Of a stretch of DNA of 64,000 nucleotides, positions 1 to 64,000 are shown piece after piece. Source of the DNA: Dehalococcoidia bacterium (GTDB taxonomy: Bacteria > Chloroflexota > Dehalococcoidia > Lucifugimonadales > UBA3495); contig JAJDTP010000005.1 in the NCBI GenBank assembly GCA_022827095.1, positions 372,001-436,000 on the forward strand, read 5' to 3'. The translations under genes were made by a program, and so were the position numbers. Below the pieces are notes generated by a model that was not told the origin of the DNA, did not search any database, and saw only the letters and a list, made by a program, of their open reading frames with translations. Positions within the stretch are counted from its first letter, which is position 1. Each line of letters opens with the position of its first letter.

Positions 1-61
1 GGCGGGGCACGCGGCTCAAGGCAATCCAATAGCCCAGGGGATCGGTTCGAGTGGCGCTCAT
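1..61 (-). CDS. Partial CDS (N-terminus only), DprA-like DNA-processing protein
   Basis: Minus-strand ATG at 59-61 reads MSATRTDPLGYWIALSRVPR and runs off the window edge; the 'YWIALSRVPR' start resembles DprA N-termini. Confidence 0.4.
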   Translation of the reverse strand, partial: MSATRTDPLGYWIALSRVPR

Positions 62-256
62 CGCAGGGATTCTAGCACAGGGTTTGTGCTGGGACGGCGG
101 GATTGTGTCAGTGATTTTCGTGGATGCGAATGACTGACGACCTGCGCCGAAGGCGGCGGCGTGTGGCGGTTACATGTGTTGGTCGTTTCTTGCCCGTGCA
201 TTCGGAGTCGGCTAGTATTGCGGCCAGCCAATTACACGCAGATGCAGGAGGTCCCG

Positions 257-1801
257 ATGCGATACGACTATATCGTGGTGGGCGCCGGCTCGGCCGGATC
301 CACCATTGCCACCCGCCTCTCCGAAGACCCGGACAAGAGCGTGCTGCTGCTGGAGGCGGGGCCAGACTACCCCGACTTCAACCACTTGCCGGATGATTTG
401 AAGCTGGGCAACAACGTTTTCTTTTCGGCCTATGGCCCGCACAGTTGGGCGTACAACGCCCGGGTGACGGCGCAACAGACCGACCTGGTGATCCCGCGGG
501 GAAAGGCCACTGGAGGTTCCTCGGCCATCAACGGCCAGGTTCTCTACCGGGGCATACCTGAGGACTACGACCGGTGGGCGGAATGGGGCAACGACGAGTG
601 GGGCTACACCAGCGTGCTCCCGTTTTTCCGGCGGATGGAAAACGACCATGACTTCCAGGACGATTGGCACGGGACGGACGGCCCTATCCCGGTGCGACGT
701 TACCGACCTGACGAATGGCTGCCGCACTCGGTGGCATTCAAAGACGCGGCATTGGCGCTGGGTTTCAACGATGATCCGGACCAGAACCACCCGGAATCGA
801 CAGGCGTGTCGCCGCGGGCGCGCAACACGCTGGACGGGGTCAGGATAAGCACGGCTCTGGCCTACCTGAACCTGGCGCGCCACCGGCTGAACTTGACCAT
901 ACGGGCCAACGTGCAGGCGTGCCGGGTGGTGTTCGACGGCAAACGAGCGGTGGGCGTGGAAGTGGAGAGCGCGGGCGACCGGTTCGTGGTCGAAGGTGGT
1001 CAGATCGTGGTGAGCAGCGGAGCGATTGCGTCTCCGCAATTGCTGCTGTTGTCGGGCGTCGGGCCGGCGGACCACCTGCGCGAGGTTGGCATCCCGGTGG
1101 TGCACGAGCTGCCGGGCGTGGGACAGAACTTGCGGGATCATCCGTCGGCGTGCGTGCTGTTCCGCGCTGCCGGCGACCGGCCGGACGTGCAGGCGGCGGC
1201 GATCCAGGTTGGCCTCAGGTACACCGTTGAGGACTCGTACCTGCGCAACGACATGCAGATTTCGCCGCTGCTGATGACCTCGGAGCACCGGCCGGCGCAG
1301 GTGGTGATCGACGACGATGAAAACTACATCGGGATCAGCGCGAGCCTGCAGCTGGCGCTGGGCAAGGGCGAGCTGAGGCTCAAGTCCAACGACCCACTGG
1401 AATACCCGTACCTGGACTACAACTATTACGAGGAGCCGTTTGACCTGGAGCGGATGCGCAAGGCCATTCGCACGTGCGTCGAGATCGGAGAGCACCCGTC
1501 CTATCGGGAAATCCTGTTGGAGCGGGTCAATCCGGTCGATGCCGATTTGACATCGGACGGGGCGTTGGACGACTGGCTGATGCGAAACTCAGGCACGTCG
1601 CACCACGTTTCGGGGACGTGCAAGATGGGGCCGGCCAGCGACGGCATGGCCGTGGTGGACCAACAGGGCCGGATCCACGGGTTGGAGAACATCCGGGTGG
1701 CCGACGCGTCCGTCATGCCGGACTGCATCCGAGCGAACACCAACGCCACCACGATTATGATCGGCGAGAAAGTGGCGGACTACATTCGCACGGGCAGATA
1801 A
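257..1801 (+). CDS. GMC family oxidoreductase (choline dehydrogenase-like)
   Basis: MRYDYIVVGAGSAGSTIATRLSE FAD-binding motif; GGSSAINGQVLYRG; C-terminal VSGTCKMGP...RVADASVMP signature. Confidence 0.93.
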   Translation: MRYDYIVVGAGSAGSTIATRLSEDPDKSVLLLEAGPDYPDFNHLPDDLKLGNNVFFSAYGPHSWAYNARVTAQQTDLVIPRGKATGGSSAINGQVLYRGIPEDYDRWAEWGNDEWGYTSVLPFFRRMENDHDFQDDWHGTDGPIPVRRYRPDEWLPHSVAFKDAALALGFNDDPDQNHPESTGVSPRARNTLDGVRISTALAYLNLARHRLNLTIRANVQACRVVFDGKRAVGVEVESAGDRFVVEGGQIVVSSGAIASPQLLLLSGVGPADHLREVGIPVVHELPGVGQNLRDHPSACVLFRAAGDRPDVQAAAIQVGLRYTVEDSYLRNDMQISPLLMTSEHRPAQVVIDDDENYIGISASLQLALGKGELRLKSNDPLEYPYLDYNYYEEPFDLERMRKAIRTCVEIGEHPSYREILLERVNPVDADLTSDGALDDWLMRNSGTSHHVSGTCKMGPASDGMAVVDQQGRIHGLENIRVADASVMPDCIRANTNATTIMIGEKVADYIRTGR

Positions 1802-1839
1802 GCCGGCGCCCACAGGACGGGCGCGGAGATTGAATGGGC

Positions 1840-1863
1840 AGGGGCGACGCGCGCGTCGCCCCT
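1840..1863. terminator. Perfect 24-bp palindrome between convergent genes, probable bidirectional terminator
   Basis: AGGGGCGACGCGCGCGTCGCCCCT equals its own reverse complement; lies between gene ends at 1801 (+) and 1884 (-). Confidence 0.55.
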
Positions 1864-1883
1864 CAAAGTCGCAGTGACCGGGT

Positions 1884-2801
1884 TCAAATGACGCGGGGAA
1901 CCGGTACGCCCGGAATGTTCACCCGCACCCGGCACAGTTCATGGAAGGTAGTGATGTACAGCGTCCGCCAGTCGCCGCCGCCGAAGCCGACATTGGTGGC
2001 CCGCCGGCCTTCGCCCAGGGCAATCGTGCCGAGATGCCGACCGTCCGGAGCGATAATCCAGACGCCGCCCGGCCCGGTGCTGTAGAGATTTCCCTCCAGG
2101 TCGCACTTCATGCCGTCCGGTACGCCGCCGCGCTCGTCGTTCACTACGCAGAACAGCCGGCCGTTGTCAATGCCGCCGTCCGGGCGGACGTCCCACGCCT
2201 TGATCAGGCCGACGCGGGAGTCGTTCACGTAGAGGATGCTCTCGCCGGGCGAGAAGCAGAGGCCGTTGGGTCCGACGTAGTCGTCGATGAGCAGGGTGAT
2301 GTCGCTGAGGTCCGGGGACACGCGATACACGCCAGCGAAGCCCAATTCCATGCCGGGGTAAGTGTCTCGATACGGGTCGGTGAAGTAGATGGAGCCGTCG
2401 GACCTGACCACCAGGTCGTTGGGACGGTTGAGCCGCTTGCCTTGGTAATTGTCGGCGACGACCGTGATGCTGCCGTCGGCTTCCTGCCGGGTGACGCGGC
2501 GGGCGTCGTGCTCGCAGGCGAGGAGGCGTCCCTGGGGATCGCGGGTCAGGCCGTTGGCCTCGTTGGTGCCGGCCTGGAATTCGGAAAGGCCGTCGGCGTC
2601 GTTGTAGCGCATGCGGCGATTGCCGCCGATGTCGCTGAAGAGCAGGTATCCGCCCTCCTGGAACCAGACCGGGCCTTCGGCAGGCCACCACGGGACGCCC
2701 AGGGCGGAGCCGTCGCCGCCGAAACCGCTGGCGAGCCATTCGACTTCCTGGTCGAGGTCGATGATGCGTTCCAGACCGGGGGATACCTGTTCGATGGGCA
2801 T
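1884..2801 (-). CDS. SMP-30/gluconolactonase/LRE family protein
   Basis: Translation from MPIEQVSPGLERIID: beta-propeller features 'EGPVWF', 'RPNDLVVRSDGSIYFTDP', 'PNGLCFSPGESILYVNDS'. Confidence 0.88.
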   Translation of the reverse strand: MPIEQVSPGLERIIDLDQEVEWLASGFGGDGSALGVPWWPAEGPVWFQEGGYLLFSDIGGNRRMRYNDADGLSEFQAGTNEANGLTRDPQGRLLACEHDARRVTRQEADGSITVVADNYQGKRLNRPNDLVVRSDGSIYFTDPYRDTYPGMELGFAGVYRVSPDLSDITLLIDDYVGPNGLCFSPGESILYVNDSRVGLIKAWDVRPDGGIDNGRLFCVVNDERGGVPDGMKCDLEGNLYSTGPGGVWIIAPDGRHLGTIALGEGRRATNVGFGGGDWRTLYITTFHELCRVRVNIPGVPVPRVI

Positions 2802-2820
2802 GGTTTTTGCTCCCTGTAGG

Positions 2821-4662
2821 TTAGCGGATGCCCGACAGCGCGCGGTCGAGGTTGAACGCGGAGCTGATGAGGGCGAGGTGGGTGAAAGCCTGGGGGAAGT
2901 TGCCGAGGCCCTCGCCGCTGGGCCCGGTCTCCTCGGCATACAGACCGAGGTGGTTGGCGTAGCCCAGCATCTTCTCGAACATGAGACGGGCCTGGTCGAG
3001 CCGGCGAGGGTCGCCCCAACCGGCGCGGGTGAGGGCTTCCACCAGCCAGAAGGTGCACATGTTGAACGTGCCCTCGTGTCCGGTCAGGCCGTCGGTGAAC
3101 TGCTCGTGATTGTAACGGTAGACGAGGCTGTCCGAAACTAACCCGCCCTGTTGGGGGCTGCGATTGATGGCGTCGATGGTGCTCAGCATGCGGGGGTCGG
3201 TGGGCGACATGAAGAAGACCAGCGGCATGATGAGGTTGGAGGCGTCCAGCGAATCGCTGCCGTAGTGCTGGACGAAGGCCTGGCGGTCCTGGTTCCAGCC
3301 GCGGCTCTGAATTTCCTCATAGATCTCGTCACGCGTGGAGATCCACCGCTGGCGTTCGGAGGGGAAGGAGCGCAGTTCCGAAAGCTTCAGGGCGCGGTCA
3401 AGCATGACCCAGCACATCAACTTGGAATAGACGAAATGCTGGCGGCCGCCGCGAGTTTCCCAGATACCCTCGTCGGCCAGGCGCCAGTTGTCGCAGACCC
3501 AGTTGGTCATCTGGCGGAGTTTGGTCCAGAAGTCGAAGGAGATGGGCTCGCCGTACCGGTTGAACAGGTAGACGGAGTCCATGAGCTCGCCGTAGATGTC
3601 CAGCTGGAGCTGGTCGTAGGCGCCGTTGCCGATACGCACGGGCTTCGAACCCCGGTATCCGTCCAGGTGGTCGAGGGTCACCTCGTCGAGGCTGCGGCGA
3701 CCATCGATGCCGTAGAGGATCTGGATATTGCTCCAGTCGCCGTCGAAGGGATCGATCTGGGCCTCAAGCCAGTGCATGAAATTGCTGGCCTCGTTGGTGA
3801 AGCCGATGCGCAGCAGGGCGTACAGGGTGAACGCGGCGTCGCGTATCCAGGTGTAGCGGTAGTCCCAGTTGCGCACGCCTCCGAGTTCTTCCGGCAGGCT
3901 GCAGGTGGGGGCGGCCACGATGGCGCCGGTGGGTTCGTAGGTGAGCAGCTTGAGGACGAGGGCGGACCGCTCGACCATCTCGCGCCACCGGCCCTTATAG
4001 GTGCACTGGGACAGCCAGTTACGCCAATAGGAGACGGTTTCCTCGAACAGGGCGTTGCTCTCTCGTTCCGACGGCGGGTGGTAATCGACGGTGTCGTCGC
4101 CCATTACTCCGATGGAGAACGTGGAGGATTGACCTTCGTTGAGTACGAAAGCGCCAATGACGCCACCATCGTGTCGCTCCAACAGAATATCGGTGGACAG
4201 CTGCAGGCCCAGGTCGTTGGAGATGAATGCGACCCCGTTTTCGTTGAGCTCGGTTCGGTGCGCGTCGCGGGCGTAGTTGAATGCAGGATAGCACTCGAGG
4301 AAGAAGGGGACGACACCGCGAACGCAGTTGACCCGGCGAATCAGTTCCGTGTGGTGGTGGGGGCGTTCCGGGGAGGGCACCGGCATGAAGTCGATTACCT
4401 CGGCGACCCCGTTTTCGGCGAGGAACCGGGTGATCAGCACGTTAGTGTCCGGCCAGTACACCTGGCGTTGGACCGGCGGGTCGTCAAGGAGGGGAGCGAT
4501 CTTGAAGTAGCCGCCCTTCTTGTCGTCGAGCACGGCGCCGAACACGCTGGGCGAATCGAAGTCAGGGCAGCAGAACCAGTCCACGGAGCCGTTGACCCCG
4601 ATCAGGGCACAGGTTCGCATGTTGCCGACGATTCCGTAATCTTCTATCGGCAGATAGGCCAT
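2821..4662 (-). CDS. Glycoside hydrolase family 15 protein (glucoamylase/trehalase-like)
   Basis: [46 protein letters not shown], '[20 protein letters not shown]', '[24 protein letters not shown]' typical of GH15. Confidence 0.93.
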
Positions 4663-4688
4663 GATTTCGGCCCTCGAGTCGATTATCC

Positions 4689-5297
4689 CTAAGGGGTCTC
4701 CAACGTAGCGACGCTGAATACCACTCGGAACGGGTTGCAGTATATGACCACGCTCTGGACATCGGCCAGCGATACGCTGGACGGTATATCATAGTTTTGC
4801 GAGCCGACGTTGCCCTTCAACTTGCCCAACTCCACGTAGCCCGCGTCATCGAGATCGGAATGGCTCTCGGGGTTGGGGGCGTTGGCCAGCAGGACACGGA
4901 GGTCCGGCCCGTTGGTGACGCGGAAGTCCTCCAGCCTCAACACGTTCCCTCCTGCTGAGCCGAGGTCATAAACCGTGGCAGTGCCGGAGCCCTTGTGGAA
5001 GGAGTCGGCGTCGCGGAACTGGCCCATGAGGCCGGCCTGCGGCTGAGCCTGGGAGCCGGCGGAGCTCGAGGAGTCAGGCATAGCCTCGTCAACCGGGCGC
5101 TCCAGGTTGGCGGCTGCGGCCATGGCGTCCTCGACTTCAGCCATGGTCATGTTGGCGGGGACGACGGCCTGATGGGCCAGGGGGAATTCCTCGTGAACTT
5201 CAGTGGTGGTGATCAGTGGACTCAGGAGCCACCAGGCCAGCCACGCTACGGGGATGATGATGAGTATTCCAATTCCGACCAATAGGTATCGAAGCAT
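4689..5297 (-). CDS. Membrane-anchored DM13-domain protein
   Basis: N-terminal TM segment; C-terminal '[67 protein letters not shown]' matches the DM13 pattern. Confidence 0.75.
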
Positions 5298-5334
5298 TAT
5301 CGCGCTCCATTCGTTGGGATGGGTTATTGGGTGC

Positions 5335-6174
5335 TCAGGATAGCGTACCCCTCAATCTGGACAGGGCATTGCGGACGGTCTCGATATCATCGGCATTGGG
5401 TGCTGCTTCTATATACGCGGCGAAGTCGTCGGCAGATTGTTGATGATTGCCGGCCTTGAGGTGCACCACGGCACGATCGCGCTGTTCCTCGGGCCGGTCG
5501 GGGAGGACCGCCATAAGCGCGCCGATGGTGGTGATGCAGCGGTCGAACTCCTCCCGGTCCCAGTAAATCGCCTTCAGGTTGCGGAGGACACGAGCCAGGA
5601 TTTCCCGCGGGGTAACCGGGTTGAGGTGATGCTCTTCCAGGCGGGCGTCATCGCCGGCGGCCTGGCGCATGACCGCGCCGCACTCGTCGCGGTTCATGAG
5701 CACGCCGCCGTTGAAAGCGTCGACGAAAAGGTTTTCCTCGTTGCGGTGGCGGACGAGGAAATGGCCCGGCATGCCGATGCCCAGCACCGGAACACCGGCG
5801 CGGCGACCGACTTCGATGCACAGCAGCGATAGCGTGATGGGGATGCCCAGGCGGCGCTGCAGCACCTGGTGCAGGTAAGAATTACTGGGGTCGTAATAAT
5901 CGTCCCGGTTGCCGGAGAACCCGATGACGCCGAAGAGCAGGTCGGTGATGGCGTTCAGTTCCTCAAGGGCGCTGGCTTGGGCCGGCATGCGACCCCGCGC
6001 GGCTTCGGCCATGCGATCGAGATTGGCGCATGAACCCTCGATGTCCACGTTGGGGTCGTCGGTGGACGCGATCAGGAGGGCGCCGGTGGCGAGGTCAAAA
6101 TCCCCGTCGACGGCGTCCGCCGACTCCGACGCAACAAGCTTGTGTAGTTCCAGGATGGCGTCTGCCGCAAACAT
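5335..6174 (-). CDS. SirB1-like transglutaminase/tetratricopeptide protein
   Basis: 'FSGNRDDYYDPSNSYLHQVLQRRLGIPITLSLLCIEVGRRAGVPVLGIGMPGHFLVRH' SirB1 signature. Confidence 0.85.
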   Translation of the reverse strand: MFAADAILELHKLVASESADAVDGDFDLATGALLIASTDDPNVDIEGSCANLDRMAEAARGRMPAQASALEELNAITDLLFGVIGFSGNRDDYYDPSNSYLHQVLQRRLGIPITLSLLCIEVGRRAGVPVLGIGMPGHFLVRHRNEENLFVDAFNGGVLMNRDECGAVMRQAAGDDARLEEHHLNPVTPREILARVLRNLKAIYWDREEFDRCITTIGALMAVLPDRPEEQRDRAVVHLKAGNHQQSADDFAAYIEAAPNADDIETVRNALSRLRGTLS

Positions 6175-6198
6175 AAAATGCTCCCACTGAAGGCGGGG

Positions 6199-6471
6199 CT
6201 AAACGCCGATGCCGGCGGAGCGGCGGCGGCGAAATTCAGCGGCGGTGACGTCGTCCACCGGGGGATTGCCGGGGTAACTGGCCTGTTCGGCGACGACCGC
6301 ATCCTCGCGCTCGGCGATGTCGCGGACTTCGCGGGTTTCCTTCCCGCAGTGGTCGCACCAGGTCAGGTCGTTGGTCATCAGTCGCATGTTGTCTTTCTTG
6401 ACCGTCATGATGCCGAATTGCCCGGAACAAAGGGCGCAACGACGGATGATGGTGACGTCAGTAATCGGCAA
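6199..6471 (-). CDS. Small zinc-ribbon-like hypothetical protein
   Basis: 90 aa with CALC...CDHC pair of CxxC knuckles. Confidence 0.55.
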   Translation of the reverse strand: MPITDVTIIRRCALCSGQFGIMTVKKDNMRLMTNDLTWCDHCGKETREVRDIAEREDAVVAEQASYPGNPPVDDVTAAEFRRRRSAGIGV

Positions 6472-6579
6472 AACAATTCCCTCCTGTCTTACCGGTAACG
6501 ATTGCGGCTTTCCGCCGGGGCAAACGCCGGTTCCTTCAACTCGGAAACTCGGGCAGGGCTTCGACTGCGTGAGGGTGGA

Positions 6580-7356
6580 TCAGCGGGCCGTAAAGCCGCC
6601 GTCCACCACCAATTCGGCGCCGGTGATGTAGGAGGCGTCGTCGCTGGCCAGGAACAGGACGGCGTTAGCGACTTCTTCCTGCCGGCCTTCGCGGCCCATG
6701 GGCACCTGCTCTTCGATCATGGAACGGCGGCCGTCCCGCACGTCTTCGGTGGAGATGTTGCCCATCATCGGCGGCATGTACCCGGGATGGACGGAGTTGA
6801 CCCGGATGTTTTCGGTTCCATAGCGGACGGCCATGGCCTTGGTGAAAATGCGAACGGAGCCCTTGGACGCGTTGTAGGCGGGGTGTCCACTGAGCATGCC
6901 CACGAGGCCAGCGATCGATGAGATATTGACGATGGACCCGCCGCCGTTCTGACGCATTTGGCCGATGGCGTGCTTGGTGCCCAGGAAGACCCCGGTGGAG
7001 TTGATGTCCATGATCCGGGACCAGGCTTCCAGGCTATCGTCGTCCGGAACCGCGCGGCTGCTGATGCCGGCGTTGTTGACGAGGATGTCCAGGCGGCCGA
7101 AGCGGGACACAGCCTGAGAGACCACGTTGGCCCAGGCGTCTTCGCTGGTCACGTCGGTGTGGACGAACACGCTCTCTCCGCCGACCTCGTTGATTTCGGC
7201 TTCCACCTGGCGGCCGTCGTCCTCGCGGATGTCGGCGATGACTACTTTCGCTCCTTCGCGGGCGAACAGTCGAGACTCCACGGCGCCCATGCCGTGCGCG
7301 CCGCCGCTGACGATGGCGACCTTGCCTTCCAATCGCATTGCTTCATCTCCGGGCAT
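6580..7356 (-). CDS. SDR family NAD(P)-dependent oxidoreductase
   Basis: Rossmann fold start LEGKVAIVSGGAHGMG, NNAGIS, active-site YNASK, C-terminal ITGAELVVDGGFTA. Confidence 0.93.
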   Translation of the reverse strand: MPGDEAMRLEGKVAIVSGGAHGMGAVESRLFAREGAKVVIADIREDDGRQVEAEINEVGGESVFVHTDVTSEDAWANVVSQAVSRFGRLDILVNNAGISSRAVPDDDSLEAWSRIMDINSTGVFLGTKHAIGQMRQNGGGSIVNISSIAGLVGMLSGHPAYNASKGSVRIFTKAMAVRYGTENIRVNSVHPGYMPPMMGNISTEDVRDGRRSMIEEQVPMGREGRQEEVANAVLFLASDDASYITGAELVVDGGFTAR

Positions 7357-7500
7357 CCCGCTGTCAATGACGCCGGGCTTGCCCCACGGTGGTCGGGTTC
7401 GCGCACAGGATAACCGCCGGACGCCTGGCGTTCAACCTTGATGGGGTGGGTGTATGCTGTTAGTGGCGACCGGTTCCATTACCGGAGTTTCGCTCCGACA

Positions 7501-8034
7501 ATGCGGAGAGGCATGTACCAAGCGGCGGTATTCATTCACCTGGCATCGGCGATCATATGGATCGGCGGGAGCCTGTTCCTGGCGTTGGTGCTGATTCCGG
7601 TGCTGCGCCGGTACGCGCCGGCGCCGGGCCAGCCGCCGGTGCTGCCGCCGGATATGCTGGGCGCGATGGCGCGGCGGTTCCGGTGGATTTCGTGGGTGTG
7701 CATCGTGCTGCTGGTGGCGACGGGGCTGTACATTCTGCCGACTCGGTACGGCATCGGGTTTGGCGACTTTTTCAGCCTGGGCGGGCACTTCGTGGCGACG
7801 TTGCAGGTGAAGGTGGCGCTGGTGGCGGTGGTGATCTGGCTCAGCGCGATTCACGACTTCGTCATCGGCCCGTATACCAACCGGCTGATCGAGGCGATGC
7901 AGGCGGGAGAAGAGCCGCCGGGGTACCTGCCGCTGCTACGCCGGTCGGTGGTATGGATTGCGCGGATCAACGTGCTGCTGACCATCCTGGTGGTGGTAGT
8001 TGCCGTGACAATGACCCGGGGCACGCCGGTTTAG
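7501..8034 (+). CDS. CopD-like multi-pass membrane protein
   Basis: MRRGMYQAAVFIHLASAIIWIGGSLFLALVLIPVLRR; four predicted TM helices, conserved early His and WIGG motif. Confidence 0.65.
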   Translation: MRRGMYQAAVFIHLASAIIWIGGSLFLALVLIPVLRRYAPAPGQPPVLPPDMLGAMARRFRWISWVCIVLLVATGLYILPTRYGIGFGDFFSLGGHFVATLQVKVALVAVVIWLSAIHDFVIGPYTNRLIEAMQAGEEPPGYLPLLRRSVVWIARINVLLTILVVVVAVTMTRGTPV

Positions 8035-8049
8035 GCTGGAGGATCGATA

Positions 8050-8565
8050 ATGACGCGACCTGAACGAGACGCCGTTTTCAACTCCCTGCCCGTTTTCGAC
8101 AACCATCATGGCCGTCCGGAAGTTTGGCCGGGCTTGCGGGTGGAGGGATTGGTTGGGCGGTCAACCGTGTTCAGCGCGGCGGAGTTGGCGGAGTTGACGC
8201 GCCAAACCATCGTCGACGATTTCCAGTGCGTGGACGGCTGGTCTGCGCCGGGTCAGCAATGGGAAGGGGTTCCGCTGACGGTTTTGTTGGATGTCGTGAA
8301 GCCTTTGCCAGAGGCGAGGTTTGCCGCCATCGCCGCGATGGATTTCAGCGTTGGCGTCGCGGTGGACGATTCATCGGGGGTTCTGCTGGCGACCCGGCTG
8401 AACGGCGACGATCTGGCGGAGGAGCATGGCGGTCCGTGCCGGCTGGTAAGCGTCGGGCAGGCGTGTTACGCCAGCGTCAAGTGGGTGGACAGCATCACCC
8501 TGACGGACGCGGTTCCGGAGGAGACGGCCCGGGAAATTGCGATGGCGCGAAACGCCGGCGGGTAG
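8050..8565 (+). CDS. Molybdopterin-dependent oxidoreductase (sulfite oxidase-type Mo-cofactor domain)
   Basis: 'LRVEGLVGRSTVFSAAELAEL', 'DDFQCVDGWSAPGQQWEGVPLTVLLDVVKP', 'GGPCRLVSVGQACYASVKWVDSITL' with candidate Mo-ligating Cys. Confidence 0.85.
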   Translation: MTRPERDAVFNSLPVFDNHHGRPEVWPGLRVEGLVGRSTVFSAAELAELTRQTIVDDFQCVDGWSAPGQQWEGVPLTVLLDVVKPLPEARFAAIAAMDFSVGVAVDDSSGVLLATRLNGDDLAEEHGGPCRLVSVGQACYASVKWVDSITLTDAVPEETAREIAMARNAGG

Positions 8566-8606
8566 TCTCGTATTGCGGCGGGAAAACGTCAGAATCAGGA
8601 TTTTCG

Positions 8607-8687
8607 GGATTTGCGGACTATAAGGATTGGATCCGTTCTGTGATGCAGATCTACCGATCCTGGAGCATCAAGAAATCCCGCAAATCC
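8607..8687. repeat. Inverted repeat in convergent intergenic region (dispersed-repeat type)
   Basis: GGATTTGCGG (8607-8616) and CCGCAAATCC (8678-8687) are perfect reverse complements, with further imperfect similarity outward. Confidence 0.5.
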
Positions 8688-8765
8688 AGAATGTAATGAT
8701 TCAAGAAAGCGGGCAGGCTTGAGACTGTCGCTCCGATGTCGGGTGTTTGGGCCAGCAACCAGGCG

Positions 8766-9491
8766 TCAACGGTCGAGGTCGCGGAAGCGGTAGCCCAGGC
8801 CGCGTTCGCTGAGGATGTACTCGGGGTTGCGCGGGTCGCGTTCCAGCTTTTGGCGCAGGTAGGTGACGTAAGTTCGGACGTACTGATGCTCGCCCTTGTA
8901 CTCGGGACCCCACACTCGTTCGAGTAGCGTGTCGTGGCTGAGCAACTGGCCCGGGTTGCTGACCAGTTGGTACAGCAGGCGGTATTCAGTGGGGCGGAGG
9001 CGCATTTCCTCACCGCCGGCGGTGACGCGGCTCTGGTCAAAGTTGATGGTCAGCCAATCGTCGACAACGACTTCCTGCAGGCGGGGCGGTTCGGCGGCTT
9101 CGATCATTGACAAATCCGCGCGGCGGAACAGGGCGCGGATCCGTGAGGCCAGTTCCCGGGGGCTGAAGGGCTTGGTGATGTAGTCGTCGGCTCCAAGGTC
9201 CAGACCGGCCACGCGGTCGGCCTCATCGCCACGCACGGTTACGAAGATGACAGGGACCGAGGACTCGGCCCGGATGCGTCGCAAGGTCTCGAACCCGTCC
9301 ATCTCGGGCATCATCACATCGAGCACGACAAGGTCGACGGGATGACCGTCGTCCAGGGTTTCTAAAGCCCGGACTCCGTTTTCGGCGGTTACGACGTTGT
9401 AGCCCTCAACTTCCAGGTTCATGGCGGTAAAGCGGACGATGTGGGGCTCGTCGTCCACCACCATGATGGTGCGCTTCTCGGAGGCGGTCAT
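8766..9491 (-). CDS. OmpR-family response regulator
   Basis: MTASEKRTIMVVDDEPHIVRFTAMNLE receiver with DLVVLDVMMPEMDG; C-terminal winged helix 'LRPTEYRLLYQLVSNPGQLLSHDTLLERVWG'. Confidence 0.95.
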   Translation of the reverse strand: MTASEKRTIMVVDDEPHIVRFTAMNLEVEGYNVVTAENGVRALETLDDGHPVDLVVLDVMMPEMDGFETLRRIRAESSVPVIFVTVRGDEADRVAGLDLGADDYITKPFSPRELASRIRALFRRADLSMIEAAEPPRLQEVVVDDWLTINFDQSRVTAGGEEMRLRPTEYRLLYQLVSNPGQLLSHDTLLERVWGPEYKGEHQYVRTYVTYLRQKLERDPRNPEYILSERGLGYRFRDLDR

Positions 9492-11074
9492 GGCGAGGCG
9501 GAACCGTTGGGCAGAGTGATCGTGAAGGCGGAACCTTGGCCGGGTTCGCTTTGGACCGAGATGTTTCCGTGGTGAGCCTTCATGATGGCGTCGCAAATGT
9601 ACAGGCCCAATCCCATGCCGCGGGGATGGGTGGAAGCCAGGCTCTGGGAGCGGTGGAAACGCTCGAATATGCGGCGGGTTTCCCAGCGCGGCACGCCCGT
9701 GCCGGCATCGCGGACGGTTACCTGCACTTCGCCGTGGCTGTCGTGTACGCCGGACACCACCACCGGCCCTCCGCCCGGCGAGTATTTCACGGCGTTGTCC
9801 ACGAGGTTCACCAGCACCTGTTCCAGCAGGCCGGGGTCGCCGGTTATCGGTGGCAGGTCGTCCGGAAAGGACGCGAACAATGAATGCTTTTTGGAGGTTG
9901 GCTGGAGCCGTTCGATGACTTTCTCCGCCATGCCGGCCAGGTTGACCTGCTCGAGGCTCAGCGGCAGAGCGCCGGCCTCGAGGCGGGACGCCAGAAGCAG
10001 GCGGTCCATGAGCAGGCTCATGCGGTCGGTTTCTTCCTCGATGGCTTCGAAACTGCGGCGCAGGGTGTCGCCGTCCCACTGGGCGTCGGGGCGCGAAAGG
10101 GTGTTGGTGTAGCCCTTGATGATGGCCAGCGGCGTCTGGAGCTGGTGTTCCAGCATGGAGAGGAACGTGGACCGCATCTCCTCGGTTTCCCGGACGCGGG
10201 TCATGTCCCGGACGTTGATAACCGCGTTCAAAGGAGCCATCTCCGGAGAGCGGACCACCGAATAGACGAGTGCGACTTCAGTGCGCTGGCCGGTGGAGGA
10301 GCGAGCGGCGGCGGCAAGCTCGGTAACGTTGCCGTCCAATCCGGAGGCCGACTGATGGGCGTGGAGCATGGGGCAACGCCCCGGGCAGATGGGCCGGCCC
10401 TCGCGGTCCCGCCAGTTCAGCGCAACGGCGCAGGGCAACCCCAGCAGTTCTTCGCCGGGCCGGCCCAGCATGCGTTCCATGGCGGGATTCACGCTGACGA
10501 TACGCCGGTCGGCGTCGACAGTGTAGATGCCGTCGGCGCTGCCCTCCAGGATCGATTCGACTCGTTGCTTCTCCTGAGTGAGCAGGTGCGCAAGGCGAGC
10601 CGACTGGACGGCGATGGCCGCCTGCTCGGCGAAGGCCGCCAGCACCGGCGGATCGAGCTGGGAGAAATTGGCAGCGTCGGAGGAGCGGAGGACGAAGATA
10701 AGCCCGACGGTCTCGTCGTTGGTGTACAGCGGGACGGCCATGACCGGGTTTTGCATTTCCCCGGTGGTGGATATCGGGAGGGCCGTCTGGGGAAACAGAG
10801 CGGACAGGAGCGCGAACTGCTCCCGGCTGAGGGCAAGGTCGGGGATGGCCTCGTTGAGCAGGGGCCGGATGCGCGCGATCTGCGGGCCGTCCAGGCCGTA
10901 GGCGCCGGTGACTACGAAGCGTCGCACCGCGTCGTCCCAGGTGGCGACGACGGCGGCGCTGCCCCCCAGCGCGCGCACGGCGTTGCGCAGGATGCCCTCC
11001 AGTTCCGGCTGAAGCTCGACGGCGTAGTCGTCGGTTCGCCCGACAGGATTCCAGTTGAAATAGCGGGTGACCAT
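9488..11074 (-). CDS. GAF-PAS sensor histidine kinase
   Basis: GAF-like N-terminus, PAS 'ILEGSADGIYTVDADRRIVSVNPAMERMLGR', HisKA 'FLSMLEHQLQTPLAIIKGYT', HATPase 'LVDNAVKYSPGGG', 'GMGLGLYICDAIMKAHHG'; overlaps the regulator by 4 nt. Confidence 0.94.
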   Translation of the reverse strand: MVTRYFNWNPVGRTDDYAVELQPELEGILRNAVRALGGSAAVVATWDDAVRRFVVTGAYGLDGPQIARIRPLLNEAIPDLALSREQFALLSALFPQTALPISTTGEMQNPVMAVPLYTNDETVGLIFVLRSSDAANFSQLDPPVLAAFAEQAAIAVQSARLAHLLTQEKQRVESILEGSADGIYTVDADRRIVSVNPAMERMLGRPGEELLGLPCAVALNWRDREGRPICPGRCPMLHAHQSASGLDGNVTELAAAARSSTGQRTEVALVYSVVRSPEMAPLNAVINVRDMTRVRETEEMRSTFLSMLEHQLQTPLAIIKGYTNTLSRPDAQWDGDTLRRSFEAIEEETDRMSLLMDRLLLASRLEAGALPLSLEQVNLAGMAEKVIERLQPTSKKHSLFASFPDDLPPITGDPGLLEQVLVNLVDNAVKYSPGGGPVVVSGVHDSHGEVQVTVRDAGTGVPRWETRRIFERFHRSQSLASTHPRGMGLGLYICDAIMKAHHGNISVQSEPGQGSAFTITLPNGSASP

Positions 11075-11214
11075 GGCGCGACCGAATACATACAGTGTGC
11101 AGCGATTTTCAACGCAATTTTAACATTAAGGCCATTGGAAAACGTTTGGAGGCAGGCGAGAATAGATGGCAAGCCTAGCCGGCCGAACGTACGGGCCGGT
11201 GCAGGGAGGTTCAA

Positions 11215-11400
11215 ATGCCGAGGTACGTATACCGGTGTACTTTGTGTGACCACGAGTACGATCAGAGGCAGAGTTTTGGCGCGTCGTCGGAAGGGCAATG
11301 CCCCGAATGTTCCGGCGTCACGCGACGTGTGTTCCATCCGGTGCCGGTGATCTACAAGGGATCCGGTTTCTACACCACGGACTACGCACGCAAGAAGTAA
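11215..11400 (+). CDS. FmdB-family zinc ribbon protein
   Basis: MPRYVYRCTLCDHEYDQRQSF..CPECSG..VFHPVPVIYKGSGFYTTDYARKK. Confidence 0.88.
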   Translation: MPRYVYRCTLCDHEYDQRQSFGASSEGQCPECSGVTRRVFHPVPVIYKGSGFYTTDYARKK

Positions 11401-11461
11401 GCGCTGCCCTGGTGGGTAGCGTCATCAACCAGGCCAACAACACAACGCAAGGAGGCATTCA

Positions 11462-11752
11462 GTGGCCACTTTCACACCACTTGGTGAGCGCATCGTCATC
11501 AAGCCGACGGAACAGGAAGCGCAGACTCGAGGCGGGATCCTATTGCCGGACACCGCCAAAGAGAAGCCGCAGGAAGGCGAGGTCATCGCGGTTGGCCCGG
11601 GTCGGGCCTCTGACGATGGCAGCCGCATCCCCATGGAACTCACGGTGGGCGACAAGGTCATTTACTCGAAGTACGCCGGCACCGAGTACGAGGACGGCGA
11701 CGAAGAGTACCTGATCATGCGCGAGTCGGACGTGCTCGCGAAGATCGGCTAA
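11462..11752 (+). CDS. groES: Co-chaperonin GroES
   Basis: [44 protein letters not shown]. Confidence 0.97.
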
Positions 11753-11778
11753 CCGCACCGCATTTGTTTTCGCAATCC

Positions 11779-11826
11779 CCGCTTTCGCGGGAAGCAACAT
11801 CACATCCCGGATTACCGCGAAAGCGG
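11779..11826. repeat. Palindromic (REP-like) inverted repeat between groES and groEL
   Basis: CCGCTTTCGCGG (11779-11790) and CCGCGAAAGCGG (11815-11826) are perfect reverse complements; each arm can also form a small CCGC/GCGG hairpin. Confidence 0.65.
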
Positions 11827-11832
11827 CAATGA

Positions 11833-13482
<1,650 letters not shown>

Positions 13483-13510
13483 TCCCAGGCGAACATCCAT
13501 CCGGGATTTA

Positions 13511-13547
13511 GACCGGGGCGGTTATTGCGACCGCCCCGGTTCATTTT
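13511..13547 (+). terminator. Strong hairpin terminator downstream of groEL
   Basis: ACCGGGGCGGT (13512-13522), loop TATTGCG, ACCGCCCCGGT (13530-13540), followed by TCATTTT. Confidence 0.75.
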
Positions 13548-13691
13548 GGCGCCAGGGCGTTTTACCTACGTCCCGGATGGGAGTAATATTGCCGCGTCGT
13601 TTATATTCTGCGCAGGCTTGGGCGTTTATAACGCCGGCCTGGGTGGCTCCATTCGAGGCCGTAACTGAATAGATCTTTTTCCCGCCGCCTG

Positions 13692-15035
13692 TTGGCCTGG
13701 CATCCGCCGACGCCTTTCTTCTACGGATGGCTGGTGCTGGGCATGGCCTGCCTTTCCTCCGCCACCGGCGCCAGCGTGTCCCAGGTGGTGATGGGGGCCA
13801 TCCAGGTGTACATCGTTGACGACACCGGGTGGGACATCGGGACGCTGTCCATCGCGGTCACGGCCGGCACCTGGCTTTCGGGGATATTGGCTCCATTCGC
13901 GGGCGCGCTGGCCGACCGATACGGCCCCAGGGTCCTGACCACGGTGGGGCTGGTGGTGGTGGGGTGCGCGCTGCTGGCGATTTCGGCGGTGAACACCAAT
14001 ACCCCTTGGCCGTTCTTCGCCGCTTACATCGTCGCCAGAACGGTGAGCAATCCATTCCTGATTGGGATAGTTCCGCGGGCGGCGACGGTCAACTTCTTCA
14101 GGCGGCGGCGGGGCGTCACACTGGCGATCAACGGAATGGCGCGGCCCGTCGGCGGCGCGATCAACATCCAAATCATTTCACTGATCGCGGCCACGCACAG
14201 CTGGCGAGCTTCCTACGGTTACGTCGGGCTGTTCATGATGGCCATGACGGTGCCGGTATTCCTGATCATGCGGAGGACTCCCGAAGAGATAGGCATGCTG
14301 CCGGATGGAGATCGACCCGCCGCCGGGTCCGAATCGACGCCACAATCCGGCGAACGCCGAGCGGGTCGCCGTGCCCAGGCGGGGGCACAGGAGTTCAGCT
14401 GGACGGCCCGCGAGGCGATGAAGACCCGAGCTTACTGGTGCATCGCCGGGACCGCAGTGCTGGCGATAATCGCGTCGGCGGGCCTGGGCTACATCCTGGT
14501 TCCGTTTCTCGTAAGCGATACGGGTCCGGGATTGAGCAATCCACAGGCCGTTGGCGTGGGGGCACTGGGAGCCGTGCTGGCGATGACCACGCTGGTCTGG
14601 GGTTTCCTGGCAGACAGGTTCGGACCACGACCGTGCATGGTGGCGACCATTTCCGGAGCGGTGCTTTCCGGAGTGTTCCTGGCCACCGGCGTGCACTCGG
14701 TGTGGACGGCCTACCTGTTTGCCGTTCTGTGGGGGTTCTTCTCCAACACCGTAGGGACGCTGGAGCACATGCTGCTGGCCCAATACTTCGGGCGCGGGTC
14801 CTTCGGGGCGATACTGGGTTCCCTGGGGCCGTTGCAGACCACGGCGTTGGGAGCCGCACCGGTATTCGGCAGTTACCTGCTGACGTTCACGCACAGTTAC
14901 AGCGTAGTGTTCATCGTGCTGATGGCGATGTACGCCGGCGCGGGAATGCTGATCATGCTGGCAAAGGCGCCGCGGCTGCCGCCGCGCGCTACACAAACGC
15001 AGGCCGAGCCCGGCGTCGCGCCGGCAACGGTATAA
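13692..15035 (+). CDS. MFS transporter
   Basis: Multiple TM segments, 'GALADRYGPRVLTTVGL', 'GFLADRFGPRPCM' MFS loop motifs. Confidence 0.88.
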   Translation: MAWHPPTPFFYGWLVLGMACLSSATGASVSQVVMGAIQVYIVDDTGWDIGTLSIAVTAGTWLSGILAPFAGALADRYGPRVLTTVGLVVVGCALLAISAVNTNTPWPFFAAYIVARTVSNPFLIGIVPRAATVNFFRRRRGVTLAINGMARPVGGAINIQIISLIAATHSWRASYGYVGLFMMAMTVPVFLIMRRTPEEIGMLPDGDRPAAGSESTPQSGERRAGRRAQAGAQEFSWTAREAMKTRAYWCIAGTAVLAIIASAGLGYILVPFLVSDTGPGLSNPQAVGVGALGAVLAMTTLVWGFLADRFGPRPCMVATISGAVLSGVFLATGVHSVWTAYLFAVLWGFFSNTVGTLEHMLLAQYFGRGSFGAILGSLGPLQTTALGAAPVFGSYLLTFTHSYSVVFIVLMAMYAGAGMLIMLAKAPRLPPRATQTQAEPGVAPATV

Positions 15036-15066
15036 TCCCAACAAACTAACAAACGGAGGCAAACCA

Positions 15067-15459
15067 ATGGCCAACAGCGAGTACATGAACCCCAGCGGCA
15101 TTGCGGACCCCTCTCCTTCCGGCTTCAGCGCAGTGGTGAAGGCGGGCAACACCGTCTACATCGCCGGGATGGTCGCGCAGGACGAGAACGGTAACGTGGT
15201 CGGGGCGGGTGACACGGAAGAGCAGACTCGGCAGATCTGGCGGAACATCGAGGTCGCGGTCAAGGCGGCCGGAGGGTCGCTTGCCGACATCGTCAAGACG
15301 ACCACCTATGTGACCGGCATCGAGCACGCGCCGGCGGTGCGCAAGGTGCGCGGCGAACTGTTCCCCAGCAACCCGCCTACCAGCACGCTGCTGGTGGTGA
15401 GCGAGCTGGCCAACCCGGCGTACGTGGTGGAGATCGAGTCGATTGCCGTGGTGGGGTAG
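15067..15459 (+). CDS. RidA family (YjgF/YER057c/UK114) protein
   Basis: 'GFSAVVKAGNTVYIAGMVAQDENGNVVG..DTEEQTRQIWRNIEVAVKAAGGSLADIVKTTTYVT', 'PTSTLLVVSELANPAYVVEIESIAVV'. Confidence 0.92.
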   Translation: MANSEYMNPSGIADPSPSGFSAVVKAGNTVYIAGMVAQDENGNVVGAGDTEEQTRQIWRNIEVAVKAAGGSLADIVKTTTYVTGIEHAPAVRKVRGELFPSNPPTSTLLVVSELANPAYVVEIESIAVVG

Positions 15460-15473
15460 CGACCGAAAACCAA

Positions 15474-15510
15474 TGCCCCCTCTCACCCGATAGGGAGGGG
15501 GCAAGTTATT
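15474..15510 (+). terminator. Rho-independent terminator-like hairpin
   Basis: TGCCCCCTC (15474-15482) / GAGGGGGCA (15495-15503), followed by AGTTATTT. Confidence 0.65.
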
Positions 15511-15529
15511 TCTGCTCATCTTGGTATCA

Positions 15530-15784
15530 TTGAGGAGACGGCACCTGGCTTCGCTGGAAGCGATATTCAGGCGGCCTACATCGGGGAACATCCGCTGGGA
15601 TGACGTTGAGTCGCTGTTGTTGGCGTGCGGCGCTCATATCTAGGAACGGGCCGGTTCGCGGGTAGGTGTGGACTTGAACGGTCTGGCTACCGTGTTCTAT
15701 CGTCCACATCCCCGGCCGGAAGATTCCAAAAGTTTAGTAGATGATGTGCGCAAATTCTTGATTGAAGCAGGTGTCGGGCCATGA
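15530..15784 (+). pseudogene. hicA: HicA-family toxin interrupted by an in-frame TAG
   Basis: Reading frame from TTG 15530: (L)RRRHLASLEAIFRRPTSGNIRWDDVESLLLACGAHI*ERAGSRVGVDLNGLATVFYRPHPRPEDSKSLVDDVRKFLIEAGVGP*; TAG at 15641-15643; stop at 15782-15784 overlaps the hicB start. Confidence 0.82.
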
Positions 15785-16164
15785 TGGAGTACAAAGGATA
15801 CCGGGCGGCGGTGACTTTCGATGATCACGCGGGCACTTTCCATGGTTCGGTGGTGGATACCCGCGACGTGGTAACGTTCGTGGGTGAATCGGTGGAGGAG
15901 TTGCGCCGGGAGTTCAAGATTTCAGTGGATGATTACCTGGCGTTTTGCAGTGAGCGAGGCAAAGAACCGGACAAGCCTTATTCCGGCGAAATCTCGTTCA
16001 AGGTCAGTTCCAACGTCCACCGCACGGCGGACGCCGCCGCCAGATCGGAGGGTAAAACCCTAGAGGATTGGCTGGCCGAAACGGTGGAATGGGTAGCGGA
16101 GCAAACACTCAACCCGCCGTTATACACCAGACCGTGTTGCAGCGACGAGTGCTGCTGCAATTAG
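15784..16164 (+). CDS. hicB: HicB-family antitoxin
   Basis: MEYKGYRAAVTFDDHAGTFHGSVVDTRDVVTFVGESVEELRREFKISVDDYLAFCSERGKEPDKPYSGEISFKVSS; ends with Cys-rich CCSDECCCN. An alternative start is the ATG at 15781. Confidence 0.92.
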   Translation: MEYKGYRAAVTFDDHAGTFHGSVVDTRDVVTFVGESVEELRREFKISVDDYLAFCSERGKEPDKPYSGEISFKVSSNVHRTADAAARSEGKTLEDWLAETVEWVAEQTLNPPLYTRPCCSDECCCN

Positions 16165-16329
16165 TCGCTCCGTTCCATTTACGGGGGAAGACCAGAGCAA
16201 GGTTATCCTCGACGTAAACCAGGCCATAGTCGAAGCCGCAAAATTGGAATAGGAGGCGACTACGCAGACCACCTAGCTTCAACCAAGGTGGCGGATTGGG
16301 CAGTTGGCACGGCGGCCAATTAGACCGAA

Positions 16330-16587
16330 TCAGGTGTGCCAAGTTTCGAGATCGGCGCGACGCTTCTGGAGGACGAGCCACATGCGGTGCCAGACGTAGC
16401 GCCTTTCCGGGTCTTCCAAGCTGCGGTCGATCAGGCCACGGACGGCGAGCACGGCCTGCCCTGCAAAAAACCCCCACTGGCCGGGCTCGTTGCGGAGCCA
16501 CCCTTCCACGCGGTCCGGGTGAGCGTCCGCAACAGCTTCCAACAATTGATCCAGGGCGGCGTCAGCGCCGCCTGAACCGGTGGCCAT
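16330..16587 (-). CDS. Conserved-looking hypothetical protein at the end of the thi operon
   Basis: 85 aa MATGSGGADAALDQLLEAVADAHPDRVEGWLRNEPGQWGFFAGQAVLAVRGLIDRSLEDPERRYVWHRMWLVLQKRRADLETWHT; starts 4 nt after the thiS stop. Confidence 0.55.
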   Translation of the reverse strand: MATGSGGADAALDQLLEAVADAHPDRVEGWLRNEPGQWGFFAGQAVLAVRGLIDRSLEDPERRYVWHRMWLVLQKRRADLETWHT

Positions 16588-16591
16588 GGGA

Positions 16592-16795
16592 TCAGCCGCC
16601 GCCGACCGGACGGACGATCTCCAAAGCATCGCCCGGGTGGAGCTTCACCTTTTCGAAGTCCTCTTTGCGGATCACCTGGCCGTTGTACCCCACGGCGATG
16701 AACCGCATGTTGACGTCGATGGTGGCGAGATAGGACTGAAGGTTGAGACCTTCGTCGATGTCCCGAGGTTTGCCGTTGACTTGAAGGGTGATCAT
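16592..16795 (-). CDS. thiS: Sulfur carrier protein ThiS
   Basis: MITLQVNGKPRDIDEGLNLQSYLATIDVNMRFIAVGYNGQVIRKEDFEKVKLHPGDALEIVRPVGGG; C-terminal GG. A GTG start at 16807 is also possible. Confidence 0.92.
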   Translation of the reverse strand: MITLQVNGKPRDIDEGLNLQSYLATIDVNMRFIAVGYNGQVIRKEDFEKVKLHPGDALEIVRPVGGG

Positions 16796-16803
16796 ACCGA
16801 CGC

Positions 16804-17493
16804 TCACCTCCGGCTCGTAGTATAGCGGCTGCCGGGACTCCGGTTGTCACCCGCGCCGACTGCCGCGTCCTGCATGGCCGATTTTATACGCGAGGCCTCC
16901 CGTTCCGGGTCCGCGCTGGCGAGGACGGCGGTGATGACCGCCGCGCCGTCTGCGCCGGCATGCATGACCTGGGGGACGTTTTCGGCGGTGATGCCGCCGA
17001 TGGCCAGGAGCGGAGCCCCCACACCGGCCGCACGGATGCGTTCGAGCAGACCGGGCCCGGACGGTTCCTCGCCCGTATGGGACCGGGTGGCAAACATGGT
17101 GCCGACCAACAGGAAATCGGCGCCTGACGCCTGCGCCTCCGTCGCGCCATCCACCGAATGCACGGAGCGGCCGATGATAGCGCCGTCGGGCAGAATGGGG
17201 CGCACGGCGGCGGTGGGCATTGCCGCCTCGCCCAGCTGAACTCCATCGGCGGCGGACGCGGCGGCCACGTCGGCGCGCTCGTTCACCAGGAGAATGGCCG
17301 ACCCGCACGTGATCTCCCGCAACGCGACGGCCAGTTCCAGCAGCGCGCCGCCGGGTTCTTCCTTGTCGCGGAGTTGGACGATGTCGACACCGCCGGCGAT
17401 GGCAGCAGTGATCCGGTCCGGCAGTTCGTCCGGCGGGCAAACTCGCCGGTCGGTGACCAAACACAGGGCGGGATTTGGCAAGGCCGTACCCAT
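16804..17493 (-). CDS. thiE: Thiamine phosphate synthase
   Basis: 'CLVTDRRVC', 'VDIVQLRDKEE', 'IIGRSVHSVDGATEAQASGADFLLVGTMFATRSH', 'LLAIGGITAENVPQVMHAGADGAAVITAVL'. Confidence 0.93.
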   Translation of the reverse strand: MGTALPNPALCLVTDRRVCPPDELPDRITAAIAGGVDIVQLRDKEEPGGALLELAVALREITCGSAILLVNERADVAAASAADGVQLGEAAMPTAAVRPILPDGAIIGRSVHSVDGATEAQASGADFLLVGTMFATRSHTGEEPSGPGLLERIRAAGVGAPLLAIGGITAENVPQVMHAGADGAAVITAVLASADPEREASRIKSAMQDAAVGAGDNRSPGSRYTTSRR

Positions 17494-17503
17494 GGGAAGA
17501 GGC

Positions 17504-18289
17504 TCAGGCGGCCGCGACGGGTTCCGGCACGTCGGTGGGCGGGCTGCTGGGGATGGCCTCGGTACGGACGGGGATGCGACCGGCGAGGTAGGCCTGGCGC
17601 CCGGCTTCCACTCCCTTGCGGAAAGCGTCGGCCATCATGGCCGGGTTTTCGGCCTGGGCGATAGCGGTGTTGACCAGCACGGCGGAGGCGCCTAATTCGA
17701 GCGCCTTGGAGGCGTCGGACGGGACGGCCAGGCCGGCGTCCACGACGACAGGGACCGTGGCGTTTTCCAGGATGATGCGGACTTCCTCCACGGTGTGGAT
17801 GCCCTGGCCGGAACCGATGGCTGACCCCAACGGCATGACGGTTACGCAGCCGGCTTCTTCCAGGTTCTTGGCAAGAACCGGGTCAGCGTGGATGTAGGGC
17901 AGGACCTTGAAGCCCTCGTCCACCAACTGCCGCGCTGCCTCGAGGGTCCCGTTGGGGTCAGGGAACAGGTACTTGGCGTCGGGGATGACCTCGAGCTTGA
18001 CGAAGTCGGTCTGGCAAACCTCGCGGCCGAGGCGGGCAACGAACAGCGCCTCCTCGACGGTGCGGCAGCCGGCCGTATTGGGCAGGATGCGGTACTTGTC
18101 GAGGTTGACGTGTTCGAGGATGTTCTGCTCGGGGTTATCGAGGTCGAGGCGCCGGATAGCCACGGTGACCATCTCCGTGCCGGAAGCTTCCAGGGATTCG
18201 ACCATTTCCTGCATGCTGCGATGCCGGCCGGTGCCGACGATCAGCCGGGAAGAAAACGACACGCCACCAATTACCAGTTCGTCGGCCAT
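17504..18289 (-). CDS. thiG: Thiazole synthase
   Basis: MADELVIGGVSFSSRLIVGTGRHRSMQEMVESLEASGTEMVTVAIRR, 'ILPNTAGCRTVEEALFVARLGRE', 'PVVVDAGLAVPSDASKALELGASAVLVNTAIAQAENP'. Confidence 0.95.
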   Translation of the reverse strand: MADELVIGGVSFSSRLIVGTGRHRSMQEMVESLEASGTEMVTVAIRRLDLDNPEQNILEHVNLDKYRILPNTAGCRTVEEALFVARLGREVCQTDFVKLEVIPDAKYLFPDPNGTLEAARQLVDEGFKVLPYIHADPVLAKNLEEAGCVTVMPLGSAIGSGQGIHTVEEVRIILENATVPVVVDAGLAVPSDASKALELGASAVLVNTAIAQAENPAMMADAFRKGVEAGRQAYLAGRIPVRTEAIPSSPPTDVPEPVAAA

Positions 18290-18357
18290 CGCTGTCACTC
18301 TCCTGTGTGATGCCGGAAACGGAAGCTCCGTGGCCGGCAATTGCCTGAAATGCGAAA

Positions 18358-18379
18358 CCGCCAGGCGGGTACCCGGCGG
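18358..18379 (-). terminator. Possible expression-platform hairpin between the riboswitch and thiG
   Basis: Minus strand CCGCC-GGGTACCCGCCT-GGCGG followed by TTTCGCATTT. Confidence 0.35.
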
Positions 18380-18399
18380 CCGAATGTCAAAGCTACCTG

Positions 18400-18492
18400 C
18401 TGTTCCTCCGCCGGCATTACCCGGGTCAGGTACAGACGGTCGGCGACGAAGTTGGCCGCCCTCTCAGCCTGGTTTGCCCAAGCTCCCGCCAG
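18400..18492 (-). promoter_or_regulatory. TPP riboswitch (THI element)
   Basis: Minus strand contains GGCTGAGAGGG...TGTACCTGACCCGGGTAATGCCGGCGGAGGAA, matching conserved CTGAGA and ACCTGAnnnGGGTAATGCC...GGA motifs; upstream of thiG. Confidence 0.92.
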
Positions 18493-18585
18493 AATCGCGT
18501 GAGGCGTTCAGTTGTGGGTCGAATGTAGCACTACGGGCCGGGCAAGTCAAACCAGAATGCCCTAAATGCAATTGTCTCCGCTTGG

Positions 18586-18963
18586 TCACAGCTTGCCGCC
18601 GAAGCCGAGCCGGCCACGATTGGTCGGAGATAAAACCTCGTTGACGGCATCGACCGCGAACATCAAGATTTGGAGAGCGGTTGCACCGATGAGGCAATTG
18701 TCCTCTCCTTCGGGTCCGAAAATCACGGGGCATATTCCGTCTCGCTCGTCAATTCTTATGACGGCCTGGCCTCGTCCGAACCTGACTTCAGTACCGTCGG
18801 CTAATGCGTAGTCAACCTGGGAGCGGGGCTCCAGGTGCAGGCTCTCGAGCAAAGAAGCTGGGAACATGGAGTCAGAGGCGCCCGTATCGACCAGCGCCTC
18901 GACTTCAACCAGGTCGCCGCCCCTGGGGTTGCCAACGCTGACCATCACCGAGAACGTGCCCAT
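18586..18963 (-). CDS. Retropepsin-like (clan AA) aspartic protease
   Basis: 'VEVEALVDTGASDSMFPASLLESL', 'LIGATALQILMFAVDA'. Confidence 0.75.
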   Translation of the reverse strand: MGTFSVMVSVGNPRGGDLVEVEALVDTGASDSMFPASLLESLHLEPRSQVDYALADGTEVRFGRGQAVIRIDERDGICPVIFGPEGEDNCLIGATALQILMFAVDAVNEVLSPTNRGRLGFGGKL

Positions 18964-18977
18964 AACCTTTCTGGCTT

Positions 18978-19649
18978 CTAGACCTCGTACTCGGCGATGT
19001 TGTCCGGGATGATCAGGCGGGCGCCGGTTACTTCCTGCACTTCTTCAGGTGTCCAACCGGGGGCGGTTTCTCGGAGCACCATGCCGTCGGGGGTCGGCTC
19101 CAACACGGCGACGTCGGTCACGATGAGGGATACGCAGCCGCGGCCAGTTAGGGGGAAGTTGCACTCCTGGACCACCTTGGGGTTGCCGCTACGGTCGTTG
19201 TGCTCCATGGCGACGATGACCTTGTCGGCTCCGGCGGCCAGGTCCATTGCGCCGCCAATGTTGCCGACGCCGCGCTCGGGCAGCATCCAGTTGGCGAGGT
19301 CTCCGGTGGCCGAGACTTGATGCGCGCCGAGAACCGTAACGTCCACGTGGCCGCCGCGGATCATAGCGAAAGCTTCAACGGAGGAGAAATAGGCCATTCC
19401 GGGGACCGATTGCAGGAATTGGCCGCCGGCGTTGATCAGGTCGATGTCTTCGCTCCCCTCGTCCGCCAGGGGGCCGCAGTTCAAGACTCCGCTCTCGCTG
19501 TGGTAAAAGACCACGCTCTCGTCGTCCACGAACATGGAGACCAGGGTGGGAATTCCGATGCCGAGGTTTACGCAGGAACCGGCGGGCAGTTCCTTCGCCA
19601 CGCGCATGGCGATGATGGCCCGGTCGAGGCGTTCCTTGTCGTCGGTCAT
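18978..19649 (-). CDS. 3-oxoacid CoA-transferase-type subunit B
   Basis: 'SCVNLGIGIPTLVSMF', catalytic-type 'YHSESGVLNCGP', 'GGHVDVTVLGAHQVSATGDLANWMLP', 'VQEVTGARLIIPDNIAEYEV'. Confidence 0.93.
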   Translation of the reverse strand: MTDDKERLDRAIIAMRVAKELPAGSCVNLGIGIPTLVSMFVDDESVVFYHSESGVLNCGPLADEGSEDIDLINAGGQFLQSVPGMAYFSSVEAFAMIRGGHVDVTVLGAHQVSATGDLANWMLPERGVGNIGGAMDLAAGADKVIVAMEHNDRSGNPKVVQECNFPLTGRGCVSLIVTDVAVLEPTPDGMVLRETAPGWTPEEVQEVTGARLIIPDNIAEYEV

Positions 19650-19663
19650 GGCGGGGCCTCCGG

Positions 19664-20998
19664 TTATTCGTAGCCGGTGAAACCGTCGGGTCGGCGCACG
19701 ATGCGCTGAACGAATATCCCCGGGGTGACCACCGCCTCGGGATCCAGTTCGCCGGGCTGCACGATTTCGTCGACTTCGACGACGGTGACCCGCGCGGCCG
19801 GGGCCATCACCGCGTTGAAGTTGCGGGAGGTGCCCCGGTACACCAGGTTGCCCCGGGTGTCGGCCTGGTGAGCGCGGATCAGGGCGAAGTCGGCGCGCAG
19901 GCCGTGTTCCAGGATGTACTCTCGTCCGTCGATCACCCGGCTTTCCTTGCCCTCGGCGATGAGGGTACCAGCCCCGGTTGGGGTGTAGAAAGCCTCGATG
20001 CCGGCGCCGCCGGCGCGCAGACGCTCCGCAAGGGTTCCCTGGGGCACCAATTCCAGATCGACCTCGCCGCGGCGGTAGGCCAGCTCGAACTCGGACGGGC
20101 GGGAGACCGAGGGCGAGACCGGGAACGACGCGATGGCCTTGGCAACCTGCCCGTTCTCAACCAGCACGCTGTGGTCGATGGCAGTGCGGCCGGGCGGTGT
20201 ACCGAAGCTGACTACGCGGGCGATACCGGCGGTGTTGCTTACGATGGTGAGGTTCCGGCTGCCGCGGTCACGCAGCGAGACGAGGAGGTAGTGCGCCATG
20301 CCGCCGGGTCCGCCGAAGCCGTCGATGAAGACGGTAGCGCCGTCGGGCAGATCGGCGATAGCGCCCGGGCCGTCGGCGTAGACCTTGCTGGGAGGCCGGC
20401 CGGGTGGGAGGTCGAAGTCCATATCGCGAAGATTCGGGGAGACTGAGACGGGCGCTCCGGTGATGGCGCGAACTTCTTCAGCGGACCACCCAGGGGCAAC
20501 CTCGGTAAGGATCAACCCGTCGTCGGCAACGCGAAACACCGCAACGTCGGTGATGATGGTGTCGACGCAACGCGCGCCGTCCTGTGGAAATGACAACGCG
20601 GAGACGACGTTGGGCGTTCCGTCCTCTCTGATGTGAGGCAGGGCGGCGATGACGCGGCGGGCTCCGGACGCCAGGTCGACCAGGCCAGCATGTCCCTGGG
20701 GTCCGGGGTAATCGGCGGCGTGGTAACCGGCGAAGCTTCCGTGGGAGTCGACCTGCGCGGCGGTCAGGATCGACAGATCGACGTGGCCCCCGCGCAGCGC
20801 AGCGCCGGCGTCGGCGGCGTTGATGGGCAAGTCCGAAAGGGTCCCACCGGCCCGCAGGAACCACACGCCCTTTTCTTCGGGAACAAGATCGGCCGCCGCG
20901 ACTGCCCACGCTCCGCTGACGGCGACCACCGAGCCCGGGGCAATCTCGGCGGCGGCCCGTCGGGCCACGCTCTGGGCATCCAGTCTTTCCAGCGTCAT
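19664..20998 (-). CDS. Fused CoA-transferase: degenerate B-like N-terminal domain plus A-type C-terminal domain
   Basis: First ~200 aa resemble subunit B (GGHVDLSILTAAQVDSHGSFAGYHAADYPGPQGHAGLVDLASGARRVIAALPHI) but lack the SESG/ENG motif; the remainder is A-like (DGATVFIDGFGGPGGMAHYLLVSL...VVTPGIFVQRIV). Confidence 0.85.
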   Translation of the reverse strand: MTLERLDAQSVARRAAAEIAPGSVVAVSGAWAVAAADLVPEEKGVWFLRAGGTLSDLPINAADAGAALRGGHVDLSILTAAQVDSHGSFAGYHAADYPGPQGHAGLVDLASGARRVIAALPHIREDGTPNVVSALSFPQDGARCVDTIITDVAVFRVADDGLILTEVAPGWSAEEVRAITGAPVSVSPNLRDMDFDLPPGRPPSKVYADGPGAIADLPDGATVFIDGFGGPGGMAHYLLVSLRDRGSRNLTIVSNTAGIARVVSFGTPPGRTAIDHSVLVENGQVAKAIASFPVSPSVSRPSEFELAYRRGEVDLELVPQGTLAERLRAGGAGIEAFYTPTGAGTLIAEGKESRVIDGREYILEHGLRADFALIRAHQADTRGNLVYRGTSRNFNAVMAPAARVTVVEVDEIVQPGELDPEAVVTPGIFVQRIVRRPDGFTGYE

Positions 20999-21004
20999 GG
21001 CGAA

Positions 21005-21688
21005 CTATCCAACGGGCACCGAGCTGGATTGGACGATACGGTTTACAAAGATGCCCGGCGTGATCACCAGTTCCGGGTCGATACCGCCGGGTTCAACGAC
21101 CTGGTCGACTTCGGCGATGGCGACACGGGCGGCGGAAACGACGGCCGAATTCCATCCCCTTTGAGGACCCTCGTACGCCAGGTTGCCCACGCCGTCGGCG
21201 CAAGCGGCCCGGATCAGCGCGAAATCCCCTCGCAGGGGAGCCTCAAACACACACTCGACCCCGTTGACCATCCGGGTTTCTCTGCCCTCGGCGAAGCGGG
21301 TTCCGATGCCCACCGGCAGGAACACGCCACCGATGCCGGCGCCGGCCGAGCGCATCCGTTCCGCCAGGGTGCCCCAGGGAACCACGTCAACGGTCATGGT
21401 TCCGGCGCGCCAGAGTTCGTGGACCGGATCGTCGCTGCGGCCGGTGAACGGCGCCGGTGAAATAATCCGGGATACGCAGCCGGCGGACACCAGGCGGTGC
21501 AGAGCCTCCGCGCCGTAGTAGTTCGAGTCGCAGACGCAGGTCAGATCCCTCACGCCCCGGTCTGCCAGCGCGCTCAGCAGCCCCTCCGGAGCGTTGACAC
21601 CGCTCACTCCGCCGACAAGGATGGTTGCGCCGTCCGGTATGTCGGCAACGGCCGCCTGAGCGCTGTCGTATAATTTGCTGAATGCCAT
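21005..21688 (-). CDS. 3-oxoacid CoA-transferase-type subunit A
   Basis: 'IPDGATILVGGVSGVNAPEGLLSALADRGVRDLTCVCD', 'GETRMVNGVECVFEAPLRGDFALIRAACADGVGNLAYEG', 'ITPGIFVNRIV'. Confidence 0.9.
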   Translation of the reverse strand: MAFSKLYDSAQAAVADIPDGATILVGGVSGVNAPEGLLSALADRGVRDLTCVCDSNYYGAEALHRLVSAGCVSRIISPAPFTGRSDDPVHELWRAGTMTVDVVPWGTLAERMRSAGAGIGGVFLPVGIGTRFAEGRETRMVNGVECVFEAPLRGDFALIRAACADGVGNLAYEGPQRGWNSAVVSAARVAIAEVDQVVEPGGIDPELVITPGIFVNRIVQSSSVPVG

Positions 21689-21794
21689 GACGGGGTTCCG
21701 AGAGCGGACGCCATTTTAGCCCAATCCGCCGGCCGGATAAAGCAAGAGCGATACGGCGAAAGGCGGGTCTGGGCCCGGCATGCATACTGATCCA

Positions 21795-22577
21795 ATGCGG
21801 TACCGCCACATCAAGTGCGAAAAGACGAGGTTTCAGGCGACGATTACGTTGCCGGGCCATGCGTCCGACGTCACGGTGTGCGAGGCAGTTGCAGAGGAGA
21901 TTTCGGACTGCTGCCAGGAACTCGGCCTGGATGACGACCTGCGAATCGTGTCCATTGTCGGCCAAGGCGACAGGTTCGCGACGGGTCGCCAGGCATTACC
22001 CGACGAATTGCGTGATGCTCCTGCGACCCAGCGCCTGGCGTGGCTGGAGCGAATGAGTCTGGCCAACGCTCTGGCACACTTGCCCATGCCGGTGCTGGCG
22101 GTTTTGAACGGCGACGCCATAGCGCATGGTCTGGAGATTGCCCTAGCTGCGGACCTGCGGGTCGCAACGGAAGATGGGCGACTGGGAGCGGGAGAGCCCG
22201 ATCGAGACGGGTTTCCGTTTGACGGGATGACGCAGCGGCTGCCACGGCTGGTGGGGTCGGCGATGGCGCGGGACATGCTGCTGACCGGTCGGACGCTCTC
22301 TGCCTCCGAAGCATTGGATGTTGGGCTCGTCAACCGAGTGGTTTCGCGCGACGCGCTGGACGAAACGGCTGGCCGGGTAGCGGAGCAAATCATCGCCGCG
22401 GCGCCAATCGCCGCGCGATACGCGAAGGAAGCGGTTGCGGCCGCCGGCGACCTGCCGCTGGCGCAAGGTCTGCGGCTGGAGGCCGACCTGAGCATCATCC
22501 TGCAAAGCACCGACGACCGGGCGGAGGGTCTGCGGTCGTTTGCCGAAAAGCGAGCGCCGCGCTTCACTGGACAATGA
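21795..22577 (+). CDS. Enoyl-CoA hydratase/isomerase family protein
   Basis: 'MPVLAVLNGDAIAHGLEIALAADLRVATEDGRLGAGEP', 'AMARDMLLTGRTLSASEALDVGLVNRVV'. Confidence 0.87.
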   Translation: MRYRHIKCEKTRFQATITLPGHASDVTVCEAVAEEISDCCQELGLDDDLRIVSIVGQGDRFATGRQALPDELRDAPATQRLAWLERMSLANALAHLPMPVLAVLNGDAIAHGLEIALAADLRVATEDGRLGAGEPDRDGFPFDGMTQRLPRLVGSAMARDMLLTGRTLSASEALDVGLVNRVVSRDALDETAGRVAEQIIAAAPIAARYAKEAVAAAGDLPLAQGLRLEADLSIILQSTDDRAEGLRSFAEKRAPRFTGQ

Positions 22578-22591
22578 GGAATTGTGATTAG

Positions 22592-23134
22592 ATGACGGTA
22601 CGATTGGACATACATACCCACGTGGGCGAGATGTTCGGCTTCCAGGAACCGACGCCCGAGATCGCGGAGACCATCATCGCGCGGATCAAGGACGCCGGAT
22701 TGGACGGCATCGCGGTCACGGACCACTGGCGGCGGGATTGGGGCACGGCGCTGTACCGGGTGGTAGAGCGGCACTTTCCCAACGAAGTGATAATCATTCC
22801 CGGCCAGGAGATCGACGTCCGTCCTGCGATCAGCCCATTCGACGAGTACCACTGCACGGAACTTTACCTGCCCGGCGGACGGCTGTTTCGCACCTACTGC
22901 CACCCGGGGTACTACACCCCCAACATCGTGATCGAAGAAGGGGTCCACGGAATTGAAGTCGCCAACCACCACCACGACTGGCACATTCGCCGTCCAGTGG
23001 CGGAGCGCGTTGCCGAACAACACGACCTGCTGACCTTTTCGGTGAGCGACGCGAACGTGCTGTCCGAGATCGGGGCGTGCAGCACGGAGGTTGACCTCGA
23101 GGAAATGATGCGACGCGCGATCCCGCTGGACTGA
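22592..23134 (+). CDS. PHP domain-containing protein
   Basis: MTVRLDIHTHVGEMFGFQ..IKDAGLDGIAVTDHW..EVANHHHDWH..FSVSDANVLSEIG; PHP-like metal-binding motifs. Confidence 0.75.
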   Translation: MTVRLDIHTHVGEMFGFQEPTPEIAETIIARIKDAGLDGIAVTDHWRRDWGTALYRVVERHFPNEVIIIPGQEIDVRPAISPFDEYHCTELYLPGGRLFRTYCHPGYYTPNIVIEEGVHGIEVANHHHDWHIRRPVAERVAEQHDLLTFSVSDANVLSEIGACSTEVDLEEMMRRAIPLD

Positions 23135-23146
23135 GGGCGTGATTCA

Positions 23147-23866
23147 ATGAGTGATGCGTTCGGCACCATCATCTTCGAGAAGGAGGGCAGCGTCGCACAT
23201 CTGGCGCTGAACCGTCCGGATCGCCTGAACGCCTACTCGGTGGCGATGCGGGACGACTTTGCCGAGGCGCTGCACGCGGTGGCCGAAGACGAGGAAATCG
23301 GAGCGCTGCTGATCACCGGCAAAGGGCGAGCTTTCTGCGCCGGCGCCGATTTGAGCGAGTTCGGCTCCGCCCCGTCGCAGGCTATCGCCCGTAACGCGCG
23401 CTGGCAAAGGGACGTATGGGGCCAGTTGATTGGGTTGGACAAACCCATCGTGGTGGCCGTACATGGCTATTGCATCGGTTCAGGGGTGGAGATTCTGCTG
23501 CTGGGCGACCTGCGTATTGCGGCGTCGGACACGGTTTTCGCCATGCCCGAGGTGCAATTGGGAATGATCCCCGCTGCCGGAGGGAGCCAAACGCTGCCGG
23601 CAAACGTGGGGCCGGCGATTGCCCTGGACCTGCTATATACCGGGCGACGCTTCGGAGCGGCCGAGGCGCTGGCCTACGGAATGGTCAGCCGGGTGGTGGA
23701 GCCTGAGAGTTTGGCATCGATGGCCGGGGATATCGCCAACCAATTGTCGGAGCTGCCGCGCAGATTCACCTCCGGGTTGAAACGCGCATGGAGCGAAGGG
23801 TTTGAAATGCCGCTTGACGCCGGACTGGCGCTGGAAACGCGAATGGCCGCCGGGGCCATCGGCTAG
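23147..23866 (+). CDS. Enoyl-CoA hydratase/isomerase family protein
   Basis: 'VAHLALNRPDRLNAYSVAMRDDF', 'LLITGKGRAFCAGADLSEF', 'KPIVVAVHGYCIGSGVEILLLGDLRIAASDTVFAMPEVQLGMIPAAGGSQTLP'. Confidence 0.94.
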   Translation: MSDAFGTIIFEKEGSVAHLALNRPDRLNAYSVAMRDDFAEALHAVAEDEEIGALLITGKGRAFCAGADLSEFGSAPSQAIARNARWQRDVWGQLIGLDKPIVVAVHGYCIGSGVEILLLGDLRIAASDTVFAMPEVQLGMIPAAGGSQTLPANVGPAIALDLLYTGRRFGAAEALAYGMVSRVVEPESLASMAGDIANQLSELPRRFTSGLKRAWSEGFEMPLDAGLALETRMAAGAIG

Positions 23867-23898
23867 CCACCGGCGAGGAATTTCAGCATGGAGAAAGG

Positions 23899-25461
23899 AT
23901 GAACACGACCGAATTTCTCATGATCGCGTCGGCGATCGTTCCGGAACGGACCGCCATCGTCTTTGACGGTGACCACATCAGTTTCGAGATGTTGCAGGAA
24001 CGGGTGAATCGCCTGGCCAACGCGATGTCCGAGCTGGGCATAGGCCAGGGCGACCGGGTGGCGGCGATGCAGACCAACTGCCATCACCTGATCGAGCTTT
24101 ACTTTGCAGCCGCGCAGTTGGACGCGATCTACGTGCCCATCAATTTCCGCGCCAAAGAGGACGAACTGGCCACCATGCTGGGTATCGCGCGGCCCGACCT
24201 GCTGTTCCTGGGTGAACGCTACCTGCCGCTAGTTCCGGCGGACGGGTCGGTGCCCGCGGATCGCATAGTGATGCTGGACGCGCCGGCGGCGAATGGCGGC
24301 TACGCCTACGACGATCTGCTCGCCAACGCGGACCCAGACCAGCTGCACTTTCCGGCGGACGACGAGGACGCCACGACGGTGATCATGTTCACGTCGGGCA
24401 CCACCAGCGTGCCCAAGGGAGCGCAGCTGACGCACGACAGTTTTGCCACATTCCTGCTCACCAACGTCGAACCGGCGGACCCGGACGTGGAGGAATCCAA
24501 TCTGCTGACCGTACCCATGTATCACGTTGCGGGGCTGCAGGCGGCGCTGGCGGCGGTTTTCGGAGGCCGGACGCTGGTGGTGATGCCGCAGTTCGACGCT
24601 GAGAGATGGATGATGCTAGTGGCGGAACATCGCGCGAACCGGGCGATGCTGGTGCCCACCATGTTGAAGATGGTGATGGACCATCCGAATTTTGACGATT
24701 ACGACCTCACCTCCTTGAGCGTGATCACCTACGGTGCGGCGCCCATGCCCTTGCCGGTGGTGAGACAGGCGATAGACAAATTCCCCGGCACACGGTTCAT
24801 CAACGCCTTTGGTCAGACCGAGACGGCGTCAACCATCACCATGCTGCCGCCGGACGACCACGACCTCACCGGGTCGGCGGAGGAGGTTGAGACCAAGATT
24901 CGGCGGCTCACGTCCATCGGCAAGCCTCTAGATGACGTCGAGGTGATGATCGTCACGGAAGACGGCGACCCGGTGGCCGACGGAGAGGTAGGCGAGATTG
25001 TCGCGCGCGGCCCGCGAATGATGACCGGGTACTGGGGTCAGGAGGATGCCACGCGGGACACGTTGAAGGGGGGTTGGCTGTACACCGGCGACCTGGCCTG
25101 GCAGGACGAGGACGGCTATATCTATCTGTCCGGGCGGGCGCGGGACTTCATCAAGCGCGGCGGCGAGATGGTCTCCCCGGAGGAAGTGGAGACGATCCTG
25201 GCGGAGCACCCGAGCGTCGCCGATTCGGCGGTGATCGGGGTACCCGACGACCAGTGGGGTGAAGAAGTGCGGGCGGTGGTGGTGGCGTCGGATGAGGCGG
25301 TCACAGAGCGGGAGTTGATTGAGTTTTGCCGGGACCGGCTGGCCGGGTTCAAGCGGCCGCGGTCGGTGGTGTTCGTGGACGAACTGCCGCGCAACGTGAT
25401 GGGCAAAGTATTGAAGCGAGATCTGCGGGCGGAGTTCGGCGACCAGGTGGTGAGTTCCTGA
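23899..25461 (+). CDS. AMP-dependent acyl-CoA synthetase/ligase
   Basis: 'VIMFTSGTTSVPKGAQLTH', 'INAFGQTETAS', 'GGWLYTGDLAWQDEDGYIYLSGRARDFIKRGGEMVSPEEVE', 'PRNVMGKVLKRDLR'. Confidence 0.95.
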   Translation: MNTTEFLMIASAIVPERTAIVFDGDHISFEMLQERVNRLANAMSELGIGQGDRVAAMQTNCHHLIELYFAAAQLDAIYVPINFRAKEDELATMLGIARPDLLFLGERYLPLVPADGSVPADRIVMLDAPAANGGYAYDDLLANADPDQLHFPADDEDATTVIMFTSGTTSVPKGAQLTHDSFATFLLTNVEPADPDVEESNLLTVPMYHVAGLQAALAAVFGGRTLVVMPQFDAERWMMLVAEHRANRAMLVPTMLKMVMDHPNFDDYDLTSLSVITYGAAPMPLPVVRQAIDKFPGTRFINAFGQTETASTITMLPPDDHDLTGSAEEVETKIRRLTSIGKPLDDVEVMIVTEDGDPVADGEVGEIVARGPRMMTGYWGQEDATRDTLKGGWLYTGDLAWQDEDGYIYLSGRARDFIKRGGEMVSPEEVETILAEHPSVADSAVIGVPDDQWGEEVRAVVVASDEAVTERELIEFCRDRLAGFKRPRSVVFVDELPRNVMGKVLKRDLRAEFGDQVVSS

Positions 25462-25493
25462 CGGATTGGCGCTAAGCAACGGGAGGCGATGGC

Positions 25494-26429
25494 ATGGACA
25501 TAGCGGTAATGGGCGCCGGCGGCGTGGGGGGCTATTTTGGAGGCTTGCTGGCACGGGCGGGTCACAACGTGACCTTCATCGCCCGTGGGGCGCATTTGGA
25601 GGCGATCCGGAGCAACGGCCTGCGGGTGGAAAGCGGGAACGACGGCACATTCATGGTTCCGGGCAATGCCACCGACGATCCCACTGCGGTGGGCCACCAG
25701 GAACTCGTGCTGTTCGCCGTGAAGATGTACGACAACGAGTCCGCGATCCACGCCATCGCCCCGATGGTCGGGCCGGACACAATCGTGCTGACGCTGCAGA
25801 ACGGCATCGACAACGGCGAACGGTTGGTGGAAGTGTATGGCGCGGAACGGGTGATGATCGGTTCGGCGTATCTGGAAGGCCGGATCAGCGAGCCAGGCGT
25901 GGTGACGCAGGGCGGGCCCGGCGCGGCGTCGTTCGGCGAGCGGACCACCGGGATCACGGAGCGCGGGGAAAGGCTTTACCAAGTGTTTCGCGACGCGAAC
26001 TGGCGGGTGGATTTGCTGGAGAACATGACCGGGATGTTGTGGAAGAAATTCGCGTACCTGTCGGGTTCGGCCGGCGTCTGCGCGGCCAGCGGGTGCGCTT
26101 ACGGGGAGTTGCGGACGGTTCCGCAGACGAGGGACGCCATCGAGGCGGCCATCGCCGAGGCACTGGCGGTGGGCGAGGCGTCGGGTGCGCCGCTGGAACC
26201 CGATTCGCTGGAATGGTCGATGAACGCGCTGGACAACTTTCCGGCGACGGGCATGGCGTCGCTGGCAAAGGACTTTGCCGAGGGGCGGCCGGTGGAGTTG
26301 GAGGGCCTGACTGGGACCGTGATCCGGATGGGTCGGGACCTTGGCGTGGCCACGCCGGTGAACGATGCGCTGTACGCAGTGCTCAAGCCGCGGGCGAACC
26401 GGATCGAGGCTGACCTGGGCAGGGGTTGA
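25494..26429 (+). CDS. 2-dehydropantoate 2-reductase family protein
   Basis: MDIAVMGAGGVGGYFGGLLARAGHNVTFIARGAHLEAIRSNGLRVES; 'VLTLQNGIDNGERL', 'LWKKFAYLSG'. Confidence 0.92.
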   Translation: MDIAVMGAGGVGGYFGGLLARAGHNVTFIARGAHLEAIRSNGLRVESGNDGTFMVPGNATDDPTAVGHQELVLFAVKMYDNESAIHAIAPMVGPDTIVLTLQNGIDNGERLVEVYGAERVMIGSAYLEGRISEPGVVTQGGPGAASFGERTTGITERGERLYQVFRDANWRVDLLENMTGMLWKKFAYLSGSAGVCAASGCAYGELRTVPQTRDAIEAAIAEALAVGEASGAPLEPDSLEWSMNALDNFPATGMASLAKDFAEGRPVELEGLTGTVIRMGRDLGVATPVNDALYAVLKPRANRIEADLGRG

Positions 26430-26485
26430 CGGCGCCCGTGTATTCTTGACGAAAAGCCGTCTCCGGGCGGCGACACCTCCTTGAA

Positions 26486-26510
26486 GCGCCGGCGAAAATC
26501 CGGCGTTTTT
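26486..26510 (+). terminator. Rho-independent terminator
   Basis: CGCCGG-CGAAAAT-CCGGCG-TTTTT downstream of the reductase gene. Confidence 0.8.
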
Positions 26511-26576
26511 GGTTTGCAATGTATGATGTACGGTCCACTGTGAATGTACAAACGTGGTTACGGATTACGTATTATT

Positions 26577-26644
26577 GTGAAATATATCACGTGAAATCAT
26601 TCACAAAAATTCGTCTTGACACCTGTTATGGGCGTTGCTAGGCT
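26577..26644 (+). promoter_or_regulatory. Sigma70-like promoter with two abutting GTGA-N6-TCAC dyads
   Basis: GTGAAATATATCAC (26577-26590), GTGAAATCATTCAC (26591-26604), TTGACA (26616-26621), 17-nt spacer, TAGGCT (26639-26644), ORF start 26707. Confidence 0.6.
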
Positions 26645-26706
26645 TGCGCCCACTGAAGTCCGACAACCGAGTAGCAAAACGACATTCGTTGTTGCAGGGG
26701 GTTAGT

Positions 26707-28482
26707 ATGCTGAACCGTGCATTGAATCGTCTCACTGGTCGGATACTCGTGGCGATGGCAATGATCATCGCGCTCACCGCGCTGGTGGCCTGCGGCGCCA
26801 CCGCACCCACGGAAAGCGGCGCGCCGGCCAGCGACAGCCCGGTCCCGGCGCAACCGGCCGCGAGTACTTCGGGAGACCCAGCGCCCACCGCCGTGCCCGC
26901 GGCGGCCGAATCGCCGCAGACCGACGACCGCGGCATCTACGGCGGCATCGTGCCGATGCACGACTACGCGTTCCCCAACCTGATTTGGCATCCGCACGAG
27001 TTCTCGAACCAGACGAAGAACATGTCCGGCATCTACAACGGGCTGCTGGAATACGATGCCGAAACGGACGATCCCTACGACATCGTGGGCGACCTGGCTG
27101 AGAGTTGGGAGTTGCAACCGGATGGCGTCACGTATGTCTTCCATTTGCACCAGAACGCCGCGTGGCACAACGGGAACCCGGTTACGGCGGAAGACGTTGT
27201 GTACAGCATGGACAGCCTGGTGAACTCGGAGGCGAACCGTCCGCAGACCTTGATCATCGCGCCGTACTACTCCCAGGGCAACGCCCGGGCGATTGACGAT
27301 CACACGGTGGAGATCAAGACGAACAACCCGGCGCCGGACTTCGTTCCCATGCTGGCGTCTGACGCGTTCAAGATGATGTCCAAGGCCTGGGGCGAGTCCG
27401 ATGTCGACACCTCCAAATGGGAGAACGGCATGGGATCGGGCCCGTTCATGCCGACTACCCTGGAAAAGGACGTATCACTGTCGCTGGAGCGAAACCCAAA
27501 CTATTGGAAAGAGGGTTTGCCTTACATCGACGGATCGATCCACTACTACATCGCGGACAAGGGCACTGCCATCGGTTCCTATCGGACCGGCCAGGTGCTG
27601 ATGACGACGTGGCCGGTGACCAACCTGAGCAACACTGAGATCCTGGAGCTACAGGAGTCCGAGGCGGACACCCTGGACGTGTACCTGATCCCCAACACCA
27701 GCCTCTTGGGAACGCTGATCAACACGACCATTGAGCCGTTCAACGACGTCCGGGTGCGGCGGGCGATGCACCTGGCGGTGGACCGGGCGGAGTTCCGCGA
27801 GATCTTTGGCGGCGGCATCGCTCCCATGGGTACGCCGTTCCCGCCGGAAACCTGGTTTGGGCGCGGGGAGGAGGAAGCCAGCCAGATACCCGGTTTCCGC
27901 CTGGGACCCGAAGGCGGGAAGCACGCCGGAGACATCGAGGAAGCCCGGAGGCTGCTGGCGGAAGCCGGAGTGCCGGAAGGGTTCAAGGTCAACATCATGG
28001 CGCGGACGGCGGTGGAATACGTCGACCTGGCCCAGTTGTTGGCCGACCAGTATCGCCGTTACCTGGGTTGGGATGCGACCGTGCAGCCCATCGACAGCGC
28101 GACCGGCATAACCCGCTACAAGGAACAGGACTACCAGATCGCGGCCCAAGGGACGGCGTTGCTGGTCGGCGAGCCCGACCCGATCATAGGAAAGATATTC
28201 ATGCCCGGCGGTCTGTGGATCCAGTGGTCCGGATGGGATGCGCCGCAAAAGTTTAAAGACTGGTTTGCGGCCCAAAGTCAGGAACTGGACCGGACCAAGC
28301 GGGCGGAGATCCTGCGTGAGATGGAAGATTTCATCCTCAACGAGGACCCCGGTCCCCTGCTGGTCTACTACTGGAGCTTCCGTGACCAGGTTGTGAACAA
28401 GAAGATCCAGAACTACCACATGCCGGCCAGCATCTGGGTGCAGTTGAAGCACGAGCGGATCTGGTGTGACCCGGAATGCTGA
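26707..28482 (+). CDS. ABC transporter substrate-binding lipoprotein (peptide/nickel family 5)
   Basis: Lipobox LVAC after a TM segment; 'DIVGDLAESWELQPDGVTYVFHLHQNAAWHNGNPVTAEDVVYSMDSLV', 'DVRVRRAMHLAVDRAEF'. Confidence 0.93.
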   Translation: MLNRALNRLTGRILVAMAMIIALTALVACGATAPTESGAPASDSPVPAQPAASTSGDPAPTAVPAAAESPQTDDRGIYGGIVPMHDYAFPNLIWHPHEFSNQTKNMSGIYNGLLEYDAETDDPYDIVGDLAESWELQPDGVTYVFHLHQNAAWHNGNPVTAEDVVYSMDSLVNSEANRPQTLIIAPYYSQGNARAIDDHTVEIKTNNPAPDFVPMLASDAFKMMSKAWGESDVDTSKWENGMGSGPFMPTTLEKDVSLSLERNPNYWKEGLPYIDGSIHYYIADKGTAIGSYRTGQVLMTTWPVTNLSNTEILELQESEADTLDVYLIPNTSLLGTLINTTIEPFNDVRVRRAMHLAVDRAEFREIFGGGIAPMGTPFPPETWFGRGEEEASQIPGFRLGPEGGKHAGDIEEARRLLAEAGVPEGFKVNIMARTAVEYVDLAQLLADQYRRYLGWDATVQPIDSATGITRYKEQDYQIAAQGTALLVGEPDPIIGKIFMPGGLWIQWSGWDAPQKFKDWFAAQSQELDRTKRAEILREMEDFILNEDPGPLLVYYWSFRDQVVNKKIQNYHMPASIWVQLKHERIWCDPEC

Positions 28483-28571
28483 GGCGGCCGCAAAGTTTGA
28501 GAGCACGGGAGGGCGGACTGAACACCGTTAGCCCAGCGGCCTGGCGTTAGGCTACCTGGCGAGGAGACGCG

Positions 28572-29531
28572 ATGAACACCTACGTACTCAAGAGATTCAT
28601 GCTCTTTGTGCCCACGCTGCTGCTGGTAACGCTGATGGTGTTCGCCCTAATGCGGCTGGTGCCCGGGGACCCGGCAGAGCTGCTGCTGATGGGGTTCGAG
28701 GGCGACGGTCAGTACTCGCAGCAACAGCTGGATGAGTTGCGGGCCAAGTTGGGCACCGACCGGCCGCTGGCCATCCAATATCTGAGCTGGATCTGGGGGA
28801 TGTTGCGGGGCGACTTCGGCGTATCGATGTACTTTGATACGCCGATATCGGAGGACCTGGGCGCCAAATTGCCAATCACGCTGGAATTGGCGGCCCTGGC
28901 ATTGTTATTAGCGTTTGTGGTGGCGATGCCGCTTGGTGTGTTATCCGCGGTCAGACAAGACACCATCGCGGACTACGCTTCGCGGATCATCGCCATCGCG
29001 GGCGTAGCGATGCCGACCTTCTGGATTGGCATCCTGGTGGTGTATTTTCTGGTGACCTGGTTCGACTGGTTGCCGCCGCTGGGCTACGCGGATCTGTGGA
29101 ATGACCCATGGAAGAACCTGCAGCAAATGGTCTTTCCCGCGGTGGCGCTGGGCTTCTACAACATGGCGCTGATTGCCCGTGTTACCAGATCGTCGATGCT
29201 GGAGGTGTTCCGCGAGGACTACATCCGCACGGCGCGTTCCAAGGGCTTACGTGAAGGTGCGGTCATCATCCGGCACGCGCTCAAGAATGCGTTCCTGCCG
29301 ATCCTGACCATATCAGGTTGGCAGGTGGGTCGGCTGATTGCGGGTACCGTGGTCATCGAGACCATTTTCCTGGTGCCAGGGATGGGCCGCCTGCTGGTGG
29401 ACAGCATCCTGCACCGCGACTACACCATGATCCAGAGCATCGTGATGGTGATCGCGTTCATGGTACTGGCGCTGAATCTGGTCGTGGACCTGCTCTACGC
29501 CTGGCTGGACCCACGGATACGGTATGAGTAG
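28572..29531 (+). CDS. ABC transporter permease (DppB-like)
   Basis: MNTYVLKRFMLFVPTLLLVTLMVFALMRLVPGDPAELLL; 'RVTRSSMLEVFREDYIRTARSKGLREGAVIIRHALKNAFLPILT'. Confidence 0.95.
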   Translation: MNTYVLKRFMLFVPTLLLVTLMVFALMRLVPGDPAELLLMGFEGDGQYSQQQLDELRAKLGTDRPLAIQYLSWIWGMLRGDFGVSMYFDTPISEDLGAKLPITLELAALALLLAFVVAMPLGVLSAVRQDTIADYASRIIAIAGVAMPTFWIGILVVYFLVTWFDWLPPLGYADLWNDPWKNLQQMVFPAVALGFYNMALIARVTRSSMLEVFREDYIRTARSKGLREGAVIIRHALKNAFLPILTISGWQVGRLIAGTVVIETIFLVPGMGRLLVDSILHRDYTMIQSIVMVIAFMVLALNLVVDLLYAWLDPRIRYE

Positions 29532-29582
29532 TGGAGCTCTTCCCCGGCAATCAGATCCCGCAACGGCATAAGGAATAGGGAC

Positions 29583-30497
29583 ATGGCGCAGCAGACAACC
29601 GGGGTACTCGCCCCCACGGAACCCACCGGCGTGGGGATGCGGCCCAAGCGCACATTCTGGGAAAACATCGTCAACTTCGCACAGCAAAAGCCGCTAGGCG
29701 CGTTCGGAGCGGTGGTCGTGATCCTGCTGGTGGTCCTGGCTATATTTGCTCCGATAGTGGCCACAGACGACCCCCGGGAAACCAATGCCGCTTACCGGTT
29801 CAACCCGCCCAACGCCGACACCTGGCTTGGGGGCGACCAGATCGGACGGGACGTGTACAGCCGGCTGGTCTACGGCACCCGGATTTCGCTGGTCGTGGGC
29901 TTGCTCAGCGTGTTCTTCGGGGTGACCATCGGGGCGTTCATCGGGATAGTTAGCGGGTATTTCGGCGGGATCACGGACCTGGTGATCCAGCGGATCATGG
30001 ACGCCATGATGTCGTTCCCGGCGTTGATCCTGGCGTTGGCGATCATGGCGATCCTAGGGGCGTCGGTGACCAACGTGGTCATCGCACTCAGCGCGGTGTT
30101 CATACCGGGCGCGGCGCGGACGATCCGGTCGCAGGCGCTGAGCATCAAGGAAGTGGACTACGTGCTGGCGGCGAGGGCGGTGGGAGCCGGCGACTGGCGG
30201 ATAATTCTGCGGCACATGGCGCCGAACTGCGCGGCTACATTCATCGTGCTGGCCAGCATATCCCTGGGCTGGGCGATAGTCGTGGAGGCGTCGCTGAGCT
30301 TCCTGGGCGTGGGAATCCCGCCGGACGTGCCCTCGTGGGGCGGGATGCTGAACGGCGTGGCGCAGAACTCGCTGGACGTGGCTCCCTGGCTGGGCGTGTT
30401 CCCAGGATTGGCGATAGCGATCACGGTGTTTGCCGTAAACCTGCTGGGCGACGCACTCCGGGACGTGCTGGACCCGAGGATGCGGGGAGCGAACTGA
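29583..30497 (+). CDS. ABC transporter permease (DppC-like)
   Basis: 'WLGGDQIGRDVYSRLVYGTRISLVVGLLSVFFGVTIGAFIGIVSGYFGG', 'LAARAVGAGDWRIILRHMAPNC'. Confidence 0.95.
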   Translation: MAQQTTGVLAPTEPTGVGMRPKRTFWENIVNFAQQKPLGAFGAVVVILLVVLAIFAPIVATDDPRETNAAYRFNPPNADTWLGGDQIGRDVYSRLVYGTRISLVVGLLSVFFGVTIGAFIGIVSGYFGGITDLVIQRIMDAMMSFPALILALAIMAILGASVTNVVIALSAVFIPGAARTIRSQALSIKEVDYVLAARAVGAGDWRIILRHMAPNCAATFIVLASISLGWAIVVEASLSFLGVGIPPDVPSWGGMLNGVAQNSLDVAPWLGVFPGLAIAITVFAVNLLGDALRDVLDPRMRGAN

Positions 30498-30521
30498 CAG
30501 TGCTCCCGCGTTCGTCCTGCC

Positions 30522-30558
30522 AGCAATCAGGGGAGGGATCAGGTCCCTCCCCTGTTGC
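30522..30558 (+). terminator. Long hairpin downstream of the ABC operon
   Basis: GCAATCAGGGGAGGG-ATCAGGT-CCCTCCCCTGTTGC (one bulged T); no strong U-tract. Confidence 0.5.
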
Positions 30559-30650
30559 GTTGGCAGCTTGCGCCGATGCGTCGCTTGGCGATAGAAGGGG
30601 GTTCCCAGTCGCGCCGGAACGACGGTACTTGTTCGGGTATCGAGCGCGGC

Positions 30651-31016
30651 CTACGATTCCGGGTAGGTTAGCTTCATCAGGACGTGGCGGCGGTTCTGGG
30701 TGTAGGGGCGCACGTGCTCGGGCCAGCGGCCGGCGTCGACGGCTTCGGCCCACTCCGGGCTGGTGAGCACCTCGGGGCTTTCGATTTGGTACACCGCGTG
30801 GTGCTTGGGCGTGCCGGGAATCTCGATTTCCTGGACCTGTCCGCCCATGGCCATGAGAAGGCGTTGAGTTTCGTAGCGGGTTACGCCAACCACGCCCGGC
30901 GTCTGGTTGAGCAGGGGGCAGTGCTCGGTGTTGTAGACCTCGTTGAAAAGGGCTTCGCGGTCGGCGTCGATGTCCATGCTGGCGATGAACAGGTACTTCG
31001 AGTGCAGGTTGGCCAT
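30651..31016 (-). CDS. Hypothetical protein (EthD-like/stress-response dimeric barrel type)
   Basis: MANLHSKYLFIASMDIDADREALFNEVYNTEHCPLLNQTPGVVGVTRYETQR; 'NTEH' plus central 'VVGVTRYE' pattern. Confidence 0.65.
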   Translation of the reverse strand: MANLHSKYLFIASMDIDADREALFNEVYNTEHCPLLNQTPGVVGVTRYETQRLLMAMGGQVQEIEIPGTPKHHAVYQIESPEVLTSPEWAEAVDAGRWPEHVRPYTQNRRHVLMKLTYPES

Positions 31017-31035
31017 GGTGGCACCTCCGGCGGGT

Positions 31036-31686
31036 TCAGTGTGAGTGGTGGAGCATCTGGGCGGCAATGGCCCAGTCGGAGCGGGCGGAGACCATGTCGC
31101 GCAGATTCGCATGGGCCTTGCCGCGAGCGACATAGGCCTCGGTGTAGTTATCGTTGAGCGCGATGGCGGCGTCGAAATGGGCCACAGCGGCGCGGTCGTT
31201 CCCGGTGTCGCGCAGGGCCAGGCCGCGCCAGTAGTGAGCCAGTGGATCGTCCGGTTGGTGTTGCAGCGCCCGGTTCAGGTCTTCTGCGGCTTCGGCCAGG
31301 CAACCCAGCTTGTAGCGGGCGATACCCCGGGTTCGCCACGCGCGGGGCAGGGCGCCATTGAGTTCCAACGCTCGGGAGCAGTCGGACGCAGCGGCTGACC
31401 AGTCCGAACGGTCCAGATGAAGCGCGCTGCGGTCGAGCCAGGCGTCGGTCATGTTTGGGTCCAGGGCGATGGCGGCGTCCAACTCCGCCTTCGCGGCTTC
31501 GGCCCGCCCCAGCATCGACAGGGACCGACCACGGAGCCAACGAACGACGGGATCGTCGGGGGTTGCCAGGAAACCGAGGTCGAGATCGGCCAGGGCGGTG
31601 CGGGGGTCGCCGTCGGCCAAATGCGCCTCGGCGCACTGGACATGCTGGGCCACCGTTGAGGCGAGTTTCCGGTCGGCGCGCTGCAT
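31036..31686 (-). CDS. Tetratricopeptide repeat protein
   Basis: Repeated 'A..L..AIALDPN...AW..R...' helices across the protein. Confidence 0.75.
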   Translation of the reverse strand: MQRADRKLASTVAQHVQCAEAHLADGDPRTALADLDLGFLATPDDPVVRWLRGRSLSMLGRAEAAKAELDAAIALDPNMTDAWLDRSALHLDRSDWSAAASDCSRALELNGALPRAWRTRGIARYKLGCLAEAAEDLNRALQHQPDDPLAHYWRGLALRDTGNDRAAVAHFDAAIALNDNYTEAYVARGKAHANLRDMVSARSDWAIAAQMLHHSH

Positions 31687-31709
31687 CGGCTTGAGGTCAG
31701 AATAAAGCA

Positions 31710-31735
31710 GGGGGCGACCTTCATGGGTCGCCCCC
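31710..31735 (-). terminator. Hairpin terminator downstream of the TPP-enzyme gene
   Basis: GGGGGCGACC-TTCATG-GGTCGCCCCC; minus-strand downstream tail TGCTTTATTCT. Confidence 0.7.
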
Positions 31736-31753
31736 AGTTGGTATGGCCACGGA

Positions 31754-33400
31754 TCAGAAGGCGCGGCGGTGGGAGTAGTTGATCTCCGCGTTGGTGATGA
31801 ACTCTAGGAGCACCGCGTTGCCGTTCTCGTTCTGCTGGCGGGCCCGCTGGAACGCCGGGATGATCTCGTTGGGGTCGGTGACGCGCTCGGCGTAGCCGCC
31901 CATGGCGCTGCCCAGATCAGCGTAGTTGCCGCCGAGGTCGCGGGTGTTGTACAGCTCGTGGGAGCGCTGCATGGCGTTGGTTTCCACGGCCATGGTGGAG
32001 TTGTTGAGCACGACGGTGGTGATGGGTACGTTGCTGCGGACGGCGGTCTCAAAGTCGAGGCCCACCATGCCGAAGGCGGCGTCACCCATGAAGTTCACGC
32101 ACATCTTGTCCGGGTCGGCCAACTTGGCGCCGATGACCAGGCCCAGGCCGGTGCCCAGGCCGTGGGATTTCCCCCAGCCGAGGTATGTGCGCGGGCCGCC
32201 GGACCGGTAGAAGGGCGTGATCTGGTCGCGCGGGCTGCCTGAGTCGTGGGTGATGATGGCCTCGCTGGACGGAACGGCCTTCTGGAAATCGGTGATGACG
32301 CGATAGGGATTGACCAGCGGGCCGGCGTCGGTGGTCTTGTGCTCCCACTCGGCGAGCCAGGCGTTGCGGACCGTCTCGATTTCGCCGGTAACCTCGGCGT
32401 TGTTGCGCCGGCTGTCGCCGACGATCTCGCGGCAGGCTTCGATCATCTGGCGCAGGGACAGCTTGGCGTCGCCAATGAGCGGGAACTGGATGTCGTAATC
32501 CTTGTTGATGTCCCTTGGGTCGTTGGTGTTCTGGATCAGCGTGCGGCCGGACGGCAGGTTCATGGACATGCCATGCTTGGTGAAGCTGGAACCGACGCCG
32601 AAAATCACGTCGGAGCGACGGACGAAGTGGTATACCGTGCCGGACATCACGCCGGACCCGCTGCCCAGGGCCAGGGGATGCAACTCGGGGAAGCCGCTCT
32701 TGCCCAGCAGGGTGGTCATCACCGGAACGGAAAGGAGTTCGGCCAACTCGACCAGTTCGTCAGTGGCCTCGGCGTACATCACGCCTTGGCCAGCGTGGAT
32801 TACCGGGTAGGTGGCGGAGCACAGGGCGCGGGCCGCGGCTTCAATGTCGTCGGGATCGGCTTGCGAGGCGGATCGGCGCACGTTGCCGCCCCAGTAGAAG
32901 GCCTCCTCGGAAACTTCCTCCAGGGCCACGTCGGCCGGGATTTCCACCATGGACGGGCCGGGCCGACCGGTGTACAGGGCGTTGACGGCGCGACGCATGA
33001 CCTGGCTGGTGCTGCCCGACAGGTTCAGCCTTTCGAGGTGCTTGGTGACGCTGGCGAAGCTCTCGATTGAGTCGAACATCGGGAAGACACCCTGGCGTTC
33101 GCGGGGATGGCCGAGCGGGAGCAGGAGAATAGGAACCGAATCGGAGAAGGACGTGGCGACGCCGGAATAAGCGTTTTCGGCGCCGGGGCCGTACTGCATG
33201 GCGAACACGCCCGGGGGCCGGCCATTGGTGATCCGGCTGTACCCGTCGGCGATGCCGACGCCGACGCGCTCCTGGCGGCAGATGATGGGTCGGATACCGG
33301 CGGCGGCGCAGGCCTCGATAACCGGGGTGGTGGGGAAGCAGGACAGGTACTGGACGCCCTCCCGCTTGAGAATTTCGGCGATGGCATCGATAGTTTGCAC
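31754..33400 (-). CDS. Thiamine pyrophosphate-requiring enzyme (acetolactate synthase-like large subunit family)
   Basis: 'IICRQERVGVGIADGYSRITNGRPPGVFAMQYGPGAENAYSGVATSFSDSVPILLLPLG', 'GTGLGLVIGAKLADPDKMCVNFMGDAAFGMVGLDFETAVRSNVPITTVVLNNSTM'. Confidence 0.92.
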   Translation of the reverse strand: MQTIDAIAEILKREGVQYLSCFPTTPVIEACAAAGIRPIICRQERVGVGIADGYSRITNGRPPGVFAMQYGPGAENAYSGVATSFSDSVPILLLPLGHPRERQGVFPMFDSIESFASVTKHLERLNLSGSTSQVMRRAVNALYTGRPGPSMVEIPADVALEEVSEEAFYWGGNVRRSASQADPDDIEAAARALCSATYPVIHAGQGVMYAEATDELVELAELLSVPVMTTLLGKSGFPELHPLALGSGSGVMSGTVYHFVRRSDVIFGVGSSFTKHGMSMNLPSGRTLIQNTNDPRDINKDYDIQFPLIGDAKLSLRQMIEACREIVGDSRRNNAEVTGEIETVRNAWLAEWEHKTTDAGPLVNPYRVITDFQKAVPSSEAIITHDSGSPRDQITPFYRSGGPRTYLGWGKSHGLGTGLGLVIGAKLADPDKMCVNFMGDAAFGMVGLDFETAVRSNVPITTVVLNNSTMAVETNAMQRSHELYNTRDLGGNYADLGSAMGGYAERVTDPNEIIPAFQRARQQNENGNAVLLEFITNAEINYSHRRAF

Positions 33401-33467
33401 GGTGTTACCTCGGTTTGGATTGTGTGATGGCGATGCGGGTCACGCCGCGCGCTGTCGGCGTGGAGGA

Positions 33468-34181
33468 CTATTCGGCATCCGATTTGGGACCGACGACGCC
33501 GGACCAAAAACCGGACACCGGGAAAGAGACATCGGGGAACGCCAATGGGCTCACGGAGTCGCCGGCGCGGAATTGGCGAACCGTTTGGTACTGCTCGCCC
33601 ACCGGGTCGGTATGGATGTAGCCCCCGTATTCTCTGAGGTTGACGATCCAAACTTCCGGGATGCCTGCGGCGGCATAGGCGGCCAATTTTTCGCCGCGGT
33701 CGTAGTTCAACGAACTGTAGGATACCTCGATGATGAACAGGATGTCGGCCGGCGTGGCCGGAGACAGATGGTAATCCGGTCGTTGGCGGAGGATGGCGAA
33801 ATCAGGTTGCGGTTCGCTGAACTGGTTGATGCGGACGGAACCCTGCACCCTGATCCGAGCCCGTCCACGCAGGGCGCCAAACATCAGATCGCTGATGCAG
33901 TCCGTAGTGTCATTGTGGGTAGTCCCGACAGGGGCCATTTCGACGATTTCTCCGTTCAGCAGCTCGATTGGCTCGTGCTCGGACAGGATGCCAGCCTTGC
34001 CCATGGCCTGGTATTGGTCCGCGGTGAACCGATAGCTACCGCTGAGGACTGCTTCGCGGTCCTGCCGGCCCAAAATGCCCGCAGAGACCATGGCGCGGAA
34101 TTCGGCGGAACAGAAAGTGCGGAGATCGTAAGTACGGTCGGTTGTGGTAACCATGGTGGCTAGTCTGCGAAGATCGCTCAA
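33468..34181 (-). CDS. Uma2 family endonuclease-like protein
   Basis: 'YRFTADQYQAMGKAGILSEHEPIELLNGEIVEMAPVGTTHN', 'QPDFAILRQRPDYH', 'DILFIIEVSYSSLNYDRGEKLAAYAAAGIPEVWIVNL'. Confidence 0.9.
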   Translation of the reverse strand: MSDLRRLATMVTTTDRTYDLRTFCSAEFRAMVSAGILGRQDREAVLSGSYRFTADQYQAMGKAGILSEHEPIELLNGEIVEMAPVGTTHNDTTDCISDLMFGALRGRARIRVQGSVRINQFSEPQPDFAILRQRPDYHLSPATPADILFIIEVSYSSLNYDRGEKLAAYAAAGIPEVWIVNLREYGGYIHTDPVGEQYQTVRQFRAGDSVSPLAFPDVSFPVSGFWSGVVGPKSDAE

Positions 34182-34365
34182 TCCAAGGGGAATTGTAGCA
34201 TTCGGTCAACACTCGCCCGGCTCTGCCGCGAGTATAACATCCGGTGGAATCGCATTCGGCAGGAGGCCAGCGGACAACCCGGGGCGATCCGGACGTTGTC
34301 ATTCCGTTTGTGCGGCGTTGGCAATAGGGCTAGAATGACTGCCGAACTCGCAGGGGGGTCTGATT

Positions 34366-35562
34366 TTGAGTAACGGAGCCTTGGCCGGCGTCAAGGTGAT
34401 TGATCTGACGCACCATATCGCCGGCCCTTACGCCACCAAGCTGTTGGCCGACTTTGGGGCCGACGTTTTGAAAATCGAGCGGCCCGGAGGCGACCCGGCG
34501 CGGCGTCTCCCGCCGTTCTACCACGACGAGCCAGGCAGCGAGAAAAGCCTGTCGTTTCTCTACCTGAACACCAACAAGCGCAGCATCACGCTGAACCTGA
34601 AGTCCGAACCGGGACGCTCGATCCTGATGGACCTGCTGGCCGACGCAGACGCGGTGGTGGAAAACTTCGCGCCGCGCGTGATGCCGTCGCTGGGTCTGGA
34701 TTTGGACACCTTGCGTCAGCACAACCCTAAGCTGGTGATCGCGTCGGTTTCGAATTTTGGGCAGACGGGGCCTTGGCGCGACTTCAGAGCGACGGAGATC
34801 GTTGAGTACGCGCTGGGCGGGCTGATGTACATCTTCGGGGCGTACGACCGAGAGCCGCTGAAACACGCGCTGCACCAGGCCCAGTTCAAGGCCGGAACCA
34901 ACCTGGCGTCCGGAACGCTGATGGCGCTTTATCACCAGCGGTTGACGGGTCAAGGTCAGCAGGTCGACGTGTCGATACAGGAGAGCATTGCCTCGGCGCT
35001 GAGGGACGTGACCAACAACTACACATACACCGGGGCGGTGCGGCGCAGACAGCCCAACCACACGGGCGACCTGACCCGGCTGAGAGCGATATCCGACGGA
35101 TACGTGCTACCGAACCCCGGCATGGGGGCGACGCTGGACTGGAAGGTGTTGGTGGATTTCCTGGAAGCGCCCGAGCTGGACGACGAGCGGTTCGACAACG
35201 CGTCGGCGCGGCTGGAAAACGCGGAGGCACTGGGCGACATCCTGGACCAGATCTTCGCCGCCAAGCAAAAGCAGGAAATCTTTTACGCGGCGCATCAAAA
35301 GCGGTTCATCTACGGCGTGATTGATTCGCCTGAGGAGACGCTGGACAACCCGCAGATTCAGGCCCGGGGGTATTATGTGCCGGTGGAGCACCCTGATCTG
35401 GGCGAAATCACATTCCCCGGAGCGCCATTCCTGATGTCAGGTTCGCCGTGGGCGGTTACGGACGCCGCGCCGAGATTGGGCGAGCACACCGGAGCGGTGC
35501 TGGGAGACCTGGGCTACAGCGCTCAAGACCTGGCCTGGCTGCGGGCCTCGGAGGTGATCTGA
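34366..35562 (+). CDS. CaiB/BaiF family CoA transferase
   Basis: 'GVKVIDLTHHIAGPYATKLLADFGADVLKIERPGGDPAR', 'LYLNTNKRSITLNLKSEPGR', 'DAVVENFAPRVM'. ORF track start 34366 may be TTG. Confidence 0.94.
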   Translation: MSNGALAGVKVIDLTHHIAGPYATKLLADFGADVLKIERPGGDPARRLPPFYHDEPGSEKSLSFLYLNTNKRSITLNLKSEPGRSILMDLLADADAVVENFAPRVMPSLGLDLDTLRQHNPKLVIASVSNFGQTGPWRDFRATEIVEYALGGLMYIFGAYDREPLKHALHQAQFKAGTNLASGTLMALYHQRLTGQGQQVDVSIQESIASALRDVTNNYTYTGAVRRRQPNHTGDLTRLRAISDGYVLPNPGMGATLDWKVLVDFLEAPELDDERFDNASARLENAEALGDILDQIFAAKQKQEIFYAAHQKRFIYGVIDSPEETLDNPQIQARGYYVPVEHPDLGEITFPGAPFLMSGSPWAVTDAAPRLGEHTGAVLGDLGYSAQDLAWLRASEVI

Positions 35563-35563
35563 C

Positions 35564-36916
35564 ATGGCCGGTCCGCTGGAAGGCGTCCGCATCGTAGAGA
35601 TGGGTCAGCTCATCGCCATACCGTCGGCGATGAAGTGGATGGCCGACATGGGCGCACAGGTGATCCGCCTGGAGTCCGTGCAGCGGTTGGAGAGCTACCG
35701 CACGGACTCGCTGTACCACAATGAAGTGGACGGCGAGTTCTGGAACCGGGGCGCCAACTTCTACGAGCAGAACCGGAACAAGCTGGGGCTGACGCTGGAC
35801 CTGAGCCGGGACGAAGGCAGGGAAGTACTTCGGGACCTGATCGCCGTCACCGACGTGTTCGCGGAAAACTTCACGCCCAGGGTCATCCGCAACTTTGGCC
35901 TGGAGTACGCCGACCTGTGCGAGATACGGCCGGACATTATCATGGTGTCCTCTACCGGGTATGGGTTCGAGGGTCCTTGGGCCAACTTTGGCGCGACCGG
36001 TCCGGCGACGGAAGGGGCGGCAGGATTGGCCTACATCACCGGATACCGCGACGGCGGGCCGGTGATGTCGGAAATACCGTTCACGGACTATACGGCCGGG
36101 GAACACACCGTCGCCGCGGTGATGCTGGCGCTGATGCACCGATTGAACACCGGTCAAGGGCAGTTCATCGACGTGTCGCAGACGCAGACGTGCTCCGCGA
36201 CCATTCCGGAGGCGCTGCTGGACTGGACGGTGAACGGGCGGGTGCCGGAGCGGATTGGCAACGAGGACCCGGCCATGTCACCCCACGGCTGCTACCCGTG
36301 CGCTGGGGACGACCGTTGGATCGCAATTGCCGTCGACAGCGACGAGGCCTGGCTAGGTTTGTGCCGCGTGATGGGTCGGGCGGACTGGGCGGCAGATGCG
36401 CGCTACGCTGACGTGCTGGGGCGCATCCGGCACCGCGCCGAGCTAGACAAGATGCTGGGTTTCGAGACCCGCGGCCACAACAACCACGAGCTCATGTCCC
36501 GGCTGCAGGCTGAGGGGGTCGCGGCCGGGGCAGTGGTGGACAGCGAAGACCTGCTGTTCAACGAGCACCTGAAGGAGCGGCGGTTCTACGAGATCGTCGA
36601 TCACCACGAAGCCACGGGCATGCCGCCCCTTCCGTACGCCGGACGACCCTGGAAACTCTCTGACACGCCGTCCGTTCCGCCCAAGCCTGCCCCAATCATG
36701 GGCCAGCACAACCGGGACATATTGGCCGGCCTGCTGGGCAGAACCGACGACGACATTTCGGCGCTGGAAGAGGCGCAGATCATCGGCTACTCGCCGCTGT
36801 CGCCGCGCGGGGTGCGTCGGCCGTCGCTGGACGAGCAGGTGAGGCAGGGCCGGATGCAGCGGTACGACACGGATTACGCTACCCGGGTGGCGGAGTGGTT
36901 CGGTACCGGACAATAA
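35564..36916 (+). CDS. CaiB/BaiF family CoA transferase
   Basis: 'LEGVRIVEMGQLIAIPSAMKWMADMGAQVIRLESVQR', 'EQNRNKLGLTLDLSRDEGREVLRDLIAVTDVFAENFTPRVI'. Confidence 0.94.
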   Translation: MAGPLEGVRIVEMGQLIAIPSAMKWMADMGAQVIRLESVQRLESYRTDSLYHNEVDGEFWNRGANFYEQNRNKLGLTLDLSRDEGREVLRDLIAVTDVFAENFTPRVIRNFGLEYADLCEIRPDIIMVSSTGYGFEGPWANFGATGPATEGAAGLAYITGYRDGGPVMSEIPFTDYTAGEHTVAAVMLALMHRLNTGQGQFIDVSQTQTCSATIPEALLDWTVNGRVPERIGNEDPAMSPHGCYPCAGDDRWIAIAVDSDEAWLGLCRVMGRADWAADARYADVLGRIRHRAELDKMLGFETRGHNNHELMSRLQAEGVAAGAVVDSEDLLFNEHLKERRFYEIVDHHEATGMPPLPYAGRPWKLSDTPSVPPKPAPIMGQHNRDILAGLLGRTDDDISALEEAQIIGYSPLSPRGVRRPSLDEQVRQGRMQRYDTDYATRVAEWFGTGQ

Positions 36917-36923
36917 AAGCAGA

Positions 36924-36943
36924 GGCGCGGTTTCGTCCGCGCC
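36924..36943. terminator. Bidirectional terminator between convergent genes
   Basis: GGCGCGG-TTTCGT-CCGCGCC; minus-strand tail TCTGCTTTTATTG. Confidence 0.7.
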
Positions 36944-36971
36944 CCTGACGACGTGCGGATTCCGGTGACCG

Positions 36972-37562
36972 TCAGACTTGGCGGGCTTCAAACGCTGCGA
37001 TGGCGTCCTCGTGCTGGAGGGTCAGGCCGATGTCGTCCAGGCCGTTGAGCAGGCAGTAGCGACGGAAATCGTCCACTTCGAAGTCAACGACGATCTCCTC
37101 GTCACCGTCCCGAACCTGCTTCGCCTCCAGGTCGACGGTGATCTCGAAGCCGGGGTTGTCCTTGGCCTTGTCCATGATGCGGCGGACGTCGGTTTCCGGC
37201 AGTATGAGGGGCAGCAGGCCGTTCTTGAAGCAGTTGTTGAAGAAGATGTCGGCGAAGCTGGGGGCGATAATGCATCGGATGCCGAAATCCTCCAATGCCC
37301 ACGGAGCGTGCTCACGCGAAGAGCCGCAGCCGAAATTCGGACCCGAGACCAGGATCTTGGAACTGCGATAGGGGCCCTGATTGAGGATGAAATCCAGGTT
37401 TTCGGAGCCGTCCTCATTGTACCGGTAGCGGTCGAAAAGGTTCGGGCCGAAGCCGGTGCGCTCGATGCTCTTGAGGTACACGGCGGGGATGATCATGTCG
37501 GTATCGACGTTGACGGCGTCCAGGGGAGCGACGACGCCTTCCAGTTGCACAAAGGGTTCCAT
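36972..37562 (-). CDS. leuD: 3-isopropylmalate dehydratase small subunit
   Basis: [87 protein letters not shown]. Confidence 0.95.
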
Positions 37563-37580
37563 AATTGCTTCCTCGCGTTT

Positions 37581-37611
37581 CGAGCGCAACGAGATAGCCG
37601 CGCTGCGCTCG
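37581..37611. repeat. REP-like palindrome in the leuC-leuD spacer
   Basis: CGAGCGCA (37581-37588) / TGCGCTCG (37604-37611); context 'TTTCGAGCGCAACGAGATAGCCGCGCTGCGCTCGCAATGAC'. Confidence 0.5.
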
Positions 37612-37626
37612 CAATGACCAGATAGT

Positions 37627-39015
37627 TTAGAAGTCGCGCACGTCGACGAAGTGGCCGGCGATGGCGGCGGCGGCGGCCATCTCGGGGCTCACCAGGTGGG
37701 TGCGACCGCCCTTGCCCTGGCGTCCTTCGAAGTTGCGGTTGGATGTGGAGGCGCAGCGCTGTCCAGGATCCAGGATGTCGGGGTTCATGCCCAGGCACAT
37801 GGAGCAACCGGCTACGCGCCAGTCGAATCCCGCGTCCTTGAACACCTGGTCGAGACCCTCGGCTTCGGCCTGTGCCTTGACCCGGGCGGAACCGGGAACG
37901 ACCATGGCGTAGACGTCGGAGTTGACCTGGCGGCCGCGGATAACGTTGGCGGCGGCGCGCAGGTCGTCGATGCGGGCGTTGGTGCAGGCGCCGAGGAAGA
38001 TGCGGTCGATCTTGATGTCCTCGATGCGCTGGTTGGGTTCCAGGCCCATGTACTCCAGGGCGCGTTCGGCGGCCTCACGCTCGGCGGTGGTCTCGAAAGA
38101 GTTCGGGTCCGGCACTTGGCCGGTGATGGGGACGACCATGTCAGGCTTGGTGCCCCAGGTCACAAAGGGGGACAGGTCGCTGGCGTTGATGACGACCGTG
38201 TGGTCGTAAGATGCGCCGGCGTCGGTCGGGAGTTGTCGCCACTGTTCGATCAGCGCTTCCAGTTCGGCGCCCTTGGGGGCGTAGGGGCGGGTGCGCACGT
38301 AGTCGAAAGTGGTGTCGTCGGGCGCGATCATGCCGGCGCGGGCGCCGCCTTCGATGCTCATGTTGCACACAGTCATACGGCCGTCCATGGACAGGCCGCG
38401 GATGGCCTCGCCGGTGTACTCGATGACGTGGCCGGTGCCGCCGTTGACGCCGATGTGGCCGATGATGCCCAGGATCACGTCCTTGGCGGAGACGCCGTTG
38501 GGCAACTGCCCATCAACGCGAACTTCCATGGTGCGGGGCTTGAACTGGCGCAGGGTCTGGGTGGCGAGGACGTGCTCGACCTCCGAAGTGCCGATGCCCA
38601 CCGCGAAGCAACCCAGGGCGCCATGGGTCGAGGTGTGGCTGTCGCCGCAGACGACGGTCTTGCCGGGGAGCGTGTAGCCAAGGTCGGGGCCAATGACGTG
38701 GACGATGCCCTGGTTCTCGCTGAAGCGGTCGTAATAGAAGGGCAGGCCGAATTCGGCGGCGTTGCGATCCAGCGCGTCCAGCTGGGCCTTGGAGATCTGG
38801 TCTTCGATGGGGCGGGTGAGTTCCCAGGTGGGGGTGTTGTGGTCGGCGGTGGCGACGGTCAGGTCGGGTCGGCGGACCTTGCGACCGGCCATACGGAGGC
38901 CGTCGAAGGCCTGGGGCGAAGTGACCTCGTGCACCAGGTGCAGGTCGATGTAGATGAGCGAGGGTTGGCCCGGTTCCTCGTGAACCACGTGGGCATCCCA
39001 GATTTTTTCGAACAT
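37627..39015 (-). CDS. leuC: 3-isopropylmalate dehydratase large subunit
   Basis: [41 protein letters not shown]; '[14 protein letters not shown]', '[17 protein letters not shown]', '[33 protein letters not shown]'. ORF may extend to 39054. Confidence 0.95.
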
Positions 39016-39122
39016 AGTGCGGGCGGCCAATTCAGTTCCTCCTCGGGCCGGCACAGATTAGAGATGGGCCGGCAGCGGTCACGATACAGCCGAAGATTAT
39101 AGCATCGTGGGGCGTTGGGACC

Positions 39123-40829
39123 TCAGTGCTCACCCCGGAACTCGGTCATCATCAGTTCAATAATGTCCTCGCGGGTCACGGCCCCAACGAACTTTTCGGA
39201 CTTGGGTTCCACCACCGGAATCGTCGATAACGAGGTTTCGGTCATTCTTTGGAGGACGTCTTCGACGTGTTCTTCCGGCCAGGCAACCGGGGTCTCGCGA
39301 CGCACGATGTCCTTGAGGGAGGTTCGGGCCCAGTTGGCTTTGGGCAAGTACCGGAAGGTGGACAGGGAGACGATGCCGACCAGGGTGCCCTTCTTGACGA
39401 CGACGTAATCGTGCTGATTGGGCATCGTCCACCGATCGGTGAAATCGCGGACGGAGACGGAAGGATCGGGATGGCGACGGGTGCGGTCCAGGATGTCGTC
39501 TATCGTGATGTTGTCGAGAGCAAAATGGGCGATGCCCTGGGGAATGTCGGTGAGCTCTTCGGGCAGGTCACTTCGACGGCTGGCCCGACTCACGGCGAAG
39601 CTGATGACGGGCGGCATGAACAGGATGTAGCAGAACATCACCAGGACCAGGAATGAGAACACGACCTCGTCTATGACGCCCGAATCCCAGAGGACCAATA
39701 ACAGGGCGATTTCCGCGACGCCCTTGCCCATCAGGCCCGATGCTACGGCGTAGGGCACCGTCAGCCGGGACACGTAGGCGCCGATGAACGCGCCGACGAA
39801 GTTGCCCAACAACGGGATCAAGGCGAGAGCCACCATCGTCCAGACGGGCAGGGTGACAAAGGAGAAGCTGAACTGAAGTCCTGCGGAAGCGAAGAACAGC
39901 GGTACGAACAAACCCTCGGCCACACTTCGGAGACCCGGCGTGATTTCCCGTCTGACCTGGAACGGCAGGCCCGAAAGCGAGGCTCCAAACAATAGCGCTC
40001 CCAGCGACCCATGGAGTCCGATGAGCTCGGCTCCCCAGACGATGAGGAACAGGAACCCCAGGAGGAGGCCCAGCGAAAGCTGCGGCACCTGTATCACGCG
40101 CTGCAGCAGCGCGACCACGGGCGGCAGGACGCGGGAGGACAGGACCCACGACACCACGGCGAAACCCGCGACCTTGCCGAGCAGGATCAGGATGCCGACC
40201 GGGGAAACCTCGTGGGCGTGCTCGCCGATGCTGAAACCGATGAGCAGCAGGGTGATCAGCTCGGCGATGACCACCACGGTGAAAATCTGCATCCCCACCG
40301 GTTCCTTGAGACGTCCGTCGTCGACCAACACCTTGACTACGATGCCGAGGCTGGTCATGGAAAGGACACCAGCCAGAGCCAGGGCTTCGGTGAAAGCGAG
40401 CCGCAGGCCGAAATCGAAAACCAGGTCGGTAGTCACCAGCATGGAAATGCCGAGGGACAGGATCACGGAGAGTACGGCGGCGAGGAAGTAATGCCCCCGC
40501 AGGCTGGACATGAAGCTGGATATGTCGATTTCGTCCAGTCCGATCAGGAAGAAGAATATGAACACTCCCAAGGTTAAGAGGAGTTCGATGTGCAGTGTGG
40601 AGTCCACGGCCCAGACTCCCGTCAAATCCATCACGGGGCCCAGGAGGATACCGGCCGCGGCGTAGGCGACGATTGCGTTCAGGCGCAGGCGGCGGAATAT
40701 GCCCTCAAACAACTTGGCGGTGATGATCAGGACTCCGAGGGCTAACAGGGAGTCGCGGAGCTGGATAGAGTGTCCGAGTGCACTGAATATATTCGTGACA
40801 TCGAGGAACTGCGGATGTTCGACAAGCAT
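39123..40829 (-). CDS. Cation:proton antiporter (CPA2/Kef-like) with C-terminal CBS domains
   Basis: 'LNAIVAYAAAGILLGPVMDLTG', 'LLLTLGVFIFFFLIGLDEID', 'ALALAGVLSMTSLGIVVKVLVD'; C-terminal CBS-like 'FTDRWTMPNQHDYVVVKKGTLVGIVSLSTFRYLPK'. Confidence 0.9.
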   Translation of the reverse strand: MLVEHPQFLDVTNIFSALGHSIQLRDSLLALGVLIITAKLFEGIFRRLRLNAIVAYAAAGILLGPVMDLTGVWAVDSTLHIELLLTLGVFIFFFLIGLDEIDISSFMSSLRGHYFLAAVLSVILSLGISMLVTTDLVFDFGLRLAFTEALALAGVLSMTSLGIVVKVLVDDGRLKEPVGMQIFTVVVIAELITLLLIGFSIGEHAHEVSPVGILILLGKVAGFAVVSWVLSSRVLPPVVALLQRVIQVPQLSLGLLLGFLFLIVWGAELIGLHGSLGALLFGASLSGLPFQVRREITPGLRSVAEGLFVPLFFASAGLQFSFSFVTLPVWTMVALALIPLLGNFVGAFIGAYVSRLTVPYAVASGLMGKGVAEIALLLVLWDSGVIDEVVFSFLVLVMFCYILFMPPVISFAVSRASRRSDLPEELTDIPQGIAHFALDNITIDDILDRTRRHPDPSVSVRDFTDRWTMPNQHDYVVVKKGTLVGIVSLSTFRYLPKANWARTSLKDIVRRETPVAWPEEHVEDVLQRMTETSLSTIPVVEPKSEKFVGAVTREDIIELMMTEFRGEH

Positions 40830-41029
40830 ATAGGTTGTCTCCGAGAGAGATGAACGGAACTCAAAGCGTGCCAGGGAAATAGTATTTGTATATCCACAAA
40901 ACTTACGTTGGATGGTCAGCCATTCGGGCACCCATTATTTCGCAATTCGGGCAGTCGTACAAGCGGTTTGATGCCCTGTGATACACTTGGCCCGTCCCTT
41001 TTTTGAACGCAAAACACGGAGGAATTTCG

Positions 41030-43639
41030 ATGCCGTCCGCCGAAGCTGTGGTACTTCCCGACAACGTCCGACCAATCCATTACGACCTGACCCTGACGCC
41101 GAAATTCGACGACTTCACCTTTGACGGGGAGGTTGACGTTACGGTGAGCATGGAGCCGGGCACCACCGAAATCATGCTCAACTGCTCGGAGATTGAGATA
41201 CATTCGGCGACCGTCAGCTGGACGGATACGAACGGCGAACAGGAACAGGCGGCCACTGGCATCGCCTACGATGCGGACGCTGAAACCGCGACGATCAGCA
41301 TCCCGGGCACTCCGGCGGACGGCTTGGTGGGCAATCAGCACCTGCGGATGTCGTTCACCGGCGAGCTCAACGACAAGCTGCGGGGATTCTACCGAAGCCA
41401 ATACGTCAACCCCGAGGGCGAGACGGCCTACCTGGCGACGACCCAGTTCGAGGCTACGGACGCGAGGCGGGCGCTCCCCTGCTGGGATGAGCCGGCGGCC
41501 AAGGCCACATTCCAGGTCACGCTGAACGTGCCGGAGGAGATGGAGGCTGTTTCCAACACGCCGATCATCGAGGAGACCCGCGACGGAAACGGCCTGAAGA
41601 CCCTGCTGTTCGACACGACGCCGGTGATGTCTACGTATCTGCTGGCGTTCGTGATCGGCGACCTGACGCACATCGAAAAGGAGGCGGCGAACGGAACCCG
41701 TATCGGAGTGTGGATGACGCGGGGCAAGGAGGAACAGGGAGAATTCGCGCTGGACACATCGGTCAAGATGCTGTCGTTCTTCAACGACTACTTCGGGATT
41801 CCGTATCCGTTGCCCAAGCTGGACCACCTGGCCATACCGGACTTCGCCGCCGGAGCCATGGAAAACTGGGGCTGCATCACCTACCGGGAGACCGCGCTGC
41901 TGGTGGATCCGCAGAACTCATCGGCGGGCACGCGGCAACGGGTGGCCGAGGTGGTGGCCCACGAGATGGCGCACATGTGGTTCGGCGACCTGGTGACCAT
42001 GGAGTGGTGGGACGACCTGTGGCTCAACGAGAGCTTCGCCACGTGGGTGGGCACCAAAGCGGTGGACTGGCTGTTCCCGGAATGGTCGATGTGGACGCAA
42101 TTCGTCAACATGGACACTAACCGGGCGTTCAACCTGGACGGCCTCAAGAACTCGCACCCGATCGAGCAGGAAGTAGCCAACCCGGCTGAAGTGAGCCAGC
42201 TGTTCGACGCCATCAGTTACAGCAAAGGCGGGTCGGTGCTGCGGATGCTGGAGCATTTCCTGACGCCCAGCGTGTTCCGGGTCGGGCTGAACGTTTACCT
42301 GACCCGACACTCCTACCAGAACGCCCGCACCACGGACCTGTGGACGGCGTTGGAGGAAACCTCGGGACAGCCGGTGAACTCGATCATGAGCAGCTGGACC
42401 GGGCAGACCGGTTACCCGGTACTGGACGTGGCGGCGACAAACACCGGAAATGGGTTGTCGCTGGAGGTTCGGCAGGAGCGGTTCGTGTTCGACTCGGTGC
42501 TGGGTGAGGACACGGGAGACGATGAGGAGCAGGTCTGGCCGGTGCCGTTGACGGTCGCCGCCGATGGCGCTCCGGTGACCGCGCATCTCGTCAGCGGAGC
42601 CACGGGTACGGTGGATATTGCGGCGCCGGCACAGCCGGACTGGTTCAAGGTCAACCCCGATCAGACCGGCTTTTACCGGGTCAACTACACGGACACGGAC
42701 CGGGAAAGGCTGGCCTTGCTGGTGGCCGACAGGACACTGCCGGCGACAGACCGTCTAGGTATCCAGAACGATGCGTTTGCGTTGTCTAGGGCCGGCCTGC
42801 TGCCGGTGACGCGGTTCCTGGCGCTGGCGGAGTCGTACCAGGACGAGACTGACGCATCCGTATGGAGCGACTTGGCCACGAACCTGCGGGAGATCGAAAG
42901 CCTGATCGCCGACGAGCCGTACCTGGGCGCTTACCACGCCTTTGGGCGGCGACTGTTCGGGCCGGCGGCACAGCGTTCGGGCTGGGAGGCACGTCCCGGC
43001 GAGGGGCACCTGGACTCCCTGACGCGGTCGACGGTGCTGAGCCAGGCCGGGGTGTACGGAGACCCGGACATCATCGCCCAGGCCCAGGAACTTTTCGCGG
43101 CCTACCAAGACGACCCATCCAACGTGAGGCCCGATTTGCGCGGGGTGGTCTTCAGCCTGGTGGCGCAGTCGGGAGATCGGGCGGTCTACGACCGGATGTG
43201 GGAACTGGAGCGGGCCGCCGAATTGCACGAAGAAAAGATCCGGTTCCTGATCTCGATGGCGCGGTTCCAACAGGAGGAACTATTGCGCGAGACGCTGGAT
43301 CGGTCGCTCACCGACGACGTGAGGTTGCAGGACACGATCTTTGTGGTGACCGCCGTGGCAGCTAACAACCGGGGCCGGAACCTTGCATGGGACTTCTTGA
43401 AGGAGCAATGGGACGAGTTCGATCGTCGGTACGGCGGCGGTGGTTTTGGCCTCATGCGCCTGGTATCCATCACCAATCATTTCACGACCAACGAGCAGAG
43501 GGGCGACGTGGAGGCGTTCTTCGGTGCTCACCCCACGCCGGCCGCGGACCGCACCATACGCCAAGCGCTGGAGCGCATCGCGCTGAACGTGGCGTGGCTG
43601 GACCGCAACCGGGACGAGTTGGGGCTTTATTTTGGGTAA
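41030..43639 (+). CDS. M1 family metallopeptidase (aminopeptidase N-like)
   Basis: 'GAMENWGCITYRETALL', zinc motif 'VAHEMAHMWFGDLVTMEWWDDLWLNESFATWVG'. Confidence 0.96.
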   Translation: MPSAEAVVLPDNVRPIHYDLTLTPKFDDFTFDGEVDVTVSMEPGTTEIMLNCSEIEIHSATVSWTDTNGEQEQAATGIAYDADAETATISIPGTPADGLVGNQHLRMSFTGELNDKLRGFYRSQYVNPEGETAYLATTQFEATDARRALPCWDEPAAKATFQVTLNVPEEMEAVSNTPIIEETRDGNGLKTLLFDTTPVMSTYLLAFVIGDLTHIEKEAANGTRIGVWMTRGKEEQGEFALDTSVKMLSFFNDYFGIPYPLPKLDHLAIPDFAAGAMENWGCITYRETALLVDPQNSSAGTRQRVAEVVAHEMAHMWFGDLVTMEWWDDLWLNESFATWVGTKAVDWLFPEWSMWTQFVNMDTNRAFNLDGLKNSHPIEQEVANPAEVSQLFDAISYSKGGSVLRMLEHFLTPSVFRVGLNVYLTRHSYQNARTTDLWTALEETSGQPVNSIMSSWTGQTGYPVLDVAATNTGNGLSLEVRQERFVFDSVLGEDTGDDEEQVWPVPLTVAADGAPVTAHLVSGATGTVDIAAPAQPDWFKVNPDQTGFYRVNYTDTDRERLALLVADRTLPATDRLGIQNDAFALSRAGLLPVTRFLALAESYQDETDASVWSDLATNLREIESLIADEPYLGAYHAFGRRLFGPAAQRSGWEARPGEGHLDSLTRSTVLSQAGVYGDPDIIAQAQELFAAYQDDPSNVRPDLRGVVFSLVAQSGDRAVYDRMWELERAAELHEEKIRFLISMARFQQEELLRETLDRSLTDDVRLQDTIFVVTAVAANNRGRNLAWDFLKEQWDEFDRRYGGGGFGLMRLVSITNHFTTNEQRGDVEAFFGAHPTPAADRTIRQALERIALNVAWLDRNRDELGLYFG

Positions 43640-43719
43640 GCACAAGGTGTGCTAAGGTTCATCGCCGGATTGTCGGCGGTTTGCCAAAAGGTCAACGCAC
43701 CGCTTGCGAAAACGTCCGC

Positions 43720-43953
43720 ATGGACGACTTTGAAATACTCGGCCAGATTACTGACGTGGAAATTATCGCCACTGGCCGGTCTATACGCGATCTCGCTCGC
43801 TTACGGAGGTCGTACGGGCCGGGTCGGTGGCGAAAATTGAAAGGGACTGCAACGGTGCGAAACGCTGACGGCAGTGTTGATGTGGTTGAGATTCACTGGT
43901 ATCAAGCGCACGGTATTGGTAGCGTCGAGCACAAGGTAAAGCGCGTTTTGTAG
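43720..43953 (+). CDS. Small hypothetical protein
   Basis: 77 aa MDDFEILGQITDVEIIATGRSIRDLARLRRSYGPGRWRKLKGTATVRNADGSVDVVEIHWYQAHGIGSVEHKVKRVL; protein-like composition, adjacent to the next small ORF. Confidence 0.6.
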   Translation: MDDFEILGQITDVEIIATGRSIRDLARLRRSYGPGRWRKLKGTATVRNADGSVDVVEIHWYQAHGIGSVEHKVKRVL

Positions 43954-43958
43954 AAGGG

Positions 43959-44183
43959 ATGAGCATGAATCCGCGGTACGTGGTCTGCATCAAGAACGGC
44001 AAGTACAAGGCTTCGCTGGAAGTTCGCAAAATCTACCGCGTTCTACCAGACGAAGCCGCGGGTAAGCGGGGCAGGATCCGGGTAATCGACGAATCGGAAG
44101 AAGACTATTTGTTCCCGGCCAGCTATTTCAAGCCGATCGAGTTGACGGAAGAACTCGAACAGGCTCTTTACGCCGAGGTGTAG
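43959..44183 (+). CDS. Small hypothetical protein
   Basis: 74 aa MSMNPRYVVCIKNGKYKASLEVRKIYRVLPDEAAGKRGRIRVIDESEEDYLFPASYFKPIELTEELEQALYAEV, 5 nt after the previous stop. Confidence 0.65.
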   Translation: MSMNPRYVVCIKNGKYKASLEVRKIYRVLPDEAAGKRGRIRVIDESEEDYLFPASYFKPIELTEELEQALYAEV

Positions 44184-44201
44184 GCGTCCCGCGGCGGCTG
44201 G

Positions 44202-45236
44202 CTAACTGTGCGAACTTGCCAACAGGTCGTCGGCCAAGCTCTCGATGCGTTCGCGTTGGGGAATGCAGGCGAGCCAGCGCTCCGGGATGCTCGAGGCACC
44301 GTAGCGGGTGCCGAGTACGGCCCCAGCGGCGGCGGCGTTGGTATCCGTGTCTCCGCCGGCGGCTACCGAAGCCACCAAAGCGTCCTCGAATCCAAAGGGC
44401 GTGGACGCGGCCCAGAGCCCGAATTGCAGGGCCAGCAAGGTGTGGCCGATGAGACGGTGGTCGCGCTTGAGCCATTCAATACCGGGAGGAGGTTGCGCTC
44501 CTTGCTCCAATGCGTCCAGCGTATCTGAGGGGATGCCATCATGGTTGGCCTGGGCTGAGAGATCGGGGCAACCGTCGGCTCGAGCGGCTGCGATCATGCC
44601 GGGAAGGTCCGGTCGCGATCCATTGAGCAGGGCGGCGATGGAGGCGTTGACGAGGATGCAGGACCACTGGCAGGTCTCGGCGTAGTGGGTTACCGCACAG
44701 GTGACGGCGGAATCGGCGACGAGCAGAGCCGGGTCATTGCGGTGGGCGATGGCCACTGGCGCGCAGCGCATGACGCCACCGTTGGGAGCAACGCGATTTC
44801 TCCGCTCGTAGACGATCCGGGCCGGTTCGGGAAGAGGCTTGCCGGTGGATAGCTCGTATATGACATCGCTGGTGGTGATGCCGATGCCGCGGCCGTTCTC
44901 GCGGGCCCAGACGACCAGCCGGTCCGCGAAGTCGCGGGCGTAGTTGCCGCCGGCCAGCAGGGCCTCGCCGAGGCCTACTGCCTGGGCCAGGTCGTCGTCC
45001 ATTGGACGTTGGGCCTCGCCGGTGTCGATCTCGGTGAGACCGTCGGGGTATGACGCGGCGATCCAGTCGTGCCGGTCGCCCTCTACCGGCAAGCCCAACA
45101 GGTTGCCGACGGCAAGGCCGAGGAGAACACCGCGAGCCCGGTCGGACCCGGCCGTGTTCGATGAGTGGCCAGCGGCGCTTCGCGCGATGAAACGGGCGAC
45201 TTCCGGTGCCTGCGATACGACCCCTGGATCGGTCAT
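44202..45236 (-). CDS. ADP-ribosylglycohydrolase family protein
   Basis: 'DRARGVLLGLAVGNLLGLPVEG', 'TEIDTGEAQRPMDDDLAQAVGLGEALLAGG', 'LVASVAAGGDTDTNAAAAGAVLGTRYGASSIPERWL'. Confidence 0.92.
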   Translation of the reverse strand: MTDPGVVSQAPEVARFIARSAAGHSSNTAGSDRARGVLLGLAVGNLLGLPVEGDRHDWIAASYPDGLTEIDTGEAQRPMDDDLAQAVGLGEALLAGGNYARDFADRLVVWARENGRGIGITTSDVIYELSTGKPLPEPARIVYERRNRVAPNGGVMRCAPVAIAHRNDPALLVADSAVTCAVTHYAETCQWSCILVNASIAALLNGSRPDLPGMIAAARADGCPDLSAQANHDGIPSDTLDALEQGAQPPPGIEWLKRDHRLIGHTLLALQFGLWAASTPFGFEDALVASVAAGGDTDTNAAAAGAVLGTRYGASSIPERWLACIPQRERIESLADDLLASSHS

Positions 45237-45361
45237 GAGGTCACTCCTGTAGGCTGATTTGCGAGCGCGGGAAGAGGTAATTCGGGGTCGCCCCGGTTTG
45301 ACACCCCTGCCCAATACGGGTAGCCTTGATTGTGATTTACGGAACAAATGGCATTGGAATT

Positions 45362-47977
45362 ATGGATTCTTCAGAACGCATCAACGAGCTGAAATCGTTG
45401 CTTGGCCGGCGCATCCTGGTGACGGACGGCGCCATGGGAACCCGGATCCAGGCAAGGGGTCTGGGCCCCGAGGATTTTGGGGGAGAGGAGTACGAGGGCT
45501 GTAACGAGTACCTGAACATAACGCGCCCGGACGTGATCCAAGACATTCATCAGGAATACCTGGATGCTGGCGCGGACATCATACAGACCAATACGTTCGG
45601 CGCAACCGCGCTGGTCCTGGGAGAGTATGACCTGGCGCACGAGGCGCGACGGATCAACCGCGAGGCGGCGGGCATCGCCAGGCGTGCCGCTGACGACGCC
45701 ACGGCGAGAGATCCAGGCAAGCCGCGTTTCGTGTACGGCGCGATGGGTCCGACCACGCGGACCATATCGGTGACGGGCGGCCTGACGTTTGACGAACTGG
45801 CGGCTGATTATCACCAACAGGCTGCCGGGCTCATTGAGGGCGGCGCCGACGTGCTGGTGCTGGAAACGGCTCAGGACACCATCAACATCAAGGCGGGGCT
45901 GGAAGGTATCGACCGGGCGCAAACGGAACTGAACTCGGAAGTTCCGACTGCGATCCAGGGAACCATAGAGCCCATGGGAACGCTGCTGGCCGGCCAGGAC
46001 GCCGAGGCGTTCTACACCTCGCTGGCGCACCGCGACCTTCTCTGGGTGGGCTTCAACTGCGCCACCGGTCCGGAGTTCATGACGGACCACATCCGGACGC
46101 TGCATGAGCTGTCCCGGTTCGGGATAGCCTGTGTGCCCAACGCGGGCCTGCCCGACGAAGACGGAAACTACAACGAAACGCCGGAGATGCTGGCCGGCAC
46201 ACTGGAGCGGTTCGCGTCCAACGGATGGCTGAGCGTGATTGGTGGGTGTTGCGGTACCGGGCCGGAACACGTCCGTCGTCTGGTCGAGGCGGTGTCCGGC
46301 ATGAGTCCAAGGGTCGCGAAGCCGATGCCGGAGACGAGGGTGTCGGGCATCGAGGCCGTCGTGGTCAACGAAGACACCCGTCCAACCGTGGTTGGCGAGC
46401 GCACCAACGTATTGGGCAGCCGCCGCTTCAAGCGGCTGATCGCTGGCGAACGGTTCGAGGAGGCTGCTGAGATCGGCCGGCGACAGGTGCGTAACGGCGC
46501 GCACGTGCTGGACGTGTGCCTGCAGGATCCGGACCGGGACGAGACGGCGGACGTGATCAAATTCCTCGACCAACTCAATCGGCGGGTCAAGGCGCCGATC
46601 ATGATCGATTCGACGGACGCGGCGGTGATCGAGGAGTCGCTGAAACGGCTGCAGGGCAAATCCATCATTAACTCCATCAACCTGGAGGATGGCGAGGAGC
46701 GTTTCCAGCGTGTGGTGCCGCTGGCGCGGCGATACGGAGCCGCGCTGGTTGTGGGTTGCATCGACGATGACCCCCAGCAGGCGCAGGCGATCACGCGGGA
46801 GCGCAAGTTGGAGATCGCCCAACGGTCGCACAAACTTTTGACCGAAAAGTACGGAGTGCCCGCCGAGGACATTATCTTTGATCCGTTGGTATTTCCCGCC
46901 GGAACCGGAGACGAGAACTACGTTGGTTCGGCCGCCGAGACCATAGAGGGAGTGCGGATGATCAAGGAGGCGCTGCCCAGCACCAAGACGGTGCTCGGCA
47001 TTTCCAACGTTTCCTTTGGACTGCCGGCGGCGGGCCGAGAGGTGTTCAACTCGGTGTTCCTGTACCACTGCACCCAGGCCGGGCTCGACATGGCCATTGT
47101 GAACTCGGAAATGATGCAACGGTACGCCAGCATCCCAGAGGAAGAGCGGAAACTGTCCGAAGATCTGATCTGGAACCGGGGAGAGGATCCAGTGGCGGCG
47201 TTTGCGGCGCACTTCCGGGACCGGGCGCCGCGCGCCACCGCGGAAGAGCGGTCCGCGCTACCTTTGGACGAGCGGTTGGCGCAATGCATTATCGAGGGGA
47301 GCAAGGAGGGCCTGGCCGACGACCTGGACTTGGCATTGCAGGAACGGGAACCGCTGGCGATCATCAACGGGCCGCTGATGGCCGGGATGGACGAGGTCGG
47401 GCGCCAGTTCAACGCGAACCAGTTGATCGTCGCAGAGGTGTTGCAGAGCGCCGAAGCCATGAAGTTCGCGGTGGCCCACCTGGAACCGTACATGGAGCGC
47501 ACCGATGCTGCGTCACGGGGGCGCGTCCTGCTGGCGACGGTGAAGGGCGATGTACACGACATCGGCAAGAACCTGGTGGAGATCATCCTGTCCAACAACG
47601 GATACAACGTGATCAACCTGGGGATCAAGGTGGCGGCCCAGGAGTTGATCGCGGGCTACCGGGAGCATCACCCGGACATCATCGGGTTATCGGGGTTGCT
47701 GGTGAAGTCGGCCCAGATGATGGTAGAAACGGTCCAGGATTTCCGCTCGGCCGGCATCGCGGCGCCGGTGCTGGTTGGCGGCGCGGCCCTGTCCAATCGG
47801 TTCACGCGACTGCGGATCGCGCCGGAGTACGACGGGTTGGTGGCGTATTCGCCGGACGCCATGAGCGGGCTCGCGTTGGCTAACGTGATCCAGGACGCCG
47901 ATGAGCGCGAGCGGTTGATTGCTCGGCTGGAGACCGAAAGCGTCGAGTTGGAGCGGGAGACGGCGGCGCGGGCATAA
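45362..47977 (+). CDS. metH: Cobalamin-dependent methionine synthase core (homocysteine-, folate- and B12-binding modules; no reactivation domain)
   Basis: 'RILVTDGAMGTRIQARGL', 'GFNCATGP..GGCCGTGPEHV' zinc Cys motifs, pterin domain 'VGERTNVLGSRRFKRLI', B12 motif 'GDVHDIGKNLVEIILSNNGYNVINLGIKV'; ends after the B12 domain. Confidence 0.95.
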   Translation: MDSSERINELKSLLGRRILVTDGAMGTRIQARGLGPEDFGGEEYEGCNEYLNITRPDVIQDIHQEYLDAGADIIQTNTFGATALVLGEYDLAHEARRINREAAGIARRAADDATARDPGKPRFVYGAMGPTTRTISVTGGLTFDELAADYHQQAAGLIEGGADVLVLETAQDTINIKAGLEGIDRAQTELNSEVPTAIQGTIEPMGTLLAGQDAEAFYTSLAHRDLLWVGFNCATGPEFMTDHIRTLHELSRFGIACVPNAGLPDEDGNYNETPEMLAGTLERFASNGWLSVIGGCCGTGPEHVRRLVEAVSGMSPRVAKPMPETRVSGIEAVVVNEDTRPTVVGERTNVLGSRRFKRLIAGERFEEAAEIGRRQVRNGAHVLDVCLQDPDRDETADVIKFLDQLNRRVKAPIMIDSTDAAVIEESLKRLQGKSIINSINLEDGEERFQRVVPLARRYGAALVVGCIDDDPQQAQAITRERKLEIAQRSHKLLTEKYGVPAEDIIFDPLVFPAGTGDENYVGSAAETIEGVRMIKEALPSTKTVLGISNVSFGLPAAGREVFNSVFLYHCTQAGLDMAIVNSEMMQRYASIPEEERKLSEDLIWNRGEDPVAAFAAHFRDRAPRATAEERSALPLDERLAQCIIEGSKEGLADDLDLALQEREPLAIINGPLMAGMDEVGRQFNANQLIVAEVLQSAEAMKFAVAHLEPYMERTDAASRGRVLLATVKGDVHDIGKNLVEIILSNNGYNVINLGIKVAAQELIAGYREHHPDIIGLSGLLVKSAQMMVETVQDFRSAGIAAPVLVGGAALSNRFTRLRIAPEYDGLVAYSPDAMSGLALANVIQDADERERLIARLETESVELERETAARA

Positions 47978-47980
47978 ACT

Positions 47981-48313
47981 ATGCCGGAAAACGCGCGGCT
48001 GCGTCGGGCTTGGGTAGAGTTTCCTAAAACCGAGCATGGGCGCGGAATTGCGAACCGACATCCGGATATACGTCCAGAATGGATAATGCAGGTCATCGAA
48101 TCCCAGGATGCTTACGAATGGACTGAATACTGGACCACGCCGGACGGAGGGCTGCGGGTCTGGACAATTCGCGTGGGATGGGTAGCCGAGATCGTCAGAT
48201 GGCTTGAAGTCGTACTTGAAGAGTTTTCAGACGGCGACCGGTTCCACACTGCATATCTGCTTCGTCACAGACAGGCAGCGCAGCGACTGCGCGGACGAAC
48301 CAGGAGAAGTTGA
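47981..48313 (+). CDS. Uncharacterised protein inserted between metH parts
   Basis: 110 aa MPENARLRRAWVEFPKTEHGRGIANRHPDIRPEWIMQVIESQDAYEWTEYWTTPDGGLRVWTIRVGWVAEIVRWLEVVLEE...; starts 4 nt after the metH stop. Confidence 0.6.
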   Translation: MPENARLRRAWVEFPKTEHGRGIANRHPDIRPEWIMQVIESQDAYEWTEYWTTPDGGLRVWTIRVGWVAEIVRWLEVVLEEFSDGDRFHTAYLLRHRQAAQRLRGRTRRS

Positions 48314-48314
48314 A

Positions 48315-48854
48315 ATGACCGACGCGAAACCCGAGCCGAAATCGAAAGCCGCCCGGCTCGGCGGGCAATGCCTCTGTGGTTGCGGTGAAATCACCATGCC
48401 GAGATACGACTTCCGCCAGGGCCACGATATGCGCGTTAAGGGAATGCTATCCCGTCTGGAGAGAGGCAAGCCGGAGGAGAAATTCCGTCTCCCTGATGTC
48501 CTGGTGGCACGGGCGACCATTGATCCCATGTTCAAGGTACATGGCTACGACGCAGAGACCATCCTCAGGCTGGCGGCAGTAGCGCATTCGGAGTTGAAGC
48601 CGACGGTTTGCTACTACTCTGACACGCAAACGCTGGTCATCGAGAACGGTGCGCGGCGAGCCGAAGGTGAACAAGTAGCCAAAGGCGTCGTGGCGTTCTA
48701 TGCGCAGGAAGAGGGGGGCGAGCTTGATCACGACGTTACGGCGATAACGATAGAAAACGCGGAAGTAACGCTCAAACCCTTTGTGGACGCCATACTGGCA
48801 AAGCACGGCGTGGCGCTCGAACGGCCGGACGCGGAGCAAACGAAAGCGGTGTAA
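48315..48854 (+). CDS. Uncharacterised protein with N-terminal Cys motif
   Basis: 179 aa MTDAKPEPKSKAARLGGQCLCGCGEITMPRYDFRQGHDMRVKGMLSRLERGK...; ATG begins 2 nt after the previous stop codon. Confidence 0.65.
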   Translation: MTDAKPEPKSKAARLGGQCLCGCGEITMPRYDFRQGHDMRVKGMLSRLERGKPEEKFRLPDVLVARATIDPMFKVHGYDAETILRLAAVAHSELKPTVCYYSDTQTLVIENGARRAEGEQVAKGVVAFYAQEEGGELDHDVTAITIENAEVTLKPFVDAILAKHGVALERPDAEQTKAV

Positions 48855-48866
48855 GCCGCGCCGATT

Positions 48867-49784
48867 ATGAATACAGCTGCCAACATCACGTCCGGCGTGA
48901 CCCTGCTGGAAACTTCGCCGCGGCCGCCGGATCTGCGGCTGCACGTCCTTGACGATTACGACCTGGACGAGATTTTCGGGTACATCAACCCGCAAATGCT
49001 TTACGTGCGGCACCTGGGATACCGAGGGCGGTTCTGGGAGGCGCTGCGGGCAGATGAGCCGAAAGCCGTCGAACTGCACCGGCAGGTCCAGAGTGTCGAG
49101 GATGTGATGCTGTCGCGCTCCGACATCAGTGCCCGGGCCGTGTTCAAGTTCTTTCCCTGCCGGTCCGAAGGTCAGTGGCTGATACTTTACGAGTCGGACG
49201 GAACCACCGAGTTGGAGCGGTTCTACTTCGGCCGTCAGCAGGAACGTGAGGGTCTTTGCCTGTCTGACTACGCGCGACCGGTCGGCGACGGGCCGGACGA
49301 TTACGTGGCGATGTTTGCGACGACGGTGGGGCCGGGAATACGAGATCTGTCCGAGCGGTGGAAGAATCAGGGCCGATACCTGGACTCGCACACGTTGCAA
49401 GCGCTGGCAATCGAGTCCGCGGAGGGCTTCGCCGAACTGCTGCACAAGCGGATCCGCACCATGTGGAACATCGGCGAGCCGTCGGGCCTCAAGGTGCGCG
49501 GCGAGGACGAGTTGCGGGACCTTTTCCGCGCCAACTACCGGGGCAAGCGCTACTCGTTCGGGTATCCGGCGTGTCCCCGGTTGGAAGACCAGGAGAAGCT
49601 GTTTGCCCTGCTGGACGTGACGGCGAACATCGGCGTCGAGTTGACGGACGGGTACATGATGGACCCGGAGGGCTCGGTTTCAGCCGTGGTGTTCCACCAT
49701 CCGCAGGCCAAGTACTTCAACCTGGACGAGGCGGATATCGAGAGGCTGGAAGCCGAAATTGCGCAGATGCCGGCGGATCGATAG
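48867..49784 (+). CDS. Stand-alone methionine synthase reactivation (AdoMet-binding) domain protein
   Basis: 'YINPQMLYVRHLGYRG', 'CLSDYARP', 'DYVAMFATTVGPGI', 'YLDSHTLQALAIESAEGFAELLHKRIRTMWNIG', 'YSFGYPACPRLEDQEKLFALLD', 'GVELTDGYMMDPEGSVSAVVFHHPQAKYF' match the MetH activation domain. Confidence 0.92.
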   Translation: MNTAANITSGVTLLETSPRPPDLRLHVLDDYDLDEIFGYINPQMLYVRHLGYRGRFWEALRADEPKAVELHRQVQSVEDVMLSRSDISARAVFKFFPCRSEGQWLILYESDGTTELERFYFGRQQEREGLCLSDYARPVGDGPDDYVAMFATTVGPGIRDLSERWKNQGRYLDSHTLQALAIESAEGFAELLHKRIRTMWNIGEPSGLKVRGEDELRDLFRANYRGKRYSFGYPACPRLEDQEKLFALLDVTANIGVELTDGYMMDPEGSVSAVVFHHPQAKYFNLDEADIERLEAEIAQMPADR

Positions 49785-49910
49785 GCCATGGTTTTGCGAC
49801 CATACCGTCAGCCCGTGGCCCACTCGTATACGGGCTTTATTTTTGCCAGGACCGTCCTGGTGAACTTCACGTTGGAGCCGACCGGGGTACCCTGTGGCGA
49901 GGTGAAGTTT

Positions 49911-50660
49911 CTACTGAGCGGTGAAGCCACCGTCGACGACCAGTTCAGCACCGGTGATGTAGGATGCCTCGTCGCTGGCCAGGAAGAGGACGGCGTAGGC
50001 CACTTCTTCGCGGTTGCCGACGCGTTTCATGGGAATGTTGGCCATCATTGCGTTGCGGGTTTCCGAGTTGGCCGAACCGCCGGCCATGGGCGGCATCAGG
50101 CCGGGATGAACCGAATTGACGCGGATGCCGGCTTCAGCCCAACGAACCGCCGCGGATTTGGTCATCAGGCGGACCGCGCCCTTGGAAGCGTTGTAGCCCA
50201 TGTGGATGAAGTCCTGGCCCACGATGCCGGAAATGGACGAAATGTTGACGATGCTGCCACCGTCGTTACGTTCCATGACGCCGATAGCATGTTTCATGCC
50301 GAGGAATACGCCCTTGGCGTTGATGTTCAGCAAGCGATCCCAGGTAGTAGTGCCCAGGTTGTTCTCCTCGTCGTAACCGGAGATGCCAGCGTTGTTGACC
50401 AGAATGTCCAACCTGCCGTGCCGGCTGACCGTGTCGGCAATGACCTGCTGCCAGTCGTCCTCATCGGTGACGTTGAGATGGACGTACTTGGCGCTGCCGC
50501 CGTTGGATACGATGTCGTCGGCCACCCGCTGGCCGGCGTCGTCGGTAACGTCGCAGACGACAACGGTGGCGCCCTCTTCAGCAAACAGTCGGGCCTCAAC
50601 CTCACCCATGCCGCGAGCGGCTCCTGTGACAATGGCGATTTTGCCTTCCAGCCTGGGCAT
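49911..50660 (-). CDS. SDR family NAD(P)-dependent oxidoreductase
   Basis: LEGKIAIVTGAARGMG, NNAGIS, YNASK, ITGAELVVDGGFTAQ. Confidence 0.93.
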   Translation of the reverse strand: MPRLEGKIAIVTGAARGMGEVEARLFAEEGATVVVCDVTDDAGQRVADDIVSNGGSAKYVHLNVTDEDDWQQVIADTVSRHGRLDILVNNAGISGYDEENNLGTTTWDRLLNINAKGVFLGMKHAIGVMERNDGGSIVNISSISGIVGQDFIHMGYNASKGAVRLMTKSAAVRWAEAGIRVNSVHPGLMPPMAGGSANSETRNAMMANIPMKRVGNREEVAYAVLFLASDEASYITGAELVVDGGFTAQ

Positions 50661-50753
50661 TGCAACTCTCCTGCGGGACTCGTCGAACGAACGGTGCGGG
50701 CCGGATTATAGCATCGGCTCGGGTAGATCCGACCTACTGGACTTGAGGTATAG

Positions 50754-52379
50754 ATGACGACCATCCAGATCACCGAGCCGACGTTGTCCGCCGAACGGTC
50801 CGTCCCTGCGCCCGATGCGCTCGCCAGCCATGCCGGAGGATACGACGGAGCCAGTCCCTCCGGGCATTACACGGCCGTGATCGACGTCGGCTCCGGATCG
50901 GCGCGGGCGGTCGTGATGCAGGTCAACCCGGGCGGTGGTGTTGAGATTGTTGCCCAGCAAAGGGTGACGCTCAACCTGATGAGTCACGTCAGGAGTGACG
51001 GCTATCTGGACGAACAAGGAATGGTCAGCACGCTGGACGCGCTGGAGGATTTCGCACTGGTGGCGCGGGCGTACGGGATTGAAACCATCCACGCCGTGGC
51101 CACCGCCGCGCTGCGCGAGTCGGGCAACGCCGAAACAATCACGGACGCGGCGCGCCAACGGTTCGGCATACCGCTACGAATAATCGACGGTTCCGATGAG
51201 GCGGCCTACTGCTTCGTTGGCGCGATTCACGGTTTGCGGACGAACGATGGACTGCTGGCGGATATCGGCGGCGGCAGCACCGAATTGGTGCGGTTCCGCG
51301 ACCGGGAGCTGGTGTCCAGCATGTCGTTGCCGCTGGGCAGTCTGCGGATCGCCAACCAGTTTGACCTGGGCGGTCGTCCGGCCGCAGGGTCGATGAAGGC
51401 GGCGTACGAGCACGTGCGGACGGTTCTCGGCAACGCTGGGGTTGAGCCGCTTCCCGACGACGCGACTCTGGTGGGATCGGGAGGTTCAGTGCGTCTGCTG
51501 TCTCGGCTGGACCGAGCGCGCGAGCCCTATCCCATCATCAAGTTGCACGGGTATGAAATCCGCGCCTCCGCCTTGGTGGAGCAGATCGAACAGCTGTCTG
51601 CAATGTCGCGGATCGACCGGGCCAGCATACCCGGGATGAATCCGGAGCGCAGTCACTCCATCATCGGCGGCGGTGTGGTGGCCCACGCGTTGATTCAGCA
51701 TCTGGGGACAGACCGTTTGCTGGTGTCCGGTCAGGGGCTGCGCGAAGGGCTGGCACGACACCCGGATCCGCCGTCGGCGTGCGAAAGCGTGCCGCTACCC
51801 GCGCTGGAAACGGTGAGATCGGAATCACTGGCAGATCTGGTGGGTAGATTCGCGCATCGCTTCGGGCAGCGCGGTGAGAGGCGAGCCGAGTTGGCTGAGC
51901 GCATTGCCAAAGCCGTATGGCGCGGGGGCAATCGCCTGATTACCAACTCGCTGTGGTGCGCGGCGCGATTGTTGGACATCGGAAACGCGGTGGATTATTA
52001 CAATCGTCTCAACCGGACTGCGAGTATAATAGTCCGAACCGACCTGCCCGGATTTACCCATGCGGAATCGGCGCAGATCGCGGCCATCCTTTTGGCGGCG
52101 GAGTTTGATACCCTGCCGCGCAGGTTTCGCCAGAGTCGCCTGCTTTGTGACGCGGAACAGCGATTGATTCAGCAAGCGGCCGCGATCCTTGTCGCGGCGG
52201 ACGAATTGGACGGCAGACTGCCTCAGGGAACTGAAGCAAACGCGGTTACAATAAGTCGAGAAAAAGGAACCTGGCGTATCGCGAGTCCCGGTTGGTCGCC
52301 CGTGGCCGCTCCCGGTCTGGCGGCAAGATGGAACAAAGCGTTCGACGAAGACGTGCGAATAGGAAGAGGTGAACCATGA
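50754..52379 (+). CDS. Ppx/GppA family phosphatase (exopolyphosphatase-like)
   Basis: 'AVIDVGSGSARAVVMQVNPGGGVEIVAQQRVTLNL', 'ADIGGGSTELVRFRDRELVSSMSLPLGSLRI', 'DRLLVSGQGLREGL'. Confidence 0.92.
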   Translation: MTTIQITEPTLSAERSVPAPDALASHAGGYDGASPSGHYTAVIDVGSGSARAVVMQVNPGGGVEIVAQQRVTLNLMSHVRSDGYLDEQGMVSTLDALEDFALVARAYGIETIHAVATAALRESGNAETITDAARQRFGIPLRIIDGSDEAAYCFVGAIHGLRTNDGLLADIGGGSTELVRFRDRELVSSMSLPLGSLRIANQFDLGGRPAAGSMKAAYEHVRTVLGNAGVEPLPDDATLVGSGGSVRLLSRLDRAREPYPIIKLHGYEIRASALVEQIEQLSAMSRIDRASIPGMNPERSHSIIGGGVVAHALIQHLGTDRLLVSGQGLREGLARHPDPPSACESVPLPALETVRSESLADLVGRFAHRFGQRGERRAELAERIAKAVWRGGNRLITNSLWCAARLLDIGNAVDYYNRLNRTASIIVRTDLPGFTHAESAQIAAILLAAEFDTLPRRFRQSRLLCDAEQRLIQQAAAILVAADELDGRLPQGTEANAVTISREKGTWRIASPGWSPVAAPGLAARWNKAFDEDVRIGRGEP

Positions 52380-53215
52380 CCGTTTTGCAGAAAGAGCACG
52401 CGTACAAGATGGGCGAACGCTACGGACGCCATCCGGACGACGACCAGTATCCCGGCAAACTGATCATCGTGGAGGGAATCGACGGATCGGGCAAGAGCAC
52501 ACAAATCGACCTGCTGGGCAAGTGGCTCAACAGCCAGAACCTGGTCACTGTGTTCACCGAGTGGAACTCGTCGCCCATAGTGCGGCGTACCACCAAGCGG
52601 GGCAAAGTCGAAGAGATGCTGACGCCGATGTCGTTCAGCTTGATCCACGCCGCTGACTTTGCGAGCCGGGTGCACGCGCAGATCCTGCCTGCGCTGCGCG
52701 CCGGGGCGGTGGTATTGGCGGACCGCTACGTGTTCACGGCGTTCGCTCGGGATGCGGCCCGGGGCGTCAACCGGGAATGGCTCCGGCGGGTTTACTCCTT
52801 CGCTGTGCAGCCCTCGCTGGCGCTTTACTTCAAGGTGCCGCTGGACGTATCCATCCACCGGATCACGGTGGGACGTGAGGAACTGGGTTACTACGAATCT
52901 GGCCAGGACATGGGCTTTTCCAGCGATCGGGAGGAGTCATTCCGCATTTTCCAGGGCAAACTTCTTGAGGAATACGACGCCCTGACCGAAGAGTTTGGCC
53001 TGATGACCATCGACGCCACCCAACCCATCGCAGTACAGCAGCAACAGGTGCGGAGGTACGTGGAGCCTTTGCTGGACGACGTGATGAAAATCAGCGGGCA
53101 GAGCGTGCCGGAGGCTTTGGGCCGTTCCGGTCTCACGGGCCGATACATCACCACTCCCATGCGCCGCCGATTGACCGAGCAGGAAGCGCTGGCCGCCGCC
53201 AAGTCCGACGGCTAA
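52376..53215 (+). CDS. Thymidylate kinase-like protein
   Basis: 'LIIVEGIDGSGKSTQIDLLGKWL' P-loop; 'VVLADRYVFTAFARDAARGV'; ATGA overlap with the upstream ppx-like gene. Confidence 0.88.
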   Translation: MTVLQKEHAYKMGERYGRHPDDDQYPGKLIIVEGIDGSGKSTQIDLLGKWLNSQNLVTVFTEWNSSPIVRRTTKRGKVEEMLTPMSFSLIHAADFASRVHAQILPALRAGAVVLADRYVFTAFARDAARGVNREWLRRVYSFAVQPSLALYFKVPLDVSIHRITVGREELGYYESGQDMGFSSDREESFRIFQGKLLEEYDALTEEFGLMTIDATQPIAVQQQQVRRYVEPLLDDVMKISGQSVPEALGRSGLTGRYITTPMRRRLTEQEALAAAKSDG

Positions 53216-53284
53216 CTCGATGCGGCCAGACATTTGCCGTCCAAAACAGCACATCGGAGTGAGTGACAACCGGGAGCGACGACG

Positions 53285-53983
53285 ATGAACGAAGTCAGGT
53301 TCTACGGTCATACCCCGCCGGGCGCCGGTGAGGAAGAGACGCCGGGCCGCTTGGTGGTGGTGGAAGGTACCGACGGGGTGGGCAGGTCGACCCAGATTGC
53401 CATGCTCCGCGAATGGCTGGAAGCTGAAGGATATGCGGTGCTGGTCACTGGGTTCCGGAGGTCGGAACTGGCCGCCAACGGCATCGACCGGGCCATGCGC
53501 GGCAACACGCTGGATCCGCTGACGCTCAACCTCTTCTACGCCACCGATTTCTGGGATCGGATGGAAAAGAACATCGTACCGGCGCTGCGCTCCGGGATGG
53601 TGGCGCTGGTCGACCGCTACATCTTCTCCATCATAGCCAGGGCTCGGGTGCGAGGCGTATCACCCCGCTGGCTCAATGACGTGTTCGAATTCGCCGTTGT
53701 GCCGGACGTTGTCCTGTATCTGGACGTGGACGTGGAGCACCTGGTGCCGCGGGTGCTATCGGTGCGGCAATTGGACCACTGGGAATCGGGCGAGGATTTC
53801 CTGCGCGGCCCCGACCTGTACGAAAACTTCATCCAATACCAATCGGCCCTGATCGACGAGTTCCGTGAACTGGCCAAAGAGCACCAGTTTGTCACTGTGG
53901 ACGGTCGGGGTAGCGTGGGCGACGTATTTCAGGCCTTGCAGACCGAGGTCCGCAAGGCCCTGGAAGGCATGGGAGACTACTAG
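53285..53983 (+). CDS. Second thymidylate kinase-like protein with altered P-loop
   Basis: 'LVVVEGTDGVGRSTQIAMLREWL' (GVGRST), 'MVALVDRYIFSIIARARVRGV'. Confidence 0.88.
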   Translation: MNEVRFYGHTPPGAGEEETPGRLVVVEGTDGVGRSTQIAMLREWLEAEGYAVLVTGFRRSELAANGIDRAMRGNTLDPLTLNLFYATDFWDRMEKNIVPALRSGMVALVDRYIFSIIARARVRGVSPRWLNDVFEFAVVPDVVLYLDVDVEHLVPRVLSVRQLDHWESGEDFLRGPDLYENFIQYQSALIDEFRELAKEHQFVTVDGRGSVGDVFQALQTEVRKALEGMGDY

Positions 53984-53987
53984 AGCG

Positions 53988-55109
53988 CTACAGACCCAGA
54001 GCGTCGGCCAGACGGCGCCGGTGGAACTTCGGGTCGCCGAGGAACTGGTAGAGGGTGCGCGAGGCCGTGGTGTGCATGGTGAGGCCGTATTCCGTAGTGC
54101 TGCCCACGCCGGCATGAACCTCGTGGGCGTGATTGCAAGCGTTGTAATAGGCGGCGCTGCTCACGGCCTTGGCGAGGTGGATGCTATCGGCGGCTTCCCG
54201 TTCGGTATCCAGCTTCCATAGAGCTTCGTAGGTGGTCCAGCGGGCAGCGTCCAGTTCGTTGACCAGGTTGATGATGTGGTCCTGGACACGCTGGAAGCGG
54301 CCTATAGGAGTACCGAACTGAATGCGCGTTCGGCTGTAGTCCACCGACATCTCGTAGACCTGCTGGGAACCTCCCACCTGGAACGCACAAAGCAGGGGGA
54401 TGGCGCGGGCCACAGCGCGCGCGAGGGCATCCCAACCGCCGCCGAAGGTTGCGCCCAGGATCGCGGAAGGCGCGATCTGCACACCGTCCAGGCGGACTTC
54501 CGCCAGGTTCCACGCGAAGCCTTCCAAGCGTCGGATAGACACGCCCGGCGCGTCGGCGGGGATGATCGCCAGCCCAACGTGCTGACGGTTCTCGGTGCGC
54601 ACGGCGCAGATCAGATCGGTGGCCGATGCGGCATCATACACGTACACCTTGGTGCCGGAGATGCGATACCCGTCGCCGCTGGCGGTGGCCAGGGTCTGGA
54701 CGTCGGACTCGTCCCACTGATAATCGGCCTCGGTGATCGCCAGGGCCACGGTGCGGCGTCCGGACGCGAGATCGGGCAGCAGGGAACGCTTCTGGTCGGT
54801 GGTGCCAGCCTCGAGAATGGTCAGGGCTCCCAGTGCGGCGCTGCTCAGGTGTGGTCCGGGAACGGGGCCACGCCCCAGCTCCTCGAACAAGACGCCGGCA
54901 TCGGTGTACGAGCCACCTTCGCCGCCGAACTCGGTGGGGATGATGATGCCGAGCCAGCCGGTGTTGGCCAGCCGCTGCCAAGGCTCGGACGGCGCGCTCT
55001 GCCCGGTGGCGGACAATTCCAGCAGAGTTTCCTTGGGGTATTCGGTGTCGACAAAACGGCGGACAGCCGCCTTGAGCATTTCCTGTTCTTCGGTGAGGTC
55101 CAGGTCCAT
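53988..55109 (-). CDS. Acyl-CoA dehydrogenase
   Basis: MDLDLTEEQEMLKAAVRRFVDTEYP, 'FGGEGGSYTDAGVLFEELGRGPVPGPH', 'QFGTPIGRFQRVQDHIINLV', 'HAHEVHAGVGSTTEYGL'. Confidence 0.93.
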   Translation of the reverse strand: MDLDLTEEQEMLKAAVRRFVDTEYPKETLLELSATGQSAPSEPWQRLANTGWLGIIIPTEFGGEGGSYTDAGVLFEELGRGPVPGPHLSSAALGALTILEAGTTDQKRSLLPDLASGRRTVALAITEADYQWDESDVQTLATASGDGYRISGTKVYVYDAASATDLICAVRTENRQHVGLAIIPADAPGVSIRRLEGFAWNLAEVRLDGVQIAPSAILGATFGGGWDALARAVARAIPLLCAFQVGGSQQVYEMSVDYSRTRIQFGTPIGRFQRVQDHIINLVNELDAARWTTYEALWKLDTEREAADSIHLAKAVSSAAYYNACNHAHEVHAGVGSTTEYGLTMHTTASRTLYQFLGDPKFHRRRLADALGL

Positions 55110-55182
55110 GGGTTCGAGTGCTCCTGAAATGCGGCGACGCTAACTGCGTCGCCGTGTAATCAAAGGGTTGGGCAACGCGAGG

Positions 55183-56409
55183 TCACGCGAGGGCGCCCGC
55201 GCGTTCCCTCTGCTGGCGTCCGATGCCGATGCGGCGGGCCATGATGACCTTCTGGATGTCCGTGGTGCCGCCCGGGTGAAGGGCAATGATGGCGGCGCGC
55301 TGGTGGGATTCGATGTGTGCCTCACCCCACTGATCGTCCTTGGTCAAAGCGGCTGGGCCCAGGATGTCCAGGATGCCGGTGGCGATGCGGAGACCGGACT
55401 GCTTGCGGAAGTAGGATGCCTGGGGTCCTTCGTAGGTGATGTGGGACCCACTGTGGCGCATCCAGTAGTTGCGCAGCTGGAACAGACGGCCGATTTCCGC
55501 ATCGATGTAGATGTCGACCAGGCGCTCGCGAACGTCGGGATCCTTGCTCAGGGCTTCGCCCCGGCGGTTGTTGGTCTTGCAGTAGTCGAAGATGCGGTCG
55601 ACGATCCAGTTCCTGCCGATGCGTCCGCCGGTGCCGTGCTCCAACTCCAGGTGGGTGGTGGCAACCTTCCAGCCCTCGTTTTCGCCGCCGATGAGGTTGC
55701 GAGCCGGGACGCGAACGTTGTCGAAGTAAACGATATTCTTCACGCCGGAGCCGGCGCCGGACTCACCGGCCGAGGACAGGAGGTCCATGGGGAAGACGCT
55801 GATGCCCGGCAGATTGGACGGCACCATGAACCAGCTGAGGTTGTGGTGTCGGTCGCCCTCGGGATCGGTGCAGGTGATGGTCCACATGTAGTCGGAGCCG
55901 TGAGCGCTGCCGACGTAGACCTTCTGCCCATTGATGACATAATCGTCGCCATCGCGCCGGGCCGCGGTCTTGGCGTTGGCAAGGTCGGAGCCGGCTTCGG
56001 GCTCGGTGAGCAGTTGCCAAGTGCGGATTTCGCCCTTGAAGATCTTGGGCAGAAATTCCTGTTTCTGCTCCTCGGAGCCCCAGACGAGGATGGAGTTGCC
56101 GCCGAGGCGACCGCCGGAGTCGTAATAAGGAGGTAGCGACAGGTTGTAGTTGTCGATCTCCTCTTCCAAAACGACCGAGTGGTCGATGGTCAGTCCGCCT
56201 CCACCATATTCCTGCGGCGCGGTGGGCCAGAGCCATCCCTTGTCGCCCAACCGCCGGCCAAGCTCACGACGGAGCTGGTACTGCTCGTAGGTAAGGTCAA
56301 TGGAGTCGGCGGGATGCTGGATGCCGCCCGGGATGTTGTCGCGGAGCCAGTCCTGTACTTCCGTACGAAAGGTTTCCTGCTCGGCGGTATAACGCGGTTC
56401 GAAGTCCAT
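55183..56409 (-). CDS. Acyl-CoA dehydrogenase
   Basis: 'PQEYGGGGLTIDHSVVLEEEI', 'WQLLTEPEAGSDLANAKTAARRDGDDYVINGQKVYVGSAHGSDY', 'KNIVYFDNVRVPARNLIGGENEGWKVA'. Confidence 0.94.
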   Translation of the reverse strand: MDFEPRYTAEQETFRTEVQDWLRDNIPGGIQHPADSIDLTYEQYQLRRELGRRLGDKGWLWPTAPQEYGGGGLTIDHSVVLEEEIDNYNLSLPPYYDSGGRLGGNSILVWGSEEQKQEFLPKIFKGEIRTWQLLTEPEAGSDLANAKTAARRDGDDYVINGQKVYVGSAHGSDYMWTITCTDPEGDRHHNLSWFMVPSNLPGISVFPMDLLSSAGESGAGSGVKNIVYFDNVRVPARNLIGGENEGWKVATTHLELEHGTGGRIGRNWIVDRIFDYCKTNNRRGEALSKDPDVRERLVDIYIDAEIGRLFQLRNYWMRHSGSHITYEGPQASYFRKQSGLRIATGILDILGPAALTKDDQWGEAHIESHQRAAIIALHPGGTTDIQKVIMARRIGIGRQQRERAGALA

Positions 56410-56519
56410 GGCATGCCTCGAATGGGGCCGGGAATAGGGCCGGCCGGGGTGTTCCGGGAATTAGTCGGCAATTATGCCCTACGGGGCCGGGTGGGGCAAC
56501 CGCGATCCTCGGAGGTGAC

Positions 56520-56666
56520 TGTTCAGAGTTGAAGAGGTCGCCATTTCGATGTGTTTGCGCCGTGGTAACCTCGACGCCACCGTCGCAGCGCCGGCTTTGA
56601 GAGACGCGCCTGCGCCAACAGGATTGCCGCGCTTCGCTCGAAATAGCACCCCCTGCAACTCTGAAC
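56520..56666. repeat. MITE-like element with imperfect terminal inverted repeats
   Basis: TGTTCAGAGTTG (56520-56531) / CAACTCTGAACA (56655-56666) perfect 12-bp IR; similarity continues inward to ~30 bp (tgttcagagttgaagaggtcgccatttcga vs tgttcagagttgcagggggtgctatttcga). Confidence 0.65.
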
Positions 56667-56695
56667 AATTACCCTTGGACGCGATGAAGTTCAGC

Positions 56696-58255
56696 CTACT
56701 GGCTGCGCAGTGCGCGGCCGGTGCGGACGCCGGTGTGCTGGCCGTTGTCGATGACGAGGGCGCCGTTGACGGCTACGTAGTCGATGCCCACGGGGAATTG
56801 CAGCGGGTCGTCGAATGTGGCGGGAGTGTCGACGCCGGACGGGTCAAACAGGACGAGGTCCGCCTTTGCGCCGTCGCGGATGACGCCGCGGTCGGACAAG
56901 CCCAGGCGCTGGGCCGGGGCGCCGGTCATTTTGCGGATGGCCTCTTCAAGGGAGAACAGGCCCTCGCCGCGCACAAACTGGGCCAGGACGTAGGGGTAGG
57001 TACCGTAGGTGCGTGGATTGGGACGGCCGCCGGTGAGGATGGCGTCGGTGCCGATCATCTGGGCCGGGTGGGACGCGATTTCGCGGATGTTTTCAAGGTT
57101 GCCGGTGCGAGCTACGAAGGCCACCTGGAGGTCCTCTTCCAGCAGCAGGTCACAGACGGCGTCGACCATGCGACCGCCCCGGTGGGCGGCCAGGTCTTCC
57201 AGGGATCGTCCTTCCCATTCCTTGTTCTTGTCCGAGGCGATGTAGGCGAAGATGTAGTTGTGCAGGGTCTGGCCGCCCCACTGTGGCTCGACCGCGCGAA
57301 CCATGAGGTCGCGGACGTTGGGGTCAGCAAGCCGGGTCATCAGAGCTTGCGGGCCGCCGGCGTGGACCCAATAGGGCAGCAGGGAGTGGAGGATGGTGCT
57401 GGCGGCCGGGTACGGGTATTGATCGTAGGTGACGTCCTGGCCGCGGTTGTGGGCGTCGTCGATCAGGGCGGCCATCTGCGCGCCGAGGCCGGCGACCGGA
57501 CTGTGGTAATGGGAGATGTGCACCGGGGCGCCTGATCGCCGGCCGATCTCGAGGGCCTCCCGGAAGGGATCGAGCAGCCGGTCGCCCAGGGTGTAGCGGG
57601 AATGGGTGCAGTAGAATCCGCCTTCTTCCGTGACCACGGCGGCGATGGCGGCCAGCTCGTTGGTGTCGCTATAGGCGCCCGGCGCGTAGGTCAGACCGGT
57701 GGTGAATCCGAAGGCGCCGTCCCGCATTCCCTGGCGGGTGAGGTCGCGCATGGTGTTCAATTCAGCGTCGGTGGGCAAACGAGACGACCAACCCATGGCG
57801 GCGACGCGGATGGCCGCATGGGGTACGAAGTGGAGCACATTGCAGGTGGAGTTGCCGTCGAACAGAGCGAGGAAGTCGGCGACGCTGCTCCAACGTACGT
57901 CAGGCGGAGTGCCGTTGACCGCTGCCAAGTAAACGAGGAGTTGCTCCAGGGCGCGGGGAGTGGTGGGCGCATAGGAGAGGCCATCCATGCCGAGGGCCTC
58001 GGTGGTGACACCCTGGCGGATTTTGGCCTGGTGGTCTGGATCGGTGAGCAGCTTCAGGTCGGAATGGGAATGCATGTCGATGAAGCCGGGGCAGATGACG
58101 TAGCCGCCGGCGTCGATGGTGCGGCCGGTATTCACGGCCGACGTGTCGCCGGTGATGACCTGGATGGTGTCGCCGGTGACGCCAACGCTGGCGCGGTAGC
58201 CGGCGGATCCGGTGCCATCGATAACCGTGCCGTTGGCAAATAGCAAGTCAACCAT
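56696..58255 (-). CDS. N-acyl-D-amino-acid deacylase/amidohydrolase family protein
   Basis: MVDLLFANGTVIDGTGSAGYRASVGVTGDTIQVI; 'YVICPGFIDMHSHSDLKLL', 'HISHYHSP', 'GVIRDGAKADLVLFDPSGVDTPATFDDPLQFPVGIDYVAVNG'. Confidence 0.92.
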   Translation of the reverse strand: MVDLLFANGTVIDGTGSAGYRASVGVTGDTIQVITGDTSAVNTGRTIDAGGYVICPGFIDMHSHSDLKLLTDPDHQAKIRQGVTTEALGMDGLSYAPTTPRALEQLLVYLAAVNGTPPDVRWSSVADFLALFDGNSTCNVLHFVPHAAIRVAAMGWSSRLPTDAELNTMRDLTRQGMRDGAFGFTTGLTYAPGAYSDTNELAAIAAVVTEEGGFYCTHSRYTLGDRLLDPFREALEIGRRSGAPVHISHYHSPVAGLGAQMAALIDDAHNRGQDVTYDQYPYPAASTILHSLLPYWVHAGGPQALMTRLADPNVRDLMVRAVEPQWGGQTLHNYIFAYIASDKNKEWEGRSLEDLAAHRGGRMVDAVCDLLLEEDLQVAFVARTGNLENIREIASHPAQMIGTDAILTGGRPNPRTYGTYPYVLAQFVRGEGLFSLEEAIRKMTGAPAQRLGLSDRGVIRDGAKADLVLFDPSGVDTPATFDDPLQFPVGIDYVAVNGALVIDNGQHTGVRTGRALRSQ

Positions 58256-58425
58256 AATTCCGCTCCCTTCAAGCCGGCGTAGCACGCAGCCCGGCGTCCG
58301 CTGGCGTCGTTCCGCGTTGCCGCGCATAATACACCGGGGTACGCGCGGGCCGCCCGGCCCGGAAGGCATCTGGAATCGATTTGGGCTATAATGGCCAGCA
58401 GACACCCCTTGGAAGGAGAATAGCC

Positions 58426-58734
58426 ATGCCGGCAACCGTGAATCGCGATGAAGTGTACGAAGCGCTCCGCACGGTATACGACCCGGAAATTCCGGTGAAC
58501 GTGGTGGACCTGGGCCTGATTTACGACGTGCAGGTAAGCGACGCGAACGATGTGTTCGTACAGATGACGCTGACGTTCCCCGGCTGCGGCATGGGTCCGC
58601 ACATCGCCCAACAGGCCGAATGGGCGGTGCAGGACGTGGAAGGTGTGGAAGAGGTCAACATCGAGCTGACTTTTGATCCGCCGTGGTCTCCTGACCTGAT
58701 CAGCGAGGAAGCCCGCAACATGCTGGGCATCTAG
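58426..58734 (+). CDS. MIP18/SufT-like (DUF59) iron-sulfur assembly protein
   Basis: 'VNRDEVYEALRTVYDPEIPVNVVDLGLIYDVQV', 'MTLTFPGCGMGPHI', 'VNIELTFDPPWSPDLISEEARNMLG'. Confidence 0.92.
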   Translation: MPATVNRDEVYEALRTVYDPEIPVNVVDLGLIYDVQVSDANDVFVQMTLTFPGCGMGPHIAQQAEWAVQDVEGVEEVNIELTFDPPWSPDLISEEARNMLGI

Positions 58735-58781
58735 CCCGCTCGGCACGCCCAGGACGCCCGGACACGGAGAGCAACTCGACG

Positions 58782-59603
58782 ATGGCAACCCCACAGCAGC
58801 CCAACGCTCAGCAGAACGCCCGTCTGGAGCAGATCCGGAGGCAATGGGCGCAAAAACGTCAAATCACGGATCGCCTCGCCTCCGTGCGGACGAAAATCGG
58901 CGTGTACAGCGGCAAGGGCGGCGTGGGCAAGACCACGGTCGCCTGCAACTTGGCGACGATCCTGGCCAAGCAGGGCGAGCGCGTGGGGCTGCTGGATGTC
59001 GACATTGACTGTCCCAACGTGACGCGGGTGATGGGCATCACCGACAAACCGGACTACCGCGACGGGCAGATCAGCCCGGCGGAGGGTCACGGCGTGAAGG
59101 TAGTATCGATGGCGTTCTTTCAGGAGAACGAGGACGAGGCAATCATCTGGCGCGGGCCGATGATCCATAACGCAATTAACCAGTTTCTCCAGTCGACTGA
59201 CTGGGGGGAGCTGGACTACCTGATTGTGGACCTGCCGCCGGGCACGTCCGATTCCCCGCTGACGGTTATGCAGACGCTGCCCATGGACGGGTTTGTGGTC
59301 GTGAGCACGCCGCAGGACCTGGCGATCATCGACGCCAAGCGGTGCATCAACATGATCCGCAAACTGAACCTGAACGTGGTCGGCATCGTGGAGAACTACG
59401 CCGGCGACATCTTTGGAGAGGGCGCCGGGCGGCAGTTGGCAGAAGACATCGACGCGCCGTTCCTGGGAAGCATGTCCCTCAATCCGTCCTACCGGGACAC
59501 CAGCAGGCCAACGGTGCTGGTGGACGACACAGTCAGCGGCGAATACGTGTCTGTTGCTGACGAGTTGCGGCGGAGCCTGAAGGCGCACGGCCGCGAGACG
59601 TGA
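58782..59603 (+). CDS. Mrp/NBP35 family ATP-binding protein
   Basis: 'KIGVYSGKGGVGKTTVACNLATILAKQGERVGLLDVDIDCPNVTRVMG', 'DYLIVDLPPGTSDSPLTVMQ'. Confidence 0.95.
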   Translation: MATPQQPNAQQNARLEQIRRQWAQKRQITDRLASVRTKIGVYSGKGGVGKTTVACNLATILAKQGERVGLLDVDIDCPNVTRVMGITDKPDYRDGQISPAEGHGVKVVSMAFFQENEDEAIIWRGPMIHNAINQFLQSTDWGELDYLIVDLPPGTSDSPLTVMQTLPMDGFVVVSTPQDLAIIDAKRCINMIRKLNLNVVGIVENYAGDIFGEGAGRQLAEDIDAPFLGSMSLNPSYRDTSRPTVLVDDTVSGEYVSVADELRRSLKAHGRET

Positions 59604-59616
59604 CCGGGGATACCGC

Positions 59617-61461
59617 CTACGAAGCCTGCCGCTCGATGCCTTCTTCCAGCGCCGGGAGGGACCCGAAAGACGGTCCAGGCAGTTCCATCGGCGCCGGCGC
59701 GTCAATCGCGTGCATCCGGAGGAGCGCCGCGACCTCCTGCTGAATCGCCTCCTGGGCGAAGGGGTTGAGTTCGCCCATCTGCCGGAATTTCCGGTACCGC
59801 TGCTTGACGAGTTTGCCGCTGGAGACGCGGCTGGCTTCGGCCAAGTGCTTGTAGATGGAATACTCCAAGCCTTCGACCGCCTGGCGCGGATCGAGATGGG
59901 CTCCGCCGGCGGGTTCAGGTATGACCTGGTCGATGATGCCAAGTTCCTGGCAGTCGCGGGCGGTGAGCATCAGCGCTTCGGCGGACTCGCGAGTGAGGTA
60001 GCGTTCGCGGCGGGGGCCGCCGACCGCGTGGTGAAACGAGATCGGCGAGTAAATCGCGTACTGCTGCATCAGAATGCGGTCGGAAAGGCTCAACGCCAGG
60101 GCCGCTTCGTTGCCGGCCTCGCCGATGATCACGGAAACGACGGGGGTTTCCGCCTCGAGCATCATTGACAGGCTGCGGGCGATGGCGTTGCCCACACCGT
60201 GTTCCTCGGACTCGAGCCGGGGATCAGCGCCCTGGGAATCGATGAGGGTGACCAGGGGGAGGTTAAACCGGGCGGCCAGACCGATGATTCGTTGCGCCTT
60301 GCGCAGCCCGTCGGGATGGACGTGGTACCGGTTTCGGTCGGTATCGTGGGAGTGGATCCGCTGCTGCCCGATAGCGGCGACTGGATGCCCGCGCAGGAGG
60401 CCGATGCCGCCGACTACGGTGCGGTCGTCGCTGCTGACCCGGTCACCGCAAATCTCGAAGAAATCGTCCAGGATGTGGCGCATGTAGTAGAGGGCGTCGG
60501 GCCGCTCGTCATGCGTGGCGGCTTCCACCGACTCCCAGGTCTCGGTGTCCTCGGCGGCAGGGGCTTGCAGGCGGGAGACGGCGCGGCGGCCCAGGCGAAT
60601 CGGTTCGGGCTCCAAAAGCAAGGTGAGCAATCGGCTGATCCGCGATTGCAGTTGCTCGCGGTCGACCACGTTGTCCAGAAGACCCCGGCGAAGATGATAC
60701 TCGGCCGTGTGTACGTCCGGCGGAACTTGTCGCTCCGTCGCCTCGATCATGGCGCGGATGGGGGAAAGTCCCACGACCGAGCCGGGCTCGGCAATGATGA
60801 CGTCGGCGAGGTTGGCGAAACTACCGTACGCCTGGCCAGTGGAAGGATTGGCCAGCACGGCGATAAACGGCATGGACGCTTCCCGCAGTTTGTTCGCGGC
60901 GGTGACCGTTTTCGCCATCTGCATCAGCGACAGGACGCCCTCCTGGGTACGCGCGCCACCGCCGGTCACCAGGGCGACGACGGGAAGGTCGCGACGGGCG
61001 GCGTGCTCGAAAGCCAAGGCGACTTTTTCGCCGACGACGCTGCTCATGCTGCCGCCCATGAACCCGTAGTCCAGGACGACAAGCATCACGTTTCGGCCGT
61101 CGATTTTGCAGGTTCCGGTGACGGCGGCCTCAGTCAGACCGGTGCGGTCCTGGCTCTGCGTGAGTTCATCGGCGTAGGAGGTACGGTTGGAGAACGCCAA
61201 CGGCGCGACGGAGCGCACGTAGCGATTGTGCTCGCGGAATGTGCGACGATCCGCCAGCAACTCGATCCGTTCACGGGCTGACAGAGTGTAGTGGAAGCGG
61301 CAGTATGGGCAGACCCGGAAATCGAGGTAGGCGTTGGAGTCACTGATCTGTTCGTGACAATACAGGCAATGGTCGTGCATTGCAGACAAGTACATCTGCT
61401 CCAGCTCGTCCCCGTCGCTGAAGAGGTGCACCAGGAAATTGGTCAGGTTGCGGACCGGCAC
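59617..61461 (-). CDS. Acetyl-CoA carboxylase carboxyltransferase, fused beta (AccD) and alpha (AccA) subunits
   Basis: N-terminal four-Cys zinc ribbon CLYC..CPYC and AccD 'GFMGGSMSSVVGEKVALAFEHAARRDLPVV'; C-terminal AccA 'GDRTVVGGIGLLRGHPVAAIG..', 'PEGLRKAQRI'-like 'PDGLRKAQRIIGLAARFNLPLVTLIDSQGADP'. Confidence 0.93.
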   Translation of the reverse strand: MPVRNLTNFLVHLFSDGDELEQMYLSAMHDHCLYCHEQISDSNAYLDFRVCPYCRFHYTLSARERIELLADRRTFREHNRYVRSVAPLAFSNRTSYADELTQSQDRTGLTEAAVTGTCKIDGRNVMLVVLDYGFMGGSMSSVVGEKVALAFEHAARRDLPVVALVTGGGARTQEGVLSLMQMAKTVTAANKLREASMPFIAVLANPSTGQAYGSFANLADVIIAEPGSVVGLSPIRAMIEATERQVPPDVHTAEYHLRRGLLDNVVDREQLQSRISRLLTLLLEPEPIRLGRRAVSRLQAPAAEDTETWESVEAATHDERPDALYYMRHILDDFFEICGDRVSSDDRTVVGGIGLLRGHPVAAIGQQRIHSHDTDRNRYHVHPDGLRKAQRIIGLAARFNLPLVTLIDSQGADPRLESEEHGVGNAIARSLSMMLEAETPVVSVIIGEAGNEAALALSLSDRILMQQYAIYSPISFHHAVGGPRRERYLTRESAEALMLTARDCQELGIIDQVIPEPAGGAHLDPRQAVEGLEYSIYKHLAEASRVSSGKLVKQRYRKFRQMGELNPFAQEAIQQEVAALLRMHAIDAPAPMELPGPSFGSLPALEEGIERQAS

Positions 61462-61704
61462 CCAAACCCCTCCTTTAGTTGCCGAAAATGCCGACGGCCG
61501 CGTGCGGGCGAATCCAGTCGGCTTTTGCAGGTCCCAAGGCCGTTCCAGTTACATCTTTATTTTACACAAAAGCAATTTCATCGCACCCCGGAATGCGCAG
61601 TGAGTTCTATGGAGATAGTGGGCCGGGCGACACGGTTTCACAACCGGACAGACGCAGTCTACCCATCAACCCCCGATATAGCGCGAATTTGCCCACCGCA
61701 AGCG

Positions 61705-63249
61705 TCAGGAGGATTCGGCGGTGGCCGGTTGGGGATCGAACCGGATGAAAGTGGCGGGAACCTCCTCTGCTCCCGGGCGAACGGCGGCCCAATCGGAGAT
61801 ACGGCTCCCCATGATCCACGCTATGCCTCGCGGCGTGACGACCAGCGGTATCCGTTCGCGCCAATGCCGGGGGATCCGATCATCGGTGAAGATGTCCTGG
61901 AGCTTGCGCGTACCGGACATACCCAACGGCTGTATGCGGTCGCCGGGCCGCCAGGTTCGCACGGTGGCGCCTTCAGACAGGGCCGCGGAGGAAAGGTAGG
62001 CGGTGAGCGGGTTTCCCGTGTCAAGGGAGGTTTCGGGACCAACTCGTATGGACTCGGCGGTCACTTCCCAACCATCACGCCGGGTGACAGCGACGGCGAT
62101 GGGGCCCCAGGGCAGGGTAAGCCGGAACTCGCGTACAGGATCGGGATACGGGCAATCGTCGGCCCGGGCGGGGCCGGACATTGTGGCCCGCCATGAACCC
62201 ACGTCGAGTTTGTGATCCCGGGGCAACTCAATGGTCTTGCCGGAGCCCGGGTCCGAGATGGCACGGGACATGGCCGCCAGGTGTCGCTCGGTGAGGCGGT
62301 GTTCGTGTCCGGTCACCGCGATCCAGGCGCGCCTGAGGATGATTTGCCGGAGGGCTGGATGCGCTTCCGCGAGGCCAACCCGGTCGAGGTGTAGGCTTCC
62401 GTCGTCCGCCGCCGGTTGGGGGACGATGTGTGGCCAGAGCAGATCGGCTTGCTGTTCCATGTAATCGACCTGGGCGGCCGCGGTGCGCGAGATCCGGCCC
62501 AACGCATCGGAAATCCGCGGGTTCAGCTGCTCTTTCAACGCGGGCATGATGTCCAGGCGCACGCGATTGCGGGTGAAATCGCGCATGTAGTTGGTGCTGT
62601 CGTCGCGGAAGTCGATGCCGTAATTCCGGCAGTAGGAAATGGTGTGATGCCGGCTCAGGTCAATGAGCGGACGCCAGACTCGCAACTCCTCCTCCGGTCC
62701 GTCGCCGTTGCCCGGCGTCACCGGGTACGGCCAGGTGTCCAGTTCGCTCATGCCGCGCAGGCCGTGAAGACCGCTCCCGCGAGCGACGTGGAGCAATACG
62801 GTTTCGGCGAGATCGTCGGCGGTGTGGCCCACTGCTATGAGCCGAGCGCCGACCTGCCGGGCGACCCGGGCCAGGAAGTCGTAGCGGAGGTCTCTGGCGG
62901 CCTGCTCGAAGGAGCTGATCCCTGAGTTGCTTTGGTAAGCCGCTACGTCCACTTCGTCGAAGATGCAGTCCGGCCACATCCGGCGGACGAAGTCGGCGTC
63001 GTCGTAGGTTTCCTGACCGCGAAAGTCGTGCAACAAGTGGGCGGGCTGCACCTTGAACCCGAAGCGAGTATCGGTGCGTGCGATGGCCAACACCCGCATC
63101 AGCGCGCAGGAATCGGGTCCGCCGGATACGCCGGCGACCACCACGTCATCTGGCCCAAGCCCGGCCCGCCGTGCGGTGGCTATCGCCGTGGTGTACAACC
63201 GCATGGCCGGCCAGAATCCTCGGTCGTTTCGGCGTTTGTTTCGGCCCAA
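61705..63249 (-). CDS. tilS: tRNA(Ile)-lysidine synthetase
   Basis: 'VVVAGVSGGPDSCALMRVLA' PP-loop, 'ARLIAVGHTADDLAETVLLHVARGSGLHGLRGM', 'RPLIDLSRHHTISYCRNYGIDFRDDSTN'. Confidence 0.94.
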   Translation of the reverse strand: MGRNKRRNDRGFWPAMRLYTTAIATARRAGLGPDDVVVAGVSGGPDSCALMRVLAIARTDTRFGFKVQPAHLLHDFRGQETYDDADFVRRMWPDCIFDEVDVAAYQSNSGISSFEQAARDLRYDFLARVARQVGARLIAVGHTADDLAETVLLHVARGSGLHGLRGMSELDTWPYPVTPGNGDGPEEELRVWRPLIDLSRHHTISYCRNYGIDFRDDSTNYMRDFTRNRVRLDIMPALKEQLNPRISDALGRISRTAAAQVDYMEQQADLLWPHIVPQPAADDGSLHLDRVGLAEAHPALRQIILRRAWIAVTGHEHRLTERHLAAMSRAISDPGSGKTIELPRDHKLDVGSWRATMSGPARADDCPYPDPVREFRLTLPWGPIAVAVTRRDGWEVTAESIRVGPETSLDTGNPLTAYLSSAALSEGATVRTWRPGDRIQPLGMSGTRKLQDIFTDDRIPRHWRERIPLVVTPRGIAWIMGSRISDWAAVRPGAEEVPATFIRFDPQPATAESS

Positions 63250-63262
63250 GGGACGTCCCGTC

Positions 63263-63889
63263 CTAGTAGCTGGTGCGGTTGGCGGCAGTCAGATGGTCGA
63301 CGGCGTTGTACGCGGCCAGCCGACGGCCGCGCCGTCCGGAGGTGATGGTGGTGCGACTGCCCAGGGAAAGGTCCATGTGGTTGATGTTGGCGAGCGGAAG
63401 GTCGATGACCGCGGCCACGATACAGCGAATGGTGAAATTGTGGGTGACGGCGATGATGGTATCGTCGGAGTCGTAGCGGTCGTCCAGTTCATCGATTGCT
63501 GCCATAGCGCGCTGTTGGACATCACCCAGGGATTCGCCACCGGGCATGGTGACGCTGCTGGCGTCGCGACGCCATCCCTGGTACAGATCGGGCCAGCCGT
63601 CGCGCATTTCCTGGACGGTGACGCCCTCCAGATCACCCATGTCCATCTCGATGATGCGGGGCTCATCGGTGACGGATAGACCGGAGAGGTCCGCGATGGC
63701 GCAGGCGACGCCCCGGGCTCGCTGCAGTGGGCTGGAGTAGATCGCCACCGGATTCCACGTCAAGCTGGCGACCGCCAATTCCCGGGCCTGGGCTCGTCCG
63801 CGCGCGGTCAGAATGGAGTTCGTTGTGCCCTGCAGGCGGCCCGACGCGTTGATGTCGGTTTCGCCGTGGCGCACCAGGTGAAGCCTCAT
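63263..63889 (-). CDS. Histidine phosphatase family protein
   Basis: MRLHLVRHGETDINASGRLQGTTNSILTARGRAQARELA; 'IYSSPLQRARGVACAIA', 'IIAVTHNFTIRCIV'. Confidence 0.94.
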   Translation of the reverse strand: MRLHLVRHGETDINASGRLQGTTNSILTARGRAQARELAVASLTWNPVAIYSSPLQRARGVACAIADLSGLSVTDEPRIIEMDMGDLEGVTVQEMRDGWPDLYQGWRRDASSVTMPGGESLGDVQQRAMAAIDELDDRYDSDDTIIAVTHNFTIRCIVAAVIDLPLANINHMDLSLGSRTTITSGRRGRRLAAYNAVDHLTAANRTSY

Positions 63890-64000
63890 GGGGAACGATC
63901 CTCCGACGGTGGGTCAACCAACTTCAGGCGCACCTGGTTGACGCGCGCCCCGGCCATGTTGGTTACGGTAACCTCGAGGTCTCCGGTTTTGACCGTGTCA
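63886..64000 (-). CDS. Partial CDS, C-terminus of an unidentified protein
   Basis: Open minus-strand frame ...DTVKTGDLEVTVTNMAGARVNQVRLKLVDPPSEDRSP* ending in TGA at 63886-63888, ATGA overlap with the phosphatase start; absent from the ORF track because its start is off-window. Confidence 0.6.
   Translation of the reverse strand, partial: DTVKTGDLEVTVTNMAGARVNQVRLKLVDPPSEDRSP

Follow-up and report, generated by a model that had tools for sequence, protein, structure and literature searches.

Methionine synthases of the B12-dependent type (MetH) that are divided between separate genes have been described in several bacteria. GapMind lists split MetH in nine cases among 35 bacteria and names BT0180/BT0249 of Bacteroides thetaiotaomicron, which has exactly the same cut as the genes described here (PMC7311316). 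The MetH of Thermotoga maritima, TM0268, likewise has no C-terminal reactivation domain; according to the title of Huang et al. 2007, as cited in PMC7857596, TM0268 reactivation requires the downstream product TM0269. Reactivation in trans is also shared with the split MetH of Phaeobacter, but the RamA/RACo-like (DUF4445) reactivator of that system is nonhomologous to the reactivation protein found here (PMC5764234).

The split MetH of the locus analyzed here is a further case of this documented arrangement, with an unusual passenger. Unlike BT0180 and BT0249, whose locus numbers are far apart, the two genes here either adjoin or lie about 0.9 kb apart. Unlike TM0268/TM0269, to which the locus is likened by the title of the Thermotoga paper, it has a two-gene cassette between the halves, as do three other species. 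We consider it highly probable that a two-subunit B12-dependent methionine synthase has become fixed in this genus of Dehalococcoidia (Chloroflexota), and that the cassette in the junction is a hitchhiker that forms no part of the enzyme.

The two methionine synthase genes

The window, that is the whole stretch of 64,000 nucleotides that was analyzed, contains four consecutive ORFs on the + strand between 45362 and 49784, all of them present as the original prediction placed them. The first (45362 to 47977, + strand) encodes a MetH catalytic core of 871 aa with homocysteine, pterin, cap and B12-binding modules (Pfam PF02574, PF00809, PF02607 and PF02310). No match to the reactivation domain PF02965 was obtained for this ORF in a Pfam profile search, and the claim that the protein ends directly after the B12-binding module is borne out. 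The presence of homocysteine, pterin and B12 modules together with the absence of PF02965 is the composition of a core of the TM0268/TM0269 type. The B12 motif GDVHDIGKN can be read in the translation, as can the cysteines of GFNCATG and GGCCGTG, and the NCBIfam metH model (TIGR02082) is matched over model positions 3-881.

The fourth ORF (48867 to 49784, + strand) encodes a stand-alone protein of 305 aa that matches PF02965 with an E value of 1.3e-50. The original prediction had called this ORF the MetH AdoMet/reactivation domain and had made the assignment depend on such a profile match, which was obtained. The protein matches TIGR02082 over positions 910-1181 and fills the C-terminal part that is missing from the core, so that the two ORFs jointly cover the model. 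It can be aligned to solved MetH structures (8g3h, 8ssd and E. coli 1msk), and the conserved arginine and the GYPACP of the R...GYPACP motif of the solved reactivation domains are both kept. The locus is useful for annotation because each half on its own scores below the TIGR02082 cut-off.

Given complete domains, complementary coverage of the model and the presence of the motifs, both halves are expected to be functional. A RACo-type reactivator (PF14574) had no match in the genus, so the stand-alone domain is likely to be the reactivator of the core. In such a system the core subunit would make methionine. After oxidation of its cobalamin to cob(II)alamin, the reactivation protein would dock on the B12 module, deliver AdoMet and remethylate the cofactor with the help of an electron donor, for example flavodoxin.

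The extent of the split was determined by searching for PF02965 in 99 relatives. Each of the 14 genomes that represent the genus encodes the domain in a frame of 307-345 aa, which is the split form, and three of these 14 are single-contig assemblies. The family's other genera carry the fused form, in which PF02965 is part of a frame of about 1170-1260 aa. Short PF02965 frames in these genera are found at contig ends (G027, G035, G041) or go with a frameshift elsewhere in the core (G046). A species tree built from rpoB and valS separates split from fused genomes with full support. The original prediction that the split is real therefore stands for the entire genus, and the unbroken metH in close relatives that would have told against it occurs only in other genera of the family. 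From these domain assignments, the B12-dependent methionine synthase is predicted to consist of two proteins throughout the genus, as a fixed trait. The loose ends of the two proteins seen here match the linker of the fused relatives, which places the fission inside the interdomain linker, so that no functional residue is lost. Among 399 genomes sampled from the phylum, PF02965 proteins were mostly fused. One genome from another Chloroflexota family (G170, L157:1968-5549) has an independent split, with core and reactivation gene adjacent and no cassette between them. A clean, genus-wide fission of MetH with fused sister genera should be useful for the study of gene fission.

Many of the compared genomes are metagenome-assembled, and the split might be suspected to reflect faulty assembly, a recent frameshift or a pseudogene. 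An assembly artefact was rejected because all 14 genomes of the genus agree on the split, three of them as single contigs. The dN/dS values of the core and the reactivation gene, about 0.05-0.08, and the variation of relative frames at the junction across species also speak against these explanations. We regard all of them as virtually ruled out by the comparison across the genus.

In the ten genomes of the genus with a cassette-free junction, the distance from the core stop to the reactivation start ranges from an 8-nt overlap to a 6-nt gap. An ATG is found 4-6 nt past the core stop in seven of the ten; in the other three (G001, G011, G013) the nearest reactivation start is a GTG that overlaps the core stop by 8 nt. 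The relative reading frames of the two genes vary among species, and readthrough of one stop is thus ruled out as the general explanation. Given how closely the halves are packed, translation of the two MetH chains is probably coupled. In the window the spacers between core, first cassette gene, second cassette gene and reactivation gene are 3, 1 and 12 nt, with all four genes on the same strand. No obvious Shine-Dalgarno sequence for the reactivation gene was seen in the 12-nt gap, and its expression is only predicted. Promoter and terminator scans of the region gave no more signals than shuffled sequences did, and no RNA element of the region matched Rfam.

Identity of the two intervening genes

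The two ORFs between the halves, here called A (47981 to 48313, + strand, 110 aa) and B (48315 to 48854, + strand, 179 aa), are real genes under purifying selection, as judged from dN/dS values of about 0.16-0.33 against orthologues in other species. Both evolve faster than the MetH halves. Their GC3 is lower as well, 0.55 for A and 0.68 for B versus 0.81 for both MetH halves.

B is a candidate antitoxin-like protein with an N-terminal CLCGCG...GHD region and a C-terminal DUF2283-type domain (about residues 95-165). Its homologues match DUF2283 (PF10049) in 8 of the 16 aligned sequences, with a best value of 7.8e-9; the B protein of the window itself falls below the Pfam threshold for this model. 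In the window, the N-terminal part of B (48315-48580) contains the motif CLCGCG...FRQGHD, which is absent from the B of G009 and from the other aligned copies.

A, a candidate toxin-like protein that is distantly DUF4258-like, had no match in Pfam. In profile-profile comparison with DUF4258 (PF14076) proteins of relatives it gave a weak link (P 7e-5, probability 62%); column-shuffled controls gave P values of 0.02-0.5. DUF4258 is counted in the RelE/ParE toxin superfamily, with a target that is unknown (PMC11980606). The AlphaFold model of A is confident, with a pLDDT of 88.6, and consists of three helices, four strands and one helix. When this model was compared with the PDB using Foldseek, no match, to a RelE-like (BECR) fold or any other, was found at E <= 0.001, and the model of B gave nothing significant. 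Sequence searches of the PDB with A and B returned nothing useful, nor did PADLOC report anything informative for the locus.

In the relatives, 30 of 55 DUF4258 matches are closely trailed by DUF2283, and A would thus hold the DUF4258 position of a common pair. The cassette shares with DUF4258-DUF2283 pairs the arrangement of two small adjacent genes on the same strand, the second being of DUF2283 type; it differs in that A is not recognized by the DUF4258 model and B has an extra N-terminal region. For DUF2283 as an antitoxin, no supporting paper was found in the literature searched. On sequence grounds, the best reading is that A and B form a toxin-antitoxin-like pair, the role of A as a toxin being putative.

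Distribution of the cassette and its relation to MetH

Homologues of A were found in 13 of 50 genomes searched, and 13 A loci from named genomes of Dehalococcoidia and other Chloroflexota were compared. B directly follows A at every one of the 13, and at 11 of them an ORF on the same strand ends just upstream, with A starting -8 to 83 nt from its end. The products of these upstream host genes, as identified with Pfam, include the MetH core, RRF (frr), dienelactone hydrolase, a luciferase-like monooxygenase, an abhydrolase, FAD_binding_5 and TPR proteins. Among the many unrelated host sites of the pair, the metH junction is a single example.

The original prediction offered two views of A and B, of which the first was that they assist B12 reactivation as accessory factors and share a transcript with both MetH subunits. 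The tight same-strand packing in the window and the purifying selection on both genes fit this view. However, under this view the intervening genes should be conserved beside the metH halves, and they are found at the metH site in only 4 of the 14 genomes of the genus (G000, G004, G007 and G009). The other ten have kept the same split without A or B at the site, and in five of them (G002, G003, G008, G010 and G012) neither gene could be detected anywhere. Moreover, G007 has a broken A next to two intact MetH subunits, and other copies of the pair follow unrelated genes. With metH being just one of many unrelated host sites, there is no case for a role of A and B in B12 reactivation, and we consider the accessory view very improbable. 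A small toxin-antitoxin-like pair can evidently sit between the subunits of one enzyme and be functionally unrelated to it, which calls for caution in assigning function by association within an operon.

The second view was that a small cassette, mobile or toxin-antitoxin-like, had inserted between the two metH genes. It is supported by the DUF2283 domain of B, the distant likeness of A to DUF4258, the dispersed pairs and the divergent codon composition, although neither mobility genes nor terminal repeats were found. The gap in metH has no room for a recombinase gene, and the only flank repeat at the cassette is 8 bp long, near chance level; an autonomous mobile element was rejected for want of a recombinase and of convincing terminal repeats. 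Phage or plasmid cargo was rejected as well, as no match to A was found in viral contigs or plasmids and none to B in phages.

History of the junction

The four genomes with the cassette at metH do not form one clade; such a grouping was rejected on the rpoB and valS tree (p-AU 9e-62). The A copies at the metH site, in turn, form one clade versus copies elsewhere (support 100/99) and share two small insertions; in the tree of B the metH-site copies were not resolved as one clade. The combination of a single metH-site clade of A with carriers that are no clade on the species tree is most simply read as one entry of the cassette at the metH junction followed by losses. For B, the dS from G000 to G007 does not exceed that from G000 to G004, whereas in both flanking genes the first of these distances is about double the second; this comparison, which rests on 175 codons, makes exchange of the cassette between species possible. 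Taken together, the A-B family would settle directly behind the stop codons of host genes, would have entered the metH junction once, and would later have disappeared from some lineages, with possible transfer from one species to another.

The same trees bear on whether fission or insertion came first. Insertion of A-B into an intact metH of the genus ancestor may itself have caused the fission, several later deletions then leaving the abutting halves. The single clade of metH-site A copies means that the insertion may be old, the carriers are scattered over the genus tree with a single carrier clade rejected, and A begins 3 nt past the core stop in three species. Against this, G003, which branches deepest on the protein tree (support 86/91), has a split metH and no cassette, which would require an extra loss; cassettes elsewhere lie behind intact host genes and not within them; and the fission in G170 occurred without any cassette. 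Insertion as the cause of the fission is therefore unlikely in our judgement. If true, it would mean that a toxin-antitoxin-like insertion in the linker of a multidomain housekeeping enzyme made a stable two-subunit MetH, and that the fission persisted although the cassette was repeatedly lost. The deep position of G003, at moderate support, slightly favours the opposite order, with fission before insertion.

Small, unrelated gene pairs have entered the metH junction on more than one occasion. In G007 a second small pair, consisting of a DUF5678 gene and a retropepsin-like gene (L037:4803-5494), lies in the junction beside the broken A. The same genome has a further copy of B (C1:490272-490577) with one in-frame TAG.

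At L146-L156 and L201-L210, pairs of A and DUF2283 genes lie directly behind the ends of unrelated same-strand genes (frr, hydrolases, luciferase-like monooxygenases, FAD_binding_5), and several species often share one such site. In these Chloroflexota, the family of cassettes that directly follow the stop codons of host genes may merit a study of its own. Elsewhere in the window, a divergent ADP-ribosylglycohydrolase-family gene (44202-45347, - strand) lies immediately upstream of metH. A Ppx/GppA gene is found at 50754-52379 and is followed by two tandem thymidylate-kinase-like genes (52376-53215 and 53285-53983).
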